From NCBI GenBank assembly GCA_029776205.1, contig JAKOTQ010000111.1:1-47562 (forward strand): DNA of 47,562 bases, in the 5' to 3' direction. Below the pieces are notes generated by a model that did no database searches, was not told the origin of the DNA, and saw only the letters and a list, made by a program, of their open reading frames with translations. Within the stretch, counting starts at the first letter, position 1; the number at the start of each line of letters is the position of its first letter. Shown piece after piece: positions 1 to 47,562 of this stretch. A program made the translations under genes and the position numbers. This stretch comes from Bacillota bacterium. Its GTDB lineage: Bacteria > Bacillota > UBA4882 > UBA8346.

Positions 1-747
1 GGTTGTATTGCGAACCAGTACACCCTGGCGTGTTAAATACAGGTTGCGATTATAATGCCAGGCTGCGTTCATGCCTGTTTCATAAACATATCTCGGATGA
101 TACAAATGAACAATTCGGGCTGAAGTCTGGTGATAACGCAAACCATAAGCCAGCAGTCTCCCCACCAAATCGTCATCATCAAAGGCAATACCGGTAAAAT
201 CTTCGTCATAACCCCGGATGGCATTGAAATGAACCCGATCGAGCGCCAATAAAAAAGGCAAACGTACATTCAAGTCCGGCAATGTATCATACAAACGGGG
301 ATCATAACCGCCGCTGGAACTAATGACGGAATTTAAAAAGGCCCCGCTTCGATCGTCTTTTCCGGCAGGAATGGTCATTAACGTATTATTGCTGAGAATC
401 GGACTGACCAAAGCCGCCAATGTACTATTCAGATGATAAATTTCAGCACAGGAGATCAGCAAAACTCTGCCGGTTGCTTGGCGCGCCCCGATATTGATGG
501 CAAAACCCGGCACCCTCCAATTGAGGGTTCCGCCTAGATTGCGCTGTCCGGAAAAGATATAACGCACATTCAGCCGATGACTGTATTCAGCACAGATCTT
601 TTCCGTCTCATCCATGACCCCGTCATTCACGACAATTATCTCATACTCAAAGGGTATTTGTTGCCGGGCAATGGACTCCAGCCCCCACTTAAGCAAATGA
701 GGCCTTTGAAACGTACTGATGACCAATGAAGCAAGGCAACTTCCCAT
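1..747 (-). CDS. Glycosyltransferase family 2, 3' part cut off by the window edge
   Basis: The frame is open from an ATG at 747 to base 1, so at least 249 residues are visible and the C-terminus is missing. A strong GGGGGAGG ribosome binding site lies just upstream. The N-terminus (LVISTFQRP, then EIIVVNDGV near residues 35-45) is the nucleotide-sugar binding start of a GT-A fold. Residues about 179-193 (GYDEDF followed by FDDDD) and a later VHLYH resemble the acidic and histidine motifs of the galactosyltransferase C-terminal region. No signal peptide is visible, so it is probably cytoplasmic. It lies 79 bases downstream of a GT4 gene and is probably co-transcribed with it. Acceptor and donor sugar cannot be told from sequence. 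Confidence 0.85.
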   Translation of the reverse strand, partial: MGSCLASLVISTFQRPHLLKWGLESIARQQIPFEYEIIVVNDGVMDETEKICAEYSHRLNVRYIFSGQRNLGGTLNWRVPGFAINIGARQATGRVLLISCAEIYHLNSTLAALVSPILSNNTLMTIPAGKDDRSGAFLNSVISSSGGYDPRLYDTLPDLNVRLPFLLALDRVHFNAIRGYDEDFTGIAFDDDDLVGRLLAYGLRYHQTSARIVHLYHPRYVYETGMNAAWHYNRNLYLTRQGVLVRNTT

Positions 748-790
748 CCCTGCCTCCCCCTTTAAATTAATTCTTCCAGACTATCCTATA

Positions 791-815
791 GGCTGTAAAA
801 TCTCATTTTTCAGCC
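791..815. other. Inverted repeat between two glycosyltransferase genes
   Basis: GGCTG and CAGCC arms extend through an A/T-rich inner stem (AAAAT / ATTTT) with one mismatch and a 3-base loop. No T-run follows on the minus strand, so it looks more like an intercistronic hairpin than a terminator. It fits an operon joining the GT4 gene and the GT2 gene. Confidence 0.35.
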
Positions 816-826
816 AAAGTTGCCGC

Positions 827-1912
827 TTACGCCAGAGCGCTCCGGTATAATGCTTCCAATTCCGCTGTTACCTTTATAATGTCAAAATGCTGTCGGACGA
901 TCTCCACTCCTTGAGCTCCGTAATATTCCAGTTGCCTCTCGTCTTTCAATAACTGAATCAGATCGGATTGGAGCTCCGCATCGGATAACTCCCGATAACC
1001 CCGGCGATAAAGAATGAGCTCCTGAAAATTACTGAAATCGATGATCCCTGCGAAACCTTGGGCATTCATGGCATACACCGGCCGTTGGCAGGCCATTCCT
1101 TCCATCGCTGCCCGATCGCAGGCCAATACCAGGTCGGCGGCTGCCAAATAAGGACGGACATCCGATTGCTCCCCGGCCCAATGGAGGTTCACATCGCCAT
1201 TGGCCGGAAGATGTTCTGAGGCATACCGGCATAAATCCTCATACCAGTTTCCGTTACCAACCACCAAGACATTTAATCCTTTCAAACATTGACTAATCTC
1301 TGGCAAACAACGAAGCAGCTGATAAACCGGACGTTCCTTCCCGTCTGCCAAACGGCTGACCACCACCAATGTCTTCCTGTGGGGGTTTAGGATTCTTGCC
1401 ACACAGGAATCCATCGTTTTCTTTGGGTAAGGATGAAATTCGGATAGATCGACCCCATTGTAGATCACACGGACTTTTTCCGGATGGGCTGTACTGGAAG
1501 TGACTACTTGGGCCACTCTAGGGTCGACGGCAATGATGGCATAGGCATAATCACTGACCCGATTCCCCAAATAGGAACGGTCAATTCCGAAATCATACAA
1601 TCCGTGCATGGTAATGATGAGAGGTAAGCGGAGCGCACGGGCGACTTCGAATCCTCGAAAGATCGCCGTAAAGGGGTGAGCATGGATGATATCCGGCTTA
1701 AACCATGCCAGATCATCCAGGGTACTATCAGACCAGGGTTTATAGTGAAACTGTTCCATCTCTGTATTGATCCGGGCGAGAAGGTCAGGGTTGATATAAG
1801 CTGTGTTAAGTAAAATCTGATGACTCTGTTTCAACAACTGGTTGACTGTGGCAAGAATATGGGTTTCCAAACCACCCATAACCAGACGATCAGCCAAAAT
1901 TGCAATCTTCAT
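827..1912 (-). CDS. Glycosyltransferase family 4 (GT-B fold)
   Basis: This 361-residue protein begins with KIAILADRLVMGGLETH, the N-terminal signature of GT4 enzymes of the WecG/RfaG/PimA type. The middle carries RVIYNGVDLSEFHP and VVVSRLADGKE, the usual start of the donor-binding domain. The C-terminal domain has the acidic LACDRAAMEGMACQRPVYA segment that contacts the nucleotide sugar. Length is normal for the family. It probably adds a sugar to a surface or spore-envelope glycan in the cytoplasm. Its upstream region has a sigma-K-like promoter (1952-1979), suggesting expression in the mother cell late in sporulation; that link is inference. Substrate unknown. Confidence 0.9.
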   Translation of the reverse strand: MKIAILADRLVMGGLETHILATVNQLLKQSHQILLNTAYINPDLLARINTEMEQFHYKPWSDSTLDDLAWFKPDIIHAHPFTAIFRGFEVARALRLPLIITMHGLYDFGIDRSYLGNRVSDYAYAIIAVDPRVAQVVTSSTAHPEKVRVIYNGVDLSEFHPYPKKTMDSCVARILNPHRKTLVVVSRLADGKERPVYQLLRCLPEISQCLKGLNVLVVGNGNWYEDLCRYASEHLPANGDVNLHWAGEQSDVRPYLAAADLVLACDRAAMEGMACQRPVYAMNAQGFAGIIDFSNFQELILYRRGYRELSDAELQSDLIQLLKDERQLEYYGAQGVEIVRQHFDIIKVTAELEALYRSALA

Positions 1913-1951
1913 CTTAGCTCCTGCAGTTTGGTGGATTCGTACGTATTAATA

Positions 1952-1979
1952 TAACTTATGTGTCTTTCGAAACAACCGT
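1952..1979 (-). promoter_or_regulatory. Sigma-K-like promoter before the GT4 gene
   Basis: On the minus strand CATAAGTTA (1952-1960) matches the sigma-K -10 pattern CATAnnnTA exactly. An AC dinucleotide (1978-1979) sits 17 bases upstream, the expected place for the short -35 AC element. The distance to the GT4 ATG is about 40 bases. The same arrangement with the same 17-base spacing precedes the gerE-like gene. Both boxes are short, so chance is possible. Confidence 0.5.
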
Positions 1980-2016
1980 GTTATTCTACGAACACAACCC
2001 TTTGGTCCGTCAGCAT

Positions 2017-3189
2017 TTAAATCCGGAACCGCTCCCTAAGGATTTCCCGGATTTGCTGACAACGGACCTCCCAAGAATTGACCCGGGCAATAGCACGGGC
2101 TTTCATCACCAATTCCTGTCTTTTATCGGAACTATTGATCCAATCCAGTGCTTGCTGGCATTGATCCTCAAACTCAGCATGGTCTCTTCCCACCCATATC
2201 ACTCCCGGTACCCGGGGAACCTCAGGTAACGCCGTCGAAACCACTGCTTTTCCGGCAGCGAGATATTCCCACAGTTTAATGGGGTTCGCGTGTTCCGTGG
2301 TTTGATTACGGACAAAAGGAATCAGCATCAAATCCATACTTGCCAAATACCACGGCAAAACCTTATAATCGCGGGGGCCCATCCAATGAATGTTCGGTTC
2401 TTCTGGCAGCTCAATGCCATGTTGCTGAGGGCCAATCATAACCAACCTCCATTCCCGATGGTTAACAGCTAAATAACTGAGCAGCTCATAGTCGAGCCAT
2501 TCATAGGCCGCTCCCACAAATCCGATGCGCGGACGGACGATAGATTTCATATCCGGCGGTTCATTGACGCCAATATGATCAGCTTTGGCAAAATGGCCAT
2601 AATCCGCTGCGTTGGGTATAAAATAGGTTAAGCAGTTTAACTCACGATGTTTTTCATACAACGTCCTGGCCGACGTGAAAACTACCTGAGCTTTACACAA
2701 CAATTCCTTCTCCCACAAATGGGTATCCGGATGAGCCCAACTGAAAGAAGCAAAACTGTCGACACAGTCATACACCACACCCAATTCCCGAAGATGGCCC
2801 ACTAAAGGAACGGCAGCCAAATTATAAATCCACAGAAGCGGCGGATCATGCCAGCCCAAAAAAGTTAACGTCCGTTTGATCTGGTCTGCAATCATCAATT
2901 GATAAGGTTCCGAACCGCCAGCACAATGAAAGGGAGCTAGGATCTTCAATGACTGATGAATCCCTGTAATCCGATGGGCCAAATTATGCAGCTGCTGGCT
3001 GTTGGGCTTTTTTAAATCATCCTCGGACACTTGGGCCGGAGGATCGACGAAAAGAATATTGTAAAAATTACTCAGCCTGGACATAATTTGCTGAGGACGT
3101 TGCCATAGAAAATGCCAGTGGGTTGAGGAAATACACACAATCACCTTTTTCGATGTCCGCTGAGAATTGGAAATGATCACCGTGGACAA
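2017..3189 (-). CDS. TuaH-like GT-B glycosyltransferase
   Basis: The protein resembles TuaH-type teichuronic-acid glycosyltransferases. Near the N-terminus it has VIVCISSTHWHFLWQRPQQ, in the middle VVYDCVDSFASF, and in the donor domain PRIGFVGAAYEWLDYELL and ANPIKLWEYLAAGKAVVST. I choose the TTG at 3189 (390 residues) because AGAGGTG lies 5 bases before it. The frame remains open to 3270, but that longer start overlaps the upstream gene and has no better ribosome site. It begins 13 bases after the CgeB-like gene ends, so the two are probably translated from one transcript. The sugar it transfers is unknown. Confidence 0.85.
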   Translation of the reverse strand: MSTVIISNSQRTSKKVIVCISSTHWHFLWQRPQQIMSRLSNFYNILFVDPPAQVSEDDLKKPNSQQLHNLAHRITGIHQSLKILAPFHCAGGSEPYQLMIADQIKRTLTFLGWHDPPLLWIYNLAAVPLVGHLRELGVVYDCVDSFASFSWAHPDTHLWEKELLCKAQVVFTSARTLYEKHRELNCLTYFIPNAADYGHFAKADHIGVNEPPDMKSIVRPRIGFVGAAYEWLDYELLSYLAVNHREWRLVMIGPQQHGIELPEEPNIHWMGPRDYKVLPWYLASMDLMLIPFVRNQTTEHANPIKLWEYLAAGKAVVSTALPEVPRVPGVIWVGRDHAEFEDQCQQALDWINSSDKRQELVMKARAIARVNSWEVRCQQIREILRERFRI

Positions 3190-3202
3190 TTGGTTCACCT
3201 CT

Positions 3203-4186
3203 TTAAAGGGACTGTACGGCACTGACGATCTGCCATGCCCTGGATGCATAAGTATGTTTAGCATAAACATAGGCCTGAGCTTTTTTAGCGATGAGCCTCC
3301 GTTTATGCTCCGGCATCCGCAGAATCCGTTGAACCATCAATTGAGCTTCTTGGGCATTGTGAACTTGAAAGATATTGCCCTTAAACAAATATTCCTGAGC
3401 TTTGGTATAATGGGCCAAATAAATACCACCGCCACACCCCAACACTTCATAAGGACGCATGGAAGTCTGGGTTTTCGAACTGTCATCACAATTCATTCCC
3501 AAAACGATCTTGGCCGAGCTATAAACTTCCGGCAATAATTCATAGGGAAGGATGCCTCCGTAAACCTCAGGATATTTGGCCAGATTAACCGGGCGTTCAG
3601 TATCATCCCACCAAATACCCCAAATCTTAATGTCATACCCCCGTTCTACCAAAGGTATGATAAACCACTGGGCTTCTTCATAGCGAGATGAATAGTTACT
3701 GGCTACGAGAACCAGATCATGTTGGTAAGCCGGATTGACGCCCGTAAAACGATGAAAAAACGGATTGCAGGCAAACAGAAGCAACTCCGCTTTTTTCCCC
3801 AGCCGCTCGTAAGTAGGAACGCATTCGATCGTTGTCGTGAAGATATAATCAGCCCGTGGCGCAAAGGTTTGAACGGTCAAATCCGTACAGACCGGATCCT
3901 CAATAGCCCAATACAATTGGGGCACACCGAACTTCCGGGCCACTTTGTCGATGACCTCCGGCTCAATCCGGGGATGGCCTTCAGTAAACAAGGCATCCGG
4001 CCGAAAAGTCTCCATAGCACGGGAGAGCCTAACCTCCTGTTCTTCCGGAGTTATCCCCCACAACTGCTCTTCGCCCATCATCACCTTGGCTTGATGGCCG
4101 ATCTGTTCGATCCCGGCTGCAACACCATATTTGATCAATGGCGCGTCATTGGTAAACAAAATCCGCATGACCTGACGAACCCCCAT
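3203..4186 (-). CDS. CgeB-like glycosyltransferase (DUF3880 / Glyco_trans_1_2)
   Basis: The 327-residue product has the CgeB/YkvP layout. The N-terminal DUF3880-like half includes RPDALFTEGHPRIEP, VPQLYWAIEDPVCTDL and RADYIFTTTIECV. A C-terminal GT-B donor half contains YSSAKIVLGMNCDDSSKTQTSMRPYE and EVLGCGGGIYLAHY. In Bacillus subtilis CgeB is a mother-cell protein involved in spore outer-surface maturation, so a spore role is plausible here. A second ATG at 4168 has a GGGGG run about 10 bases upstream and may be the true start; both are possible. The neighbours are three more glycosyltransferases and a SPOCS protein, which fits an envelope-glycosylation cluster. Confidence 0.82.
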   Translation of the reverse strand: MGVRQVMRILFTNDAPLIKYGVAAGIEQIGHQAKVMMGEEQLWGITPEEQEVRLSRAMETFRPDALFTEGHPRIEPEVIDKVARKFGVPQLYWAIEDPVCTDLTVQTFAPRADYIFTTTIECVPTYERLGKKAELLLFACNPFFHRFTGVNPAYQHDLVLVASNYSSRYEEAQWFIIPLVERGYDIKIWGIWWDDTERPVNLAKYPEVYGGILPYELLPEVYSSAKIVLGMNCDDSSKTQTSMRPYEVLGCGGGIYLAHYTKAQEYLFKGNIFQVHNAQEAQLMVQRILRMPEHKRRLIAKKAQAYVYAKHTYASRAWQIVSAVQSL

Positions 4187-4261
4187 CTTAAAATAAAAGA
4201 CTTTCGCTCTATTTTATTCGCAACACAGGAAAAAGGGACGAAAGGACAGGACGTTGGATAG

Positions 4262-4436
4262 TTGACAGTTGACAGTTGGGACAGTGGACAGTTGTCTAAG
4301 AGTTACACAGTTGACAGTGGACAACTGACAGTTATGTGTAAAGACACATGGTTAAAGCTCCAACATTATATGAATTGGAACCAAAGCCAAACACCTAATC
4401 ATTTAACTGTCAACTGTAAACTGTAGACTGTCAACT
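4262..4436. repeat. Heptamer-phased repeat island A, inverted arrangement
   Basis: From 4264 the unit GACAGTT recurs in 7-base phase with small variations and one 2-base insertion. It resumes at about 4312-4332 as GACAGTG, GACAACT, GACAGTT. From 4405 the reverse complement runs as AACTGTC, AACTGTA, AACTGTA, GACTGTC. Between the two arrays a perfect small hairpin (ATGTGT AAAG ACACAT, 4334-4349) lies in unique sequence. The opposing arrays could pair into one long imperfect stem. It fills the gap between the SPOCS gene terminator and the CgeB-like gene. Confidence 0.85.
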
Positions 4437-4456
4437 TCACTTACCCCGCATACATC

Positions 4457-4490
4457 AAAAAAGAAAGAGGCCGATCTGGCGATCAGCCCC
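4457..4490 (-). terminator. Rho-independent terminator of the SPOCS gene
   Basis: Read on the minus strand, an imperfect 10-bp stem (GGGGCTGATC / GATCGGCCTC) with a short loop is followed by TTTCTTTTTT. It starts about 10 bases after the stop codon at 4501. Confidence 0.75.
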
Positions 4491-4500
4491 TTTTTCAAGT

Positions 4501-6879
4501 TTAGAGAATTTCGACATCGGTCACGACTTGCACCGGAACCGGATTGGGATTTCCGTCGTTCACCACATCCAAGAGCAAGACCTGGCGCGTGACATTCCCG
4601 ATGCCGGGACCGGAGACGTCGGTTACCACATCGAATTCCTGCAGCTCGATCTGGCCGTTGGGCAAGAGGACAAAGGCTCTCACCCGCACTTTGGACTGGA
4701 CGATGCCGGGGCCGGAAACATTGGTGACCACTGTCACCCGTTGGCCCGGAGCAGACTCGCCCTGAACCGTGGCCCGCAGTACGATGTTTTGAATGACCCG
4801 TTCACCGTCTTCGCTCAGGCTAAAGGTGATGGTCTCGATATCCACCGTAACATTGATGGGCGTACCCGGTTGAATGCCCGGTATATTCACCAGAATCGAG
4901 AACGGCACTTCCTCCGTAACCGTCCGGACGATATTATCGGTGTCCACGAAGAATACAGTCTTTTCGACGACACCTTGGACCAGTACGCCGTCAGTCACGA
5001 TGGTCGCCGACAAGTCGGTGATAATGGCCTGGATCTCCTTGATCTTGATGGCTGTCACCGGAAGTTCCAGTTCATTACGGATGATGATTTGCTGTTCACC
5101 GGCCACCGCTTCCGGGAAGACAATCGTCACTGTATCGATAGTGATCGGACTGACGGGAGGCGGCGGAACGATCGGTTCTCTCCGAATCACCAGAACCTGT
5201 TTGGTGTTTTCGCCGATGACCTGCTCCACTTTGAAGAGAGGCCCGGTGCTCAACACTAGATTTATCTGGATCTCCCGTGCGACTACCGCATGAATGGCGA
5301 AGACCACTTTTTGACGCAGCTGTGTCGGTGACAGAAGTTCAAAGAAGACGGCTTCAATGATCGGCTGAATATGGACATTATCACCGGTTACCGCTCCCGG
5401 TACATCAAGGAACAGGGAGAACGGTATATCTTCGGCCTGGTGACGTTCGATATTATCCGTTCCAATAAAGAAGATTTGCTTGTGTAAGATGCCCTGGACG
5501 ATGACTTTATCGGTGATCACGAAGGTTTCGATATCCTCAATCCGGGCGACGATCTCCCGGACTTTGACGGCAGGAACATCTAGAGTGATGACAGTTTCGC
5601 TGAGTTCCTGAACCTTATTTTCACCGATGAATTCTTCCACTTTGAAGAGAGGGCCGTCACCTACTGTCACATTCTGTCGAACGGTCTCCGTGACTTTGAC
5701 AAAGAACTCCATGACGGCTTTCTGCCGCAGTATCGTCGGAGAAATCAACTCAAACAGGATAACTTCAATCCGCGGATGGACCTGCACATCCATTCCCGGC
5801 ACAGCGCCGGGCAGATCTACGAAGGTACTGAAGGGTACGTCCTCGGCTTGATGCCGTCCGACATTGTTGGTATCAATAAAGAAGATTTGTTTATGAAGTA
5901 TGCCTTGAATGATGACTTTATTTTCGATGACTTCAACTTCAATATTTTCGATCCGTCCGACAATCTCGTCGATTTTGATGGCCGGAACCGGCAAGGTGAA
6001 GTCCGTTTCAACCAATGTTTGAACCGTATTCTCGCCGACCACTTGTTTCAAAAGAAGCAACGGCCCGCTTCCCGGCAGGAAATTCACTTGAACCGTTTCT
6101 GATACTTTGACAAAGACTTCGAGGATGATCTTCTTGACGACACTTAATCCATCCGGAGCCAGTTCAGGTATGATCTCTTCGATGATCGCCGTGACTTGGG
6201 CATTCATGCCAGGCATAGCTCCGGGGATATCCAGGAACGTGCTGAAATTAACATCATCCGAAATATGGTGGACTAAATCATCAGTACCGACAAAGAATAA
6301 CTGTTCATGAACAATTCCCTGAACGATGACTTTATTGGGAATCACTTCCGCAACGAGATTTACGACTTTACCGACGACATTTCGAACTTTTATCGCTCGA
6401 AACGGCAGTGTCCTTTCTTGAACAGTTTCAACGGTAGCGGTAGCGGTACCCGAAAGTACAGGACCCAACTGTACTGAGGCACCTTTCAAATCGGCTGCTT
6501 CCGGTACCAAATCGATGGTTTTACTGCCTACCTGAAGGGTTTCAGATGCACTTCCCGCAGACGGAAGAATTTGCTTGGACAAAACATCGACTTTGACCTG
6601 ACCGAGATCACTTTGACCTGACAATTCAGTTTCTTTTTTAACGTTCTTCCCTTTGGACTTTCTCCCTTTTGCCTCGTCTTTTTTCTGCTTAGTTCCGGTT
6701 GATTTCTTTTTCGTCGTTTTCTTTTTCAGTTTTTCTGCTTGTTCCGGTTGTTCCGGAGATTCTATGGAATCCACTTCTACAGAAGAAGTGGCACTTTTGG
6801 CCTTTCTGGAGCGTTTTTTCTTTTTGGGCGCTTCTTCTATCTCAAGGACTTTTTCATCCTTATTCTCGTTTTCTCCCAT
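4501..6879 (-). CDS. Four-fold SPOCS (DUF3794) repeat protein with a lysine-rich N-terminus
   Basis: The 792-residue protein has a charged tail (residues 1-90, runs such as KKKKRSRKAK) with no signal peptide. Four homologous SPOCS/DUF3794 units follow at about 160-270, 299-410, 436-546 and 609-715. Each has the core IKIxEIVxRIExIE, KVIVQGILHKQIFF, TDNxxxHQAEDVPFSxFxDxPGA. A C-terminal region of about 75 residues carries two VSGPGI motifs. SPOCS domains occur in spore coat and engulfment scaffold proteins such as SipL, which binds SpoIVA; SipL also has LysM, absent here. It is probably a mother-cell scaffold of the spore envelope. The ribosome site AAAGGAGG is strong. Spacing between units 3 and 4 is longer, with a VPPPPVSP linker. 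Confidence 0.85.
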   Translation of the reverse strand: MGENENKDEKVLEIEEAPKKKKRSRKAKSATSSVEVDSIESPEQPEQAEKLKKKTTKKKSTGTKQKKDEAKGRKSKGKNVKKETELSGQSDLGQVKVDVLSKQILPSAGSASETLQVGSKTIDLVPEAADLKGASVQLGPVLSGTATATVETVQERTLPFRAIKVRNVVGKVVNLVAEVIPNKVIVQGIVHEQLFFVGTDDLVHHISDDVNFSTFLDIPGAMPGMNAQVTAIIEEIIPELAPDGLSVVKKIILEVFVKVSETVQVNFLPGSGPLLLLKQVVGENTVQTLVETDFTLPVPAIKIDEIVGRIENIEVEVIENKVIIQGILHKQIFFIDTNNVGRHQAEDVPFSTFVDLPGAVPGMDVQVHPRIEVILFELISPTILRQKAVMEFFVKVTETVRQNVTVGDGPLFKVEEFIGENKVQELSETVITLDVPAVKVREIVARIEDIETFVITDKVIVQGILHKQIFFIGTDNIERHQAEDIPFSLFLDVPGAVTGDNVHIQPIIEAVFFELLSPTQLRQKVVFAIHAVVAREIQINLVLSTGPLFKVEQVIGENTKQVLVIRREPIVPPPPVSPITIDTVTIVFPEAVAGEQQIIIRNELELPVTAIKIKEIQAIITDLSATIVTDGVLVQGVVEKTVFFVDTDNIVRTVTEEVPFSILVNIPGIQPGTPINVTVDIETITFSLSEDGERVIQNIVLRATVQGESAPGQRVTVVTNVSGPGIVQSKVRVRAFVLLPNGQIELQEFDVVTDVSGPGIGNVTRQVLLLDVVNDGNPNPVPVQVVTDVEIL

Positions 6880-6904
6880 TTTCTAACCTCCTTTCATCGG
6901 TATC

Positions 6905-6922
6905 CAGCAGCTCATGCTGCTG
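6905..6922 (-). other. Perfect 7-bp hairpin in the leader of the SPOCS gene
   Basis: CAGCAGC TCAT GCTGCTG forms a GC-rich stem-loop ending about 13 bases before the ribosome binding site. It may stabilise the mRNA or affect translation. There is no T-run, so it is not a terminator. Confidence 0.4.
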
Positions 6923-7042
6923 AATCTTAAATCATTAAGGATCTATATCGAAAGTGACGAAATTGGCTTAAATCGTAAGGATTTGACAAAATTCTAGTAC
7001 AGTATATGCATAGGTCCAACGTTGTGCTATTGGAGAGGATAA

Positions 7043-7077
7043 CGAAAAACCCGGGCATAAGCTGCGCCGGGTTTTCG
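7043..7077. terminator. Terminator after the CAP-domain gene
   Basis: The arms CGAAAAACCCGG (7043-7054) and CCGGGTTTTCG (7067-7077) form a stable stem. On the minus strand it ends in GGGTTTTTCG. The symmetric A/T flanks could let it work in both directions. It separates the CAP-domain gene from the SPOCS gene. Confidence 0.7.
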
Positions 7078-7144
7078 ATTTCAGTCTATAAGATTACCCA
7101 ATGACAGTCAATCTGACATGTTCCGTTCATAGGTCTCGAGGTTA

Positions 7145-7726
7145 TTATTGACTTAAAAAGATTTGAGTGATCATTTTTCCGTTAGGCCCTCCGGGAACGA
7201 TACCGATCCCCACTTTGGTAAAAGCGGGATTCAAAACATTGCTCCGATGCACCGGACTGCGCATCAAAAAAAGATGGGCTTTGTCGATATTGGTCGCATT
7301 AACCAAATTCTCTGCAACGGCAGTACATGGAATTTCAGCGTCTAACAATTGCTCATATACGTTTCCAAGACGTTTCGATATATGGCCGAAATAGTTATAG
7401 GCGACCATGTCCCCGCTTTTATCCCGGGCCAATTGAACCAGGGAAAGATCAATTTCCAAAAGCGGCAAACCAGCATTCGCTCTGTCCTGGTTTAACAACC
7501 TGACCATTGCTTCCTCTTCCGGAGAGATGGCAACGGCGGTATCCGCATTGGCTTTTCCTTCCCTACCGTCGTCCGGGACGACAGGTGAAGCCTGTTCGCT
7601 TTGTCCATTTCCACGATAGTTGCTTGGTGTGGCTGCTTGAGCTGAAGTAGAATGTGTTACTAAGATTCCAACGGCCATTAATGCTGCGATGAAAGCTGAA
7701 AATGTTTTTTTCAATCGTATTGTCAT
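7145..7726 (-). CDS. Secreted CAP/SCP-domain protein (YkwD type)
   Basis: The 193-residue protein opens with a signal peptide (positive MTIRLKK, hydrophobic core, cleavage near AQA-A about residue 31). A short linker follows, then a CAP domain from about residue 70. Visible CAP hallmarks are LLNQDRANAGLPLL, the histidine in YFGHIS, the glutamate in AEN, and SPVHRSNVLNPAFTKVGIGI. Such proteins occur at the cell wall or around spores of Bacillota; their biochemical role is mostly unknown. The nearest good ribosome site (AAAGGAG) is 17 bases from the ATG, which is long, and I see no alternative start. It lies between the SPOCS gene and the GerE-like gene. Confidence 0.88.
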   Translation of the reverse strand: MTIRLKKTFSAFIAALMAVGILVTHSTSAQAATPSNYRGNGQSEQASPVVPDDGREGKANADTAVAISPEEEAMVRLLNQDRANAGLPLLEIDLSLVQLARDKSGDMVAYNYFGHISKRLGNVYEQLLDAEIPCTAVAENLVNATNIDKAHLFLMRSPVHRSNVLNPAFTKVGIGIVPGGPNGKMITQIFLSQ

Positions 7727-7910
7727 GATGTTTTTGAAGTTAACTCCTTTGTTTAATGGTTTGTTTGCGGCAATGTCAGCTTAGACTGTTAGAATGAATT
7801 GTGTTTTGAGTTGACTTCAGGTCGACTTTAACTATTTCGGTAATCTTCTATTTCAACTTTTTTTCGATATTCCCTTTATGTAAATCCGGGCATTCGCGGT
7901 AACTCATTCC

Positions 7911-7937
7911 AAAAAAAGAGCCTTTCGGCCCTTTTTT
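7911..7937 (-). terminator. Terminator of the GerE-like gene
   Basis: On the minus strand AAAAAGGGCC GAAA GGCTCTTTTTTT forms a tetraloop hairpin with a T-run, 14 bases after the stop at 7951. Confidence 0.85.
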
Positions 7938-7950
7938 AAACTTTTCCTGT

Positions 7951-8208
7951 CTATTCCTCGTTTTCTTTCGGATATAATTCAATCAGCCCTTCTCTGAGCG
8001 CAAACAGAGCAATTTGAGTCCGGTTAGCCAATCCTAGTTTTTTACGAATGCTTGTAATATAGTTTTTTGCAGTCTTTTCACTGATGAAAAGCTTTTTACC
8101 AATTTCACGATTATCTAAACCCTGGGCAACCAAGGGCAATATCTCACGTTCACGGGGACTCAATCTCTCAAGCTCAGGTTGGCACTTACCATTCATTAAC
8201 GGTGACAT
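7951..8208 (-). CDS. gerE: Stand-alone LuxR/GerE-type DNA-binding regulator
   Basis: This 85-residue protein is just a GerE-type helix-turn-helix domain (LSPREREILPLVAQGLDNREIGKKLF, ISEKTAKNYITSIRKKLG) with no receiver domain. That is the size and layout of GerE, the last mother-cell regulator of sporulation. The segment LFISEKTAKNYI is close to the GerE recognition region. A GGAGGAGGAGAG ribosome site and a sigma-K-like promoter (8252-8279) precede it; in Bacillus gerE is itself sigma-K dependent. A hairpin terminator follows, so it is monocistronic. The caution is that other short LuxR-type proteins look alike, and orthology rests on size plus promoter. Confidence 0.75.
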   Translation of the reverse strand: MSPLMNGKCQPELERLSPREREILPLVAQGLDNREIGKKLFISEKTAKNYITSIRKKLGLANRTQIALFALREGLIELYPKENEE

Positions 8209-8251
8209 GCCTCTCCTCCTCCTACCCCTTCGCTAGGTGGAGAAGTCTTCG

Positions 8252-8279
8252 TATACTATGATGAATAGAGATTTCCCGT
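8252..8279 (-). promoter_or_regulatory. Sigma-K-like promoter before the GerE-like gene
   Basis: On the minus strand CATAGTATA (8252-8260) fits CATAnnnTA, and AC (8278-8279) lies 17 bases upstream. The start codon is about 40 bases downstream. This is what is expected if the gene is the GerE equivalent. Confidence 0.6.
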
Positions 8280-8482
8280 TCTTTGAATTGCGGTACCTCC
8301 ATCAGCAGAAATGATCATGTATATAAGAAATGCAGAGTAAACTGCATTTTTCCCTTAGCGAAGCAGGTATGCCTATTCTGATACATGATATGCCCAGGTG
8401 ATGCAGAGAGTGATCAAAACGAGCTTTTGTCTTAGATCAACCTACGGGACAACCGGCTGAAACGCCATGCGTTTGTCCTAAA

Positions 8483-8525
8483 ACAAAAAAGAGGCCAGGA
8501 AACATAATTATAGGCTAACCTGACC
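8483..8525 (-). terminator. Terminator overlapping the end of the AraC-type fragment
   Basis: GGTCAGG (8519-8525) and CCTGGCC (8493-8499) pair across a 19-base loop on the minus strand and are followed by TCTTTTTTG. The 5' arm lies inside the last codons of the preceding reading frame. A further nested inverted repeat (AAACGC CAT GCGTTT) lies at about 8459-8473. Confidence 0.6.
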
Positions 8526-8798
8526 CCCAATCTGTTTAACTGACAGAAGCTGATTGACTTTGGGATCAAAAGCAATTTGATTACATAAACGGGTTACCTC
8601 TTGAGTAACGGCGTCCATTTCCTTTTGAAGGCGGCTTAAAAAGATCGTATTGGATTTACTGATCTGTTTTTCAAGAACTTTGGCTGTTTGAGTATATATC
8701 AGAGTTGTGATCACTAGAGGCAACATCAAGATAACCAAATACGACAATAACCATGTCAGTAAAATCCGATGCTTTCGTAAAAAATGCAGTGAAAACAT
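8508..8798 (-). pseudogene. N-terminal remnant of a membrane AraC-type regulator
   Basis: Only 96 residues remain from the ATG at 8798, which has AAGAGGTG upstream; an earlier ATG at 8825 is less likely. The segment holds one transmembrane helix (LLTWLLSYLVILMLPLVITT). A coiled stretch follows with LSRLQKEMDAVTQEVTRLCNQ and AFDPKVNQLL. This is how YesN/YtdP-like regulators of about 700 residues begin before their sensor and AraC domains, which are absent here. It ends at a stop immediately followed by a terminator hairpin. It could be a decayed gene or a small membrane protein retained in its own right; I favour a remnant. Confidence 0.6.
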
Positions 8799-8833
8799 TC
8801 CCTGACACCTCTTTTGGAATCTCAATCCTTGTC

Positions 8834-9241
8834 TTATGATCCTATCTGGCTGAAAAACTCCTTCAAGGCTTTCGTCCCTTGCTTGTCGATCTTAAAGTTC
8901 GTGGAATTTACGCAAACATGCTTAGTAAAACCGGTGGCCAGTATCTTACCGGTTTCCACATTTCGAACCGTATACGAAAAAGCAAATTCTACCCCGGATG
9001 AGGGTTCCATTACTGTTTCCACTGCAACCAGATCATCATAATAAGCTGGACTTAGATATTTACATCCGCTTTCAACCAGCGGCAACATCCATCCTTTGGC
9101 TTCACATTCTCGATAAGGCAACTGATGTTCACGCATCCATTCCGTGCGCCCAGCCTCAAACCAGATTAAATAAACCGAATGATGAACAATGCCCATACCG
9201 TCCGTCTCTTGATACCGGACGCGAAACTGTACCGTTGACAA
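8834..9241 (-). CDS. YbgC/FadM-type acyl-CoA thioesterase (hotdog fold)
   Basis: This 135-residue hotdog protein has FRVRYQETDGMGIVHHSVYLIWFEAGRTEWM, the 4HBT active-site helix with its conserved aspartate. Length matches single-domain YbgC enzymes, which hydrolyse short or aromatic acyl-CoA thioesters in the cytoplasm. Translation starts at a TTG at 9241, supported by GGAGG eight bases upstream. It precedes the AraC-type remnant by few bases, with no evident functional link. The substrate cannot be assigned. Confidence 0.88.
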   Translation of the reverse strand: MSTVQFRVRYQETDGMGIVHHSVYLIWFEAGRTEWMREHQLPYRECEAKGWMLPLVESGCKYLSPAYYDDLVAVETVMEPSSGVEFAFSYTVRNVETGKILATGFTKHVCVNSTNFKIDKQGTKALKEFFSQIGS

Positions 9242-9438
9242 GATTTTCCCTCCTTGAAGATTATAAATTCTTAATTAATATTATCCATCGATTCCGCATC
9301 TACCTTCCCTTTTGCGGAAAAAAACAATATTTATTGAAATTATTTCCTATCAGCGAGTTTTATCAAATCGTGGTCTCCCAGTATGTGGTTAAAGAAACCG
9401 ACGAAAGCTGCCGATAGTTTAACCAAGGAGTGATTAAC

Positions 9439-9588
9439 ATGAGCATGATTTCAAAAAATCTTAAAGTTACTGAAGTGAATTCACGCAAACGTGTACTCTT
9501 TTACATCGTCCTGCTCACACTCTTCGTCAACGCTGTCATCGTCGTCTTCAATTTTCTCTTTACTTGCCTTGGGTATTATCGGTTTTAA
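9439..9588 (+). CDS. Small 49-residue single-pass membrane protein
   Basis: The ATG at 9439 follows AAGGAGTG at ideal spacing. The 49-residue product has a polar N-terminus (MSMISKNLKVTEVNSRKR) and one strong hydrophobic helix (VLFYIVLLTLFVNAVIVVF), ending in LGYYRF. It stands alone on the plus strand between two minus-strand genes and has a terminator after it. I do not recognise the family. The good ribosome site, helix and terminator argue that it is real. Confidence 0.6.
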   Translation: MSMISKNLKVTEVNSRKRVLFYIVLLTLFVNAVIVVFNFLFTCLGYYRF

Positions 9589-9629
9589 GTTACCCATATT
9601 TCGCTTGAAGTTTATCCATTTAAACTAAA

Positions 9630-9653
9630 AACCCTCAACATTAGTTGAGGGTT
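9630..9653. terminator. Bidirectional terminator
   Basis: AACCCTCAAC ATTA GTTGAGGGTT is a perfect 10-bp stem with a 4-base loop, flanked by T-rich sequence in the plus direction and TTTTTAG in the minus direction. It can end both the 49-residue gene and the HAD gene. Confidence 0.88.
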
Positions 9654-9678
9654 CTTTCATTTCTTTAATATCCTCGTA

Positions 9679-10278
9679 TCAAGCTTTAACGTCTGCCTTT
9701 AGGAAAGGCCGGACATCCGTCGCGATCATCCCGCCGCGCCGGGCCGCTTCCAATCCTTTATCTCCGTCTTCAAACACCTGACAATATTCAGGCGGAATCT
9801 TCATTAACTCAGCACACTTTAAAAAAGTCTCCGGATCAGGTTTACAACGCGTCACATCATCGGCTGTCACGATTTTGTCAAAATATCGATCCAGCCCCGT
9901 AATCTGCAGATTCACCAATGCGACCTGCCGATACTCGCCTGTCCCGAGAGCCATTGGCAATTTGCCTGCGTATTCTTGAACGATCCGAAATACCGGTTTT
10001 ATCACTTGAATATTTTCATTCAACCGAAGATAGGCTTCGTTTTTAGCCTGAATGATCGTTTCCGGATCGAGGTTTAATCCTTGCTGACAATTGATATAAT
10101 GAACGATCTCTCCGGTCGACATCCCTGCCAGTTGATAAAATAACTTTTCCGGATACTCGAAACCATACCGTCTGGCCGTCTCCTGCCAAGCCTGCAAATG
10201 GGCAGGCATTGTATCGATCAACGTCCCGTCAATGTCAAAGATCAACCCCCGCGCCCTGGGGTCTACTGTTAATGGCAT
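9679..10278 (-). CDS. HAD-superfamily hydrolase, beta-phosphoglucomutase/YqaB-like
   Basis: The 199-residue protein has HAD motif I as FDIDGTLIDTMPAH (nucleophile aspartate in DIDGT), a small helical cap (residues about 25-85), and motif II near MALGTGEYRQVAL. Motif III/IV is CKPDPETFLKCAELM followed by VFEDGDKGLEAARRGGM. It belongs to subfamily IA. The family dephosphorylates or isomerises sugar phosphates such as fructose-1-phosphate or beta-glucose-1-phosphate. Motif II is TGEY rather than the common S/TSS, leaving phosphatase the likelier activity, with substrate open. It is monocistronic, with a shared terminator downstream. Confidence 0.85.
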   Translation of the reverse strand: MPLTVDPRARGLIFDIDGTLIDTMPAHLQAWQETARRYGFEYPEKLFYQLAGMSTGEIVHYINCQQGLNLDPETIIQAKNEAYLRLNENIQVIKPVFRIVQEYAGKLPMALGTGEYRQVALVNLQITGLDRYFDKIVTADDVTRCKPDPETFLKCAELMKIPPEYCQVFEDGDKGLEAARRGGMIATDVRPFLKADVKA

Positions 10279-10711
10279 CCGTTAAACTCCGTTTCTATGA
10301 TAATTTACGCGTCTATTATACTTTGTTTGGGGCCATATATAAATAAGTATTCAATAAAAGCAATCTCGCTTAGACCGATACGGAAGTAATAGTGCATATT
10401 TACCATTTTGCTTAATAACCTCAGATTTAGTAATCAGTTCATTTCACCCCCGCTTTAACAATATTTTACTTTCGCTAAAATAACATATTAATTACTATAA
10501 CAAGAACACAGTTGAAACGAATTGTGTCTAAATAAGTTCGTAATTTTCCATCAGAAACTCTAGCTTTTAGAGATTTATATCTTCTCCCAAATAACAATTT
10601 AATAGACTTTCCAATTTTTTCAAACAAGCTTATTTTTCTAAATTAACAATTTAAAGGAAAATATATTTTTTGCTAGAATTTTATAATTATTATGTATTTG
10701 GGAGGATAATA
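10279..10711. other. AT-rich intergenic stretch with a possible tiny ORF
   Basis: About 430 bases of markedly AT-rich sequence separate the HAD gene from the plus-strand island. On the minus strand GGGGGTG lies seven bases before a CTG at 10437 that opens a 28-codon frame to a stop at 10351 (ITKSEVIKQNGKYALLL then PYRSKRDCFY). It has no ATG, GTG or TTG and looks more like the end of a lost gene than a working one. I see no RNA gene or clear promoter in the remainder. Confidence 0.3.
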
Positions 10712-11386
10712 ATGGGATATCATATTATTATTAAAAGTAATGAATGTATAAATAGATATTATATTGAAAATTTAGACCAGTTATATGACATTGAAGGTAT
10801 TGATAAAAATTCAATCATTTATCAAGCCGAAGAAACATGGAAGCCTTACTTAATTTCAGAAGTTGATCAATATCAAAAATATATAGATCGTAGTTTTAGA
10901 ATTGGAGTTAAAGCTGAAAAATTATTTGAAAAGTATGCAGATGAAAGCAATTTGATACTTGAAAAAATAGATCAAAGCAAAAAAAGTTTGGTTAAATATA
11001 TAAAACAATCCAATGGTAAACCCGTTAAACGTGGAGACTTTCTTGTGCGTGGTTATGAAGTTGAAAAATTGGTAGAAATCGAAGTAAAAGCAAGAAAATT
11101 TATTATAGATAAAGATATTGGGCTATGTTTTGGCTTAGATTACACCGAATTCAAAAGATTGGAAAACATGATGAACACTACAAAAAATCTAATTGTTTTT
11201 TCTGTTTATCAGGTGATTAATGACGAAATCCTTTCTGAAGTTCCATATTTCATTAGCTTACATGAAATAAAAAGTCTTAATAAAGAGAACGAATTAAAAT
11301 ATATTTCTGACGGTAAATTCATTCTTATTCCAATTAAACATTGTTCATTGGGTATAGATGGAATCAATAAATATATAAAAAATTAA
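10712..11386 (+). CDS. Unrecognised protein, AT-rich; possible PD-(D/E)XK-like nuclease core
   Basis: I choose the ATG at 10712 (224 residues) because TTGGGAGGATAATA precedes it; the frame is open from 10670. I do not recognise the family. There is a lysine- and glutamate-rich helical region at about 55-110. VEIEVKARKFIID at about 120 and LDYTEFKRLENMM then NLIVFSVYQV at about 145-175 have the spacing of an E-x-K core followed by a helix and strand in restriction-endonuclease-like folds. No signal peptide or membrane helix is seen. Base composition and codon use (A/T-ending) differ sharply from all neighbours, and the strand is opposite, suggesting transfer. The nuclease reading is speculative. 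Confidence 0.6.
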   Translation: MGYHIIIKSNECINRYYIENLDQLYDIEGIDKNSIIYQAEETWKPYLISEVDQYQKYIDRSFRIGVKAEKLFEKYADESNLILEKIDQSKKSLVKYIKQSNGKPVKRGDFLVRGYEVEKLVEIEVKARKFIIDKDIGLCFGLDYTEFKRLENMMNTTKNLIVFSVYQVINDEILSEVPYFISLHEIKSLNKENELKYISDGKFILIPIKHCSLGIDGINKYIKN

Positions 11387-11482
11387 TAAAACTGAGGTTA
11401 AAATTAGTCTTTTTTCAATAATTAGTGTAATTTGAGCACAAGATTTAATTTGAAATAACCTAAAAATATTTCTACTAAGTAA

Positions 11483-11887
11483 ACTATAAGTAATTTTTTT
11501 AAAAGAAGGTGTTACTTTTTATCATTAATCATTGCTCTACTTGCCTTTTATAACTCTATTACTTTCTCTCATTCTGGAAGAACCGATTCATTTGGAGGTC
11601 ATTGGGATCGCAAATACGGGACAGGCTATCATTATCATCATGGTATGCCAGCTCATCAACATCCAAAAGGTATTTGCCCCTACCAACAATCAAGTTCCCA
11701 AAATTCCAACAATAATGAAATCATGGCTATCCAACAAAAATTAACTGAACTTGGTTATAATCCTGGTCAAATTGATGGAATATTAGGACCAAAAACAAAA
11801 GAAGCTATTAAACAATTTCAAAAAGATAACGGATTGGTCGTCGATGGGATTTGTGGACCCAAGACAAAAGCGAAATTAGGATTATAA
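11483..11887 (+). pseudogene. YHYH-motif plus peptidoglycan-binding protein lacking a start codon
   Basis: The frame reads through a signal-peptide-like segment (KRRCYFLSLIIALLAFYNS). It continues into a YHYH domain (HSGRTDSFGGHWDR, then YHYHHGMPAHQHPKG) and a C-terminal peptidoglycan-binding domain type 1 (QQKLTELGYNPGQIDGILG, then TKEAIKQFQKDNGL and a second VDGICGPKTKAKLG). The open frame starts after a stop at 11480, but none of its codons before the YHYH motif is ATG, GTG or TTG. The first ATG (11645) would discard the signal peptide and most of the YHYH domain. A GAAGGTG sequence sits at 11505-11511. Either the start has decayed, a rare start is used, or a base is wrong. It is AT-rich like the preceding gene. 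Confidence 0.6.
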
Positions 11888-11983
11888 CTCATATAAATGT
11901 AATTTCTTTGGGGGAATCTTCTCTGATATATCTGATTTAAGTAACTTTTTCTATCAATACTCTCAATGCCTTCTCTCCCTTTT

Positions 11984-13528
11984 TCATTCAACCATCCCCC
12001 CATGACTCTTTCGATCCAAACTCCGGTACTGGATCGCTTCCGCCACATGGTTGATGCGGATCTGATCTTCTCCTGCCAAATCTGCAATGGTCCTGGCCAG
12101 TTTCAAGATTCGGTAATACGCCCGGGCGCTCAGGGAATACCGTTGCACCGCCTGTTGTAACAACATCCGGCTCTCCGCATCCACCTGACAATACTCCTTA
12201 ATATCCCGACTGCCCATTTGCGCATTGCAAAAGTAATCTTTCCCCCGAAACCGTCTTTGCTGAATAAGACGGGCCTGCTCCACCCGTTTCCGAATGGCCG
12301 CCGATGATTCTCCGGCCTGAATAGTATCATACTCAAACTCCTGCAAACGGGGGACTTCGATCTGGAGATCAAACCGGTCGAGCAAAGGGCCGGAAATCCG
12401 GCTTTGGTAACGGTGAATCTGGAGCGGGCTGCATGTACAGGTTTTATACGGATCGCCAAAATAGCCACAAGGGCATGGATTCATTGAGGCAGTCAGCATA
12501 AACCTGGCTGGATAGGATAAAGTCGCCGCCGCCCGGGCAATGGTTACCCGTCCGTCTTCCAAAGGCTGACGAAGCACCTCCAAAACTTCCCGTGAAAACT
12601 CCGGCAGTTCATCTAAGAAAAGCACTCCGTTATGGGCCAAGGTCACTTCTCCCGGCCGGGGAATTCTCCCGCCGCCAATTAACCCTGCCGAACTGGTGGT
12701 ATGATGGGGAGAACGGAAAGGCCGTTTACGGAGGAGTGACACTCCTGGTGGCAACAGACCGGCTACACTGTATATCTTGGTGATTTCGATGGATTCTTCA
12801 GTGCAAAGTGACGGCAAAATGCCGGGAAGGCGCCGCGCTAGCATCGTCTTGCCCGAACCCGGCGGGCCGATCATCAACAGATTATGGCCGCCGGCAGCAG
12901 CCACCTCCAAAGCTCTTTTTGCCTGTTCCTGTCCTTTGACATCGGCCAAATCTTCCTCCACACCGGTTACAGCCACCTCTTCCACAGACTGCTGAACCTC
13001 CGCCAGGTCCGGTTCCCAGGTTCCATTTAAAAAATTACAAACCTGATTTAAATTTTCGACAGGAACAGGATGAATCCCGTTCACGATCAATACTTCTCTC
13101 AGATTAGCAGCCGGGAGCACGATATGTTTCCATCCCGCTTCCCGGGCAGCCAAAGCCATTACCAGCATGCCGTTGACTGGCCGGACACTGCCATCCAACG
13201 CCAATTCTCCCACAAAGACCGTTTCCGGGATCTTTTCCAGGCTGATCTCATGTTTCGCTGCTAAAATTCCAATAGCAATCGGAAGATCAAAACCTGATCC
13301 TTCCTTCTTAATATTGGCAGGCGCCAAATTCACCGTTATCCGGTGAAAATGGAACTCCAACCCGGAATTTTTTATAGCCGCCCGGACCCGATCTCGGGCT
13401 TCCCGAACCGCTAAATCCGGTAATCCGACAATATCAAAACTTGGTACGCCACCGCCTAAATCTACTTCAATTTGGACCGGGTATCCGTCGATCCCGGCAT
13501 ACGCCAGACTAATAATTTTGGCTAGCAC
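11984..13528 (-). CDS. yifB: YifB/ComM-family Mg-chelatase-like AAA+ ATPase
   Basis: The 514-residue protein has the three-part YifB layout. An N-terminal ribosomal S5-like/Lon-type domain (about 1-170) is followed by an AAA+ domain with Walker A GPPGSGKT at 221-228 and Walker [11 protein letters not shown] near 301-310. A C-terminal Mg-chelatase domain carries a cysteine-rich insert ([17 protein letters not shown]). In transformable bacteria ComM drives branch migration during recombination; the role in Bacillota is not settled. The start is a GTG with GGAGGGG upstream. It follows yraN by 13 bases, so the two are co-transcribed. Confidence 0.93.
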
Positions 13529-13541
13529 AATTTCCCCTCCG

Positions 13542-13913
13542 TCAAAAAAAGGCGTTTTTTAGCAAAGTGATCCGATAGTCCTGGGTCGATGTGTATTCGA
13601 TGGAAACAATATCAAAACGGACAGGGGGTTCCCCCAGCCGATTGCGGCTCAGATAATCGAGGGCAGTTTTGGTCATGCGCTTCTGCTTTTTTCGAGAGAC
13701 GGCAAAATAACCGCTGCCAAAAGGAGATTGACTCCTCCAGGTTTTCACCTCAACAAAGCACCATATCTCTTGATCACGGCAAACTAAATCCACTTCCCCA
13801 TAAGAACAGCGATAATTGAAGGTAACAATCTGATATCCCTTTTCTTCAAGATAACGGGCAGCCACCTTCTCGCCCCAATCACCGATGACTTTTTTACTTC
13901 TCGTTTTGTTCAT
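13542..13913 (-). CDS. yraN: YraN family (UPF0102) nuclease-like protein
   Basis: This 123-residue protein begins with [19 protein letters not shown]. It shows the restriction-like core GEVDLVCRD at 39-47 and FVEVKTW at 53-59, which is the D...ExK motif of Holliday-junction-resolvase-like folds. Length is typical. The function of UPF0102 is not proven; a DNA-processing role beside YifB is a common inference. It is the first gene of a two-gene unit with yifB. Confidence 0.92.
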
Positions 13914-14010
13914 AATTGGTATTTTCGTTATTTATTGGAAATTTCCTGCAGCCGCTGTTATTAATAAGTTTCTCATTCACATTAGAACATTTGTTCGCTT
14001 TTGATTGATT

Positions 14011-14032
14011 AAAAAAGACCGGTTACCCGGTC
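14011..14032 (-). terminator. Terminator of the Gre-like gene
   Basis: GACCGG GTAA CCGGTC followed by TTTTTT on the minus strand, touching the stop codon at 14031. Confidence 0.9.
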
Positions 14033-14486
14033 ATAACGGCATTCGGATATTGCGCACTAAAAAATTAAAACTCCCACCGGGAGTTTGTACTTCAACTGTA
14101 TGCGAAACTTTCTGAGCTAATAGCCCTAACCCCACCGGTGATATATACGATGTCGTTCCCAAATTGCTCTGTTTGTTGAAAGGATGGGTAATCTTGTAAC
14201 AGAAAACCTCCTGAGTGCGTTGTTCGACAACCTCCACTTCGGAATTGATCAATACTAATGAAATTTCAGCCGGACCATTGCAAGCCCCGTCATCAACTTT
14301 AACCTTGGCAAGATAGGCCTCCACTGTGGCAATATAGTCATTCATGGTTTTACGGACCTTTTCCCGTTCGGGGGAAGCATAAGGAAATAAGGATAAGATC
14401 TCCTCCCGTTCCTCTTCCAGGACAACCAAGTCCCGAACCACTCTTTCAAAGGTTTTCCTGTTGATGACATCGGTTATGTGTTCCAT
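14031..14486 (-). CDS. Gre-like transcription factor with GreA/GreB C-terminal domain
   Basis: I place the start at the ATG at 14486 (151 residues) because GAAAGGAG precedes it; the frame is open to 14510. The C-terminal half ends with SPVGLGLLAQKVSHTVEVQTPGG and FLVRNI, matching the FKBP-like domain of GreA/GreB. The N-terminal half is predicted helical (TFERVVRDLVVLEEEREEIL, then SPEREKVRKTMNDYIATVE), consistent with a coiled coil. The acidic tip of GreA (GDLSENAEY) is not present; the corresponding turn reads FPYASPEREK. It probably binds RNA polymerase through the secondary channel but may not stimulate transcript cleavage. It is monocistronic with its own terminator. Confidence 0.75.
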   Translation of the reverse strand: MEHITDVINRKTFERVVRDLVVLEEEREEILSLFPYASPEREKVRKTMNDYIATVEAYLAKVKVDDGACNGPAEISLVLINSEVEVVEQRTQEVFCYKITHPFNKQSNLGTTSYISPVGLGLLAQKVSHTVEVQTPGGSFNFLVRNIRMPL

Positions 14487-14539
14487 GACCCTGCTCCTTT
14501 CAATTAACATTTAATGGGAAATTCCCAACTAAACGAGAA

Positions 14540-14570
14540 GGCACCCCGTTTCTTTACAAAACGAAATGCC
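14540..14570 (-). other. Imperfect hairpin between ylqH and the Gre-like gene
   Basis: GGCA and TGCC arms enclose a second CGTTT / AAACG stem with unpaired bases between them. Only a mixed T-rich tail (TTCTCGTTT) follows on the minus strand, so a weak terminator for ylqH or a leader structure of the Gre-like mRNA are both possible. Confidence 0.35.
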
Positions 14571-14666
14571 TAATTTTATAGTAACATGATTTCTAACCAT
14601 TGTCAACTCTGGTACACATTTCCATTAAATGGTTTTTGTTAATTGGAGCCCTTTTCCGTGATATCC

Positions 14667-14999
14667 CTAACCCTTAGGTTCACTCGGACCCTTTCCATCG
14701 TTAGGAATTCCTCCGTCCTGCTCTAACCTTTGATCCACACTCCATATAAAAGCCAAGATCGATGCGACTAGCCGATAAGTCTCTTCCGGAATCGGAGTGC
14801 CTGGTGCAACCCGTGCCAAAATCTTGGCTAGTTCAGGCTCTGGATGGGTTGGAACTCCGGCTTCCACAGCCAGTTTCAGAATGGTCTCAGCCATTTCACC
14901 CTTGCCCGAGGCCACCACTACAGGTGCCGGATCCAGACCCGGACGATAGCGAAGAGCCGCTGCGTAACGAATCGGTTTTTCCCGGCAGATTATATCCAT
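14667..14999 (-). CDS. ylqH: YlqH: FlhB C-terminal-like (EscU/YscU/HrcU family) protein
   Basis: The 110-residue protein matches the cytoplasmic FlhB C-terminal domain (AAALRYRPGLDPAPVVVASGKG, ILKLAVEAGVPTHPEPELAK, IPEETYRLVASILAFIW). It lacks the membrane part and the NPTH autocleavage motif of true export-switch proteins. Gene order ylqG-ylqH after rnhB is the same as in Bacillus subtilis. Its start overlaps the end of ylqG by 10 bases, so the two are translationally coupled. A link to flagellar export is only suggested by homology. Confidence 0.85.
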   Translation of the reverse strand: MDIICREKPIRYAAALRYRPGLDPAPVVVASGKGEMAETILKLAVEAGVPTHPEPELAKILARVAPGTPIPEETYRLVASILAFIWSVDQRLEQDGGIPNDGKGPSEPKG

Positions 15000-16162
15000 A
15001 GGTCCACCCCTTCCGACACGTCCTTTTTAACCTTCACCGTCTCGATCTCAACGCGAACCTGACCCCCGATGATCTTTCGTAAAGTTTCCGTTTGGTCCGA
15101 CAATAATTGCTGAATCTCTTCCGACTCTACCTGAAAACGGATACGTGGAGATCGCCGGGGGCAAAAGATAACAGTAAATACGATCTCTCCCAGGTTTTCA
15201 GTGGGGACCACGACACGAATGAGCTGTTCCGTCATGGACTTGTCCACCTGTTGCTCTTCCTCCCAATGGACGACACATTCGCGGATTTTATCCCCAGCCA
15301 GTTGTACTAAAAACGGAAAGGCCCCGTAATTAACTGCGCGCGCCGCATCCCCGGAAGATCCCTTTTCACTCCATGTCGCAGGATGGCTGAGTAAATCCGC
15401 TATAATTTTCCATTTGTCTTTCGGTTCCCGAGCGGTTTCTTCAAGCATTGCCTCAGCCTCAAGCTGAATATCGTCGGCTGCATGTCTGTTATCTTGCAAT
15501 AGCCCAGCTGCTTTGGCAAAACCATTCGTTTCCGAAGCACGTTGACTGTCCTTCCACAAACGCCAAAGGGCTTGCATCAATTCCTCCGCATCCCCTTTCG
15601 GTTCAAACACAGCCCTCCTATCGACTAACCCCATTTCATTCAGCTTATTCCATAGATTTTCCCTGAGCTTTTTATCCTGATGAAGCCAAGCAATGATATA
15701 CCCTCCAAGGGAAGGAGGTAACCCGCGAAACAGCATCAATGCTGCCACTTTAGGGTTAGGATTTAATTGCAACTTCAATTGAAGTTCAGATAACAGCCGA
15801 TTGAGAGTATCAAGATTTTCTTTATTTACAGGCAGCCCTTGCTCTTTTAGAACATTGGCTAATAGATGTTCTTCGGAAAAGAGCCCTTCCATCATCCTGC
15901 CTTCGCTGAGATTCGCCAAAGTTTTAAGTTCGATCCGCTGACCGTCCGTCTTCTGAATGCCAAAAGCAAAAACCGAGCCAGTAGTCGGGAGATTCCCTTC
16001 TACTTTGGCCCGGATTTGATCGCCACCCACCTGAAGCAACACCTCATTATCCGTCACACTGATAATTTTGGCGACGATTTTTTGGCCTTCTTTCCATTGG
16101 TGCAGTATATTGGGAGACAGGTTTTGGGGTCGAATGAAAACTCCGGGTTGATTGACTCTCAC
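14990..16162 (-). CDS. ylqG: YlqG-like protein with FliK C-terminal-like region
   Basis: I choose the GTG at 16162, one base after the rnhB stop, with AAGAAGGAAC as ribosome site inside rnhB; the frame extends to a TTG at 16183. The product is about 390 residues. The N-terminal part has a beta-rich segment (EGQKIVAKIISVTDNEVLLQV). The middle is helical and poorly conserved. The C-terminal about 90 residues (IRVVVPTENLGEIVFTVIF ... IRFQVESEEIQQLLSDQ) resemble the hook-length-control FliK C-terminal domain. Position between rnhB and ylqH fits YlqG. Function unknown. Confidence 0.75.
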   Translation of the reverse strand: MRVNQPGVFIRPQNLSPNILHQWKEGQKIVAKIISVTDNEVLLQVGGDQIRAKVEGNLPTTGSVFAFGIQKTDGQRIELKTLANLSEGRMMEGLFSEEHLLANVLKEQGLPVNKENLDTLNRLLSELQLKLQLNPNPKVAALMLFRGLPPSLGGYIIAWLHQDKKLRENLWNKLNEMGLVDRRAVFEPKGDAEELMQALWRLWKDSQRASETNGFAKAAGLLQDNRHAADDIQLEAEAMLEETAREPKDKWKIIADLLSHPATWSEKGSSGDAARAVNYGAFPFLVQLAGDKIRECVVHWEEEQQVDKSMTEQLIRVVVPTENLGEIVFTVIFCPRRSPRIRFQVESEEIQQLLSDQTETLRKIIGGQVRVEIETVKVKKDVSEGVDLWI

Positions 16163-16163
16163 T

Positions 16164-16907
16164 TTATGTTCCTTCTTCCTCAAACAAATTCAACGTTTCT
16201 TCTATTTTTTTAGGTTCCAAACGAAAAGACCGCCGGTGAATGGGCGAGGGCCCCAACGTCGCCAATGCCTCATAATGTTGACGGGTAGGATACCCTTTAT
16301 GCTGAGCAAAGCCATAACCCGGATAAAGACGGTCATAATCTTCCATCAACCGATCCCGAGTGTATTTGGCAATGACTGAAGCTGCCGCAATGGCCACCGA
16401 ACGGGCATCTCCATATATTAAGCTCTTTTGAGCAATATCCGTATCCGGAACCACTAAAGCATCCACCAGCAAATAATCGGGAGCCGGTTGAATCGCTGAC
16501 AATGCCTTGTGCATAGCAATGCGGGAAGCCTGATAAATATTGACCCGATCAATCTCATCAGGTTCTACCACACCGATACCATATTCCCAATCTCCGCTGG
16601 TCAGCATCTCATAAAATTTTTCCCGCTGTTTCTCGGTCAACTGCTTGGAATCATTCAATCCATCCAGTTTAAAATGGGGTTCAATAACGAAAGCAGCAGC
16701 CACCACCGGTCCGGCCAAAGGGCCGCGGCCTGCTTCATCTAACCCAGCGATCCGACGGTATCCCAATGCCCAGCCATTTTTCTCTTCGACCATTCGTTGA
16801 TCCCAGCTAAGGGTTTTCAATTGCTGTTCTTCAAATCTTTTTCTTGTCATACTAAATCTGCAAACGACACTTAAAGAGGCCGCTAGCTTTTTCTCACCCC
16901 ATATCAT
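16164..16907 (-). CDS. rnhB: Ribonuclease HII
   Basis: This 247-residue protein carries RNase HII motifs: GLDEAGRGPLAGPVVAAA with catalytic D57 and E58, YLLVDAL (D149) and SVIAKYTRDRLM (D185). It cleaves the RNA strand at single ribonucleotides and RNA-DNA hybrids in the cytoplasm. The first about 20 residues are not conserved and no good ribosome site is seen at either the first ATG or the one at codon 20, so the start is uncertain. It is the first gene of the rnhB-ylqG-ylqH set. Confidence 0.95.
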   Translation of the reverse strand: MIWGEKKLAASLSVVCRFSMTRKRFEEQQLKTLSWDQRMVEEKNGWALGYRRIAGLDEAGRGPLAGPVVAAAFVIEPHFKLDGLNDSKQLTEKQREKFYEMLTSGDWEYGIGVVEPDEIDRVNIYQASRIAMHKALSAIQPAPDYLLVDALVVPDTDIAQKSLIYGDARSVAIAAASVIAKYTRDRLMEDYDRLYPGYGFAQHKGYPTRQHYEALATLGPSPIHRRSFRLEPKKIEETLNLFEEEGT

Positions 16908-17114
16908 TCAGTGTATCGACCCAATTCTGAGTAGACTTGAGCCATTCTTTCCCCTTTACGATGATGATTAATATCTGACTGCTTTGGAAATCTTTAATTA
17001 GAGGATCAATATTTGCTTGAAGGAAATATGGCAAAAAGGCCGAAATTACTTAACATTGTTTCCCTAACTGATGACAAAATAGCATAAACCGATGATGCGC
17101 TAAAGGAGGCTTCC

Positions 17115-18158
17115 GTGAAACAACATCTTAATTTTCAAAAACTCTTTCGCAACGGACTTAGCATCGTTCTGATATTGACTCTAATCAGTTCTGGGATCTT
17201 ACTGTTCAGCTCTTTCCGGGGGAATCCAACCTCCGTATATAAAAACCTGGATATAAGAGCTTTTGGTCTGGCTTTACTGGCTTTGCTCGCTTCCTGGGCC
17301 ATCGAAACCCTTCGGATTTGGTTGATCGCCAACGGCCTGGGTGAAAGCATTTCATTACGAAAAATTTTCAACATCAACCTGGCAACGACCTTTATCGGGA
17401 ATATTACGCCCTTCTCATCCGGCGGCGTTCCCACTCAGATTTATCTATTGTGCCAAAACGGAATCCAACCCGGTAAATCCAGCGCCATCGTCACCTTGAG
17501 GGTGATTTTGACCACATTGCTCTTTACCCTGGTTGCACCGATATTATTTATTTTTTATCGGGCCAGTATTTCCGTCGGCCTGCTTAGACAGGTAACCACC
17601 TTTGCCATTCCTGTCTCGGTTTTAGTTTCAGTCCTATTAATTACCTTTATCATCAAGCCGAAACTGGCCAAACCGGTTCTGACCTTTCCGCTGAAATTTA
17701 TTAAATCAGAACGATGGCTATCCAAAATCAATCCTTACCTCCAGAAATTCCTGGATGAGGTCGAAATTTTCCACCAATCCGTCAGACAATTCCGTAAAGG
17801 ATACAATCTGATTTTAGTAATTCTCGCCACCCTTTTATATTGGGTCTGTTTCTTCTCCATCGCACCGTGTTTAATCTATGCCTTCGGGCTGAGAGGTGAA
17901 GGGATCTTTTTCAAAAGTGTCCTGATTCAATTCATCCTGATTTTTATCATCTCTTATCTTCCGGTTCCGGGAGGAAGCGGCATTATGGAATTGGGATTCT
18001 TTTCGATGTTTGCCTTTATTCCGGCCCAGATCCGGGCCGTCCTCATTCTGATCTGGCGTCTACTAAGCTACCATTTAGCTACCTTTGTCGGTGGCGTGAT
18101 TCTTTTAAAACTCATTAATCGGACTGAACGTCGGCCTTCGGAGGTAACTCGAGGCTGA
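17115..18158 (+). CDS. YbhN/UPF0104-type membrane protein (flippase-like, MprF transmembrane domain)
   Basis: The 347-residue protein has about eight hydrophobic helices. It carries the family motifs SSGGVPTQIYLLCQNG (about residue 103), YLPVPGGSGIMELGFF (about 285) and ILIWRLLSYH near the end. Members include the lipid-flipping part of MprF and AglD-like proteins. The substrate here is unknown; lysyl-lipid flipping cannot be claimed because the synthase domain is absent. Translation starts at GTG with AAAGGAGG upstream. It is the only conserved gene on the plus strand in this region, inserted between rnhB and rbgA, and its last 44 bases overlap the end of rbgA tail to tail. Confidence 0.85.
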   Translation: MKQHLNFQKLFRNGLSIVLILTLISSGILLFSSFRGNPTSVYKNLDIRAFGLALLALLASWAIETLRIWLIANGLGESISLRKIFNINLATTFIGNITPFSSGGVPTQIYLLCQNGIQPGKSSAIVTLRVILTTLLFTLVAPILFIFYRASISVGLLRQVTTFAIPVSVLVSVLLITFIIKPKLAKPVLTFPLKFIKSERWLSKINPYLQKFLDEVEIFHQSVRQFRKGYNLILVILATLLYWVCFFSIAPCLIYAFGLRGEGIFFKSVLIQFILIFIISYLPVPGGSGIMELGFFSMFAFIPAQIRAVLILIWRLLSYHLATFVGGVILLKLINRTERRPSEVTRG

Positions 18159-18945
18159 TCCGTCCCAATCGGCCGTTACGGAACTCTTGTAGGAGACTGG
18201 TAACGGCCCGATTTATATCCAGACCGCCCCCTTTCATTCGAAATCCCCGTTTCTCCGCATACCAATTGAGGGCCATGTCCATATCTTCAAATACCAGCCC
18301 ATTGCCTTTCCATCCAAAAAGCTGCTCACCGTAGTTCTCCAGCAAATATAAGGCCATATCATACGTTGGCGCGATTTCTTCACGAATGGTGCCAACCAGT
18401 GCGAGTTTCATCCCGGCCTCCTGGTCAACGATCTTCGGAGGTAACAAACCGGGAGTATCCAAAATTTCAATTCCCTTCTTCTTAATCCATTGCTTCCCGC
18501 GAGTAATTCCAGGCATATTTCCGGTTTTAGCTGTTGCGGTCCCGATCATCCGGTTGAGAATGGATGACTTGCCAACATTGGGAATGCCAATGACACCGGC
18601 ACGGACTGAACGCCGGACCCCTTTTGGTGCAAACTCTTGACTCAGTACTTCCCATATCCGCTCCACTCCGGACCCGTTGCGACCATTTACTTCAACCACT
18701 AAAAATCCTTGAGTTTTAAACCACTGAGTCCATTCTTTAGTGGCAACCGGGTCGGCCAAATCGATCTTATTCAATACAATAATATTGGGACGTCGTTTTA
18801 ATATCGATTCCAGATCAGCATTATGACTGATGAGCGGTAACCGGGCATCCCGAATCTCGATCAATACATCAAGATATTTAATTAACTCGGTAAGCTGTCG
18901 TTTTGCTTTGGCCATATGGCCAGGGTACCAATGTATTGGATCCAT
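18115..18945 (-). CDS. rbgA: RbgA (YlqF) ribosome-assembly GTPase
   Basis: This 276-residue protein is a circularly permuted GTPase. The G4 motif NKID (59-62) precedes G1 GIPNVGKSS (120-128), then the G2 region PGITRG and G3 DTPG (163-166). The N-terminus HWYPGHMAKAKRQL is the RbgA signature, and a C-terminal helical domain binds the ribosome. It is needed for late 50S subunit assembly in Bacillota. Ribosome site GTGAGG. It sits upstream of the rnhB cluster as in B. subtilis, but with an opposing gene inserted. Confidence 0.96.
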   Translation of the reverse strand: MDPIHWYPGHMAKAKRQLTELIKYLDVLIEIRDARLPLISHNADLESILKRRPNIIVLNKIDLADPVATKEWTQWFKTQGFLVVEVNGRNGSGVERIWEVLSQEFAPKGVRRSVRAGVIGIPNVGKSSILNRMIGTATAKTGNMPGITRGKQWIKKKGIEILDTPGLLPPKIVDQEAGMKLALVGTIREEIAPTYDMALYLLENYGEQLFGWKGNGLVFEDMDMALNWYAEKRGFRMKGGGLDINRAVTSLLQEFRNGRLGRISLELPPKADVQSD

Positions 18946-19073
18946 GCAATATCCTCACTTTTTGAATTCTGAATCAAAATAGAAAAGAAACACACTTACG
19001 CTCTTCATTATAATTCAATTCGTCGCATTATAGAGGTTATCCTTTTCATTAAAGATTTATCAGTAGTTTAGAC

Positions 19074-19106
19074 AAAAAAAGAGAAACACATAGTTTCTCT
19101 TTTTTT
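19074..19106. terminator. Terminator between xerD and rbgA
   Basis: AAAAAAAGAGAAAC and GTTTCTCTTTTTTT form a 14-bp stem with a 5-base loop. It lies about 50 bases after the xerD stop codon and is symmetric enough to act in both directions. Confidence 0.9.
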
Positions 19107-19155
19107 CGCAACACTATTCAATGTTTACGTTTCAACCCTTAACTGTTTCAAACCT

Positions 19156-20046
19156 TTACAGAGCCCGAGGATGGGCCTTTTCATAGACTTCCTTAATTTT
19201 GCTCTTGGTTAAATGAGTATAAATCTGCGTGGTAGAAATATCCGCATGGCCGAGCATTTCCTGAACCGATCGTAAATCCGCCCCATTTTCCAACAGATGG
19301 GTTGCAAAAGAATGGCGCAAGGTATGCGGCGTAATATCATTTTCAAGATTGATACTTTCCGCATATTTTTTGATAATCTTCCAAAAACCTTGCCGGGTCA
19401 AACGATGCCCATGATGATTTAAGAAAAGCGTCTCTTCATTCAAACTGGAAGCAAGAAACTTTCGGGCATGTTCCAAATAATGTTTAACATACTTGGAAGC
19501 CACCGAACCTAAAGGAACAATTCTTTCTTTAGAACCTTTTCCAAAGCATTTAATATATCCCATTTCCAGATTGAGATCGCTAATCTTTAACGAAACCAAT
19601 TCCGACACCCGCAAACCGGTTGCATATAGCACCTCGAGCATCGCCCGGTCCCGAATCCCGGCAGGTGTTTTTAGATCAGGTTGTTCCAAAAGATTACTGA
19701 CATCTTCAACCGAAAGAACCCTTGGTAACCGTTTTTCCTGTTTTGGCGCATCCAGATTGATGGTTGGGTCCCGTTCAATTTTCGCTTCCCGAAACAGAAA
19801 ATGATAATACGACTTAATCGCCGCCAAACTCCGGGATAAAGTAGCTGTAGCTTTTCCTTTAGCTTGGAGTTGCAACAAATACCCGATCACCGTCGCCTGG
19901 GTAGTTTCTTTTATTTCAATATTTTTCTTCTCTTTCAAGTATTGCAAATATTGACGTAAATCCCGTGCATAGGATTCCAGGGTATTTTGGGATAATCCGC
20001 GTTCGACAGAAAGATAATTGAGATAATCCTGAAGCATTTCCTGCAC
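19156..20046 (-). CDS. xerD: Tyrosine recombinase XerD/XerC
   Basis: The 296-residue enzyme has an N-terminal SAM-like core-binding domain (about 1-90) and a catalytic domain. The full active-site set is R146 (TGLRVSEL), K170 or K172, H241-x-x-R244 (HTLRHSFATH), H267 (LGHADI) and Y276. Xer recombinases resolve chromosome dimers at dif near FtsK. Length and the LGHADISTTQIYTH motif fit XerD best, but XerC cannot be excluded without the partner. Start is GTG with AAAGGAG nine bases upstream. It is monocistronic, with a strong terminator. Confidence 0.92.
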   Translation of the reverse strand: MQEMLQDYLNYLSVERGLSQNTLESYARDLRQYLQYLKEKKNIEIKETTQATVIGYLLQLQAKGKATATLSRSLAAIKSYYHFLFREAKIERDPTINLDAPKQEKRLPRVLSVEDVSNLLEQPDLKTPAGIRDRAMLEVLYATGLRVSELVSLKISDLNLEMGYIKCFGKGSKERIVPLGSVASKYVKHYLEHARKFLASSLNEETLFLNHHGHRLTRQGFWKIIKKYAESINLENDITPHTLRHSFATHLLENGADLRSVQEMLGHADISTTQIYTHLTKSKIKEVYEKAHPRAL

Positions 20047-20171
20047 TTAAGTCAACTCCTTTTGTTAACTTCGGAACGCTACATCATTTCGACAATATAC
20101 AGGTTAACTCCTTTTTTCAAGCTACAGGAAAGATTTCCAAGCAAATTATCAACCAGGAGAAAACTATAGTG

Positions 20172-20269
20172 GCGCACAGCACAAAGTTCACAGTACACGC
20201 TTTAATACCCTAGTAATAATGCCTAGCATTCAGCGCCCATTTCCTAGAGCTCAGCACCTAATACCTTGA
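20172..20269. repeat. Heptamer-phased repeat island B
   Basis: Fourteen consecutive 7-base blocks can be read from 20172. The first (GCGCACA, GCACAAA, GTTCACA, GTACACG) resemble the CACAG-type units of islands C and D. The later ones (GCCTAGC, ATTCAGC, TCCTAGA, GCTCAGC, ACCTAAT, ACCTTGA) form a second flavour in the same phase. It is more degenerate than the other islands. It occupies the spacer between spoIIM and xerD; no gene is visible here. Confidence 0.6.
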
Positions 20270-20338
20270 AAAAGCCTAAAACACATGTCTTCAATAATCT
20301 GTATTCTGATTGCAATGACTGACTACTACTATCTCCTG

Positions 20339-20965
20339 TCATAGCAACCTCGCCACCCATGCGGTAAATATCGGAGTGACATATCCTTGAACGAACCCTG
20401 CGATCACAACCACGACTAATACAACCAGAGTCAGAACAGCACATCTTATTAACTCTTCACCGAGTAAAACCGGTTTTCTTGTAAAACGGATTTTCGTTAA
20501 AGCAGCCGCACAATCGATAATAACCATCACCATAAACAACAGTCCAGGAATTAATAGTATATTGTGGGGAAAAATACCGGCCATCGCAAGAATGACGCCT
20601 TTCAATCCCATGGTTTGCAAAAGAAAAGCGACGCTGAAACCCAAGATAAATCCGCGGGTAAAGATTAAAAGAAGAGCCAGAGGCACTCCGATGACACTTA
20701 TCCCCATAAAAAACAGGAAAAATACTGTTTGAACATTGGAAATAATCGTCTGGCGGGTATAATTCGCATTCTCCAAATACGAACTCCCTTGAAGCCCATG
20801 GTTGACATACCGCAGCAAATCTTCCTTTTGCGAACCTTCAAGAATATTGGCTGCAAGTACACCGAAGATAACACCCATGATAAAGAGGATTAAAACAAGC
20901 GCGGCTAAAAAAATACGGTGTTGAAAGTAATCTCTGATCAGGCTGCGGATCGGTAATCCGGCCAT
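20339..20965 (-). CDS. spoIIM: Stage II sporulation protein M
   Basis: I start at the ATG at 20965 (208 residues), preceded by AAGGGGGG. The frame is open upstream to 21115, but that part runs into repeat island C and has no ribosome site. The protein is polytopic, with helices near residues 20-40, 75-100, 105-130, 135-165 and 180-205. It has the SpoIIM-family segments MGVIFGVLAAN, GFSVAFLLQTMGLKG and GIFPHNILLIPGLL. SpoIIM works with SpoIIP and SpoIID in peptidoglycan remodelling during engulfment, in the mother-cell membrane. It is flanked on both sides by heptamer repeat islands. Confidence 0.92.
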   Translation of the reverse strand: MAGLPIRSLIRDYFQHRIFLAALVLILFIMGVIFGVLAANILEGSQKEDLLRYVNHGLQGSSYLENANYTRQTIISNVQTVFFLFFMGISVIGVPLALLLIFTRGFILGFSVAFLLQTMGLKGVILAMAGIFPHNILLIPGLLFMVMVIIDCAAALTKIRFTRKPVLLGEELIRCAVLTLVVLVVVVIAGFVQGYVTPIFTAWVARLL

Positions 20966-21032
20966 TGACATCCCCCCTTGTCCACTCGTAACAACATATG
21001 GCGGAACCAGGGAAGATATGAATACTTTTTTA

Positions 21033-21342
21033 CAGGACATAGGAGATAGGAGACGGGAGTCAGGAGACAGAAGATAATCTTGACCTTTAGTTTCAGATGC
21101 AGGTTCACAGTACACTGTGCACAGTTCACAGTGAATACTTTAGGCTTGAAGAATGAGTGGAGTCAGGATTTAGGAGTTAGGAATCAGAAGTTAGAAGACA
21201 GGAGGTAGTTTACAGTTAATAGTTAAACAGTTTAAAGTTCCAAACTCTCAATACATTGTATATTAGTACTGTGTACCGTGTACTATGCGCTGCGCACCCT
21301 TGATCCATTAACTGTAAACTGTACACTGTCAACTGTCAACTA
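21033..21342. repeat. Heptamer-phased repeat island C (largest, several flavours)
   Basis: Five arrays keep exact 7-base phase. At 21033-21074: CAGGACA, TAGGAGA, TAGGAGA, CGGGAGT, CAGGAGA, CAGAAGA. At 21104-21131: TTCACAG, TACACTG, TGCACAG, TTCACAG. At 21159-21228: ten units from GGAGTCA to GTTAAAC. At 21267-21294: TACTGTG, TACCGTG, TACTATG, CGCTGCG. At 21308-21342: TTAACTG, TAAACTG, TACACTG, TCAACTG, TCAACTA. The last unit supplies the stop codon of the ComB-like gene. No coding sense is visible elsewhere in the interval. Confidence 0.88.
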
Positions 21343-22019
21343 TTGAGAAACCCTTTTCCTACGATCAGTTGGATCAAATATTGAGCAGCGAGTACGTCTT
21401 CCATCGAATTGGCGCTGGCAGCCACCACAGTGATACCGGTACCGTTTTTGAGAGCCTGTTCGATAGCACGTTCCACTCCGGCCAAGGCGGGATCAATCCC
21501 TTTCTTTTGCGGAGTCCGGGTGACGGTAGCGGTCACTACAGCCGGCGCCCCATTATTATAGGCAGCATCATAAGCCACTCCGCCTGTATCCGAAACAAAG
21601 AGAACGACTTTATTATTGAAATCAGCCAATTTATGAATTTCGGTGCCTATATTCGGAACGATCAGCTCTACTTCGGCTCCGGAACGAGCCACACCAAGCA
21701 TGGCCGTTTCCGCCCGTTTCTTTCGTTCTTCTTCTGTCCCGTAACGAGGTTCAGAAACCACCACCAATTGGGTTTTATATTTTAATGCGGTCTTTCCGGC
21801 TAAATATCCCATCCGGTCGGGATTAAGATTGACAGGCACCTTGCATCCGGAGGGAGCAGCTCCGAATATGGCCACTGCACCGCATTCCAAGACAACTTCA
21901 GCACTGGTGGACATATCGATCACATCAACAATCACTACAACATCGCCCCGCCGAGCAGCTTCAGCAGCTCCCGAAGCATTAAATGTCATATTTACAGTCT
22001 TCACAAAGATGTCACCCAT
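21336..22019 (-). CDS. ComB-like (2-phosphosulfolactate phosphatase-like) protein of unknown role
   Basis: The 227-residue protein begins (DVVVIVDVIDMSTSAEVVLECGA) like the ComB family, whose phosphatase acts on 2-phosphosulfolactate. The later part (VVSEPRYGTEEERKKRAETA, VVLFVSDTGGVAYDAAYNNG, VVAASANSMEDVLAAQYL) is less clear. A GTG at 22004 has GGGTGA upstream and may be the real start. It lies in a set with spoIIM and a DUF3866 gene; coenzyme M or sulfolactate genes are not seen, so a different role is likely. The stop codon lies in repeat island C. Confidence 0.55.
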   Translation of the reverse strand: MGDIFVKTVNMTFNASGAAEAARRGDVVVIVDVIDMSTSAEVVLECGAVAIFGAAPSGCKVPVNLNPDRMGYLAGKTALKYKTQLVVVSEPRYGTEEERKKRAETAMLGVARSGAEVELIVPNIGTEIHKLADFNNKVVLFVSDTGGVAYDAAYNNGAPAVVTATVTRTPQKKGIDPALAGVERAIEQALKNGTGITVVAASANSMEDVLAAQYLIQLIVGKGFLNS

Positions 22020-22130
22020 TCGTCAAAATTTTCCATTCATTCTTTTTTCATCCATAACATATGCAAACGTCCGATGAAATAAACCACGTTTTCCACAATC
22101 CGGTAATCATTGAACAACTAAAAATCTCTA

Positions 22131-23228
22131 TCAGAAATGGGAACTTTCCTTCAACACAGTAGCCGCTAAAAAACCGGCTGCAATCGTACTTTGGAAATAG
22201 TCGGGATCTTGATGGACATCCCGTCCCATGCTTTTAACCTGTAATGAATATTTGGAGAAAAGAGGTTCTGCCACCGGATCATCGACTGTTACCCATTGAG
22301 CCTGTTTGGCATAACGTTCGTTTGCCAAAACCGCCTCCACCCGCTGCCGCGACTCAGAGGTCAAATGCTTGGAGATAGCCACCAACGGCGGATTACTGAT
22401 CAATTCCAACACCGTCAGGGAATGATGGCTGATTCCTCGATGACGTTCCCTGGGATCGGCTCCGCTGATCCGAGGAACCGCAATGGCTTTCCCGCCCATA
22501 CGATGAGTCAAATCGATCACCCATGACTGTTCGATACCGCTAAACCCCATCTTCGTTCCAGTACCCACGATACCGGGGCCAAGGGCAACCACGATCAAAT
22601 CCGCTTTGACCACATGCTTAGCCAAAAGCAATGCCGAAGGAAGACTCACAGCTTCCAGATCTCCGCCAAAGGCATTACCGGTGGTGATGGTAACATCCAA
22701 CCATCTCCGGGCTTTCAAATCCCTTACCAGATCGCTTAAGGCAATGGGTAAAGCCGCCCCATCGGTCATGATATAACATGCCTTAGGAGAACCTCCAAAG
22801 GTTTCACGAAAACCTAAGATAATCCCCGGAAGCATACTATGTAAAGAAGCAGCAACCACCGGGGCCCCGTCTAAGGAATCGCAGTTTTCCATGATGGGAT
22901 GATACGGGCTTTTCTCTTCTTCTGCTGCCAAAACTGGCATTTGCCATGGCGTATATCTTAATTTCATAATATGGCCTGAAAATTCACAGAGAAAATCCTC
23001 AGGATACTCCGGCAAAATAAAGTGGCGGCCGCCGGTTCCCAATCCCAATTGAACGGCAGCCGAATTCATACGTACTTCTTCACCGGGTTCAACTCTACGA
23101 TAAAGCTGAGGATAATTATAAGCCCGCTCCAAACGACCGCTGTCGGCTATCTGGACCCATACCTCTTGTAATTCCGGAGTATCTTTAATAATTTGAGTTA
23201 CCCGCCCGTGAATCACCGAGAACATCAA
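22131..23228 (-). CDS. DUF3866 family protein
   Basis: The 365-residue protein matches the DUF3866 family: an N-terminal beta domain (GRVTQIIKDTPELQEVWVQI, LGLGTGGRHFILPE), then an alpha/beta domain with VVAASLHSMLPGIILGFRE, ACYIMTDGAALPIALSDLV and LIVVALGPGIVGTGTKMGFSGIE. GHGIS-like RHRGISHHSLT follows. No function is established. It has no signal peptide. It sits between the ComB-like gene and the scpA/scpB set. Confidence 0.85.
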   Translation of the reverse strand: MMFSVIHGRVTQIIKDTPELQEVWVQIADSGRLERAYNYPQLYRRVEPGEEVRMNSAAVQLGLGTGGRHFILPEYPEDFLCEFSGHIMKLRYTPWQMPVLAAEEEKSPYHPIMENCDSLDGAPVVAASLHSMLPGIILGFRETFGGSPKACYIMTDGAALPIALSDLVRDLKARRWLDVTITTGNAFGGDLEAVSLPSALLLAKHVVKADLIVVALGPGIVGTGTKMGFSGIEQSWVIDLTHRMGGKAIAVPRISGADPRERHRGISHHSLTVLELISNPPLVAISKHLTSESRQRVEAVLANERYAKQAQWVTVDDPVAEPLFSKYSLQVKSMGRDVHQDPDYFQSTIAAGFLAATVLKESSHF

Positions 23229-23282
23229 CCATCCACCTGGCTTTCATTTCAGCTCAAAGCAGGTTTAACTGTACATACAGCC

Positions 23283-23612
23283 TTACTGTCTGTTGCTTCG
23301 GGAGAATCGTCGGTATCGACTACTTAATTGCATCGATACAATATATTGCCGGGTTTCTTGGATTTCCTGTTCCAACTCTTCGAGTTTAGCTTGGGTTATT
23401 GCAAACCGATAATCATTATCGCTCTTCCATAAAAGGACAAATCCCCATCCGCACAATAAGAAGGTAATTAAAAATGACACAGGCTCAAAGGCATCATAAA
23501 TCAAATAAAAAGCAATGGACACAATGCTCAATATTAGCAAAACCAATCCAAAATAATAATTGTTGTCCCGCTCGGGTTGCCATTTAATGAGCTTACAAAA
23601 CCATTCAATCAT
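23283..23612 (-). CDS. Small two-helix membrane protein coupled to scpB
   Basis: The ATG at 23612 (109 residues) overlaps the end of scpB by 8 bases and has GGAGGCGG as ribosome site inside scpB; the longer frame to 23657 lies within scpB. Two hydrophobic helices (YYFGLVLLILSIVSIAFYLI and VSFLITFLLCGWGFVLLW) precede a coiled segment (FAITQAKLEELEQEIQETRQ) and a basic tail (SSRYRRFSRSNRQ). I do not recognise a named family. Tight coupling suggests co-expression with the condensin accessory genes, not necessarily a shared role. Confidence 0.75.
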   Translation of the reverse strand: MIEWFCKLIKWQPERDNNYYFGLVLLILSIVSIAFYLIYDAFEPVSFLITFLLCGWGFVLLWKSDNDYRFAITQAKLEELEQEIQETRQYIVSMQLSSRYRRFSRSNRQ

Positions 23613-24186
23613 TAGCTTCCGCCTCCATCTCCTGACTCTCCAAAACGATCTCCCCATTACCCGTCCACTCCGGGATCCGAGGAAGATCCTCCAGACTGTT
23701 TAAGCCAAAATAACGCAAAAACTTTTTCGACGTCCTGTATAATATCGGTCGTCCAGGAGCATCCTTACGCCCGGCTTCTTCGATCAGATTTTTTTCTAGC
23801 AAAGTTCCTAAAGGACTTTCCACACTGACCCCGCGTAACGACTCAATTTCGGCTTTGGTAATCGGTTGCTTATAGGCAATGATCGCCAATGTTTCTATGG
23901 CAGCCTGAGACAAACCGACATTTCGGGGAATTTTTTGCAGTTTCTCGATGTACACCGCACACTCCGGGTGAGTACCGTATTGATAACCATTCCCTGCTTC
24001 GATAATCTGAATTCCCCGTTTTGACTTGCGGTAGTCCTCAATCAAATCAGCGATTATCTGTCTTACTGTATGTTCATCAATGGCAATAATCTCCGCTATC
24101 GTTTTACTGGTAATAGGTTCGGATGATGCAAAGATTAATGCTTCAATCGTTGCTTTAGCTAAAATCAGATTCAAATCGAATGACAC
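23605..24186 (-). CDS. scpB: Segregation and condensation protein B
   Basis: The 193-residue protein has two winged-helix domains. The signature reads ALIFASSEPITSKTIAEII near the start and LSQAAIETLAIIAYKQPITKAEIE at about 95-118, followed by RGVSVESPLGTLLEKNLIEE. ScpB dimers bind ScpA in the SMC-ScpAB complex, which organises the chromosome and aids segregation. It overlaps scpA by 16 bases. Confidence 0.96.
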   Translation of the reverse strand: MSFDLNLILAKATIEALIFASSEPITSKTIAEIIAIDEHTVRQIIADLIEDYRKSKRGIQIIEAGNGYQYGTHPECAVYIEKLQKIPRNVGLSQAAIETLAIIAYKQPITKAEIESLRGVSVESPLGTLLEKNLIEEAGRKDAPGRPILYRTSKKFLRYFGLNSLEDLPRIPEWTGNGEIVLESQEMEAEAND

Positions 24187-24932
24187 ACCTTTTCTTCGTC
24201 TTCTTTGGCACTGAGATAAATATCCCCAAACAAAACCGGTTGATAAGCCAAGATCTTATGGAGACGAATCAGTTCCAGCACTGCCAAAAAACACGTGATC
24301 AAATCGATTTTGGTGTCAACGTTGGCAAACACCCGTTTGAACGATACCTGCCGCTCCCGCAACACCAAGGCTTCAATTTCTTCCATCCGTTGCTTAATGG
24401 AAATCTGCGGCTTAGGAATGGCGGATTTAAGGAGTTTAACTTCCAAACTCTCCAACACCACCCGAAACGCATCCATTAAATCCCATACGGTCAGATTTTT
24501 TAAACTGTCATCCTGAACAGCATAGGTTTGATCCGGAAATTCTCCGGCAGTACGAAAATAAATCTTCAACTGTTCCTGTTCAATATCTTGGAGACTTCGG
24601 GCAGCTTCTTTAATCCTCTTGTATTCGATTAATTTGCAAACCAGCTCCCAACGGGGATCTTCATCCATATCCGTCTCAGCATCGTTCTCTCCGGATTGAT
24701 TCAACTCCGGTAGCAGCATTTTAGCTTTAATCTGCATCAAAGTTGCTGCCATCACCAAAAATTCACCGGCAACCTCCAGATTGAGCTGTTGAATGGTTGA
24801 CAAATATTCCAAATATTTTTCGGTGATTATCGCGATGGGGATATTATATATATCAATTTCATCTTTTTCGATCAAATGCAACAATAAATCGAGCGGGCCT
24901 TGAAAAATATCGAGTTTTACCTGATAATCCAT
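24171..24932 (-). CDS. scpA: Segregation and condensation protein A (kleisin)
   Basis: This 253-residue kleisin begins YQVKLDIFQGPLDLLLHLIEKDEIDIYNIPIAIITEKYL, the SMC-neck-binding N-terminal domain. The middle is acidic (SGENDAETDMDEDPRWELV), and a C-terminal winged helix contacts the SMC head (TKIDLITCFLAVLELIRLHKI). Ribosome site GAGG before the ATG. It is coupled to scpB. Confidence 0.96.
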   Translation of the reverse strand: MDYQVKLDIFQGPLDLLLHLIEKDEIDIYNIPIAIITEKYLEYLSTIQQLNLEVAGEFLVMAATLMQIKAKMLLPELNQSGENDAETDMDEDPRWELVCKLIEYKRIKEAARSLQDIEQEQLKIYFRTAGEFPDQTYAVQDDSLKNLTVWDLMDAFRVVLESLEVKLLKSAIPKPQISIKQRMEEIEALVLRERQVSFKRVFANVDTKIDLITCFLAVLELIRLHKILAYQPVLFGDIYLSAKEDEEKVCHSI

Positions 24933-24973
24933 GGATTTACCTCGTATACAGCCTCGTCACATCTCGGGGCTTG

Positions 24974-25528
24974 TCAATGTTTGCTGTCAGCCAACTGCAA
25001 TATGGTCAACTCCGGAGTTTGGTCCGGCCGAGGCGGGTCGTGATGATGGCGGATCAAATCCACCACGGATTTCTCAATGCCCAAAATTTGAGCCATATAC
25101 GATCCTCGCAGCGGATGCACCCAATCTACATACAAACCGTAACGGATCTTCCACCAGCCGGTTCGGTAAGTACGGCTGCATTTTTCCCGCAATGAAGGAA
25201 AAACCCGTCGCATGAAGCCGGCAACTACCCGATTTACCCCGTTCAACTCGCCTTCCACTTTCCCGATGTCATGGAGCAACGCCGCCTGAACCAAAGCAGC
25301 AAGGTCAATTTCCTGTTGGTCAACAGCCTCTGTAATGGCCGCACGGGCCACCTCTACCGAATGTTTTTGGTCAACCCGGCTCATCTGATAAAAAAGAAAT
25401 TTGCCGGCATCATTTAAAAACGCATCAATTAACTCCCGATCGGTCGATGTCAGCTTTGGTCGGAATAAACCAAAAAACCGCTTAAATGCTCCCACAAACA
25501 GCCCGCCTTTTATTTTGTCGAAATTCAA
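24974..25528 (-). CDS. HD-domain phosphohydrolase-like protein
   Basis: This 184-residue protein has the HD metal site: H at KHSVEVARAA, HD in ALLHDIGKVEGE, and a late RHHHDPPRPDQTPEL. HD proteins cleave phosphoester bonds of nucleotides; no substrate can be named. The start appears to be a TTG at 25528 without a clear ribosome site, so the N-terminus is uncertain. The stretch LFVGAFKRFFGLF near the N-terminus is hydrophobic and could touch the membrane. Confidence 0.8.
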   Translation of the reverse strand: MNFDKIKGGLFVGAFKRFFGLFRPKLTSTDRELIDAFLNDAGKFLFYQMSRVDQKHSVEVARAAITEAVDQQEIDLAALVQAALLHDIGKVEGELNGVNRVVAGFMRRVFPSLREKCSRTYRTGWWKIRYGLYVDWVHPLRGSYMAQILGIEKSVVDLIRHHHDPPRPDQTPELTILQLADSKH

Positions 25529-25602
25529 ACATTAATATTTTATCACATCCCAGGCCGGACTGCCTACTGAAAAAGAAGGCCGGAAATACCCGGCTCATCC
25601 GT

Positions 25603-27276
25603 TTACCGGAAACAACTGCTACCGATAAACTCCCTTAAAATAGAATTTAAAGGCACTTCACTGTCATCCATCGGCAGGAAATAACTTAAAAACTTCAACA
25701 GCCGTTTGGCTTCACTGTATTCCGGCATATCCGGGGTAATCTGTTGCAGCAGCGGTTCGGCATAGTTCTTCAGTACGGCCAACTCATAAATCAAGGCGGA
25801 ATTGAACATCACATCCGCTTCTTCCTGATATGGAAAGATATATTTCTCTTCGCCCCGGCGGACCATCGGCCATAAGCCGATGGTCTTTACCGCATCATGG
25901 CCACGGAACTGGTTATCCCGGACAATCCGGCGGATAATTCGATTGTCCGTCGTCGGAATCCGGTTATGATCGTCCAGGTTTAACTGGGTTAAGGCGCTAA
26001 TGTATATTTTATACTTATTGTCTTTGGGGATATTCTCCGTCAACCGGTCATTCAAGCCGTGAATGCCTTCAATAATAATCGGTTGATCCTGGGCGATCTG
26101 GACAGCGTAACCCCGTTCCTCACGGCGGCCCTTTTGGAAATTATAGACGGGGATATGCACCGGCTTCCACTGAAGTAACTCGGTTAAATGCCGGTTAAAC
26201 AGCTCGATATCGATGGCTTCCAGACATTCATAATCCGGCAATCCGTCTTCTCCGATAGGCGTATGATCCCGATCGACAAAATAATCATCAATGGAGATGG
26301 AAATGGGTTTTAACCCATTGACCCGAAGTTGAACGGCCAACCGTTGGGCAAAGGTCGTCTTTCCCGACGAAGATGGCCCGGCTATCAAAATGATCCGACT
26401 ACGCTCCCGTTCGGCAGATACCATATCGGCAATCTGAGCGATCTTTTTCTCATGAAAGGCTTCAGCAATCCGAATCAACTGCCCGCCTTTTCCGGAAGCA
26501 GTCATCTCATTTAAAGCGCCCACATCATCAACTTCGAGAATTTTACCCCATTTTTCAAACTCATAAAAGATCCGGGCGAGTTTCCGTTGCTCCTTAAAGG
26601 GTGGGATGGCTTCCGGATGCTCTTTGGACGGATATCGTAAAATGAAACCTGGCAGATAGTAACGTAATTCAAAATGGCTCAAATAACCGGTAGACGGTAC
26701 CATATACCCATAGAAATAATCAGTATAATCGCCACAATGATATAAGTGAATTTCCGGCGATTTTTTATACCGAAGCAACCGGACTTTATCAGCTAACCCT
26801 TTTTTCTCAAATAATTGGGCAGCTTCTTCCAATGAAACGGTCTCCTTGATAATCGGTTCATCCGCTGCAATTATTGCCCGCATCCGTTCCTCGATTCGGT
26901 TTAAGTCCTTTTCTGTAAAGGGTTCTCCGTTATGAATGTCAATCTCGCCATATATTCCCTTACTCAGAGAATGTTCCAAGCGTACACGGCAATCAGGAAA
27001 AACTTCTGCCGCCGCCCGTACCAAAACCAGACATAAACTGCGCGAATAAACCCGAATCCCGTCTTCGTCGGAAAGATCGATCAAAGTCAATTTACCTCCG
27101 CGTTCCGGAACATAGCGCAAATCATGAAATTCATAATCCAGTTTCGCGGCAACAATCGGAGAAGTCCGACCCCTTTGAAATTCTGCGGCAATTTCTTGTA
27201 GTGATATTCCTTTCGGGTAAGTTCGCCCGCCGATACCAGGTAATTCAAATTGCAACTGTTGGATCATTTGTGTCAT
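25603..27276 (-). CDS. TGS-type nucleoside kinase (uridine kinase-like)
   Basis: I start at the ATG at 27276 (557 residues), preceded by GGGGG. The N-terminal about 60 residues are TGS-like (GRTYPKGISLQEIAAEF). A region resembling the threonyl-tRNA synthetase second additional domain follows (VRLEHSLSKGIYGEIDI). The P-loop kinase domain has GPSSSGKT at about 300-307, ISIDDYFVDRDHTP and IIIEGIHGLND, as in uridine kinase/phosphoribulokinase. The family phosphorylates a nucleoside with NTP; the exact nucleoside is uncertain. The fusion of synthetase-like modules to a kinase is normal for this Bacillota family. Confidence 0.88.
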   Translation of the reverse strand: MTQMIQQLQFELPGIGGRTYPKGISLQEIAAEFQRGRTSPIVAAKLDYEFHDLRYVPERGGKLTLIDLSDEDGIRVYSRSLCLVLVRAAAEVFPDCRVRLEHSLSKGIYGEIDIHNGEPFTEKDLNRIEERMRAIIAADEPIIKETVSLEEAAQLFEKKGLADKVRLLRYKKSPEIHLYHCGDYTDYFYGYMVPSTGYLSHFELRYYLPGFILRYPSKEHPEAIPPFKEQRKLARIFYEFEKWGKILEVDDVGALNEMTASGKGGQLIRIAEAFHEKKIAQIADMVSAERERSRIILIAGPSSSGKTTFAQRLAVQLRVNGLKPISISIDDYFVDRDHTPIGEDGLPDYECLEAIDIELFNRHLTELLQWKPVHIPVYNFQKGRREERGYAVQIAQDQPIIIEGIHGLNDRLTENIPKDNKYKIYISALTQLNLDDHNRIPTTDNRIIRRIVRDNQFRGHDAVKTIGLWPMVRRGEEKYIFPYQEEADVMFNSALIYELAVLKNYAEPLLQQITPDMPEYSEAKRLLKFLSYFLPMDDSEVPLNSILREFIGSSCFR

Positions 27277-27539
27277 ATGAACCCCCATGTTAATATGTTT
27301 TTACTCATTATTATTCGTAAAATATCTGCTTCTTACCTTCTGAAAATAAAAAAAGACTCCCACACAAACCACCATATCCGTAAAGCGATAGGAATCAAAC
27401 GTTAGGAATTACACAACAATCACAAAAAAACACATGGAAATCCATAGGGATCATATCGGCTAGGACTTGGGACCTATTTTAAAATGGTACTTATGATGGA
27501 TAGTCACTAAGGTTAATTCAATGGTATGCTTGTCATAAG

Positions 27540-27570
27540 AAAAAAGATAATCTTTCCAGTTAATCTTTTT
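27540..27570 (-). terminator. Possible A/T-rich terminator after degU
   Basis: AAAAAGAT and ATCTTTTTT arms pair across a 14-base loop, with a T-run on the minus strand overlapping the end of degU. The stem is weak. The remaining bases to 27276 are AT-rich with no gene or obvious element. Confidence 0.4.
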
Positions 27571-28225
27571 TATTAAAGACAAGACCGTTGCGATAGGCAT
27601 AAATAGCCACTTGGGTCCGGTCTGCCAAAGCCATTTTCCGGAGAATATTGCTTACGTGATTTTTCACCGTCTTTTCACTGATAAACAGTTGTTCAGCGAT
27701 TTCCCGGTTGGATTCGCCGCAGGCAATATAATTTACAATTTCCATCTCACGCTGTGTCAAGCCTAATTCTTCCGGAAGCACTCCGGGACAATTGATATCC
27801 ATAAATTGGCGGAATTCGGCCAACAACCGAGAGAGAAGACACGGTTGAATATACGCCTCCCCTTTGGCGATAAACCGAATCGCTTCGATTAATGTGTCCG
27901 GCTCGATGTCTTTTAAGACATATCCTAAAGCGCCGGCTTTTATTATTTTATAGACGTGTGTTTGATCCGTCTCAATGGTTAAAGCCAAAATATTGATCTC
28001 CGGAAATTCTTTCTTAATTTCCCCTGTAAGTTCTATCCCGTTTTTCCCCGGTAAATTGATATCCATTAACACTACATTGGGTTTTAATTCCCGGACTTTT
28101 TCAAGAACCTCATCGCCATGCTGTGCTTCGCCGACGACCTCCAAGTCTTTTTCCAGACTGAAAATTTGCCGAAGTCCCTGCCGAGTTAACGGATGATCAT
28201 CGACTATCATGATTCGAATCGACAT
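27560..28225 (-). CDS. degU: DegU-type response regulator (NarL/FixJ family)
   Basis: I start at the ATG at 28225 (221 residues), preceded by AGAGGTG; the frame extends into the degS end upstream. The receiver domain has D9/D10, phosphoacceptor D55 (VVLMDINLPG), T83 and K105 (GYVLKDIEPDTLIEA). The C-terminal LuxR-type helix-turn-helix spans about 150-215 (LTQREMEIVNYIACGESNREI, FISEKTVKNHVSNILRKM). Similarity to DegU includes the linker ending LLSRLLAEFRQF. It begins 22 bases after degS, so they form a two-gene operon. In Bacillus, DegU controls secreted enzymes, motility and biofilm; targets here are unknown. Confidence 0.9.
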   Translation of the reverse strand: MSIRIMIVDDHPLTRQGLRQIFSLEKDLEVVGEAQHGDEVLEKVRELKPNVVLMDINLPGKNGIELTGEIKKEFPEINILALTIETDQTHVYKIIKAGALGYVLKDIEPDTLIEAIRFIAKGEAYIQPCLLSRLLAEFRQFMDINCPGVLPEELGLTQREMEIVNYIACGESNREIAEQLFISEKTVKNHVSNILRKMALADRTQVAIYAYRNGLVFNKKD

Positions 28226-28247
28226 ACAAACACCTCTGCCTCTGCCA

Positions 28248-29414
28248 TTATAACACTGCCTGCTCCCGTGGGACCAAAACCACGATTCGGGTTCCGAAAC
28301 CCGGGGTAGAATCAATCTTCAGTTCACCGTTTAACAATTCAATTCGCTCTTTCATACTTAGCAAGCCAAAACTCTCTTTACCGGCGGCTTCAGCCAATAC
28401 TTTCTCCACATCAAATCCGCTTCCGTTATCGGAGATCGTTACTTTAATTTCATCCCCAGTGATTATAATCGACACCCCTATCCGGGTAGCCCGGGCATGT
28501 TTTTTGGCATTGTTCAGCCCTTCCTGAATTAAACGGAACAATGCCACTTCATACGGATTCTTCAACCGCAGTTCTTCACCGCGGACTTCAAAAAAGACAT
28601 CGATCCCCTCCCTCAATTTCAATTCTTCAATATATCGCCGGACAGTCGGAATCAGTCCCATATCATCCAAAGTGATAGGCCGAAGGTTAAAGATAATCCG
28701 CCGGATATCCTGGAGGCTTTCCCGAACAGTCGTCTTCAGCTGATGTAATTGCCCTGCGAGTTCACTGCGGTTTGTAGCAAGCAGTTTCTCGCAATATTCT
28801 GCACGCAACACCACATTGGCCAATGTTTGAGCCGGACCGTCATGAATCTCTCGGGCAACCCGTTTACGCTCTTCTTCCTGAGCCAGGATAATCCGGCCGC
28901 CAATCCATTGCTTTTGCTGCATGCCTTCCAATTGATGGCTAAATTCCGTCAAATTGCCACTGATTAAAGTTAACGCCATGTCAACCCGAGACACCAACTC
29001 GTCGGCTTTGACGGACATCTCTTTAACCCGAACCATGGAACGAACCAATTCATCCCGTTTAAGCCGCAAGCCCATTTCCCGCTCACGCTCCACTGCGAGT
29101 TGAACCTGAAGTTCCTGAGCATACATATAGGCCTTTTTAATATCTTCTTCTGAATATTGCTGAAAGTCCCGGCTAACTTCCATCAAACGTACCCGGGCTT
29201 TTTTATAAAGCGATTCCAGACAATCAACTTTCTCAATGACCTGTTGTACTTCGAGATTAACGCGTTCCAAGTCGGATTCCATTTTGCGATGAATATCTTT
29301 AGCCGACTCTGCTATCTCAAATAAACTTTCTTTACTGGACTCGATCGCTTTGGTAGTTTCTTTTATAACCTTATCGAGAATACTGAAATCGAACACATCA
29401 ACCAAAGCGTTCAC
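28248..29414 (-). CDS. degS: DegS-type cytoplasmic sensor histidine kinase
   Basis: The 388-residue kinase has no membrane helix. A long coiled-coil sensor region (about 15-165) precedes a HisKA_3 domain with phosphoacceptor H191 (EEERKRVAREIHDGPAQTLAN). The ATPase domain has the N box LIQEGLNNAKKHA and G box ISDNGSGFD, with SFGLLSMKERIELLNG. This is the DegS layout. It starts at GTG, or at the TTG three codons later, which has AGAGGTG at better spacing. Its partner DegU follows immediately. Confidence 0.9.
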   Translation of the reverse strand: MNALVDVFDFSILDKVIKETTKAIESSKESLFEIAESAKDIHRKMESDLERVNLEVQQVIEKVDCLESLYKKARVRLMEVSRDFQQYSEEDIKKAYMYAQELQVQLAVEREREMGLRLKRDELVRSMVRVKEMSVKADELVSRVDMALTLISGNLTEFSHQLEGMQQKQWIGGRIILAQEEERKRVAREIHDGPAQTLANVVLRAEYCEKLLATNRSELAGQLHQLKTTVRESLQDIRRIIFNLRPITLDDMGLIPTVRRYIEELKLREGIDVFFEVRGEELRLKNPYEVALFRLIQEGLNNAKKHARATRIGVSIIITGDEIKVTISDNGSGFDVEKVLAEAAGKESFGLLSMKERIELLNGELKIDSTPGFGTRIVVLVPREQAVL

Positions 29415-29428
29415 CTCTAACTTTCTCC

Positions 29429-29457
29429 ATTATAAATTCGGCATTGTTTTCAATGAA
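29429..29457 (-). promoter_or_regulatory. Possible sigma-A promoter of degS
   Basis: A perfect TATAAT (29429-29434) lies about 15-20 bases before the degS start. The hexamer 17 bases upstream is TTCATT, a poor -35. The closeness of the -10 to the start codon leaves a very short leader, which lowers confidence. Confidence 0.3.
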
Positions 29458-29490
29458 CTTTAGATCCAACGCGCAACAGTTCTGTAAACA

Positions 29491-29520
29491 AAAAACAAAC
29501 CGTTGATCCGGTTTGTTTTT
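29491..29520 (-). terminator. Terminator of the NarL-type regulator gene
   Basis: AAAAACAAACCG and CGGTTTGTTTTT form a 12-bp stem around a 6-base loop, T-rich on the minus strand, between the regulator stop at 29578 and degS. Confidence 0.88.
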
Positions 29521-29577
29521 TGCACAATCACTCTGCTAACCTACTTTCCTTTTGGATTTCACTCTGCCTAAGAAAGC

Positions 29578-30282
29578 CTACTTATTCTCTACTTGCTCGT
29601 CAAACCCATCAAAAATATCAAATATACCTAGGGTTTTTAGGCGATTCACTACGTCAGCTACAGACTTTTCGCCAAATTTCTTTAAAATATTTCCCACATG
29701 CGTCCGAATCGTTGAAGGTTCAACATGTCGAATCGCTGCAATTTCTTGCTTAGTTTTTCCTTCAGCCAGCATTTTTAAAAAACTGAGCTCTGTTGGAGTC
29801 AACTTATAAACAATATTTAAAGTATTCACTAGTGTTGCCCTTTCAGAGCGTAAAATCCGAAACTCCTCTAAAATCTTCCGGGCAACTTGGGGCCGAATGG
29901 GGCTGCAATCAGCCGCAGCATTACGAATCGCTTCCAAAATCTCATTCACCGAAGAATTTTTGATGACGTAATCAACGGCACCGGCTTCAAATGCAGCATA
30001 GATCGAACTGTCATCGGAAAAATGCGTTAAAACCACACAACGGGTTTGAGGAAGCTCCGCTAAAATCCGGCGAATCGCATCCACACCAGCCAAACGCGAT
30101 TCCATCTCCAGATCCATTAGCACAACATCGGGCTTCGTCAGCATTGCCCATTCTACAGCGTCAGCTCCAGTCGCGACAGTCCCAACAATTTCCATACCTG
30201 GTTCATGGCCGATGACCATCTTCAAATATTCCCGTATCGGCTCCATATCATCAGCTATTAAAATTCGGATAAGGGAAGACAT
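29578..30282 (-). CDS. NarL-family response regulator beside the sugar importer
   Basis: The 234-residue protein has a receiver domain with D11/D12, phosphoacceptor D57 (VVLMDLEME), T86 and K108 (DYVIKNSSVNEI). A LuxR-type DNA-binding domain lies at about 163-225 (LTPTELSFLKMLAEGKTKQEI, VEPSTIRTHVGNILKKFGE). It is the last gene of the importer locus. It probably pairs with the histidine kinase at 35562-37121 at the other end of the locus, since no other kinase is near except DegS, which has its own partner. It may control the importer through repeats at 35444-35473. The pairing is inferred. Confidence 0.85.
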   Translation of the reverse strand: MSSLIRILIADDMEPIREYLKMVIGHEPGMEIVGTVATGADAVEWAMLTKPDVVLMDLEMESRLAGVDAIRRILAELPQTRCVVLTHFSDDSSIYAAFEAGAVDYVIKNSSVNEILEAIRNAAADCSPIRPQVARKILEEFRILRSERATLVNTLNIVYKLTPTELSFLKMLAEGKTKQEIAAIRHVEPSTIRTHVGNILKKFGEKSVADVVNRLKTLGIFDIFDGFDEQVENK

Positions 30283-30331
30283 CCGTGCACCTTCCTTCGT
30301 CCCAAAATATAATAGACTACATCAATTCCTG

Positions 30332-31768
30332 TTACTTACCAAAAACCGGAGTTGCTAAAGGTTTTCCGAGCTTTCCTGTAATCCGATCAAAATGAGGATA
30401 AATATTCCATTCACGCTTCACTGAAGGATTATATTGATAAAAACGATCCAAATCCTGGTTCCATTCCACCTCCAACTGTTTTAAACGATCTGCCAGCGAA
30501 CCGCCATTCAGCAGAATATCCCGAAATACTGTACAAGGATTTTTCTCCGGTATTTTCCACCCCGGTAGTACCGGGTAAGATACCAGATAATCATTGTCCA
30601 GTGTCTCCGCAAATTCTTTAAATCCTTTCAAAGCTGATTTCTGTTTAGCATAAATTTGAGTGACTTTAGGATCAGGATCGATACATTTACCATGTTCATA
30701 AAACTTAGCCCGAATCTCATATCGGCTAAACCATTTGACTACTTCCCATGCTTGTACCTTATACCGGCTTTGTCCGTTAATACTCCAATACCCGCCGATA
30801 ATCATCGCCCGTGGTTTACCATGAAATTTACCGTCATAGGTGGGAATCGGAGCAACACCCCAATCACATTTTGCCGGGTACTGTTCATTAAGGACGCCAA
30901 CATCCCAAGATTCTCCCATAAACATACCAATTCGCCCCTCGGCAAACTGAGCCCGCAATGCGTCATTGGTCAAAAAAGGCGTCCCTGGAAAGAGGCTTCC
31001 TTCCTTTTGAAGATCGAGCAGTAATTGAAAGACTTTATAATATCCTTGAATCGCCCATCTTCCTGTCTTCCAGTCCCAATACGCCGGTTCTCCGTTAGCC
31101 TCAGCCCATTGGCTTGGCATCCATTCTAGCGGCCAAGATTCAGCCCCGCAATAGGCAAATCCATAAGCATTACCTCCTCTGGCCTCTGTTATCTTACGAG
31201 CAATCAATTTCAATTCGTCATAAGAACGGGGCGGTTTATCCGGATCCCATCCGATACGCCGGAAAAGGTCCCGGTTATAAATCAAACGAGAATTGATAAC
31301 TTCTACAGGGATCGCGAAAACATGTCCCTTATAGGTAGTGATCCCTTCAATCCAATACCAAGATGGCCATGATTTTTTCCATTGTTGAAAACCGGGTAAA
31401 TCATCGAACCAGATCTTCGCACCAGCCTGAAATGGATCGGGAAAACCGGAATTAAAATTGGTACTGTATAAATCAGGTCCTTCCATTTTAAGCTGGGCCT
31501 CTTGGAAAATTCGCGTAGCATCGTCTCCCAATATGGTAACGGAAACTGAAATCTTTTTCTTCTTTCCCACCGTTTCATTGAATTCTTTAATCAATCGTTT
31601 GGTTAGATCGGCCATATGACGTTGATGCGTCCATAACTTCAGATTCACCTTTGGATGAGCGCCTAATACTTCTGGGTTCACTCCGATACAAAGCACAATC
31701 AGTCCGATCCACATCCACCGATAAGAACGTTTTCCTAAAAACCGGATCGCACTTTGAAAGATCCACAT
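30332..31768 (-). CDS. Extracellular solute-binding protein, family 1 type
   Basis: The 478-residue protein has an N-terminal membrane segment (WMWIGLIVLCIGVNPEVLGA) acting as a signal peptide or anchor. It has no lipobox cysteine at the usual position, though C27 lies in the core. The mature part has solute-binding features: VNLKLWTHQRHMADLTKRLI, AIPVEVINSRLIYNRDLFRRIGW, ARKITEARGGNAYGFAY, AQFAEGRIGMFMGESWDVG. It resembles maltose-type sugar-binding proteins but is not closely related to the second binding protein at 31964. It lies downstream of that gene's terminator. Ribosome site AAGGGAGGG. Ligand unknown. Confidence 0.85.
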   Translation of the reverse strand: MWIFQSAIRFLGKRSYRWMWIGLIVLCIGVNPEVLGAHPKVNLKLWTHQRHMADLTKRLIKEFNETVGKKKKISVSVTILGDDATRIFQEAQLKMEGPDLYSTNFNSGFPDPFQAGAKIWFDDLPGFQQWKKSWPSWYWIEGITTYKGHVFAIPVEVINSRLIYNRDLFRRIGWDPDKPPRSYDELKLIARKITEARGGNAYGFAYCGAESWPLEWMPSQWAEANGEPAYWDWKTGRWAIQGYYKVFQLLLDLQKEGSLFPGTPFLTNDALRAQFAEGRIGMFMGESWDVGVLNEQYPAKCDWGVAPIPTYDGKFHGKPRAMIIGGYWSINGQSRYKVQAWEVVKWFSRYEIRAKFYEHGKCIDPDPKVTQIYAKQKSALKGFKEFAETLDNDYLVSYPVLPGWKIPEKNPCTVFRDILLNGGSLADRLKQLEVEWNQDLDRFYQYNPSVKREWNIYPHFDRITGKLGKPLATPVFGK

Positions 31769-31904
31769 TATTCGCCCTCCCTTTTTTAACCAAACTTTTC
31801 AATTTATATTTAAATTCTAATAACAATTCTATTTTTCCTTCTATTTCCCATATTCTTTATTTAAGCAAAAATTCTTCCTTGTTTCGTCGACCTTTTTGTT
31901 ACAA

Positions 31905-31941
31905 AAAATAAAAGGGCTACCGATGTTTCCATCGATAGCCC
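31905..31941 (-). terminator. Terminator of the LplA-like gene
   Basis: GGGCTATCGATG GAAA CATCGGTAGCCC followed by TTTTATTTTTT on the minus strand: a strong tetraloop hairpin directly after the stop at 31964. It separates the two solute-binding protein genes; partial read-through may feed the downstream one. Confidence 0.92.
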
Positions 31942-31963
31942 CAATTCCGATCACATTATGCGA

Positions 31964-33430
31964 TTATTTCTTATTTTTCTTTGCCCAAGCATCCAATTGC
32001 CGTTGAGCTTCGGCTATGACTTTGTCAAGACCGGCAGCTTTGAAGCGGGCGATAACATCCGGCAAAGTCTTCGGATCTGCAGCGCCACAAACGAGCGGTG
32101 CGACGCCGGTTTGCCATACGTTAATACATGCGGCCACTTCATTCTTAACCGGAGTGCTGTCAAAGTTAAAGCCTAAGCTCTTAGCGGAGATGGAAGATTC
32201 GTTAAATTTCTTGAATGCTTCCCATTTGCTCGTATTTTCACCTTTCCAGAAATAGTTCAGGTATTGATTACCGAACATCCAAGGCGTACCCGGTTTGTAA
32301 CCGGAGTTTTGAGCAGTAACTCCCGGCGGATAATCGATAACATTTTTAGATACTTTAATATAATGTTTGCCTTCGATACCGAAGTTAATCAAGTTATTCA
32401 GATATTTATCGGTATTGAACAATTCTAAGAATTTCAGAGCCATAATTGGATTCTTCGAAGTCTTGGAAATAGCTTGCATGGAGCCTGTGCAGTCCCGGGT
32501 TTGAACAACCGGTTGGGTTAATGCAACGGTCACGCAAGGGATACCCCAAGAAGCAGTCCGTTCTTCATCTGCGAAGGGTTTCAAAGATTCGATCTTACTG
32601 AATACTTTACCGGCACGGATGTCGGTAACAAATTCAGAAACTGTTGCAGCATCGGCAGGAACATATCCAGCGAGGAAATACTTCCGGGCCAATTCGATAT
32701 ATTCCTTAAATTCTTTGGTTTCCAACATGTTCAGGACTTTCATGTCCTTACTGTCGTTATAAAGTACTGCCGGAATATAATCGTCGGCAATCCGGTCAAA
32801 ATCCAGAACCCGAACAGCGTTTTCGTTATGCAGGTTTTGGAAGGGGATCACACCCGGCTCTTTTTCTTTGATAATTTTAAAGAAGGGTTCTGCATCGGCC
32901 AACGTCTTGATCTTGGTTACGTCCATTTTGTATTTATCGACCAAATTTTTGTTGAACCAGAAACCCCATTGATGTGCTAACTCTTTGTTAGCAGGGATAG
33001 CATAGTTCCGTCCGTCAATTGCCGAACCGGTGATAAATGCCGGATGCAGCTGTGCCCGGGATTTCGGAGCATATTTCTTCCAAAGATCGGTGATATCCAG
33101 GAAAGCTCCACGAGCAACATTTACCTTGTACAAATTGGCCCAAGACGAGGTGAAGCAAATATCGAATTTCTCACCTGAAGCAATGATCATCCGCATCCGA
33201 TTATCATATTCGTCGCCCCAGGTATAACATTGCATTTTTAACGTCGCATTAAGCCCTTTCTTTTGGATGTATTTGCTGGCTGCATCTTCAACCAACTTTA
33301 CATCCGGTTGTTGCCCGTTTCCAATAAAGTACCACTTAATCTCATAGGGTGCCGCCGCGAAAGTGGTTGCGCCCAGCATTACAACGCCTAACAATAACAC
33401 CAGGGCAACCAATTTCTTGGTATGTTTCAT
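31964..33430 (-). CDS. LplA-like extracellular solute-binding protein (DUF3502)
   Basis: The 488-residue protein starts with a signal peptide (MKHTKKLVALVLLLGVVMLG, cleavage near TFAAA-P). There is no lipobox cysteine, unlike most LplA proteins. The mature part has the family's YTWGDEYDNRMRMIIASGEKFD, HQWGFWFNKNLVDKYKMD and GTPWMFGNQYLNYFW; the C-terminus (SLGFNFDSTPVKNEVAACINV) matches DUF3502. It delivers an oligosaccharide to the two permeases encoded upstream. AAAGGAGGAG precedes the start, after an A-rich leader suited to high expression. Confidence 0.92.
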   Translation of the reverse strand: MKHTKKLVALVLLLGVVMLGATTFAAAPYEIKWYFIGNGQQPDVKLVEDAASKYIQKKGLNATLKMQCYTWGDEYDNRMRMIIASGEKFDICFTSSWANLYKVNVARGAFLDITDLWKKYAPKSRAQLHPAFITGSAIDGRNYAIPANKELAHQWGFWFNKNLVDKYKMDVTKIKTLADAEPFFKIIKEKEPGVIPFQNLHNENAVRVLDFDRIADDYIPAVLYNDSKDMKVLNMLETKEFKEYIELARKYFLAGYVPADAATVSEFVTDIRAGKVFSKIESLKPFADEERTASWGIPCVTVALTQPVVQTRDCTGSMQAISKTSKNPIMALKFLELFNTDKYLNNLINFGIEGKHYIKVSKNVIDYPPGVTAQNSGYKPGTPWMFGNQYLNYFWKGENTSKWEAFKKFNESSISAKSLGFNFDSTPVKNEVAACINVWQTGVAPLVCGAADPKTLPDVIARFKAAGLDKVIAEAQRQLDAWAKKNKK

Positions 33431-33491
33431 CTTTAACTCCTCCTTTTTATTTTTTATTTTTTATTGCTTAACCAGTTTTATTTTCCTGGTC
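33431..33491 (-). promoter_or_regulatory. A-rich leader with a small hairpin before the binding-protein gene
   Basis: Between the second permease and the binding protein a short ACCAG / CTGGT hairpin (33471-33490) is followed on the minus strand by a run of AATAAAA units and then AAAGGAGGAG. Binding proteins are usually needed in excess over permeases. A hairpin plus A-rich translational enhancer would serve that. This is inferred. Confidence 0.4.
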
Positions 33492-34412
33492 CTAGCCTTT
33501 AATTGCACCTACAGTCAAACCTTTAACTAGATATCTTTGGAAGAAGGGGAAGGTTAAGACGATCGGGCCCACACCAATGACAACCATTGCCATTCTGGCA
33601 GCTTCTGACGGCATTTTTGAAAGAATATCTCCGGACATTCCTCCGATGTTACTGGAGTTTTGCAACAAGTATTGCATTGAAGTTTGAACTTGATATAACA
33701 AATAGGGCAAGGGAACCAACTTAGGATCATTAATGTATAAAGCGGCCAAAAACCAATCATTCCAATATTGAAGCGTTGCAAATAATGCGATAGTAGCCAA
33801 ACCGGGAACTGCAAGCGGCATTACGATCCGGAAGAAGATGGTAAACTCACCGGCACCGTCAATTCGGGCCGCTTCAATCAACGAATCAGGAATATTGGTT
33901 TTAAAGAAGGTCCGTAAAATAATCACCCAAAACGCATTCATCAAATACGGGAAAATCAACCCCCACATGCTGTCTTTTAACTTAAGAATATTCACACCAA
34001 TCAAATATGTGGAGACCATTCCTCCATTAAAAAGCATGGTAAAGATGAGAAAGAACGTGAAGAAATTCTTATATTTAAAATCACTACGGGAAATCGGATA
34101 AGCATATAAGGCCATAATAAGGATACTAAGTAAAGTCCCTACGACCGTGACTAAGATGGTAATCCCATAAGCGGACACCACTTGGCTTCCGGTCGAAAAG
34201 ATGAATTCATAAGCATAGAGACTGAACTTTTCAGGGAAAAAACGATATCCATGAATAGCCAAAGTGGTTTCATCTGTAAATGACACCGCAACGACCAATA
34301 TCAGTGGCAGAATACAGATGAGAGCATATCCTAGCAGAATGATATTGAGCACCGCATTAGTCTTGCCGGAAACGGCACTCAGTCTATTAAAATCAGCCTG
34401 TTCCTTACGCAT
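33492..34412 (-). CDS. Carbohydrate ABC transporter permease, LplC/YtcP type
   Basis: The 306-residue membrane protein has six helices. It has the EAA loop IPDSLIEAARIDGAGEFTIFFRIVMPLAVPGLATI at about 175-210, which contacts the ATPase. The N-terminus LILVVAVSFTDETTLAIHGYRFFPEKFSLYAYE and C-terminus FPFFQRYLVKGLTVGAIKG are typical of LplC. It forms the pore with the LplB-like partner encoded 43 bases upstream. The ATPase is not in the window and is probably a shared MsmX-type protein. Confidence 0.93.
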   Translation of the reverse strand: MRKEQADFNRLSAVSGKTNAVLNIILLGYALICILPLILVVAVSFTDETTLAIHGYRFFPEKFSLYAYEFIFSTGSQVVSAYGITILVTVVGTLLSILIMALYAYPISRSDFKYKNFFTFFLIFTMLFNGGMVSTYLIGVNILKLKDSMWGLIFPYLMNAFWVIILRTFFKTNIPDSLIEAARIDGAGEFTIFFRIVMPLAVPGLATIALFATLQYWNDWFLAALYINDPKLVPLPYLLYQVQTSMQYLLQNSSNIGGMSGDILSKMPSEAARMAMVVIGVGPIVLTFPFFQRYLVKGLTVGAIKG

Positions 34413-34455
34413 TCTTTTGCCTCCATCTCCATTAATCTTTCAGCAAAGTCGTTCA

Positions 34456-35424
34456 TCAGAATATAGCCGAGTCCGGATCGATTTTACGTACCGCATAATT
34501 GGCAGCCAAAATCGTAATAAAACCGACGACAGATTGATAAAGGGCTGCTGCCGAAGACATACCGATATCTCCCATCCGCATCAATGAATTGAAGACATAC
34601 ACATCAATGGTCTGAGTCACCGGGTATAACATTCCAGCATTCCGCGGAACTTGATAAAAGAGTCCCAAATCAGAGTTGAAAATCCGTCCCACAAATATCA
34701 GGAACATTACGATAATTACAGGCATAATCTGGGGTAATGTGATATGGATTATTTGTTGCCAACGATTAGCACCGTCAATTCGGGCCGCTTCATAAAATTC
34801 CTGATCAATCCCGATGATGGAAGAGAGATAGATAATACAGTTGTTTCCTATCCATTTCCAGCCATTAATCAAAACGATAATGTAGGGCCAGTATTTAGGT
34901 TCCGAATACCAAGCAATCGGCTCCTTACCAAGAGATTTAAGAATCGTCGTATTGATAAACCCTTTATCCGGGCTGATAAATGCATATAACAAGTAACTGG
35001 CAACAATCCACGAGAGAAAATACGGTAAAAACATTGAGCCTTGATAAAAACGGGATAGTTTTTGGCTTCGGATTTCATTCAACATAATGGCAAACGCCAG
35101 AGAAATAATGGTACAGGAAGTAATGAAGACTAAATTATACAACAAAGTGTTCCGGGTAATAACATAAGCGTCCGGAGTCTTAAATAGGAATTCAAAATTG
35201 CGTAAACCGATCCACTCGCTCTTGAACAAGCTTGTGAAGAAGTTTCCGTCATGGAACATAAAGTTTTTAAATGCAATAATGATTCCAAACATCGGAAGAT
35301 AATTGTAGAACAACAAAACCAAAACACCCGGAAACAACATTAAAAACAGCGCCCGGTTCTTTCTGGATTCATGCCACCATGCTGGTGACAGTCGACGGGG
35401 ATAAAGAAATTCTTTTTCGTTCAT
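34456..35424 (-). CDS. Carbohydrate ABC transporter permease, LplB type
   Basis: This 322-residue permease has LFPGVLVLLFYNYLPMFGIIIAFKNF near the start, six helices, and the EAA motif QEFYEAARIDGANRWQQIIHITLPQIMPVIIVM. That is the LplB pattern for complex-polysaccharide-derived sugars. Ribosome site GAGGAGCGG. Its leader contains the tandem 15-bp repeat and follows the histidine-kinase terminator, so it is the first gene of the permease-permease-binding-protein operon. Confidence 0.93.
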   Translation of the reverse strand: MNEKEFLYPRRLSPAWWHESRKNRALFLMLFPGVLVLLFYNYLPMFGIIIAFKNFMFHDGNFFTSLFKSEWIGLRNFEFLFKTPDAYVITRNTLLYNLVFITSCTIISLAFAIMLNEIRSQKLSRFYQGSMFLPYFLSWIVASYLLYAFISPDKGFINTTILKSLGKEPIAWYSEPKYWPYIIVLINGWKWIGNNCIIYLSSIIGIDQEFYEAARIDGANRWQQIIHITLPQIMPVIIVMFLIFVGRIFNSDLGLFYQVPRNAGMLYPVTQTIDVYVFNSLMRMGDIGMSSAAALYQSVVGFITILAANYAVRKIDPDSAIF

Positions 35425-35443
35425 AGCCGCTCCTCATTCTTTC

Positions 35444-35473
35444 TTTGATTTAACGTTGTTTGCTTTAACGTTG
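35444..35473. repeat. Tandem 15-bp direct repeat in the lplB-like leader, candidate operator
   Basis: Two adjacent copies (TTTGATTTAACGTTG and TTTGCTTTAACGTTG on the plus strand) differ at one base in 15. Each contains AACGTT. They lie 20-50 bases before the start codon of the first importer gene. Head-to-tail sites suit a NarL-type regulator such as the one at 29578. Confidence 0.6.
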
Positions 35474-35510
35474 GATGAATGAATTGTTACAACTTTATTA
35501 TTAGCCACAT

Positions 35511-35547
35511 AAAAAAAACCGCCTAGGAGGATGTTTCCTCGGCGGTT
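35511..35547 (-). terminator. Terminator of the importer-linked histidine kinase
   Basis: AACCGCC and GGCGGTT arms with inner AGGA/TCCT pairing form a long stem, followed by TTTTTTTT on the minus strand, between the kinase stop at 35562 and the lplB-like gene. Confidence 0.9.
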
Positions 35548-35561
35548 GGTTATTTTGCTAT

Positions 35562-37121
35562 TTATTGTTTTAGCTTTTTGTTGAAATTTTCTCGACACCG
35601 AAGTACCACTTCAAAAGTGGCTCCCATTCCGGGACAGCTCTTCACATTGATAAATCCCCGATGCAATTTGACAACCCGATGACAGTAAGTTAACCCCAAT
35701 CCCCAATTGCTCCGTGTCGGCTTGGTTGAGAAAAAGGGTTGAAATATTTTATGAAGATTTTTCTTGAGTATTCCAGGGCCGTTATCCGTGATCCGAAAAT
35801 AGCCCCATTCATATTCCCTGCCAATCTCCACCACAATCTGAGGTTTAAAGTTATTATCTTTCACTTGGCTGAGTGCATCCAAGGCATTTTGCAAAAGATT
35901 TTCCATAACGCTAACTAAGTGTTCCCGATCTCCCAAGATACACATCTCATTATCCTGAATCCGTTCGATCAGGTGAATTTGACTCAGCCTTTGCTTACAA
36001 CGAAGCTTTGCCTCTTCCCACAACTCCCGCTCCAATAACCAACAGGGATTTAGCTGTAGCCGGTCTGCTTGCGATTGAAGTACATCCAAGCGGGCCAACG
36101 CTTGAATACATGTATCTTTTACCCAGGTGATCTGAGATTTAACCTGATCCATACCTTCATCGTGAATCGATTCCAAATCGGCAGCAGCCATATCCATGGC
36201 CATCTTCATCCCCAAAAATTGATTTTTAAAAGGATGTAAAGCGATCTTTACCGCCTGGTTGACAATATGAATCTGTTGGTCTAAATGCTTATTATTAATC
36301 CGCCAAGAACCGAGAAATCCGTAACGCAGAATGGAAAGGGTCACGACCACGATGACAATAAAAGCCCCGAAAGGAACCAGTAACAGATATCGCGTATCAT
36401 AAAAGGGATAATCCCTCCCCAGCGGCAACAGAGTCGTCGCTACGGTATGGGCATTTAAAATACTGCTCTTCCCGGTACAAAACAACACCACAAAAAAGAA
36501 GCAAAGCACCGCATTGCTAATACCAACTAACAATACCTGAATCCGCTTTTGAAAAATCTGACAGGTAAAGAAAAGTCTTAATATTTTCGCCAGACAATAA
36601 CCGAATATCGCCACAATAATGAAAAATATTACGAGATCCCGCATCAATAACCGCTTTTCCCAGAAGAACCGTTCAGGTGAAGCAATATTTAAACTGGCAC
36701 CATATTTAAAAAGGCTGAACAATTGATCCGGATCATAATGCCATAAAAACCATGCAAAAAAGATTAAAAACAGGCCTACTATCCCATAATCTTTCCACCG
36801 AAAACGTTCGCCCACATAGGTATAGGTAAAACCAATCACCGCACCGATAAAAGCAGCAGCACTCCACAAACGAAATCGCATGAAATCGGTTAGCGGAAGG
36901 CTCCTCAAAATATCCCACGCCCATCCGGGCTGCTCAAAACTTAATCCGAGCAACCCTTCCAGATTATAATTGGAAAAACGAGGGACCAGCCCAACCAATC
37001 CAACAATGCAACATCCAAAAGCCAGGAAGATCAATCCAAGCCAAACAGCCTGATATCCATGAAATACCCGTGCGATAATAAATATCGCAAATACCAGGAA
37101 GAACATTGCAATGAAGAGCAT
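35562..37121 (-). CDS. Polytopic membrane sensor histidine kinase
   Basis: I start at the ATG at 37121 (519 residues), with GGAGG upstream. About eight hydrophobic helices fill residues 1-270. A soluble kinase part follows. The likely phosphoacceptor is H296 in ALHPFKNQFLGMKMA, which is not the usual HE/HD pair. The ATPase domain is clear: N box VMENLLQNALDAL, G1 ITDNGPGI, F box FQPFFSTKP, G2 WGLGLTYCHRVVKLHRG. It resembles no YesM-type kinase, the usual partner of LplABC importers. It probably senses a membrane or extracellular cue and signals to the regulator at 29578. Confidence 0.82.
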   Translation of the reverse strand: MLFIAMFFLVFAIFIIARVFHGYQAVWLGLIFLAFGCCIVGLVGLVPRFSNYNLEGLLGLSFEQPGWAWDILRSLPLTDFMRFRLWSAAAFIGAVIGFTYTYVGERFRWKDYGIVGLFLIFFAWFLWHYDPDQLFSLFKYGASLNIASPERFFWEKRLLMRDLVIFFIIVAIFGYCLAKILRLFFTCQIFQKRIQVLLVGISNAVLCFFFVVLFCTGKSSILNAHTVATTLLPLGRDYPFYDTRYLLLVPFGAFIVIVVVTLSILRYGFLGSWRINNKHLDQQIHIVNQAVKIALHPFKNQFLGMKMAMDMAAADLESIHDEGMDQVKSQITWVKDTCIQALARLDVLQSQADRLQLNPCWLLERELWEEAKLRCKQRLSQIHLIERIQDNEMCILGDREHLVSVMENLLQNALDALSQVKDNNFKPQIVVEIGREYEWGYFRITDNGPGILKKNLHKIFQPFFSTKPTRSNWGLGLTYCHRVVKLHRGFINVKSCPGMGATFEVVLRCRENFNKKLKQ

Positions 37122-37215
37122 AGCCAGCCTCCACACTTATACTCCTATAAATAAATTCCAGATGCAATTCATAAATCCTTCCATCTTGGGAATATTGAGG
37201 ATAATATGGTAAAAT

Positions 37216-37239
37216 AAAAAACCCGGAATTCCGGGTTTT
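37216..37239. terminator. Terminator of metK
   Basis: The perfect palindrome AAAACCCGGAATTCCGGGTT extends into A/T flanks and gives a T-run on the minus strand about 55 bases after metK. Confidence 0.8.
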
Positions 37240-37293
37240 GATATAAAGAATTATACTGACTTTCATCTCTCCAGTGCGCCAACACTGGATAAC

Positions 37294-38475
37294 TTAAGCC
37301 TTCAACAATTTGACCTTATCCAATCGTTCCCACGGTAAATCCAGATCATTTCGCCCAAAGTGACCATAGGCGGCAACTTGTTTGTAAATCGGCCGTCTCA
37401 GGTTTAAATCCCGAATGATCGCAGCCGGACGAAAATCGAAATGATGATTGATCAACTCAGCGATCGCCGCATCATCCATGATGCCGGTTCCAAAGGTATC
37501 CACCATCACCGATACAGGTCTCGCCACTCCAATCGCATAAGCAATCTGGATCTCACACCGTTTAGCCAGACCAGCAGCCACCACATTTTTAGCGGCATAC
37601 CGGGCAGCATAAGCAGCTGAACGGTCAACTTTTGTCGGATCTTTGCCCGAAAAAGCTCCGCCCCCGTGCCGGGCCATTCCACCGTAGGTATCTACAATGA
37701 TCTTTCGACCGGTCAATCCTGAATCCCCCTGAGGACCGCCAATCACAAAACGGCCCGTCGGATTGATCAAAAAGCGGGTTCGCTCATCCAGTAAGTTGGC
37801 TGGTATAACAGGCCGAATCACTTTTTCAATAATATCCCGTTCAATTTGATCGTGCTCTACTGCTGGATCATGTTGAGCCGAAATAACAATGGTGTCTACC
37901 CGAACCGGAACATTGTCCTGATATTCCACAGTCACCTGACTTTTCCCATCCGGGCGCAAGTACGGCAGTTCTTCCTTTTTCCGAACTTCCGATAAACGCC
38001 GGGTCAACCGGTGAGCCAAAGCAATTGGCATCGGCATATATTCCGGAGTTTCATCACAGGCAAAACCAAACACCAAACCCTGATCGCCAGCACCAATCGC
38101 TTCGATGGCTTCATCATCCATTTCACCGATTCTGGCCTCCAATGCTTTATCGACTCCCTGGGCAATATCAGGAGATTGTTCATCGATGGAAGTGATGACA
38201 GCGCAGGTATCGCAGTCAAATCCATATTTGGCCCGAGTATAACCGATCTCCCGGATGGTTTCCCGGACTATTTTGGGAATATCAACATAACAGCTGGTAG
38301 TAATCTCACCCATGACCAACACAAGCCCAGTAGTTACTGCGGTTTCACAAGCAACTCTAGCTTGAGGATCACAGCTAAAGATAGCATCCAAAATCGCATC
38401 AGATACCTGATCGCAAATCTTATCCGGATGTCCTTCAGTTACCGACTCTGAGGTAAACAAATGTTTTTGACTCAA
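37294..38475 (-). CDS. metK: S-adenosylmethionine synthase
   Basis: The 393-residue enzyme makes SAM from methionine and ATP. Visible signatures are [20 protein letters not shown] (residues about 8-27, methionine/ATP site), [12 protein letters not shown], and [19 protein letters not shown] (P-loop-like ATP site). Length is normal. Translation starts at a TTG with GGAGTG upstream. It is controlled by the SAM-I riboswitch in its leader. Confidence 0.97.
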
Positions 38476-38493
38476 TACACATCACTCCGTTAC

Positions 38494-38524
38494 TAAAAAA
38501 ATAATCCTTCCAATCGGAAGGAAT
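38494..38524 (-). terminator. Riboswitch expression-platform terminator of metK
   Basis: On the minus strand TCCTTCC GATT GGAAGGA is followed by TTATTTTTTT. It lies immediately 3' of the SAM aptamer and 20 bases before metK, as expected for SAM-induced transcription termination. Confidence 0.9.
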
Positions 38525-38530
38525 CGTTAA

Positions 38531-38641
38531 GCACTCATCTTCCAGATTGCTCTGGGGGAATTAGCACCGTAAAACAGCTTCAAGCTGTTTTGGGTTGCTG
38601 GGTATCATCAGGCCCTGTCCCTCCACCACTCTTGATGAGAT
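38531..38641 (-). ncRNA. SAM-I (S-box) riboswitch
   Basis: On the minus strand the conserved S-box segments appear in order: CAAGAGTGGTGGAGGGA, GGGCCTGATGATACCC, AGCAACC, a P3 stem (AAACAGCTTGAAGCTGTTT), GGTGCTAATTCC, and a P4 stem (CCAGAGCAATCTGG). The closing helix P1 pairs CTCATC (5' arm) with GATGAG (3' arm). The long P3 hairpin is a perfect inverted repeat. SAM binding should stabilise P1 and let the terminator form, turning metK off. Confidence 0.97.
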
Positions 38642-38668
38642 ATTTAATTGTACAGTAAATTAATTAAA

Positions 38669-38697
38669 ATTATAAACGATACATCAAACACTGTCAA
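38669..38697 (-). promoter_or_regulatory. Consensus sigma-A promoter of the metK riboswitch
   Basis: TTGACA (38692-38697) and TATAAT (38669-38674) are both perfect, with 17 bases between. The predicted start is about 20 bases before the aptamer. Confidence 0.93.
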
Positions 38698-38745
38698 CGA
38701 TAACATCAGCATTTGATGAACAATATGCCCTTGTCTGTCATACTC

Positions 38746-39060
38746 TTATAGATACTTGTTGATTTCTTGTGCGATCTCTTTTTTTGGCCGAAAACCCACC
38801 ATGCGGCTGACAACTTCTCCTTTGACGAACAGGCATAATGTTGGAATGCTCATTACACCATAAGATGCCGCCAATTCCTGATTTTCATCCACATTAACTT
38901 TCCCAACCACCATTTTATCGGCATAATCGGAAGCCAGTTCTTCCACGACCGGAGCTACCATCCGGCACGGTCCGCACCAAGGTGCCCAAAAATCAACCAA
39001 AACCGGTTTTTCCGATTCCAAAACATCCGTTTTAAAGTTGGACTGCGTTAATTCCAACAT
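38746..39060 (-). CDS. trxA: Thioredoxin
   Basis: The 104-residue protein has the thioredoxin fold and active site WCGPC (residues 28-32), with LVDFWAPWCGPC and the cis-proline in MSIPTLCLF. I start at the ATG at 39060 (AAGGGGTG upstream) rather than the GTG three codons earlier. It reduces disulfides in cytoplasmic proteins. It follows pyk closely and is probably the last gene of the acc-pfk-pyk transcript. Confidence 0.95.
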   Translation of the reverse strand: MLELTQSNFKTDVLESEKPVLVDFWAPWCGPCRMVAPVVEELASDYADKMVVGKVNVDENQELAASYGVMSIPTLCLFVKGEVVSRMVGFRPKKEIAQEINKYL

Positions 39061-39090
39061 ATGATTCACCCCTTAAACGTTGATGTTTTA

Positions 39091-40509
39091 TTATTCCACA
39101 TAATGCACTTTTAATAAATTGGTGGAGCCAGGCACACCGGTACTGACACCCGCCGTGATCACAATTAAATCTCCAGTAGAAACAAAACCATTGTCTTTAG
39201 CTGCTGCCACGCTGACTTCAAACATATGATCGATATTATCGGCAATAGGAACCATAATCGGATAAACGCCCCAGTTGATACTAAGCTGACGGGCAACCTG
39301 CTCCGACGGAGTAGCTGCCACGACCGGAGCTTGAGGCCGATATTTGGATACCATCCTGGCGGTGCTTCCAGACTGGGTGGACGTAATAATGGCAACTGCC
39401 TTCAAATCCAACGCCGTTTGACAAGTCGCATGGCTGATCGCATCTGACACGCTTGGAAAAGCACTGACACGCTTTCTGGCTAAAATTTTCTCATACTTCA
39501 GGGACTCTTCGATCCGCTGGGCAACCCGGCTCATCATTTCGACTGCAGACACCGGATGTTTTCCTACAGCTGTTTCTGCAGATAACATAATTGCATCGGT
39601 CCCGTCAAAGATAGCATGGGCAATATCGGTAACTTCAGCCCGGGTTGGCCGAGGATTACGCACCATTGTCTCCAACATTTCAGTAGCTGTAATAACCGGT
39701 TTACCGGCATTATTGCATAACTCGATCAGGTGCCGCTGAATCAAGGGGACCTCTTCCGGCGGAACCTCGACGCCTAAATCGCCCCGAGCAACCATGATCC
39801 CATCAGCAACTCCCAAAATCTCTTCACTGTTTTGGAAACCTTCTTCATTTTCAATTTTAGCAATAAGCATTTGGTGCCCGCCCAACTCATGAACAAGGCT
39901 GCGAATTTCATCAATATGTTCCGCTTTTCTGGCAAACGAAACAGCAATAAAATCCAATTTTTGCTCGACGGCAAAAGCAATATCTTTCCGGTCTTTCTCC
40001 GTCATAGCAGGCAAATTCACAGATACGCCGGGAAAAGTAACCCCTTTTTTTGACGTTAATTCTCCTCCGCTGGTTACTTCACAAAGAATGCCTTCGGGCC
40101 GCTTCTCCAAAATCTTCATGCCGATCATTCCGTCAGCTAAAAAGATATTGCGACCGACCTGAACATCTTCATTAAGAGTTGGATACTTCACATAAATGTA
40201 ACCAGGCAAGCCTTCTTTAGCTGGATCCGCTGAAAGAAAAAACCGGTCTCCCTTATTCATCATTAATGGTTCATTTGGCAAGAGACCAGTTCGAATCTTC
40301 GGCCCTTGAATATCCGCTAAAATCCCGACAGGTTGCTTTGTTTTGGCTGCTGCTTCCCGCACCAGACGGATTCGCTCCGCGTGTTCCGCATAAGTACCAT
40401 GGGAAAAATTCAATCGGGCGATATTCATACCGGCATTGATCAATTTTTCCAAAACCGCAACACTGGAACTGGCCGGTCCAAGTGTGCAGATGATTTTCGT
40501 CTTCTTCAT
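39091..40509 (-). CDS. pyk: Pyruvate kinase
   Basis: The 472-residue enzyme makes pyruvate and ATP from phosphoenolpyruvate. It starts with KTKIICTLGPAS. It carries NFSHG, ADIQGPKIRTG, the catalytic-lysine region LIAKIENEEG, MVARGDLGVEVP and the signature ETMVRNPRPTRAEVTDIAHA. It is the short form without the extra C-terminal PEP-utilising domain found in many Bacillus enzymes. It lies downstream of pfkA, separated by repeat island D. Confidence 0.97.
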   Translation of the reverse strand: MKKTKIICTLGPASSSVAVLEKLINAGMNIARLNFSHGTYAEHAERIRLVREAAAKTKQPVGILADIQGPKIRTGLLPNEPLMMNKGDRFFLSADPAKEGLPGYIYVKYPTLNEDVQVGRNIFLADGMIGMKILEKRPEGILCEVTSGGELTSKKGVTFPGVSVNLPAMTEKDRKDIAFAVEQKLDFIAVSFARKAEHIDEIRSLVHELGGHQMLIAKIENEEGFQNSEEILGVADGIMVARGDLGVEVPPEEVPLIQRHLIELCNNAGKPVITATEMLETMVRNPRPTRAEVTDIAHAIFDGTDAIMLSAETAVGKHPVSAVEMMSRVAQRIEESLKYEKILARKRVSAFPSVSDAISHATCQTALDLKAVAIITSTQSGSTARMVSKYRPQAPVVAATPSEQVARQLSINWGVYPIMVPIADNIDHMFEVSVAAAKDNGFVSTGDLIVITAGVSTGVPGSTNLLKVHYVE

Positions 40510-40553
40510 AAAGTCCTCCTCGTAAATATCTACCGTTGCATAATTTATATGGA

Positions 40554-40708
40554 TTCACAGTTCACAGCACACAGAACACAGTGCGCTGCTATATAATCGC
40601 GGCACGGACTCCGAGGTTCTTGAACCTAGATTTGGGTGTCTGTCTTCTATATTCTGTATTCTGTCTTCTTACGTTATTTCTGTGAACTATGCACCGTGTA
40701 CTGTGTAC
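40554..40708. repeat. Heptamer-phased repeat island D
   Basis: At 40554-40588 the units are TTCACAG, TTCACAG, CACACAG, AACACAG, TGCGCTG. At 40639-40708 ten units run in exact phase: TCTGTCT, TCTATAT, TCTGTAT, TCTGTCT, TCTTACG, TTATTTC, TGTGAAC, TATGCAC, CGTGTAC, TGTGTAC. Between them is a small palindrome (AGGTTC TT GAACCT, about 40613-40626). It lies inside the otherwise compact pfkA-pyk operon. No gene is seen in it. Confidence 0.85.
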
Positions 40709-40740
40709 CCTTTTTGTTTTCTGCGAACTGTCAATTTTTT

Positions 40741-41727
40741 TTATACACTCGCCATAATATTGGACAATTCCAATTCTTCGAGATTGATTTTGGCTTTCGT
40801 CGAGAGGGCTTCGTCGATACTGAACACCTCGATCCGGTTATTGACGAAACCGACCATTTTTTCGGTCTCACCGGCAAGCAACAGATCCACGGCTTTCGCC
40901 CCCATCAACGTGGCCAACTTCCGATCAAAGAATGTCGGATTTCCGCCCCGTTGAATATGCCCCAACACCGTAACCCGGGTGTCAGCGCCGGTATGGGTCT
41001 GTATGTATTTACCGACGATGAAACCGGAGGAATGCTCCATATTCACCGGATCACCCATCAGCCCTTCAGCCACCAAGATAATGCTATGGGCTTTCCCTTT
41101 CTTGATACTTTTAACGATCTGCTTACAGACAGCATCCAAATCATAAGGTACTTCCGGAACCAAAACGGCTTCGGCGCCACCGGCCAATCCGGCCGCAATG
41201 GCGATAAAACCGGAGTTCTTCCCCATCACTTCAACCACATACACCCGGCTGTGGGAAGATGCCGTATCCCTGATCTTATTAATCGCATCCAAGACAGTAT
41301 TGACGGCTGTATCAAAACCGATGGAATAATCGGTACAACCGATATCATTGTCAATCGTACCCGGAATCCCTACCGTCAGGAAACCCATCCGGTTCAGAAT
41401 CTGAGCTCCCCGGAACGAACCATCCCCGCCGATAATCACCAAGCCATTTAACCCCATCTTCTCAAGCTGTTCTTTCGCTTTCGCCTGGCCTTCAGGAGTC
41501 TTAAACTCCGTACAGCGGGCAGATTTTAAAATCGTTCCGCCCCGTTGAAGTATGTCCCCGACGCTTCGGGAACTTAAAGGAACAATCTCTCCGTTAAGAA
41601 TCCCTGCAAACCCTCGTTTAATACCATAAACTTTACAATTATGGTATAATGCCTTACGAACCACTGCCCGAATAGCCGCATTCATCCCTGGAGCGTCTCC
41701 ACCACTGGTAAGGATTCCAATTTTCAT
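40741..41727 (-). CDS. pfkA: ATP-dependent 6-phosphofructokinase
   Basis: I start at the ATG at 41727 (328 residues), preceded by GGAGGGTG; the longer frame runs into accA. Motifs are GILTSGGDAPGMNAAIR (ATP site), GGDGSFRGA, PGTIDNDIGCTDYSIGFDTA (catalytic TIDND) and LGHIQRGGNPTFFDR. GGDGS and PGTIDND, rather than GGDDT and PKTIDND, indicate ATP and not pyrophosphate as donor. It catalyses the committed step of glycolysis. Confidence 0.96.
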   Translation of the reverse strand: MKIGILTSGGDAPGMNAAIRAVVRKALYHNCKVYGIKRGFAGILNGEIVPLSSRSVGDILQRGGTILKSARCTEFKTPEGQAKAKEQLEKMGLNGLVIIGGDGSFRGAQILNRMGFLTVGIPGTIDNDIGCTDYSIGFDTAVNTVLDAINKIRDTASSHSRVYVVEVMGKNSGFIAIAAGLAGGAEAVLVPEVPYDLDAVCKQIVKSIKKGKAHSIILVAEGLMGDPVNMEHSSGFIVGKYIQTHTGADTRVTVLGHIQRGGNPTFFDRKLATLMGAKAVDLLLAGETEKMVGFVNNRIEVFSIDEALSTKAKINLEELELSNIMASV

Positions 41728-41743
41728 GCTACACCCTCCAAAA

Positions 41744-42712
41744 TTAATTTTCAATAAATTGACCGTAATTTCGGAAGCGCTGGTAGCGTTCTTCAAGCAA
41801 TTGGGATGGACTGAGATTAAGCAAAGGTGTCAAATTGCTTACCAATGCTTCTTTTAAATTTTTAGAGGCCAAAGCCGGATTTTTATGGGCTCCGCCAATC
41901 GGTTCCGGTACAATTTCATCAACAATGCCCATTTCCAGTAGATCTTTCGCACCGATTTTTAAAGCCTCGGCAGCTTCCTGAACTTTTGAACCGTCCCGCC
42001 ATAGAATTGCGGCACAACCTTCAGGAGAAATTACCGAATAATAAGCATTTTCCATGATAAGCACCCGGTTCCCGATTCCGGTGGCCAACGCACCGCCGCT
42101 GCCACCTTCCCCGGTTACCGCCACAATGACCGGGACGCGTAGATTGGCCATCTCCATAATTCCTCTAGCAATGGCTTCTCCCTGACCCCGTTCCTCGGCT
42201 TCAACTCCCGGATAAGCTCCGACCACATCAACCAGGCAAATAACCGGCCGGCCGAACTTATCCGCTTGCTTCATCAATCGTAATGCTTTGCGGTAACCTT
42301 CGGGATGAGGCATTCCAAAGTTACGGTAAATATTCTCTTTGGTATCCCGCCCCTTTTGCTGCCCAACGACTGTCACCGGAATACCATTTAAATACGCAAT
42401 TCCGCCGATCATCGCCGGATCATCCCGATAAAGCCGATCCCCATGAAGCTCAATAAAATTATCAAAGATCATCCCGATATAATCAAGGCATGTCGGGCGT
42501 TTCGGATGCCGGACGATTTGAATCCGCTGCATCACCGTAAGATTGGTGTATATCTCCATGCGCAGATTTTCCGCTTTTTGCTCTAAAGCTGTAATCTGCT
42601 CATGCATATCAATACCTTTTTCTTGGGAAAACTTTTTTAACTCTTCAATCTGCTTTTCAAGATCGACCACCGGCTTTTCAAACTCTAAGATCGGGCCCTG
42701 ATTATTGGACAT
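41744..42712 (-). CDS. accA: Acetyl-CoA carboxylase carboxyltransferase subunit alpha
   Basis: The ATG at 42712 (322 residues) has GGAGGTGGGG upstream and overlaps accD by 11 bases. The protein has a helical N-terminus and the crotonase-like carboxyltransferase core: GRPVICLVDVVGAYPG, VEAEERGQGEAIARGIMEM, TGEGGSGGALATGIGNRV, YSVISPEGCAAILW. With AccD it moves the carboxyl group from biotin to acetyl-CoA, making malonyl-CoA for fatty-acid synthesis. Confidence 0.96.
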   Translation of the reverse strand: MSNNQGPILEFEKPVVDLEKQIEELKKFSQEKGIDMHEQITALEQKAENLRMEIYTNLTVMQRIQIVRHPKRPTCLDYIGMIFDNFIELHGDRLYRDDPAMIGGIAYLNGIPVTVVGQQKGRDTKENIYRNFGMPHPEGYRKALRLMKQADKFGRPVICLVDVVGAYPGVEAEERGQGEAIARGIMEMANLRVPVIVAVTGEGGSGGALATGIGNRVLIMENAYYSVISPEGCAAILWRDGSKVQEAAEALKIGAKDLLEMGIVDEIVPEPIGGAHKNPALASKNLKEALVSNLTPLLNLSPSQLLEERYQRFRNYGQFIEN

Positions 42713-43604
42713 CAACCCCACCTCCGTTCAGATGAAACTTAATCAACTGAGTCAGGGTTGATTTAAGATCCTTTCGAGGCACGATCATATCAACAAACCC
42801 ATGTTCCAAGAGAAACTCGGCTGTCTGAAAGCCAGGCGGCAAGGTTTGACGGATGGTTTGCTGAATGACCCGGGCCCCGGCAAACCCGATAAGTGCATTG
42901 GGTTCAGCGATGATAATATCTCCCAATGCGGCAAAACTGGCAAATACGCCTCCAGTCGTCGGATCTGTCAAAACTGAAATATAAACGCAGCCAGCCTCGG
43001 CTAACCGATTCAAAACCTGACTGGTTTTGGCCATCTGCATCAATGACATGATGCCTTCCTGCATCCGAGCACCGCCGCTGGCCGTCACGGCAATAAAGGG
43101 AAGTTTCTTCTGAATGGCATATTCAGCAGCACGGGTTATTTTCTCCCCAACCACCGAACCCATCGAAGCACCCATAAACCCGAAATCCATCACTGCCAGG
43201 ACCAAGGGAATCCCGTTCATCCTAGCCTCGCCGGTCAGCACGGCTTCAGCTAAATCCGTATTTTTTTGGGCTTTTTTAATCCGACTGTCATAGTTTGGGA
43301 AATCAAGAATATTTACAGTCTTCAAATTTTTATCAATTTCTTGAAAACTGCCTTCGTCCGCCAATAACTCCAACCGTTCCTTGGAGCTTATACGAAAGTG
43401 ATACCCGCACTTCGGACAGACTTTTAAATTTCTTTCGAGATCTTTGTTGTATGTAATTTGTGAACAACGATTGCACTTAACCCATAACCCATCTGGAATT
43501 TCCTTTTTTTCAACCGCTTCATCCCGAGGTTGAAAATCCCGTTCCGATTTTACCGTGATATACTTAGGTTTGGTCTTAAACAAGTCTTTTAACAATAATT
43601 CCAC
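42702..43604 (-). CDS. accD: Acetyl-CoA carboxylase carboxyltransferase subunit beta
   Basis: The 300-residue subunit has the N-terminal zinc ribbon C44-x2-C47 and C63-x2-C66. The carboxyltransferase core includes VMDFGFMGASMGSVVGEKI, ASGGARMQEGIMSLMQMAK and DPTTGGVFASFAALGD. The start is a GTG at 43604 or, with better ribosome-site spacing (AGAGGTG), a TTG three codons later. It is coupled to accA. Confidence 0.96.
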   Translation of the reverse strand: MELLLKDLFKTKPKYITVKSERDFQPRDEAVEKKEIPDGLWVKCNRCSQITYNKDLERNLKVCPKCGYHFRISSKERLELLADEGSFQEIDKNLKTVNILDFPNYDSRIKKAQKNTDLAEAVLTGEARMNGIPLVLAVMDFGFMGASMGSVVGEKITRAAEYAIQKKLPFIAVTASGGARMQEGIMSLMQMAKTSQVLNRLAEAGCVYISVLTDPTTGGVFASFAALGDIIIAEPNALIGFAGARVIQQTIRQTLPPGFQTAEFLLEHGFVDMIVPRKDLKSTLTQLIKFHLNGGGVDVQ

Positions 43605-43712
43605 CTCTTAACAAAGGCCGTTTTTTTAAATCGAACTATTCACCCAACATAAAAAATTTTCTGCACCGGATGTCAAGTTCCTGCTCACCTAGAGGGAATT
43701 GCGATTTAGTCT

Positions 43713-43913
43713 TCATGGTCTTTGTAAGGCATTATTAATCACTTCATTGGCTTCCTCGATCTCAATCTCCGAAACCATAACTTCCACATTGCGGTCCTCG
43801 TTCTCAGACAGGCGGGCCTCTTTGAGTTTGACTAAAATCCCTTCAACTTCTAAAAGCTGTTTAAGATACATAGCGACCTTTCGATTGGGTGCTACGTAAA
43901 CTACGACCCACAT
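43713..43913 (-). CDS. Small DUF2007-like protein at the head of the acc operon
   Basis: From the ATG at 43913 (66 residues; GAAAGGA upstream) the product reads WVVVYVAPNRKVAMYLKQLLEVEG then ILVKLKEARLS and an acidic end. This is the strand-helix-strand layout of DUF2007-type putative signal-transducing proteins. It is the first gene after the promoter at 44006. Function is unknown; similar small genes precede accD in related genomes as far as I recall. Confidence 0.7.
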   Translation of the reverse strand: MWVVVYVAPNRKVAMYLKQLLEVEGILVKLKEARLSENEDRNVEVMVSEIEIEEANEVINNALQRP

Positions 43914-43990
43914 TGGCGTATCCTTTCTGTTGAAATTTATTCGTTCCAACAACTGTAAGAAGTAGAAATTACTATATGACGACGTTAAGA

Positions 43991-44021
43991 TAACCTATCT
44001 ATATCAGGATAAATTAGGTTA
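43991..44021. promoter_or_regulatory. Inverted repeat spanning the acc-operon -10 box, candidate operator
   Basis: TAACCTA (43991-43997) and TAGGTTA (44015-44021) are perfect 7-bp arms 17 bases apart, enclosing the -10 hexamer and the start of transcription. It does not match the FapR site that I know. A repressor binding here would block the promoter. Confidence 0.45.
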
Positions 44022-44034
44022 TTGATGTTGTCAA
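44006..44034 (-). promoter_or_regulatory. Sigma-A promoter of the DUF2007-accD-accA-pfkA-pyk operon
   Basis: Perfect TTGACA (44029-44034), 17-base spacer, and TATCCT (44006-44011) as -10. The leader before the first ATG is about 85 bases. Confidence 0.8.
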
Positions 44035-44116
44035 GTAAAAGAGCATGATTTAACAGTTATATGTATGACATATTTCGCTTTTTTACAATAATTTTACAGT
44101 TCCTAATAATGACGAA

Positions 44117-44146
44117 AACGCCAAAAGCTCAAGTACTGATGGCGTT
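44117..44146 (-). terminator. Terminator overlapping the pmbA stop
   Basis: AACGCCA (inside the last codons) and TGGCGTT pair across a 16-base loop; TTTTCGTC follows on the minus strand. The loop is long and the T-run short. Confidence 0.5.
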
Positions 44147-45445
44147 CGCTATAAACACAAACCCCGGATTGTCTTCTCCGGCAACCTTACATAAGCGGCT
44201 TTCCTGATGGTTTAAAGCGCGGATGAAATCGCCATTGATCACCGCCTTTGTTTTTCCTTGAATCTTTCCTTTCTCGACGTACAAACATTGATCCGCCGTT
44301 AATGAAAAATGACCTGACGTAGTATCCTGAGTATGCATTCCCAGCACCGAATAAATAATAAGACCCCGATCAATGGTTTTAAGCATCTCCTCCCATTGGG
44401 GGAACCCTTCACGGCTTGTTATAAAAAACCCGCTTCCTCCCAGAGGGACAGGCGTCGGATTCAATCCTGCCTTCTTAGCATATTTTAAATTAAGAATCGG
44501 ACTTTGGAGCTTGCCGCCATCGATTAATGCGATTTTCCCGCCAGGTACACCTTCCGCAGTACAGATATAGGACGAACCGCGGTAGGGTAACAGATTATTA
44601 ATAGTTAAACTCAGATCGTCCCGGATAACCGGACGATGGTTCTCAAAATCGTCCAATGTGAACCGGCTTTGGCGATTCAGCACCAAACTTCCGTATAAAT
44701 TCGTGATGACAAACTGGTTCATAAACGTCTCGAACATTTCCGGCGTTAAGATTAACGTTATCGGGCCTGAAAACGTCGTTGAACACGGTTGCTCCAATTG
44801 TTTGCCGACAGTAATAGTCTCCTGGATAATCCGATCAATATCAGCTGCTTCCGGCCACTTCTTTTCCGAATAGCCCTTTCCATAACTGTCATTGGCAATA
44901 AAATAGAAATCGACCGGTGTTTGCTCATAACTCAATTGAAATCCATCAGAATTCATCAAATATCGCTGATCATGAAAACACTTAATTCGGGCATCTACTT
45001 TACGTATACCGGATTTACGGAGCTTGTCAATGCCGTCAGAAAGCAGCTCAAAGGGGCGTTCCACCTGACGGTCAATGACCGTTTGAGCTTCATTATCAGC
45101 CAATTCCACTTTCGGAAGGGATTCCGGAGTATAAATACCCACACCCTCCGGATCATGATAAGCAGTTCTTTCCCATAATTTCAAATATTCCGAAAATTCT
45201 TCAACAACGCGCGCTTCTAATTTTGCCGCTGTGTAACGGGAATCATCCCAAACCAGATAAATCTCTCCGGAGATGCTTTGCTTATAACCGGGAGCCGAAT
45301 AAGGCCCGCCAATTTGATTATTTTTAACCCCGATATCCACCCCGTCGGTCCGATGCAGATCAAACCGCCATCCCTTCAGGCGCGGATTTGATTTCTGTGA
45401 CTGACGCAGCAGCTCCCCAAGCTGTTCATGTATTTCCAAATTCAT
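44129..45445 (-). CDS. pmbA: PmbA/TldE-type subunit of the TldD/TldE protease
   Basis: The 438-residue protein has the TldE fold and lacks the HExxxH zinc motif, as expected for the non-catalytic partner. Recognisable parts are FRSDG-equivalent FDLHRTDGVDIGVKNNQIGG, DLSLTINNLLPYRGSSYICTAEGVPGGKIALIDGG and DTTSGHFSLTADQCLYVEKGK. TldD and TldE form a barrel protease that trims unfolded peptides and modified-peptide leaders. Its ATG overlaps the tldD stop by four bases (ATGA), so they are coupled. Confidence 0.88.
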   Translation of the reverse strand: MNLEIHEQLGELLRQSQKSNPRLKGWRFDLHRTDGVDIGVKNNQIGGPYSAPGYKQSISGEIYLVWDDSRYTAAKLEARVVEEFSEYLKLWERTAYHDPEGVGIYTPESLPKVELADNEAQTVIDRQVERPFELLSDGIDKLRKSGIRKVDARIKCFHDQRYLMNSDGFQLSYEQTPVDFYFIANDSYGKGYSEKKWPEAADIDRIIQETITVGKQLEQPCSTTFSGPITLILTPEMFETFMNQFVITNLYGSLVLNRQSRFTLDDFENHRPVIRDDLSLTINNLLPYRGSSYICTAEGVPGGKIALIDGGKLQSPILNLKYAKKAGLNPTPVPLGGSGFFITSREGFPQWEEMLKTIDRGLIIYSVLGMHTQDTTSGHFSLTADQCLYVEKGKIQGKTKAVINGDFIRALNHQESRLCKVAGEDNPGFVFIANAIST

Positions 45446-46923
45446 TCGCCTCCTATCGTAACATCGGGGTTTTGATCAATAACCAGGAAATAGTGGGAAC
45501 CACCGCAACTGGGTACCCCTTGCCCCATTTTACCGCAGGTTCCCATCGCATCCAGTTGAAGTTCACCTAAAGCAGCTGACACAGATTGTAACACCGATAG
45601 AATCTTCCCACTGAATATTGCCGGTTTATAAAGAACCGGTTCTTCTGAAAGTTCATAGATAGCAGAACAGTTAAACACAAAATCCCCAAATGCCGGATTG
45701 ACCTGCCCACCTTGGAAACCGGTAAGATAAAGTACTTTTTCGCCCGAAACCATCAGGCCGGCTTCGGTTAACATCCTATATAAATCTTTCGCAGTAATCG
45801 TTTCAAATGCTTGATCCACAGGTATCGGATTGTCAAATTCAATTCGAATATTAGACATCCGGGCGATCGGAAGATGGAAAATGCTTTCCACCCGTTCCGC
45901 TCCGGTGGGCTCCACCCCGGCCCGGTGGGCCGAAAAAATATCGGCAAGCCCTGTATTTAAACGGCCGTGATCAACGATTCGTACGGTTTGACGTTCCGTG
46001 CCGATGGCACTGATGGGCTGATAAGCATAATCGCCTTCCAGCGGCCCGTCAATGATGGATAATCGCTGGTCGGAAACGATCATGCCCTTACGAAACTTTC
46101 CGTTCTCTCCTAAAATCGAGCTATCAATTCCGTCCGTCTCAGCAGCATGACCAAAAGCCTCATGTGCCAAACCTTTGGCCAAAGCATAATCAATAACCAG
46201 TTTATAGTTGCCTCCCGGAAACTTGGGAGCACCCAACAGGTTCAATGCTAAACGTGCAGCTTTCTGGCTGCGTCGTTTCAACCGGTTCTGCGGTTCATCT
46301 TCCAACAAAATCCCCAAATCGCTTCCAGAGATATTGGCATAGGTCGTTGCCGTTTCCTCGCCGGACTTGGCCGTAATACTGTGGAAAATGAAAGCCCGCG
46401 GCGTATTGAAAATAACATCCGTTCCGTCGCTCCGAAAGATCCGCCATTCCTCATTTGTCAAACGGAGAACGGTCCGGACTGAAAGTCGGGAATCCATCGC
46501 CCCGATCTCCTGATTTAAAACCCGTAACCTCTCCTCTATCTCGCCCAATTCCATACTGTCATGAGGATATTTCAACGGAACTTCCACCCGACGTTGCAAG
46601 GGCTTTAACTTATAAACCTCACGGTTCGTTTCACTTTGATATCCCGATCCCGCCTCGGCCAGAAACGCTGCTTTATCAAAAAGAGTAGTTGCCACCTCCA
46701 CCGAAATCTGATCCGAGGCTGCAAACCCCATATTCCCTTCTTCGGTAAACACTTGAATTCCCATACCGGCCAGGCTTCCGGTGGAAATTTCCTCAGTTTT
46801 TCCATTGTTAATATGAATACCCAAATCGGTTCGGTGTTGAATCCGTCCAATAAAATACATGCCTCGGGCCGTACCCCGGTCATGACAAGCCATAATGACT
46901 GAATTGTACTGTTCTGTTTTCAT
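45442..46923 (-). CDS. tldD: TldD-type zinc metalloprotease subunit
   Basis: I start at the ATG at 46923 (493 residues), preceded by GGGAGG. The zinc motif HEAFGH is at about 254-259, within AKGLAHEAFGHAAETDG. The C-terminal CGKMGQGVPSCGG carries the conserved cysteine region of TldD. Together with the coupled PmbA it forms a heterodimeric protease. No ribosomally made peptide precursor is seen in the window, so general peptide trimming is likelier than a dedicated maturation role. Confidence 0.92.
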   Translation of the reverse strand: MKTEQYNSVIMACHDRGTARGMYFIGRIQHRTDLGIHINNGKTEEISTGSLAGMGIQVFTEEGNMGFAASDQISVEVATTLFDKAAFLAEAGSGYQSETNREVYKLKPLQRRVEVPLKYPHDSMELGEIEERLRVLNQEIGAMDSRLSVRTVLRLTNEEWRIFRSDGTDVIFNTPRAFIFHSITAKSGEETATTYANISGSDLGILLEDEPQNRLKRRSQKAARLALNLLGAPKFPGGNYKLVIDYALAKGLAHEAFGHAAETDGIDSSILGENGKFRKGMIVSDQRLSIIDGPLEGDYAYQPISAIGTERQTVRIVDHGRLNTGLADIFSAHRAGVEPTGAERVESIFHLPIARMSNIRIEFDNPIPVDQAFETITAKDLYRMLTEAGLMVSGEKVLYLTGFQGGQVNPAFGDFVFNCSAIYELSEEPVLYKPAIFSGKILSVLQSVSAALGELQLDAMGTCGKMGQGVPSCGGSHYFLVIDQNPDVTIGGE

Positions 46924-47009
46924 CGGGCCTCCCACATTTACCAAAGAATCCTTTTCGTTTTATCGTCCCAACGCCCTACTCTTTAACATTATTTACAACT
47001 GAACGGTTT

Positions 47010-47026
47010 ATTATAATGGTATACCA
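47010..47026 (-). promoter_or_regulatory. Possible tldD promoter with palindrome in the spacer
   Basis: A perfect TATAAT (47010-47015) stands one base from the 10-bp palindrome TGGTATACCA (47017-47026), which touches the ZIP stop codon. No good -35 box is seen, so an activator or an extended element may be needed. Confidence 0.4.
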
Positions 47027-47562
47027 TCAACCGAAAGCCACATCCAATGCCATCATCACCGCAAATCCCAGCATGGCACCGACAGTGGCCAAGTCGGTAT
47101 TTCCATGGAGTTGGGATTCAGGAATCAACTCCTCGACCACAACATAAATCATGGCACCGGCAGCAAAAGCCAAAGCATAAGGCAATACCGGTTTGATAAA
47201 AATAACTGCAGCTGCACCTAATAGCCCGGCTATTGGTTCAACCATTCCGGAAAGTTGCCCATACCAAAAACTTTTAAGCGGAGATAACCCTTCCCGCCGT
47301 AACGGAACCGAAACCGCCATCCCTTCCGGAAATTTTGAATCCCAATTCCGATCGCCAAAGCAAGCGCCCCTGCCAGATTGGTATCAGCCATATTGGAAGC
47401 CAACGCTCCGAAAGCTACCCCCACGGCCAAACCTTCCGGAATGTTATTCAACGTGATGGCCAATACCAATAAAACGCTTCGTTGCCAACCGGTTTTGATT
47501 CCTTCCGTATGTTCATCCCCAAATCCGATATGAAGGTGAGGCAACAGCCAATCCACGAGCCG
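47027..47562 (-). pseudogene. ZIP-family metal transporter, frameshifted and cut by the window edge
   Basis: The visible part covers roughly the last two thirds of a ZupT/GufA-type divalent-metal transporter. The first frame gives HLHIGFGDEHTEG, VLAITLNNIPEGLAVGVAFG and [11 protein letters not shown]. The second gives [36 protein letters not shown] and [15 protein letters not shown]. Both HNxPEG-like metal-site motifs of ZIP are present only if the frames are joined. They differ by one base near 47326-47331, where TTTCCGG would need to be TTTCCCGG to read NFPEG. The N-terminus is outside the window. It may be a true pseudogene or a base-calling error. Confidence 0.85.

Follow-up and report, generated by a model that had tools for sequence, protein, structure and literature searches.

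Bacteria have been known for decades to carry heptamer repeats, which have mostly been put down to slippage. Nostoc reportedly also carries very small dispersed units (SDR), said to be 21–27 nt long and nested within tandem heptamer arrays; they recall the islands described here in their nested structure, the latter being palindromes of ~250 bp. Heptamers are the most abundant class of long simple sequence repeats (SSRs) in many bacteria, with slippage proposed as their source (Mrazek, 2007, as related in PMC4679880 and PMC4692102). The nearest described cases are the STRR or TAACTGA arrays of Beggiatoaceae and Cyanobacteria (MacGregor, 2015; PMC4679880) and the GGGAATC / GGGGA(C/T)T repeats of Xanthomonas and Nostoc (Rehm, 2015; PMC4692102). 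The former, like our islands, are intergenic and built from seven-base units, CAGTTGA among them (CAGTTAT is TAACTGA reversed), and some cyanobacterial arrays likewise mix several “flavours” of heptamer. However, many of them are perfect repeats, and those of BOGUAY sit for the most part immediately upstream of start codons, whereas the islands here consist of degenerate units, are found 3' of genes and make up the arms of palindromes in which several flavours follow a directed order. The GGGAATC repeats resemble our islands in having heterogeneous intergenic heptamers and occasional inverted pairs, and two related strains carry most of them between the same genes while length and sequence vary extensively; they differ in having one G-rich flavour with quadruplex potential, and have not been presented as the polarised arms of dispersed palindromes.

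Two kinds of mobile element also invite comparison. REPINs (REP doublets) and their RAYTs (Bertels and Rainey, 2011; PMC3116915) are dispersed extragenic inverted repeats of lineage-specific types that insert next to or into existing copies, all of which recalls the islands. REPs are, however, short and tied to a Y1 transposase, whereas the arms here are heptamer arrays, and the dispersed extragenic inverted pair occurs in genomes with no match to Y1_Tnp (PF01797), neither in the window's own genome nor in its sister species. The type II MITEs of Cyanobacteria (Anabaena sp. 90; PMC3542288) are similarly mostly intergenic inverted-repeat elements, 77–541 bp long and with no matching IS ends, but some also disrupt ORFs and heptamer arms are not described for them.

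The window, that is, the whole stretch of 47,562 nucleotides analysed here, belongs to a genome of 2.73 Mb in 124 contigs (99.4% complete); the sister species (85% complete) is about 82% identical to it in nucleotide alignments. Genes around the window islands include those for SpoIIM, a XerD-like recombinase, SipL, pyruvate kinase and phosphofructokinase, so that a sporulating Bacillota host is plausible. The original prediction described four islands of drifting heptamers in 7-bp phase, and the sequence is as described: all four show lag-7 periodicity, with match fractions of 0.50 (island at 4262), 0.41 (20172), 0.57 (21033) and 0.52 (40554) against about 0.26 in dinucleotide shuffles (z 7.0, 3.1, 12.1 and 7.6, respectively, the island at 20172–20269 being the weakest). 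Lag 14 is raised at the four islands too and the remaining lags are flat. Tandem Repeats Finder called period 7 at three of the four. No lag but 7 is strongly in excess across the window as a whole (387 windows score at least 35/70, against a mean of 0.46 and a maximum of 13 in shuffles), and when another 400 kb of the genome is scanned this lag dominates again, accompanied by its harmonics 14 and 21; the feature is genome-wide. The prediction was also right that the feature is unexpected in this lineage. The heptamer-island pattern is rare in relatives, and other genera of the family give weak signs of the same heptamer units.

We described the arrays with a hidden Markov model (HMM) of seven flavours on either strand, whose starting heptamers were set by hand and then refitted: A, CAGT[TG][GT]A; B, CAGT[TAG]CA; C, YAG[GT]AG[TA]; C2, YAGAA[GT]A; D, CT[AG]GGT[AT]; E, GG[CT]A[TC]GA; and F, AAAGGGA-like. 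Most are of a YAG-NNNN type. Shuffled sequence served as the control, a reversed-sequence control having been dropped because reversed CAGTTGA arrays are CAGTTGA arrays again. The model marks 10,780 of 1,239,172 bases (about 0.87%), against 16 of 420,000 in shuffles, and only 287 of the 10,780 lie inside called genes, in keeping with the intergenic position first reported. The “strict” 7-bp phase, by comparison, survives only in part: it holds within an array of one flavour but is not generally carried across flavour junctions, where certain pairs show a preferred offset (e.g., B to E, 14/19, and A to F, 13/28) and others show none.

We call an arm + when YAG runs left to right and - when it is the reverse complement. 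In the islands a + (YAG-type) arm stands on the left and a - arm on the right, so that the YAG strand points inward from both ends; this strict orientation had been missed by the original prediction. Of the pairs of adjacent arms separated by less than 400 bp in the two genomes, 87 run “+-” and 2 run “-+”, the two exceptions (214 and 396 bp apart) probably being arms of different islands. Between 260 and 3500 bp the order turns over (“-+” 21, “+-” 2), as expected between separate islands if each is + then -. A model-free count that used the patterns only gave 57 “+-” and 0 “-+” over four data sets: 30:0 in the window's genome, 8:0 in the sister species, 14:0 among 117 loci of other genomes (mostly Cyanobacteria, plus Bacteroidales, Natroniella, Clostridia and others) and 5:0 among 120 loci on viral contigs, the last two sets testing order and not abundance since they were picked for A-type arrays. 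The cyanobacterial loci thus follow the same order as the islands here. Loci in other genomes, mostly of Cyanobacteria (L175, L228 and L252, with Microcoleus among them), carry perfect CAGTTGA arrays together with CATTAGT and TTGGTTA heptamers, again mostly as + then - pairs. We found no report of such a fixed polarity in the literature, of which our coverage was partial.

The flavours, too, are ordered from the outside in: A to B 28 times against 4 for the reverse, B to E 24 against 2, D to C 18 against 5 and C to A 15 against 1. The two arms of an island often differ in flavour and some copies are truncated. The inner arms share a flavour in 37 of 84 cases, where 15 are expected.

The arms of the window's islands are those marked by the HMM. 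Island 1 has a left arm at 4225–4333 (+) of F and A heptamers (TAGTTGA CAGTTGA CAGTTGGGA CAGTGGA CAGTT...) and a right arm at 4403–4436 (-) of reversed A heptamers (AACTGTC...), beyond which a terminator scan placed a terminator-like hairpin at 4464–4493. Island 2 pairs B heptamers (CACAGCA, TTCACAG; 20174–20198, +) with degenerate D heptamers (TGCCTAG/CACCTAA; 20209–20266, -); it occupies the gap between spoIIM and the adjoining XerD-like recombinase gene (window 19156–20965). In island 3 the outer left arm (21032–21076, +) consists of C heptamers (TAGGAGA/CAGGAGA; also found by Tandem Repeats Finder), the inner left arm (21103–21260, +) runs serially through B, E, C, A and B, and the right arm (21266–21343, -) has reversed B and then A heptamers. 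Island 4 has B heptamers on the left (TTCACAG/CACACAG; 40554–40584, +) and C2 (TCTGTCT/TCTGTAT) followed by reversed B on the right (40639–40708, -).

One reading of such arrays is that of the STRR type: heptamers expand in place by slippage and mutation then blurs them. The abundance of heptamers among long SSRs, at least as related in PMC4679880, and the perfect arrays in Cyanobacteria speak for it, as does an over-representation of 7-nt gaps between related arms (48 gaps are exactly 7 nt long, 30 are 6 nt and 19 are 8 nt), an excess that is an upper bound because alignment of periodic sequence favours 7; of all such gaps of at least 4 nt, 25% are multiples of 7 and three quarters are not. 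As the main source, however, slippage predicts an excess of identical neighbours, and we found a deficit: adjacent A units were identical in 4 of 156 cases (14.3 expected) and adjacent B units in 8 of 301 (17.6 expected), with no deficit for C and D. The islands therefore have the above-chance seven-base periodicity of STRR without the identical adjacent units that local expansion leaves. Nor do recurrent multi-unit words, directional order, fixed polarity and shared centres follow from slippage. Local slippage as the main source is strongly disfavoured, and we regard the STRR-type account as a whole as very improbable; the arrays are unlikely to have been written in this way, and slippage may still trim or extend them. 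It follows that the process suggested at the outset, an addition of seven bases at a time, is upheld only in so far as some length changes come in sevens, and is not supported as a simple process because adjacent A and B units are identical less often than chance and most gaps do not come in sevens.

The islands are instead well supported as mosaic, dispersed palindromic elements of roughly 150–350 bp with strict polarity. A 201-base piece of island 1 has 44 matches in its own genome, and several besides itself cover part of a common core at 73–81% identity, so that the left arm of island 1 belongs to a dispersed family. Island copies share irregular words (AGTTGGGACAGTGGACAGTT; ...AGAAGCTTTAAAATAGTTGACAG) and centres: the arms repeat AGTTGGGACAGTGGACAGTT, and the junction AGAAGCTTTAAAATAG recurs before A. 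The sister species has a family of its own of ~250 bp, with the centre GGAACGCTAACGCGTTCC between A arms on both sides (e.g., L292:14205-14435) and at least 13 matches, copies being truncated on either side (L289, L301, L372); outside that species the window's genome gave one weak match, and 59 further genomes gave none. A plasmid search with this element and with the main island returned no match. Since the dispersed palindromes that hold the arrays have irregularities in common, and centres that are unique, a large part of the heptamer structure has been copied and not grown locally.

Our main rival explanation for such copying is a MITE family with an undetected transposase: the arrays would be terminal inverted repeats bearing several transposase sites, a transposase acting in trans would move the palindrome, and insertion would prefer palindrome centres and gene 3' ends. 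Terminal inverted repeats have this inward polarity, lineage-specific amplification is seen in families of ~250 bp that have a unique centre, and the matching flavours of the inner arms fit as well. Against this, DDE_Tnp_1 (PF01609), Transposase_mut (PF00872; Mutator) and Transposase_20 (PF02371; IS110) were, like Y1_Tnp, found in neither genome (the sister genome being only 85% complete), the rve domain occurs three times in the window's genome and not in the sister species, and no “+ gene -” composite, which an autonomous transposon between arms would form, was found in 1.68 Mb. Copies are, moreover, truncated at either end, and eight orthologous sites inspected by eye had no obvious target duplication, although their content is replaced and so offers no clean empty site. 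We therefore rate the MITE account unlikely, if still a serious contender. The two genomes are strikingly poor in the tested transposase families though full of islands.

The position of the islands is as distinctive as their structure, since they lie directly 3' of genes. With genes called by our own simple gene caller, the median distance between stop codon and arm is 14 nt where the arm faces a gene 3' end; for arms that face a 5' end the distance to the start is 69 nt. Gaps of at least 80 bp carry islands in 79 of 460 cases in the window's genome. In aligned regions of the two species 27 sites have an island in either and 25 have one in both; because the contigs of the sister species were mostly chosen for carrying islands, this is best stated conditionally, the window's genome also having an island at 25 of the 26 aligned sites where the sister species has one, and the remaining site looking by eye like a decayed island. 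What stands at these conserved sites is another matter. Both flanks of island 1 are conserved in the sister species while the content between them is unrelated, and orthologous sites share the outer flavour in 9 of 29 cases (20% by shuffling) and the inner flavour in 8 of 29 (14% by shuffling). By pattern, flavour C occurs 55 times per Mb in the window's genome and twice per Mb in its sister. Shared k-mers, compared within and between species as a sign of concerted evolution, showed a slight excess only. Families and flavours are lineage-specific, and with other elements standing at the same positions in the sister species, these sites are being continually rewritten by a genome-wide process.

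This turnover bears on whether the arrays are kept by selection, either as protein sites with 7-nt spacing or as 3'-UTR hairpins with a role in transcription termination or mRNA stability. Units of one flavour have some near-fixed positions and others that allow two or three bases, and for A, B, D and E the two species have near-identical unit profiles, a position-specific conservation that selection would produce; the placement directly 3' of genes, the same sites in both species and a median folding z of -2.6 point the same way. But wholesale replacement of content between species, with a whole flavour missing from one, is hard to square with it, and separate terminator-like hairpins adjoin the islands. 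One copy of the GGAACGCTAACGCGTTCC family folded as DNA gave z -3.3, and the consensus of that family forms an interrupted hairpin with six pairs changed on both sides, although the overall covariation term is unfavourable; for many other islands the gain in folding over shuffles is slight, and island 3 shows none (z -0.7). Selection for a hairpin through matched arms was rejected, the arms of an island pairing no better with each other than with arms swapped in from other islands (median rank 0.4), so that the arms are not specifically complementary and hairpin fragility is modest for many islands. Selection is on balance an improbable source of the pattern.

It is also conceivable that an enzyme adds + heptamers to both 3' ends of a double-strand break, guided by a fixed template or by a bias of the enzyme itself, and that end joining seals the gap. 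Such polarised 3'-end extension would account for polarity regardless of flavour match, for one-armed islands and for the same polarity across phyla, and Ku is encoded. However, Ku is present in nearly all relatives and the island pattern is rare there, the multi-flavour words and centres look copied rather than newly synthesised, and neither genome has a match to the reverse transcriptase domain RVT_1 (PF00078), so that the gene that marks reverse-transcription elements (retron, group II, DRT) was found in neither. We consider 3'-end extension improbable, marginally more so than selection. Mechanisms based on a reverse transcriptase or a Y1 enzyme were rejected on the absence of their domains, and the lack of matches to the families searched weakens the transposon and reverse-transcriptase models.

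We give about an even chance to a different account, in which heptamer-built palindromic repeats, often mosaics, are copied between sites by templated break repair. Palindromic islands would be fragile and prone to break; a break inside an island would leave both 3' ends carrying + heptamers, which could anneal to the like-sense arm of another island and be extended inward along it, with an occasional slip of 7 or 14 nt, until the ends are rejoined. Inward copying of this kind would keep polarity and the outer-to-inner order of flavours, spread stereotyped junctions and make mosaics, and the same sites could be rewritten repeatedly without the element having a transposase itself. With one genome available per species, neither an intermediate nor a recent copying event was seen. 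If the centre were rewritten last, outer flavours should be better conserved between species, which they are not clearly (9/29 against 8/29 for inner ones); a gradient with the newest units at the centre was likewise not supported, the outermost units fitting the consensus best, contrary to inner units being fresher. Templated copying, moreover, does not explain the origin of the heptamers or the polarity shared by unrelated phyla. A more speculative extension, which we think distinctly unlikely, is that unrelated phyla share an unrecognised strand-polarised synthesis or copying at breaks, which would write YAG-type heptamers inward from both ends and let islands outpace the surrounding genes in turnover.

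That polarity is fixed at 57 to 0 across unrelated genomes, and that content is replaced at conserved sites, points to a definite, testable process. It would bear on how non-coding DNA near gene ends arises, on genome fragility at palindromes and on the source of some stop codons. Fifteen genes have their stop inside an arm, and the stop is TAG in 10 of the 15, against 154 of 995 genes overall; they include gene 21336–22019 (minus strand), whose stop codon (TGA) lies inside the right arm of island 3. In some genes of a sample from the window's genome the stop is supplied by the first arm heptamers, mostly as TAG (e.g., L346:12110, L344:3315 and L329:10424), and at the L329 site the C-terminus of the gene differs from that in the sister species. 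The islands had no match to any described Rfam family; the sole match in the window lies elsewhere, an ordinary SAM riboswitch (RF00162, 70.2 bits) at 38532–38641 (-), upstream of the S-adenosylmethionine synthetase gene at 37294–38475.
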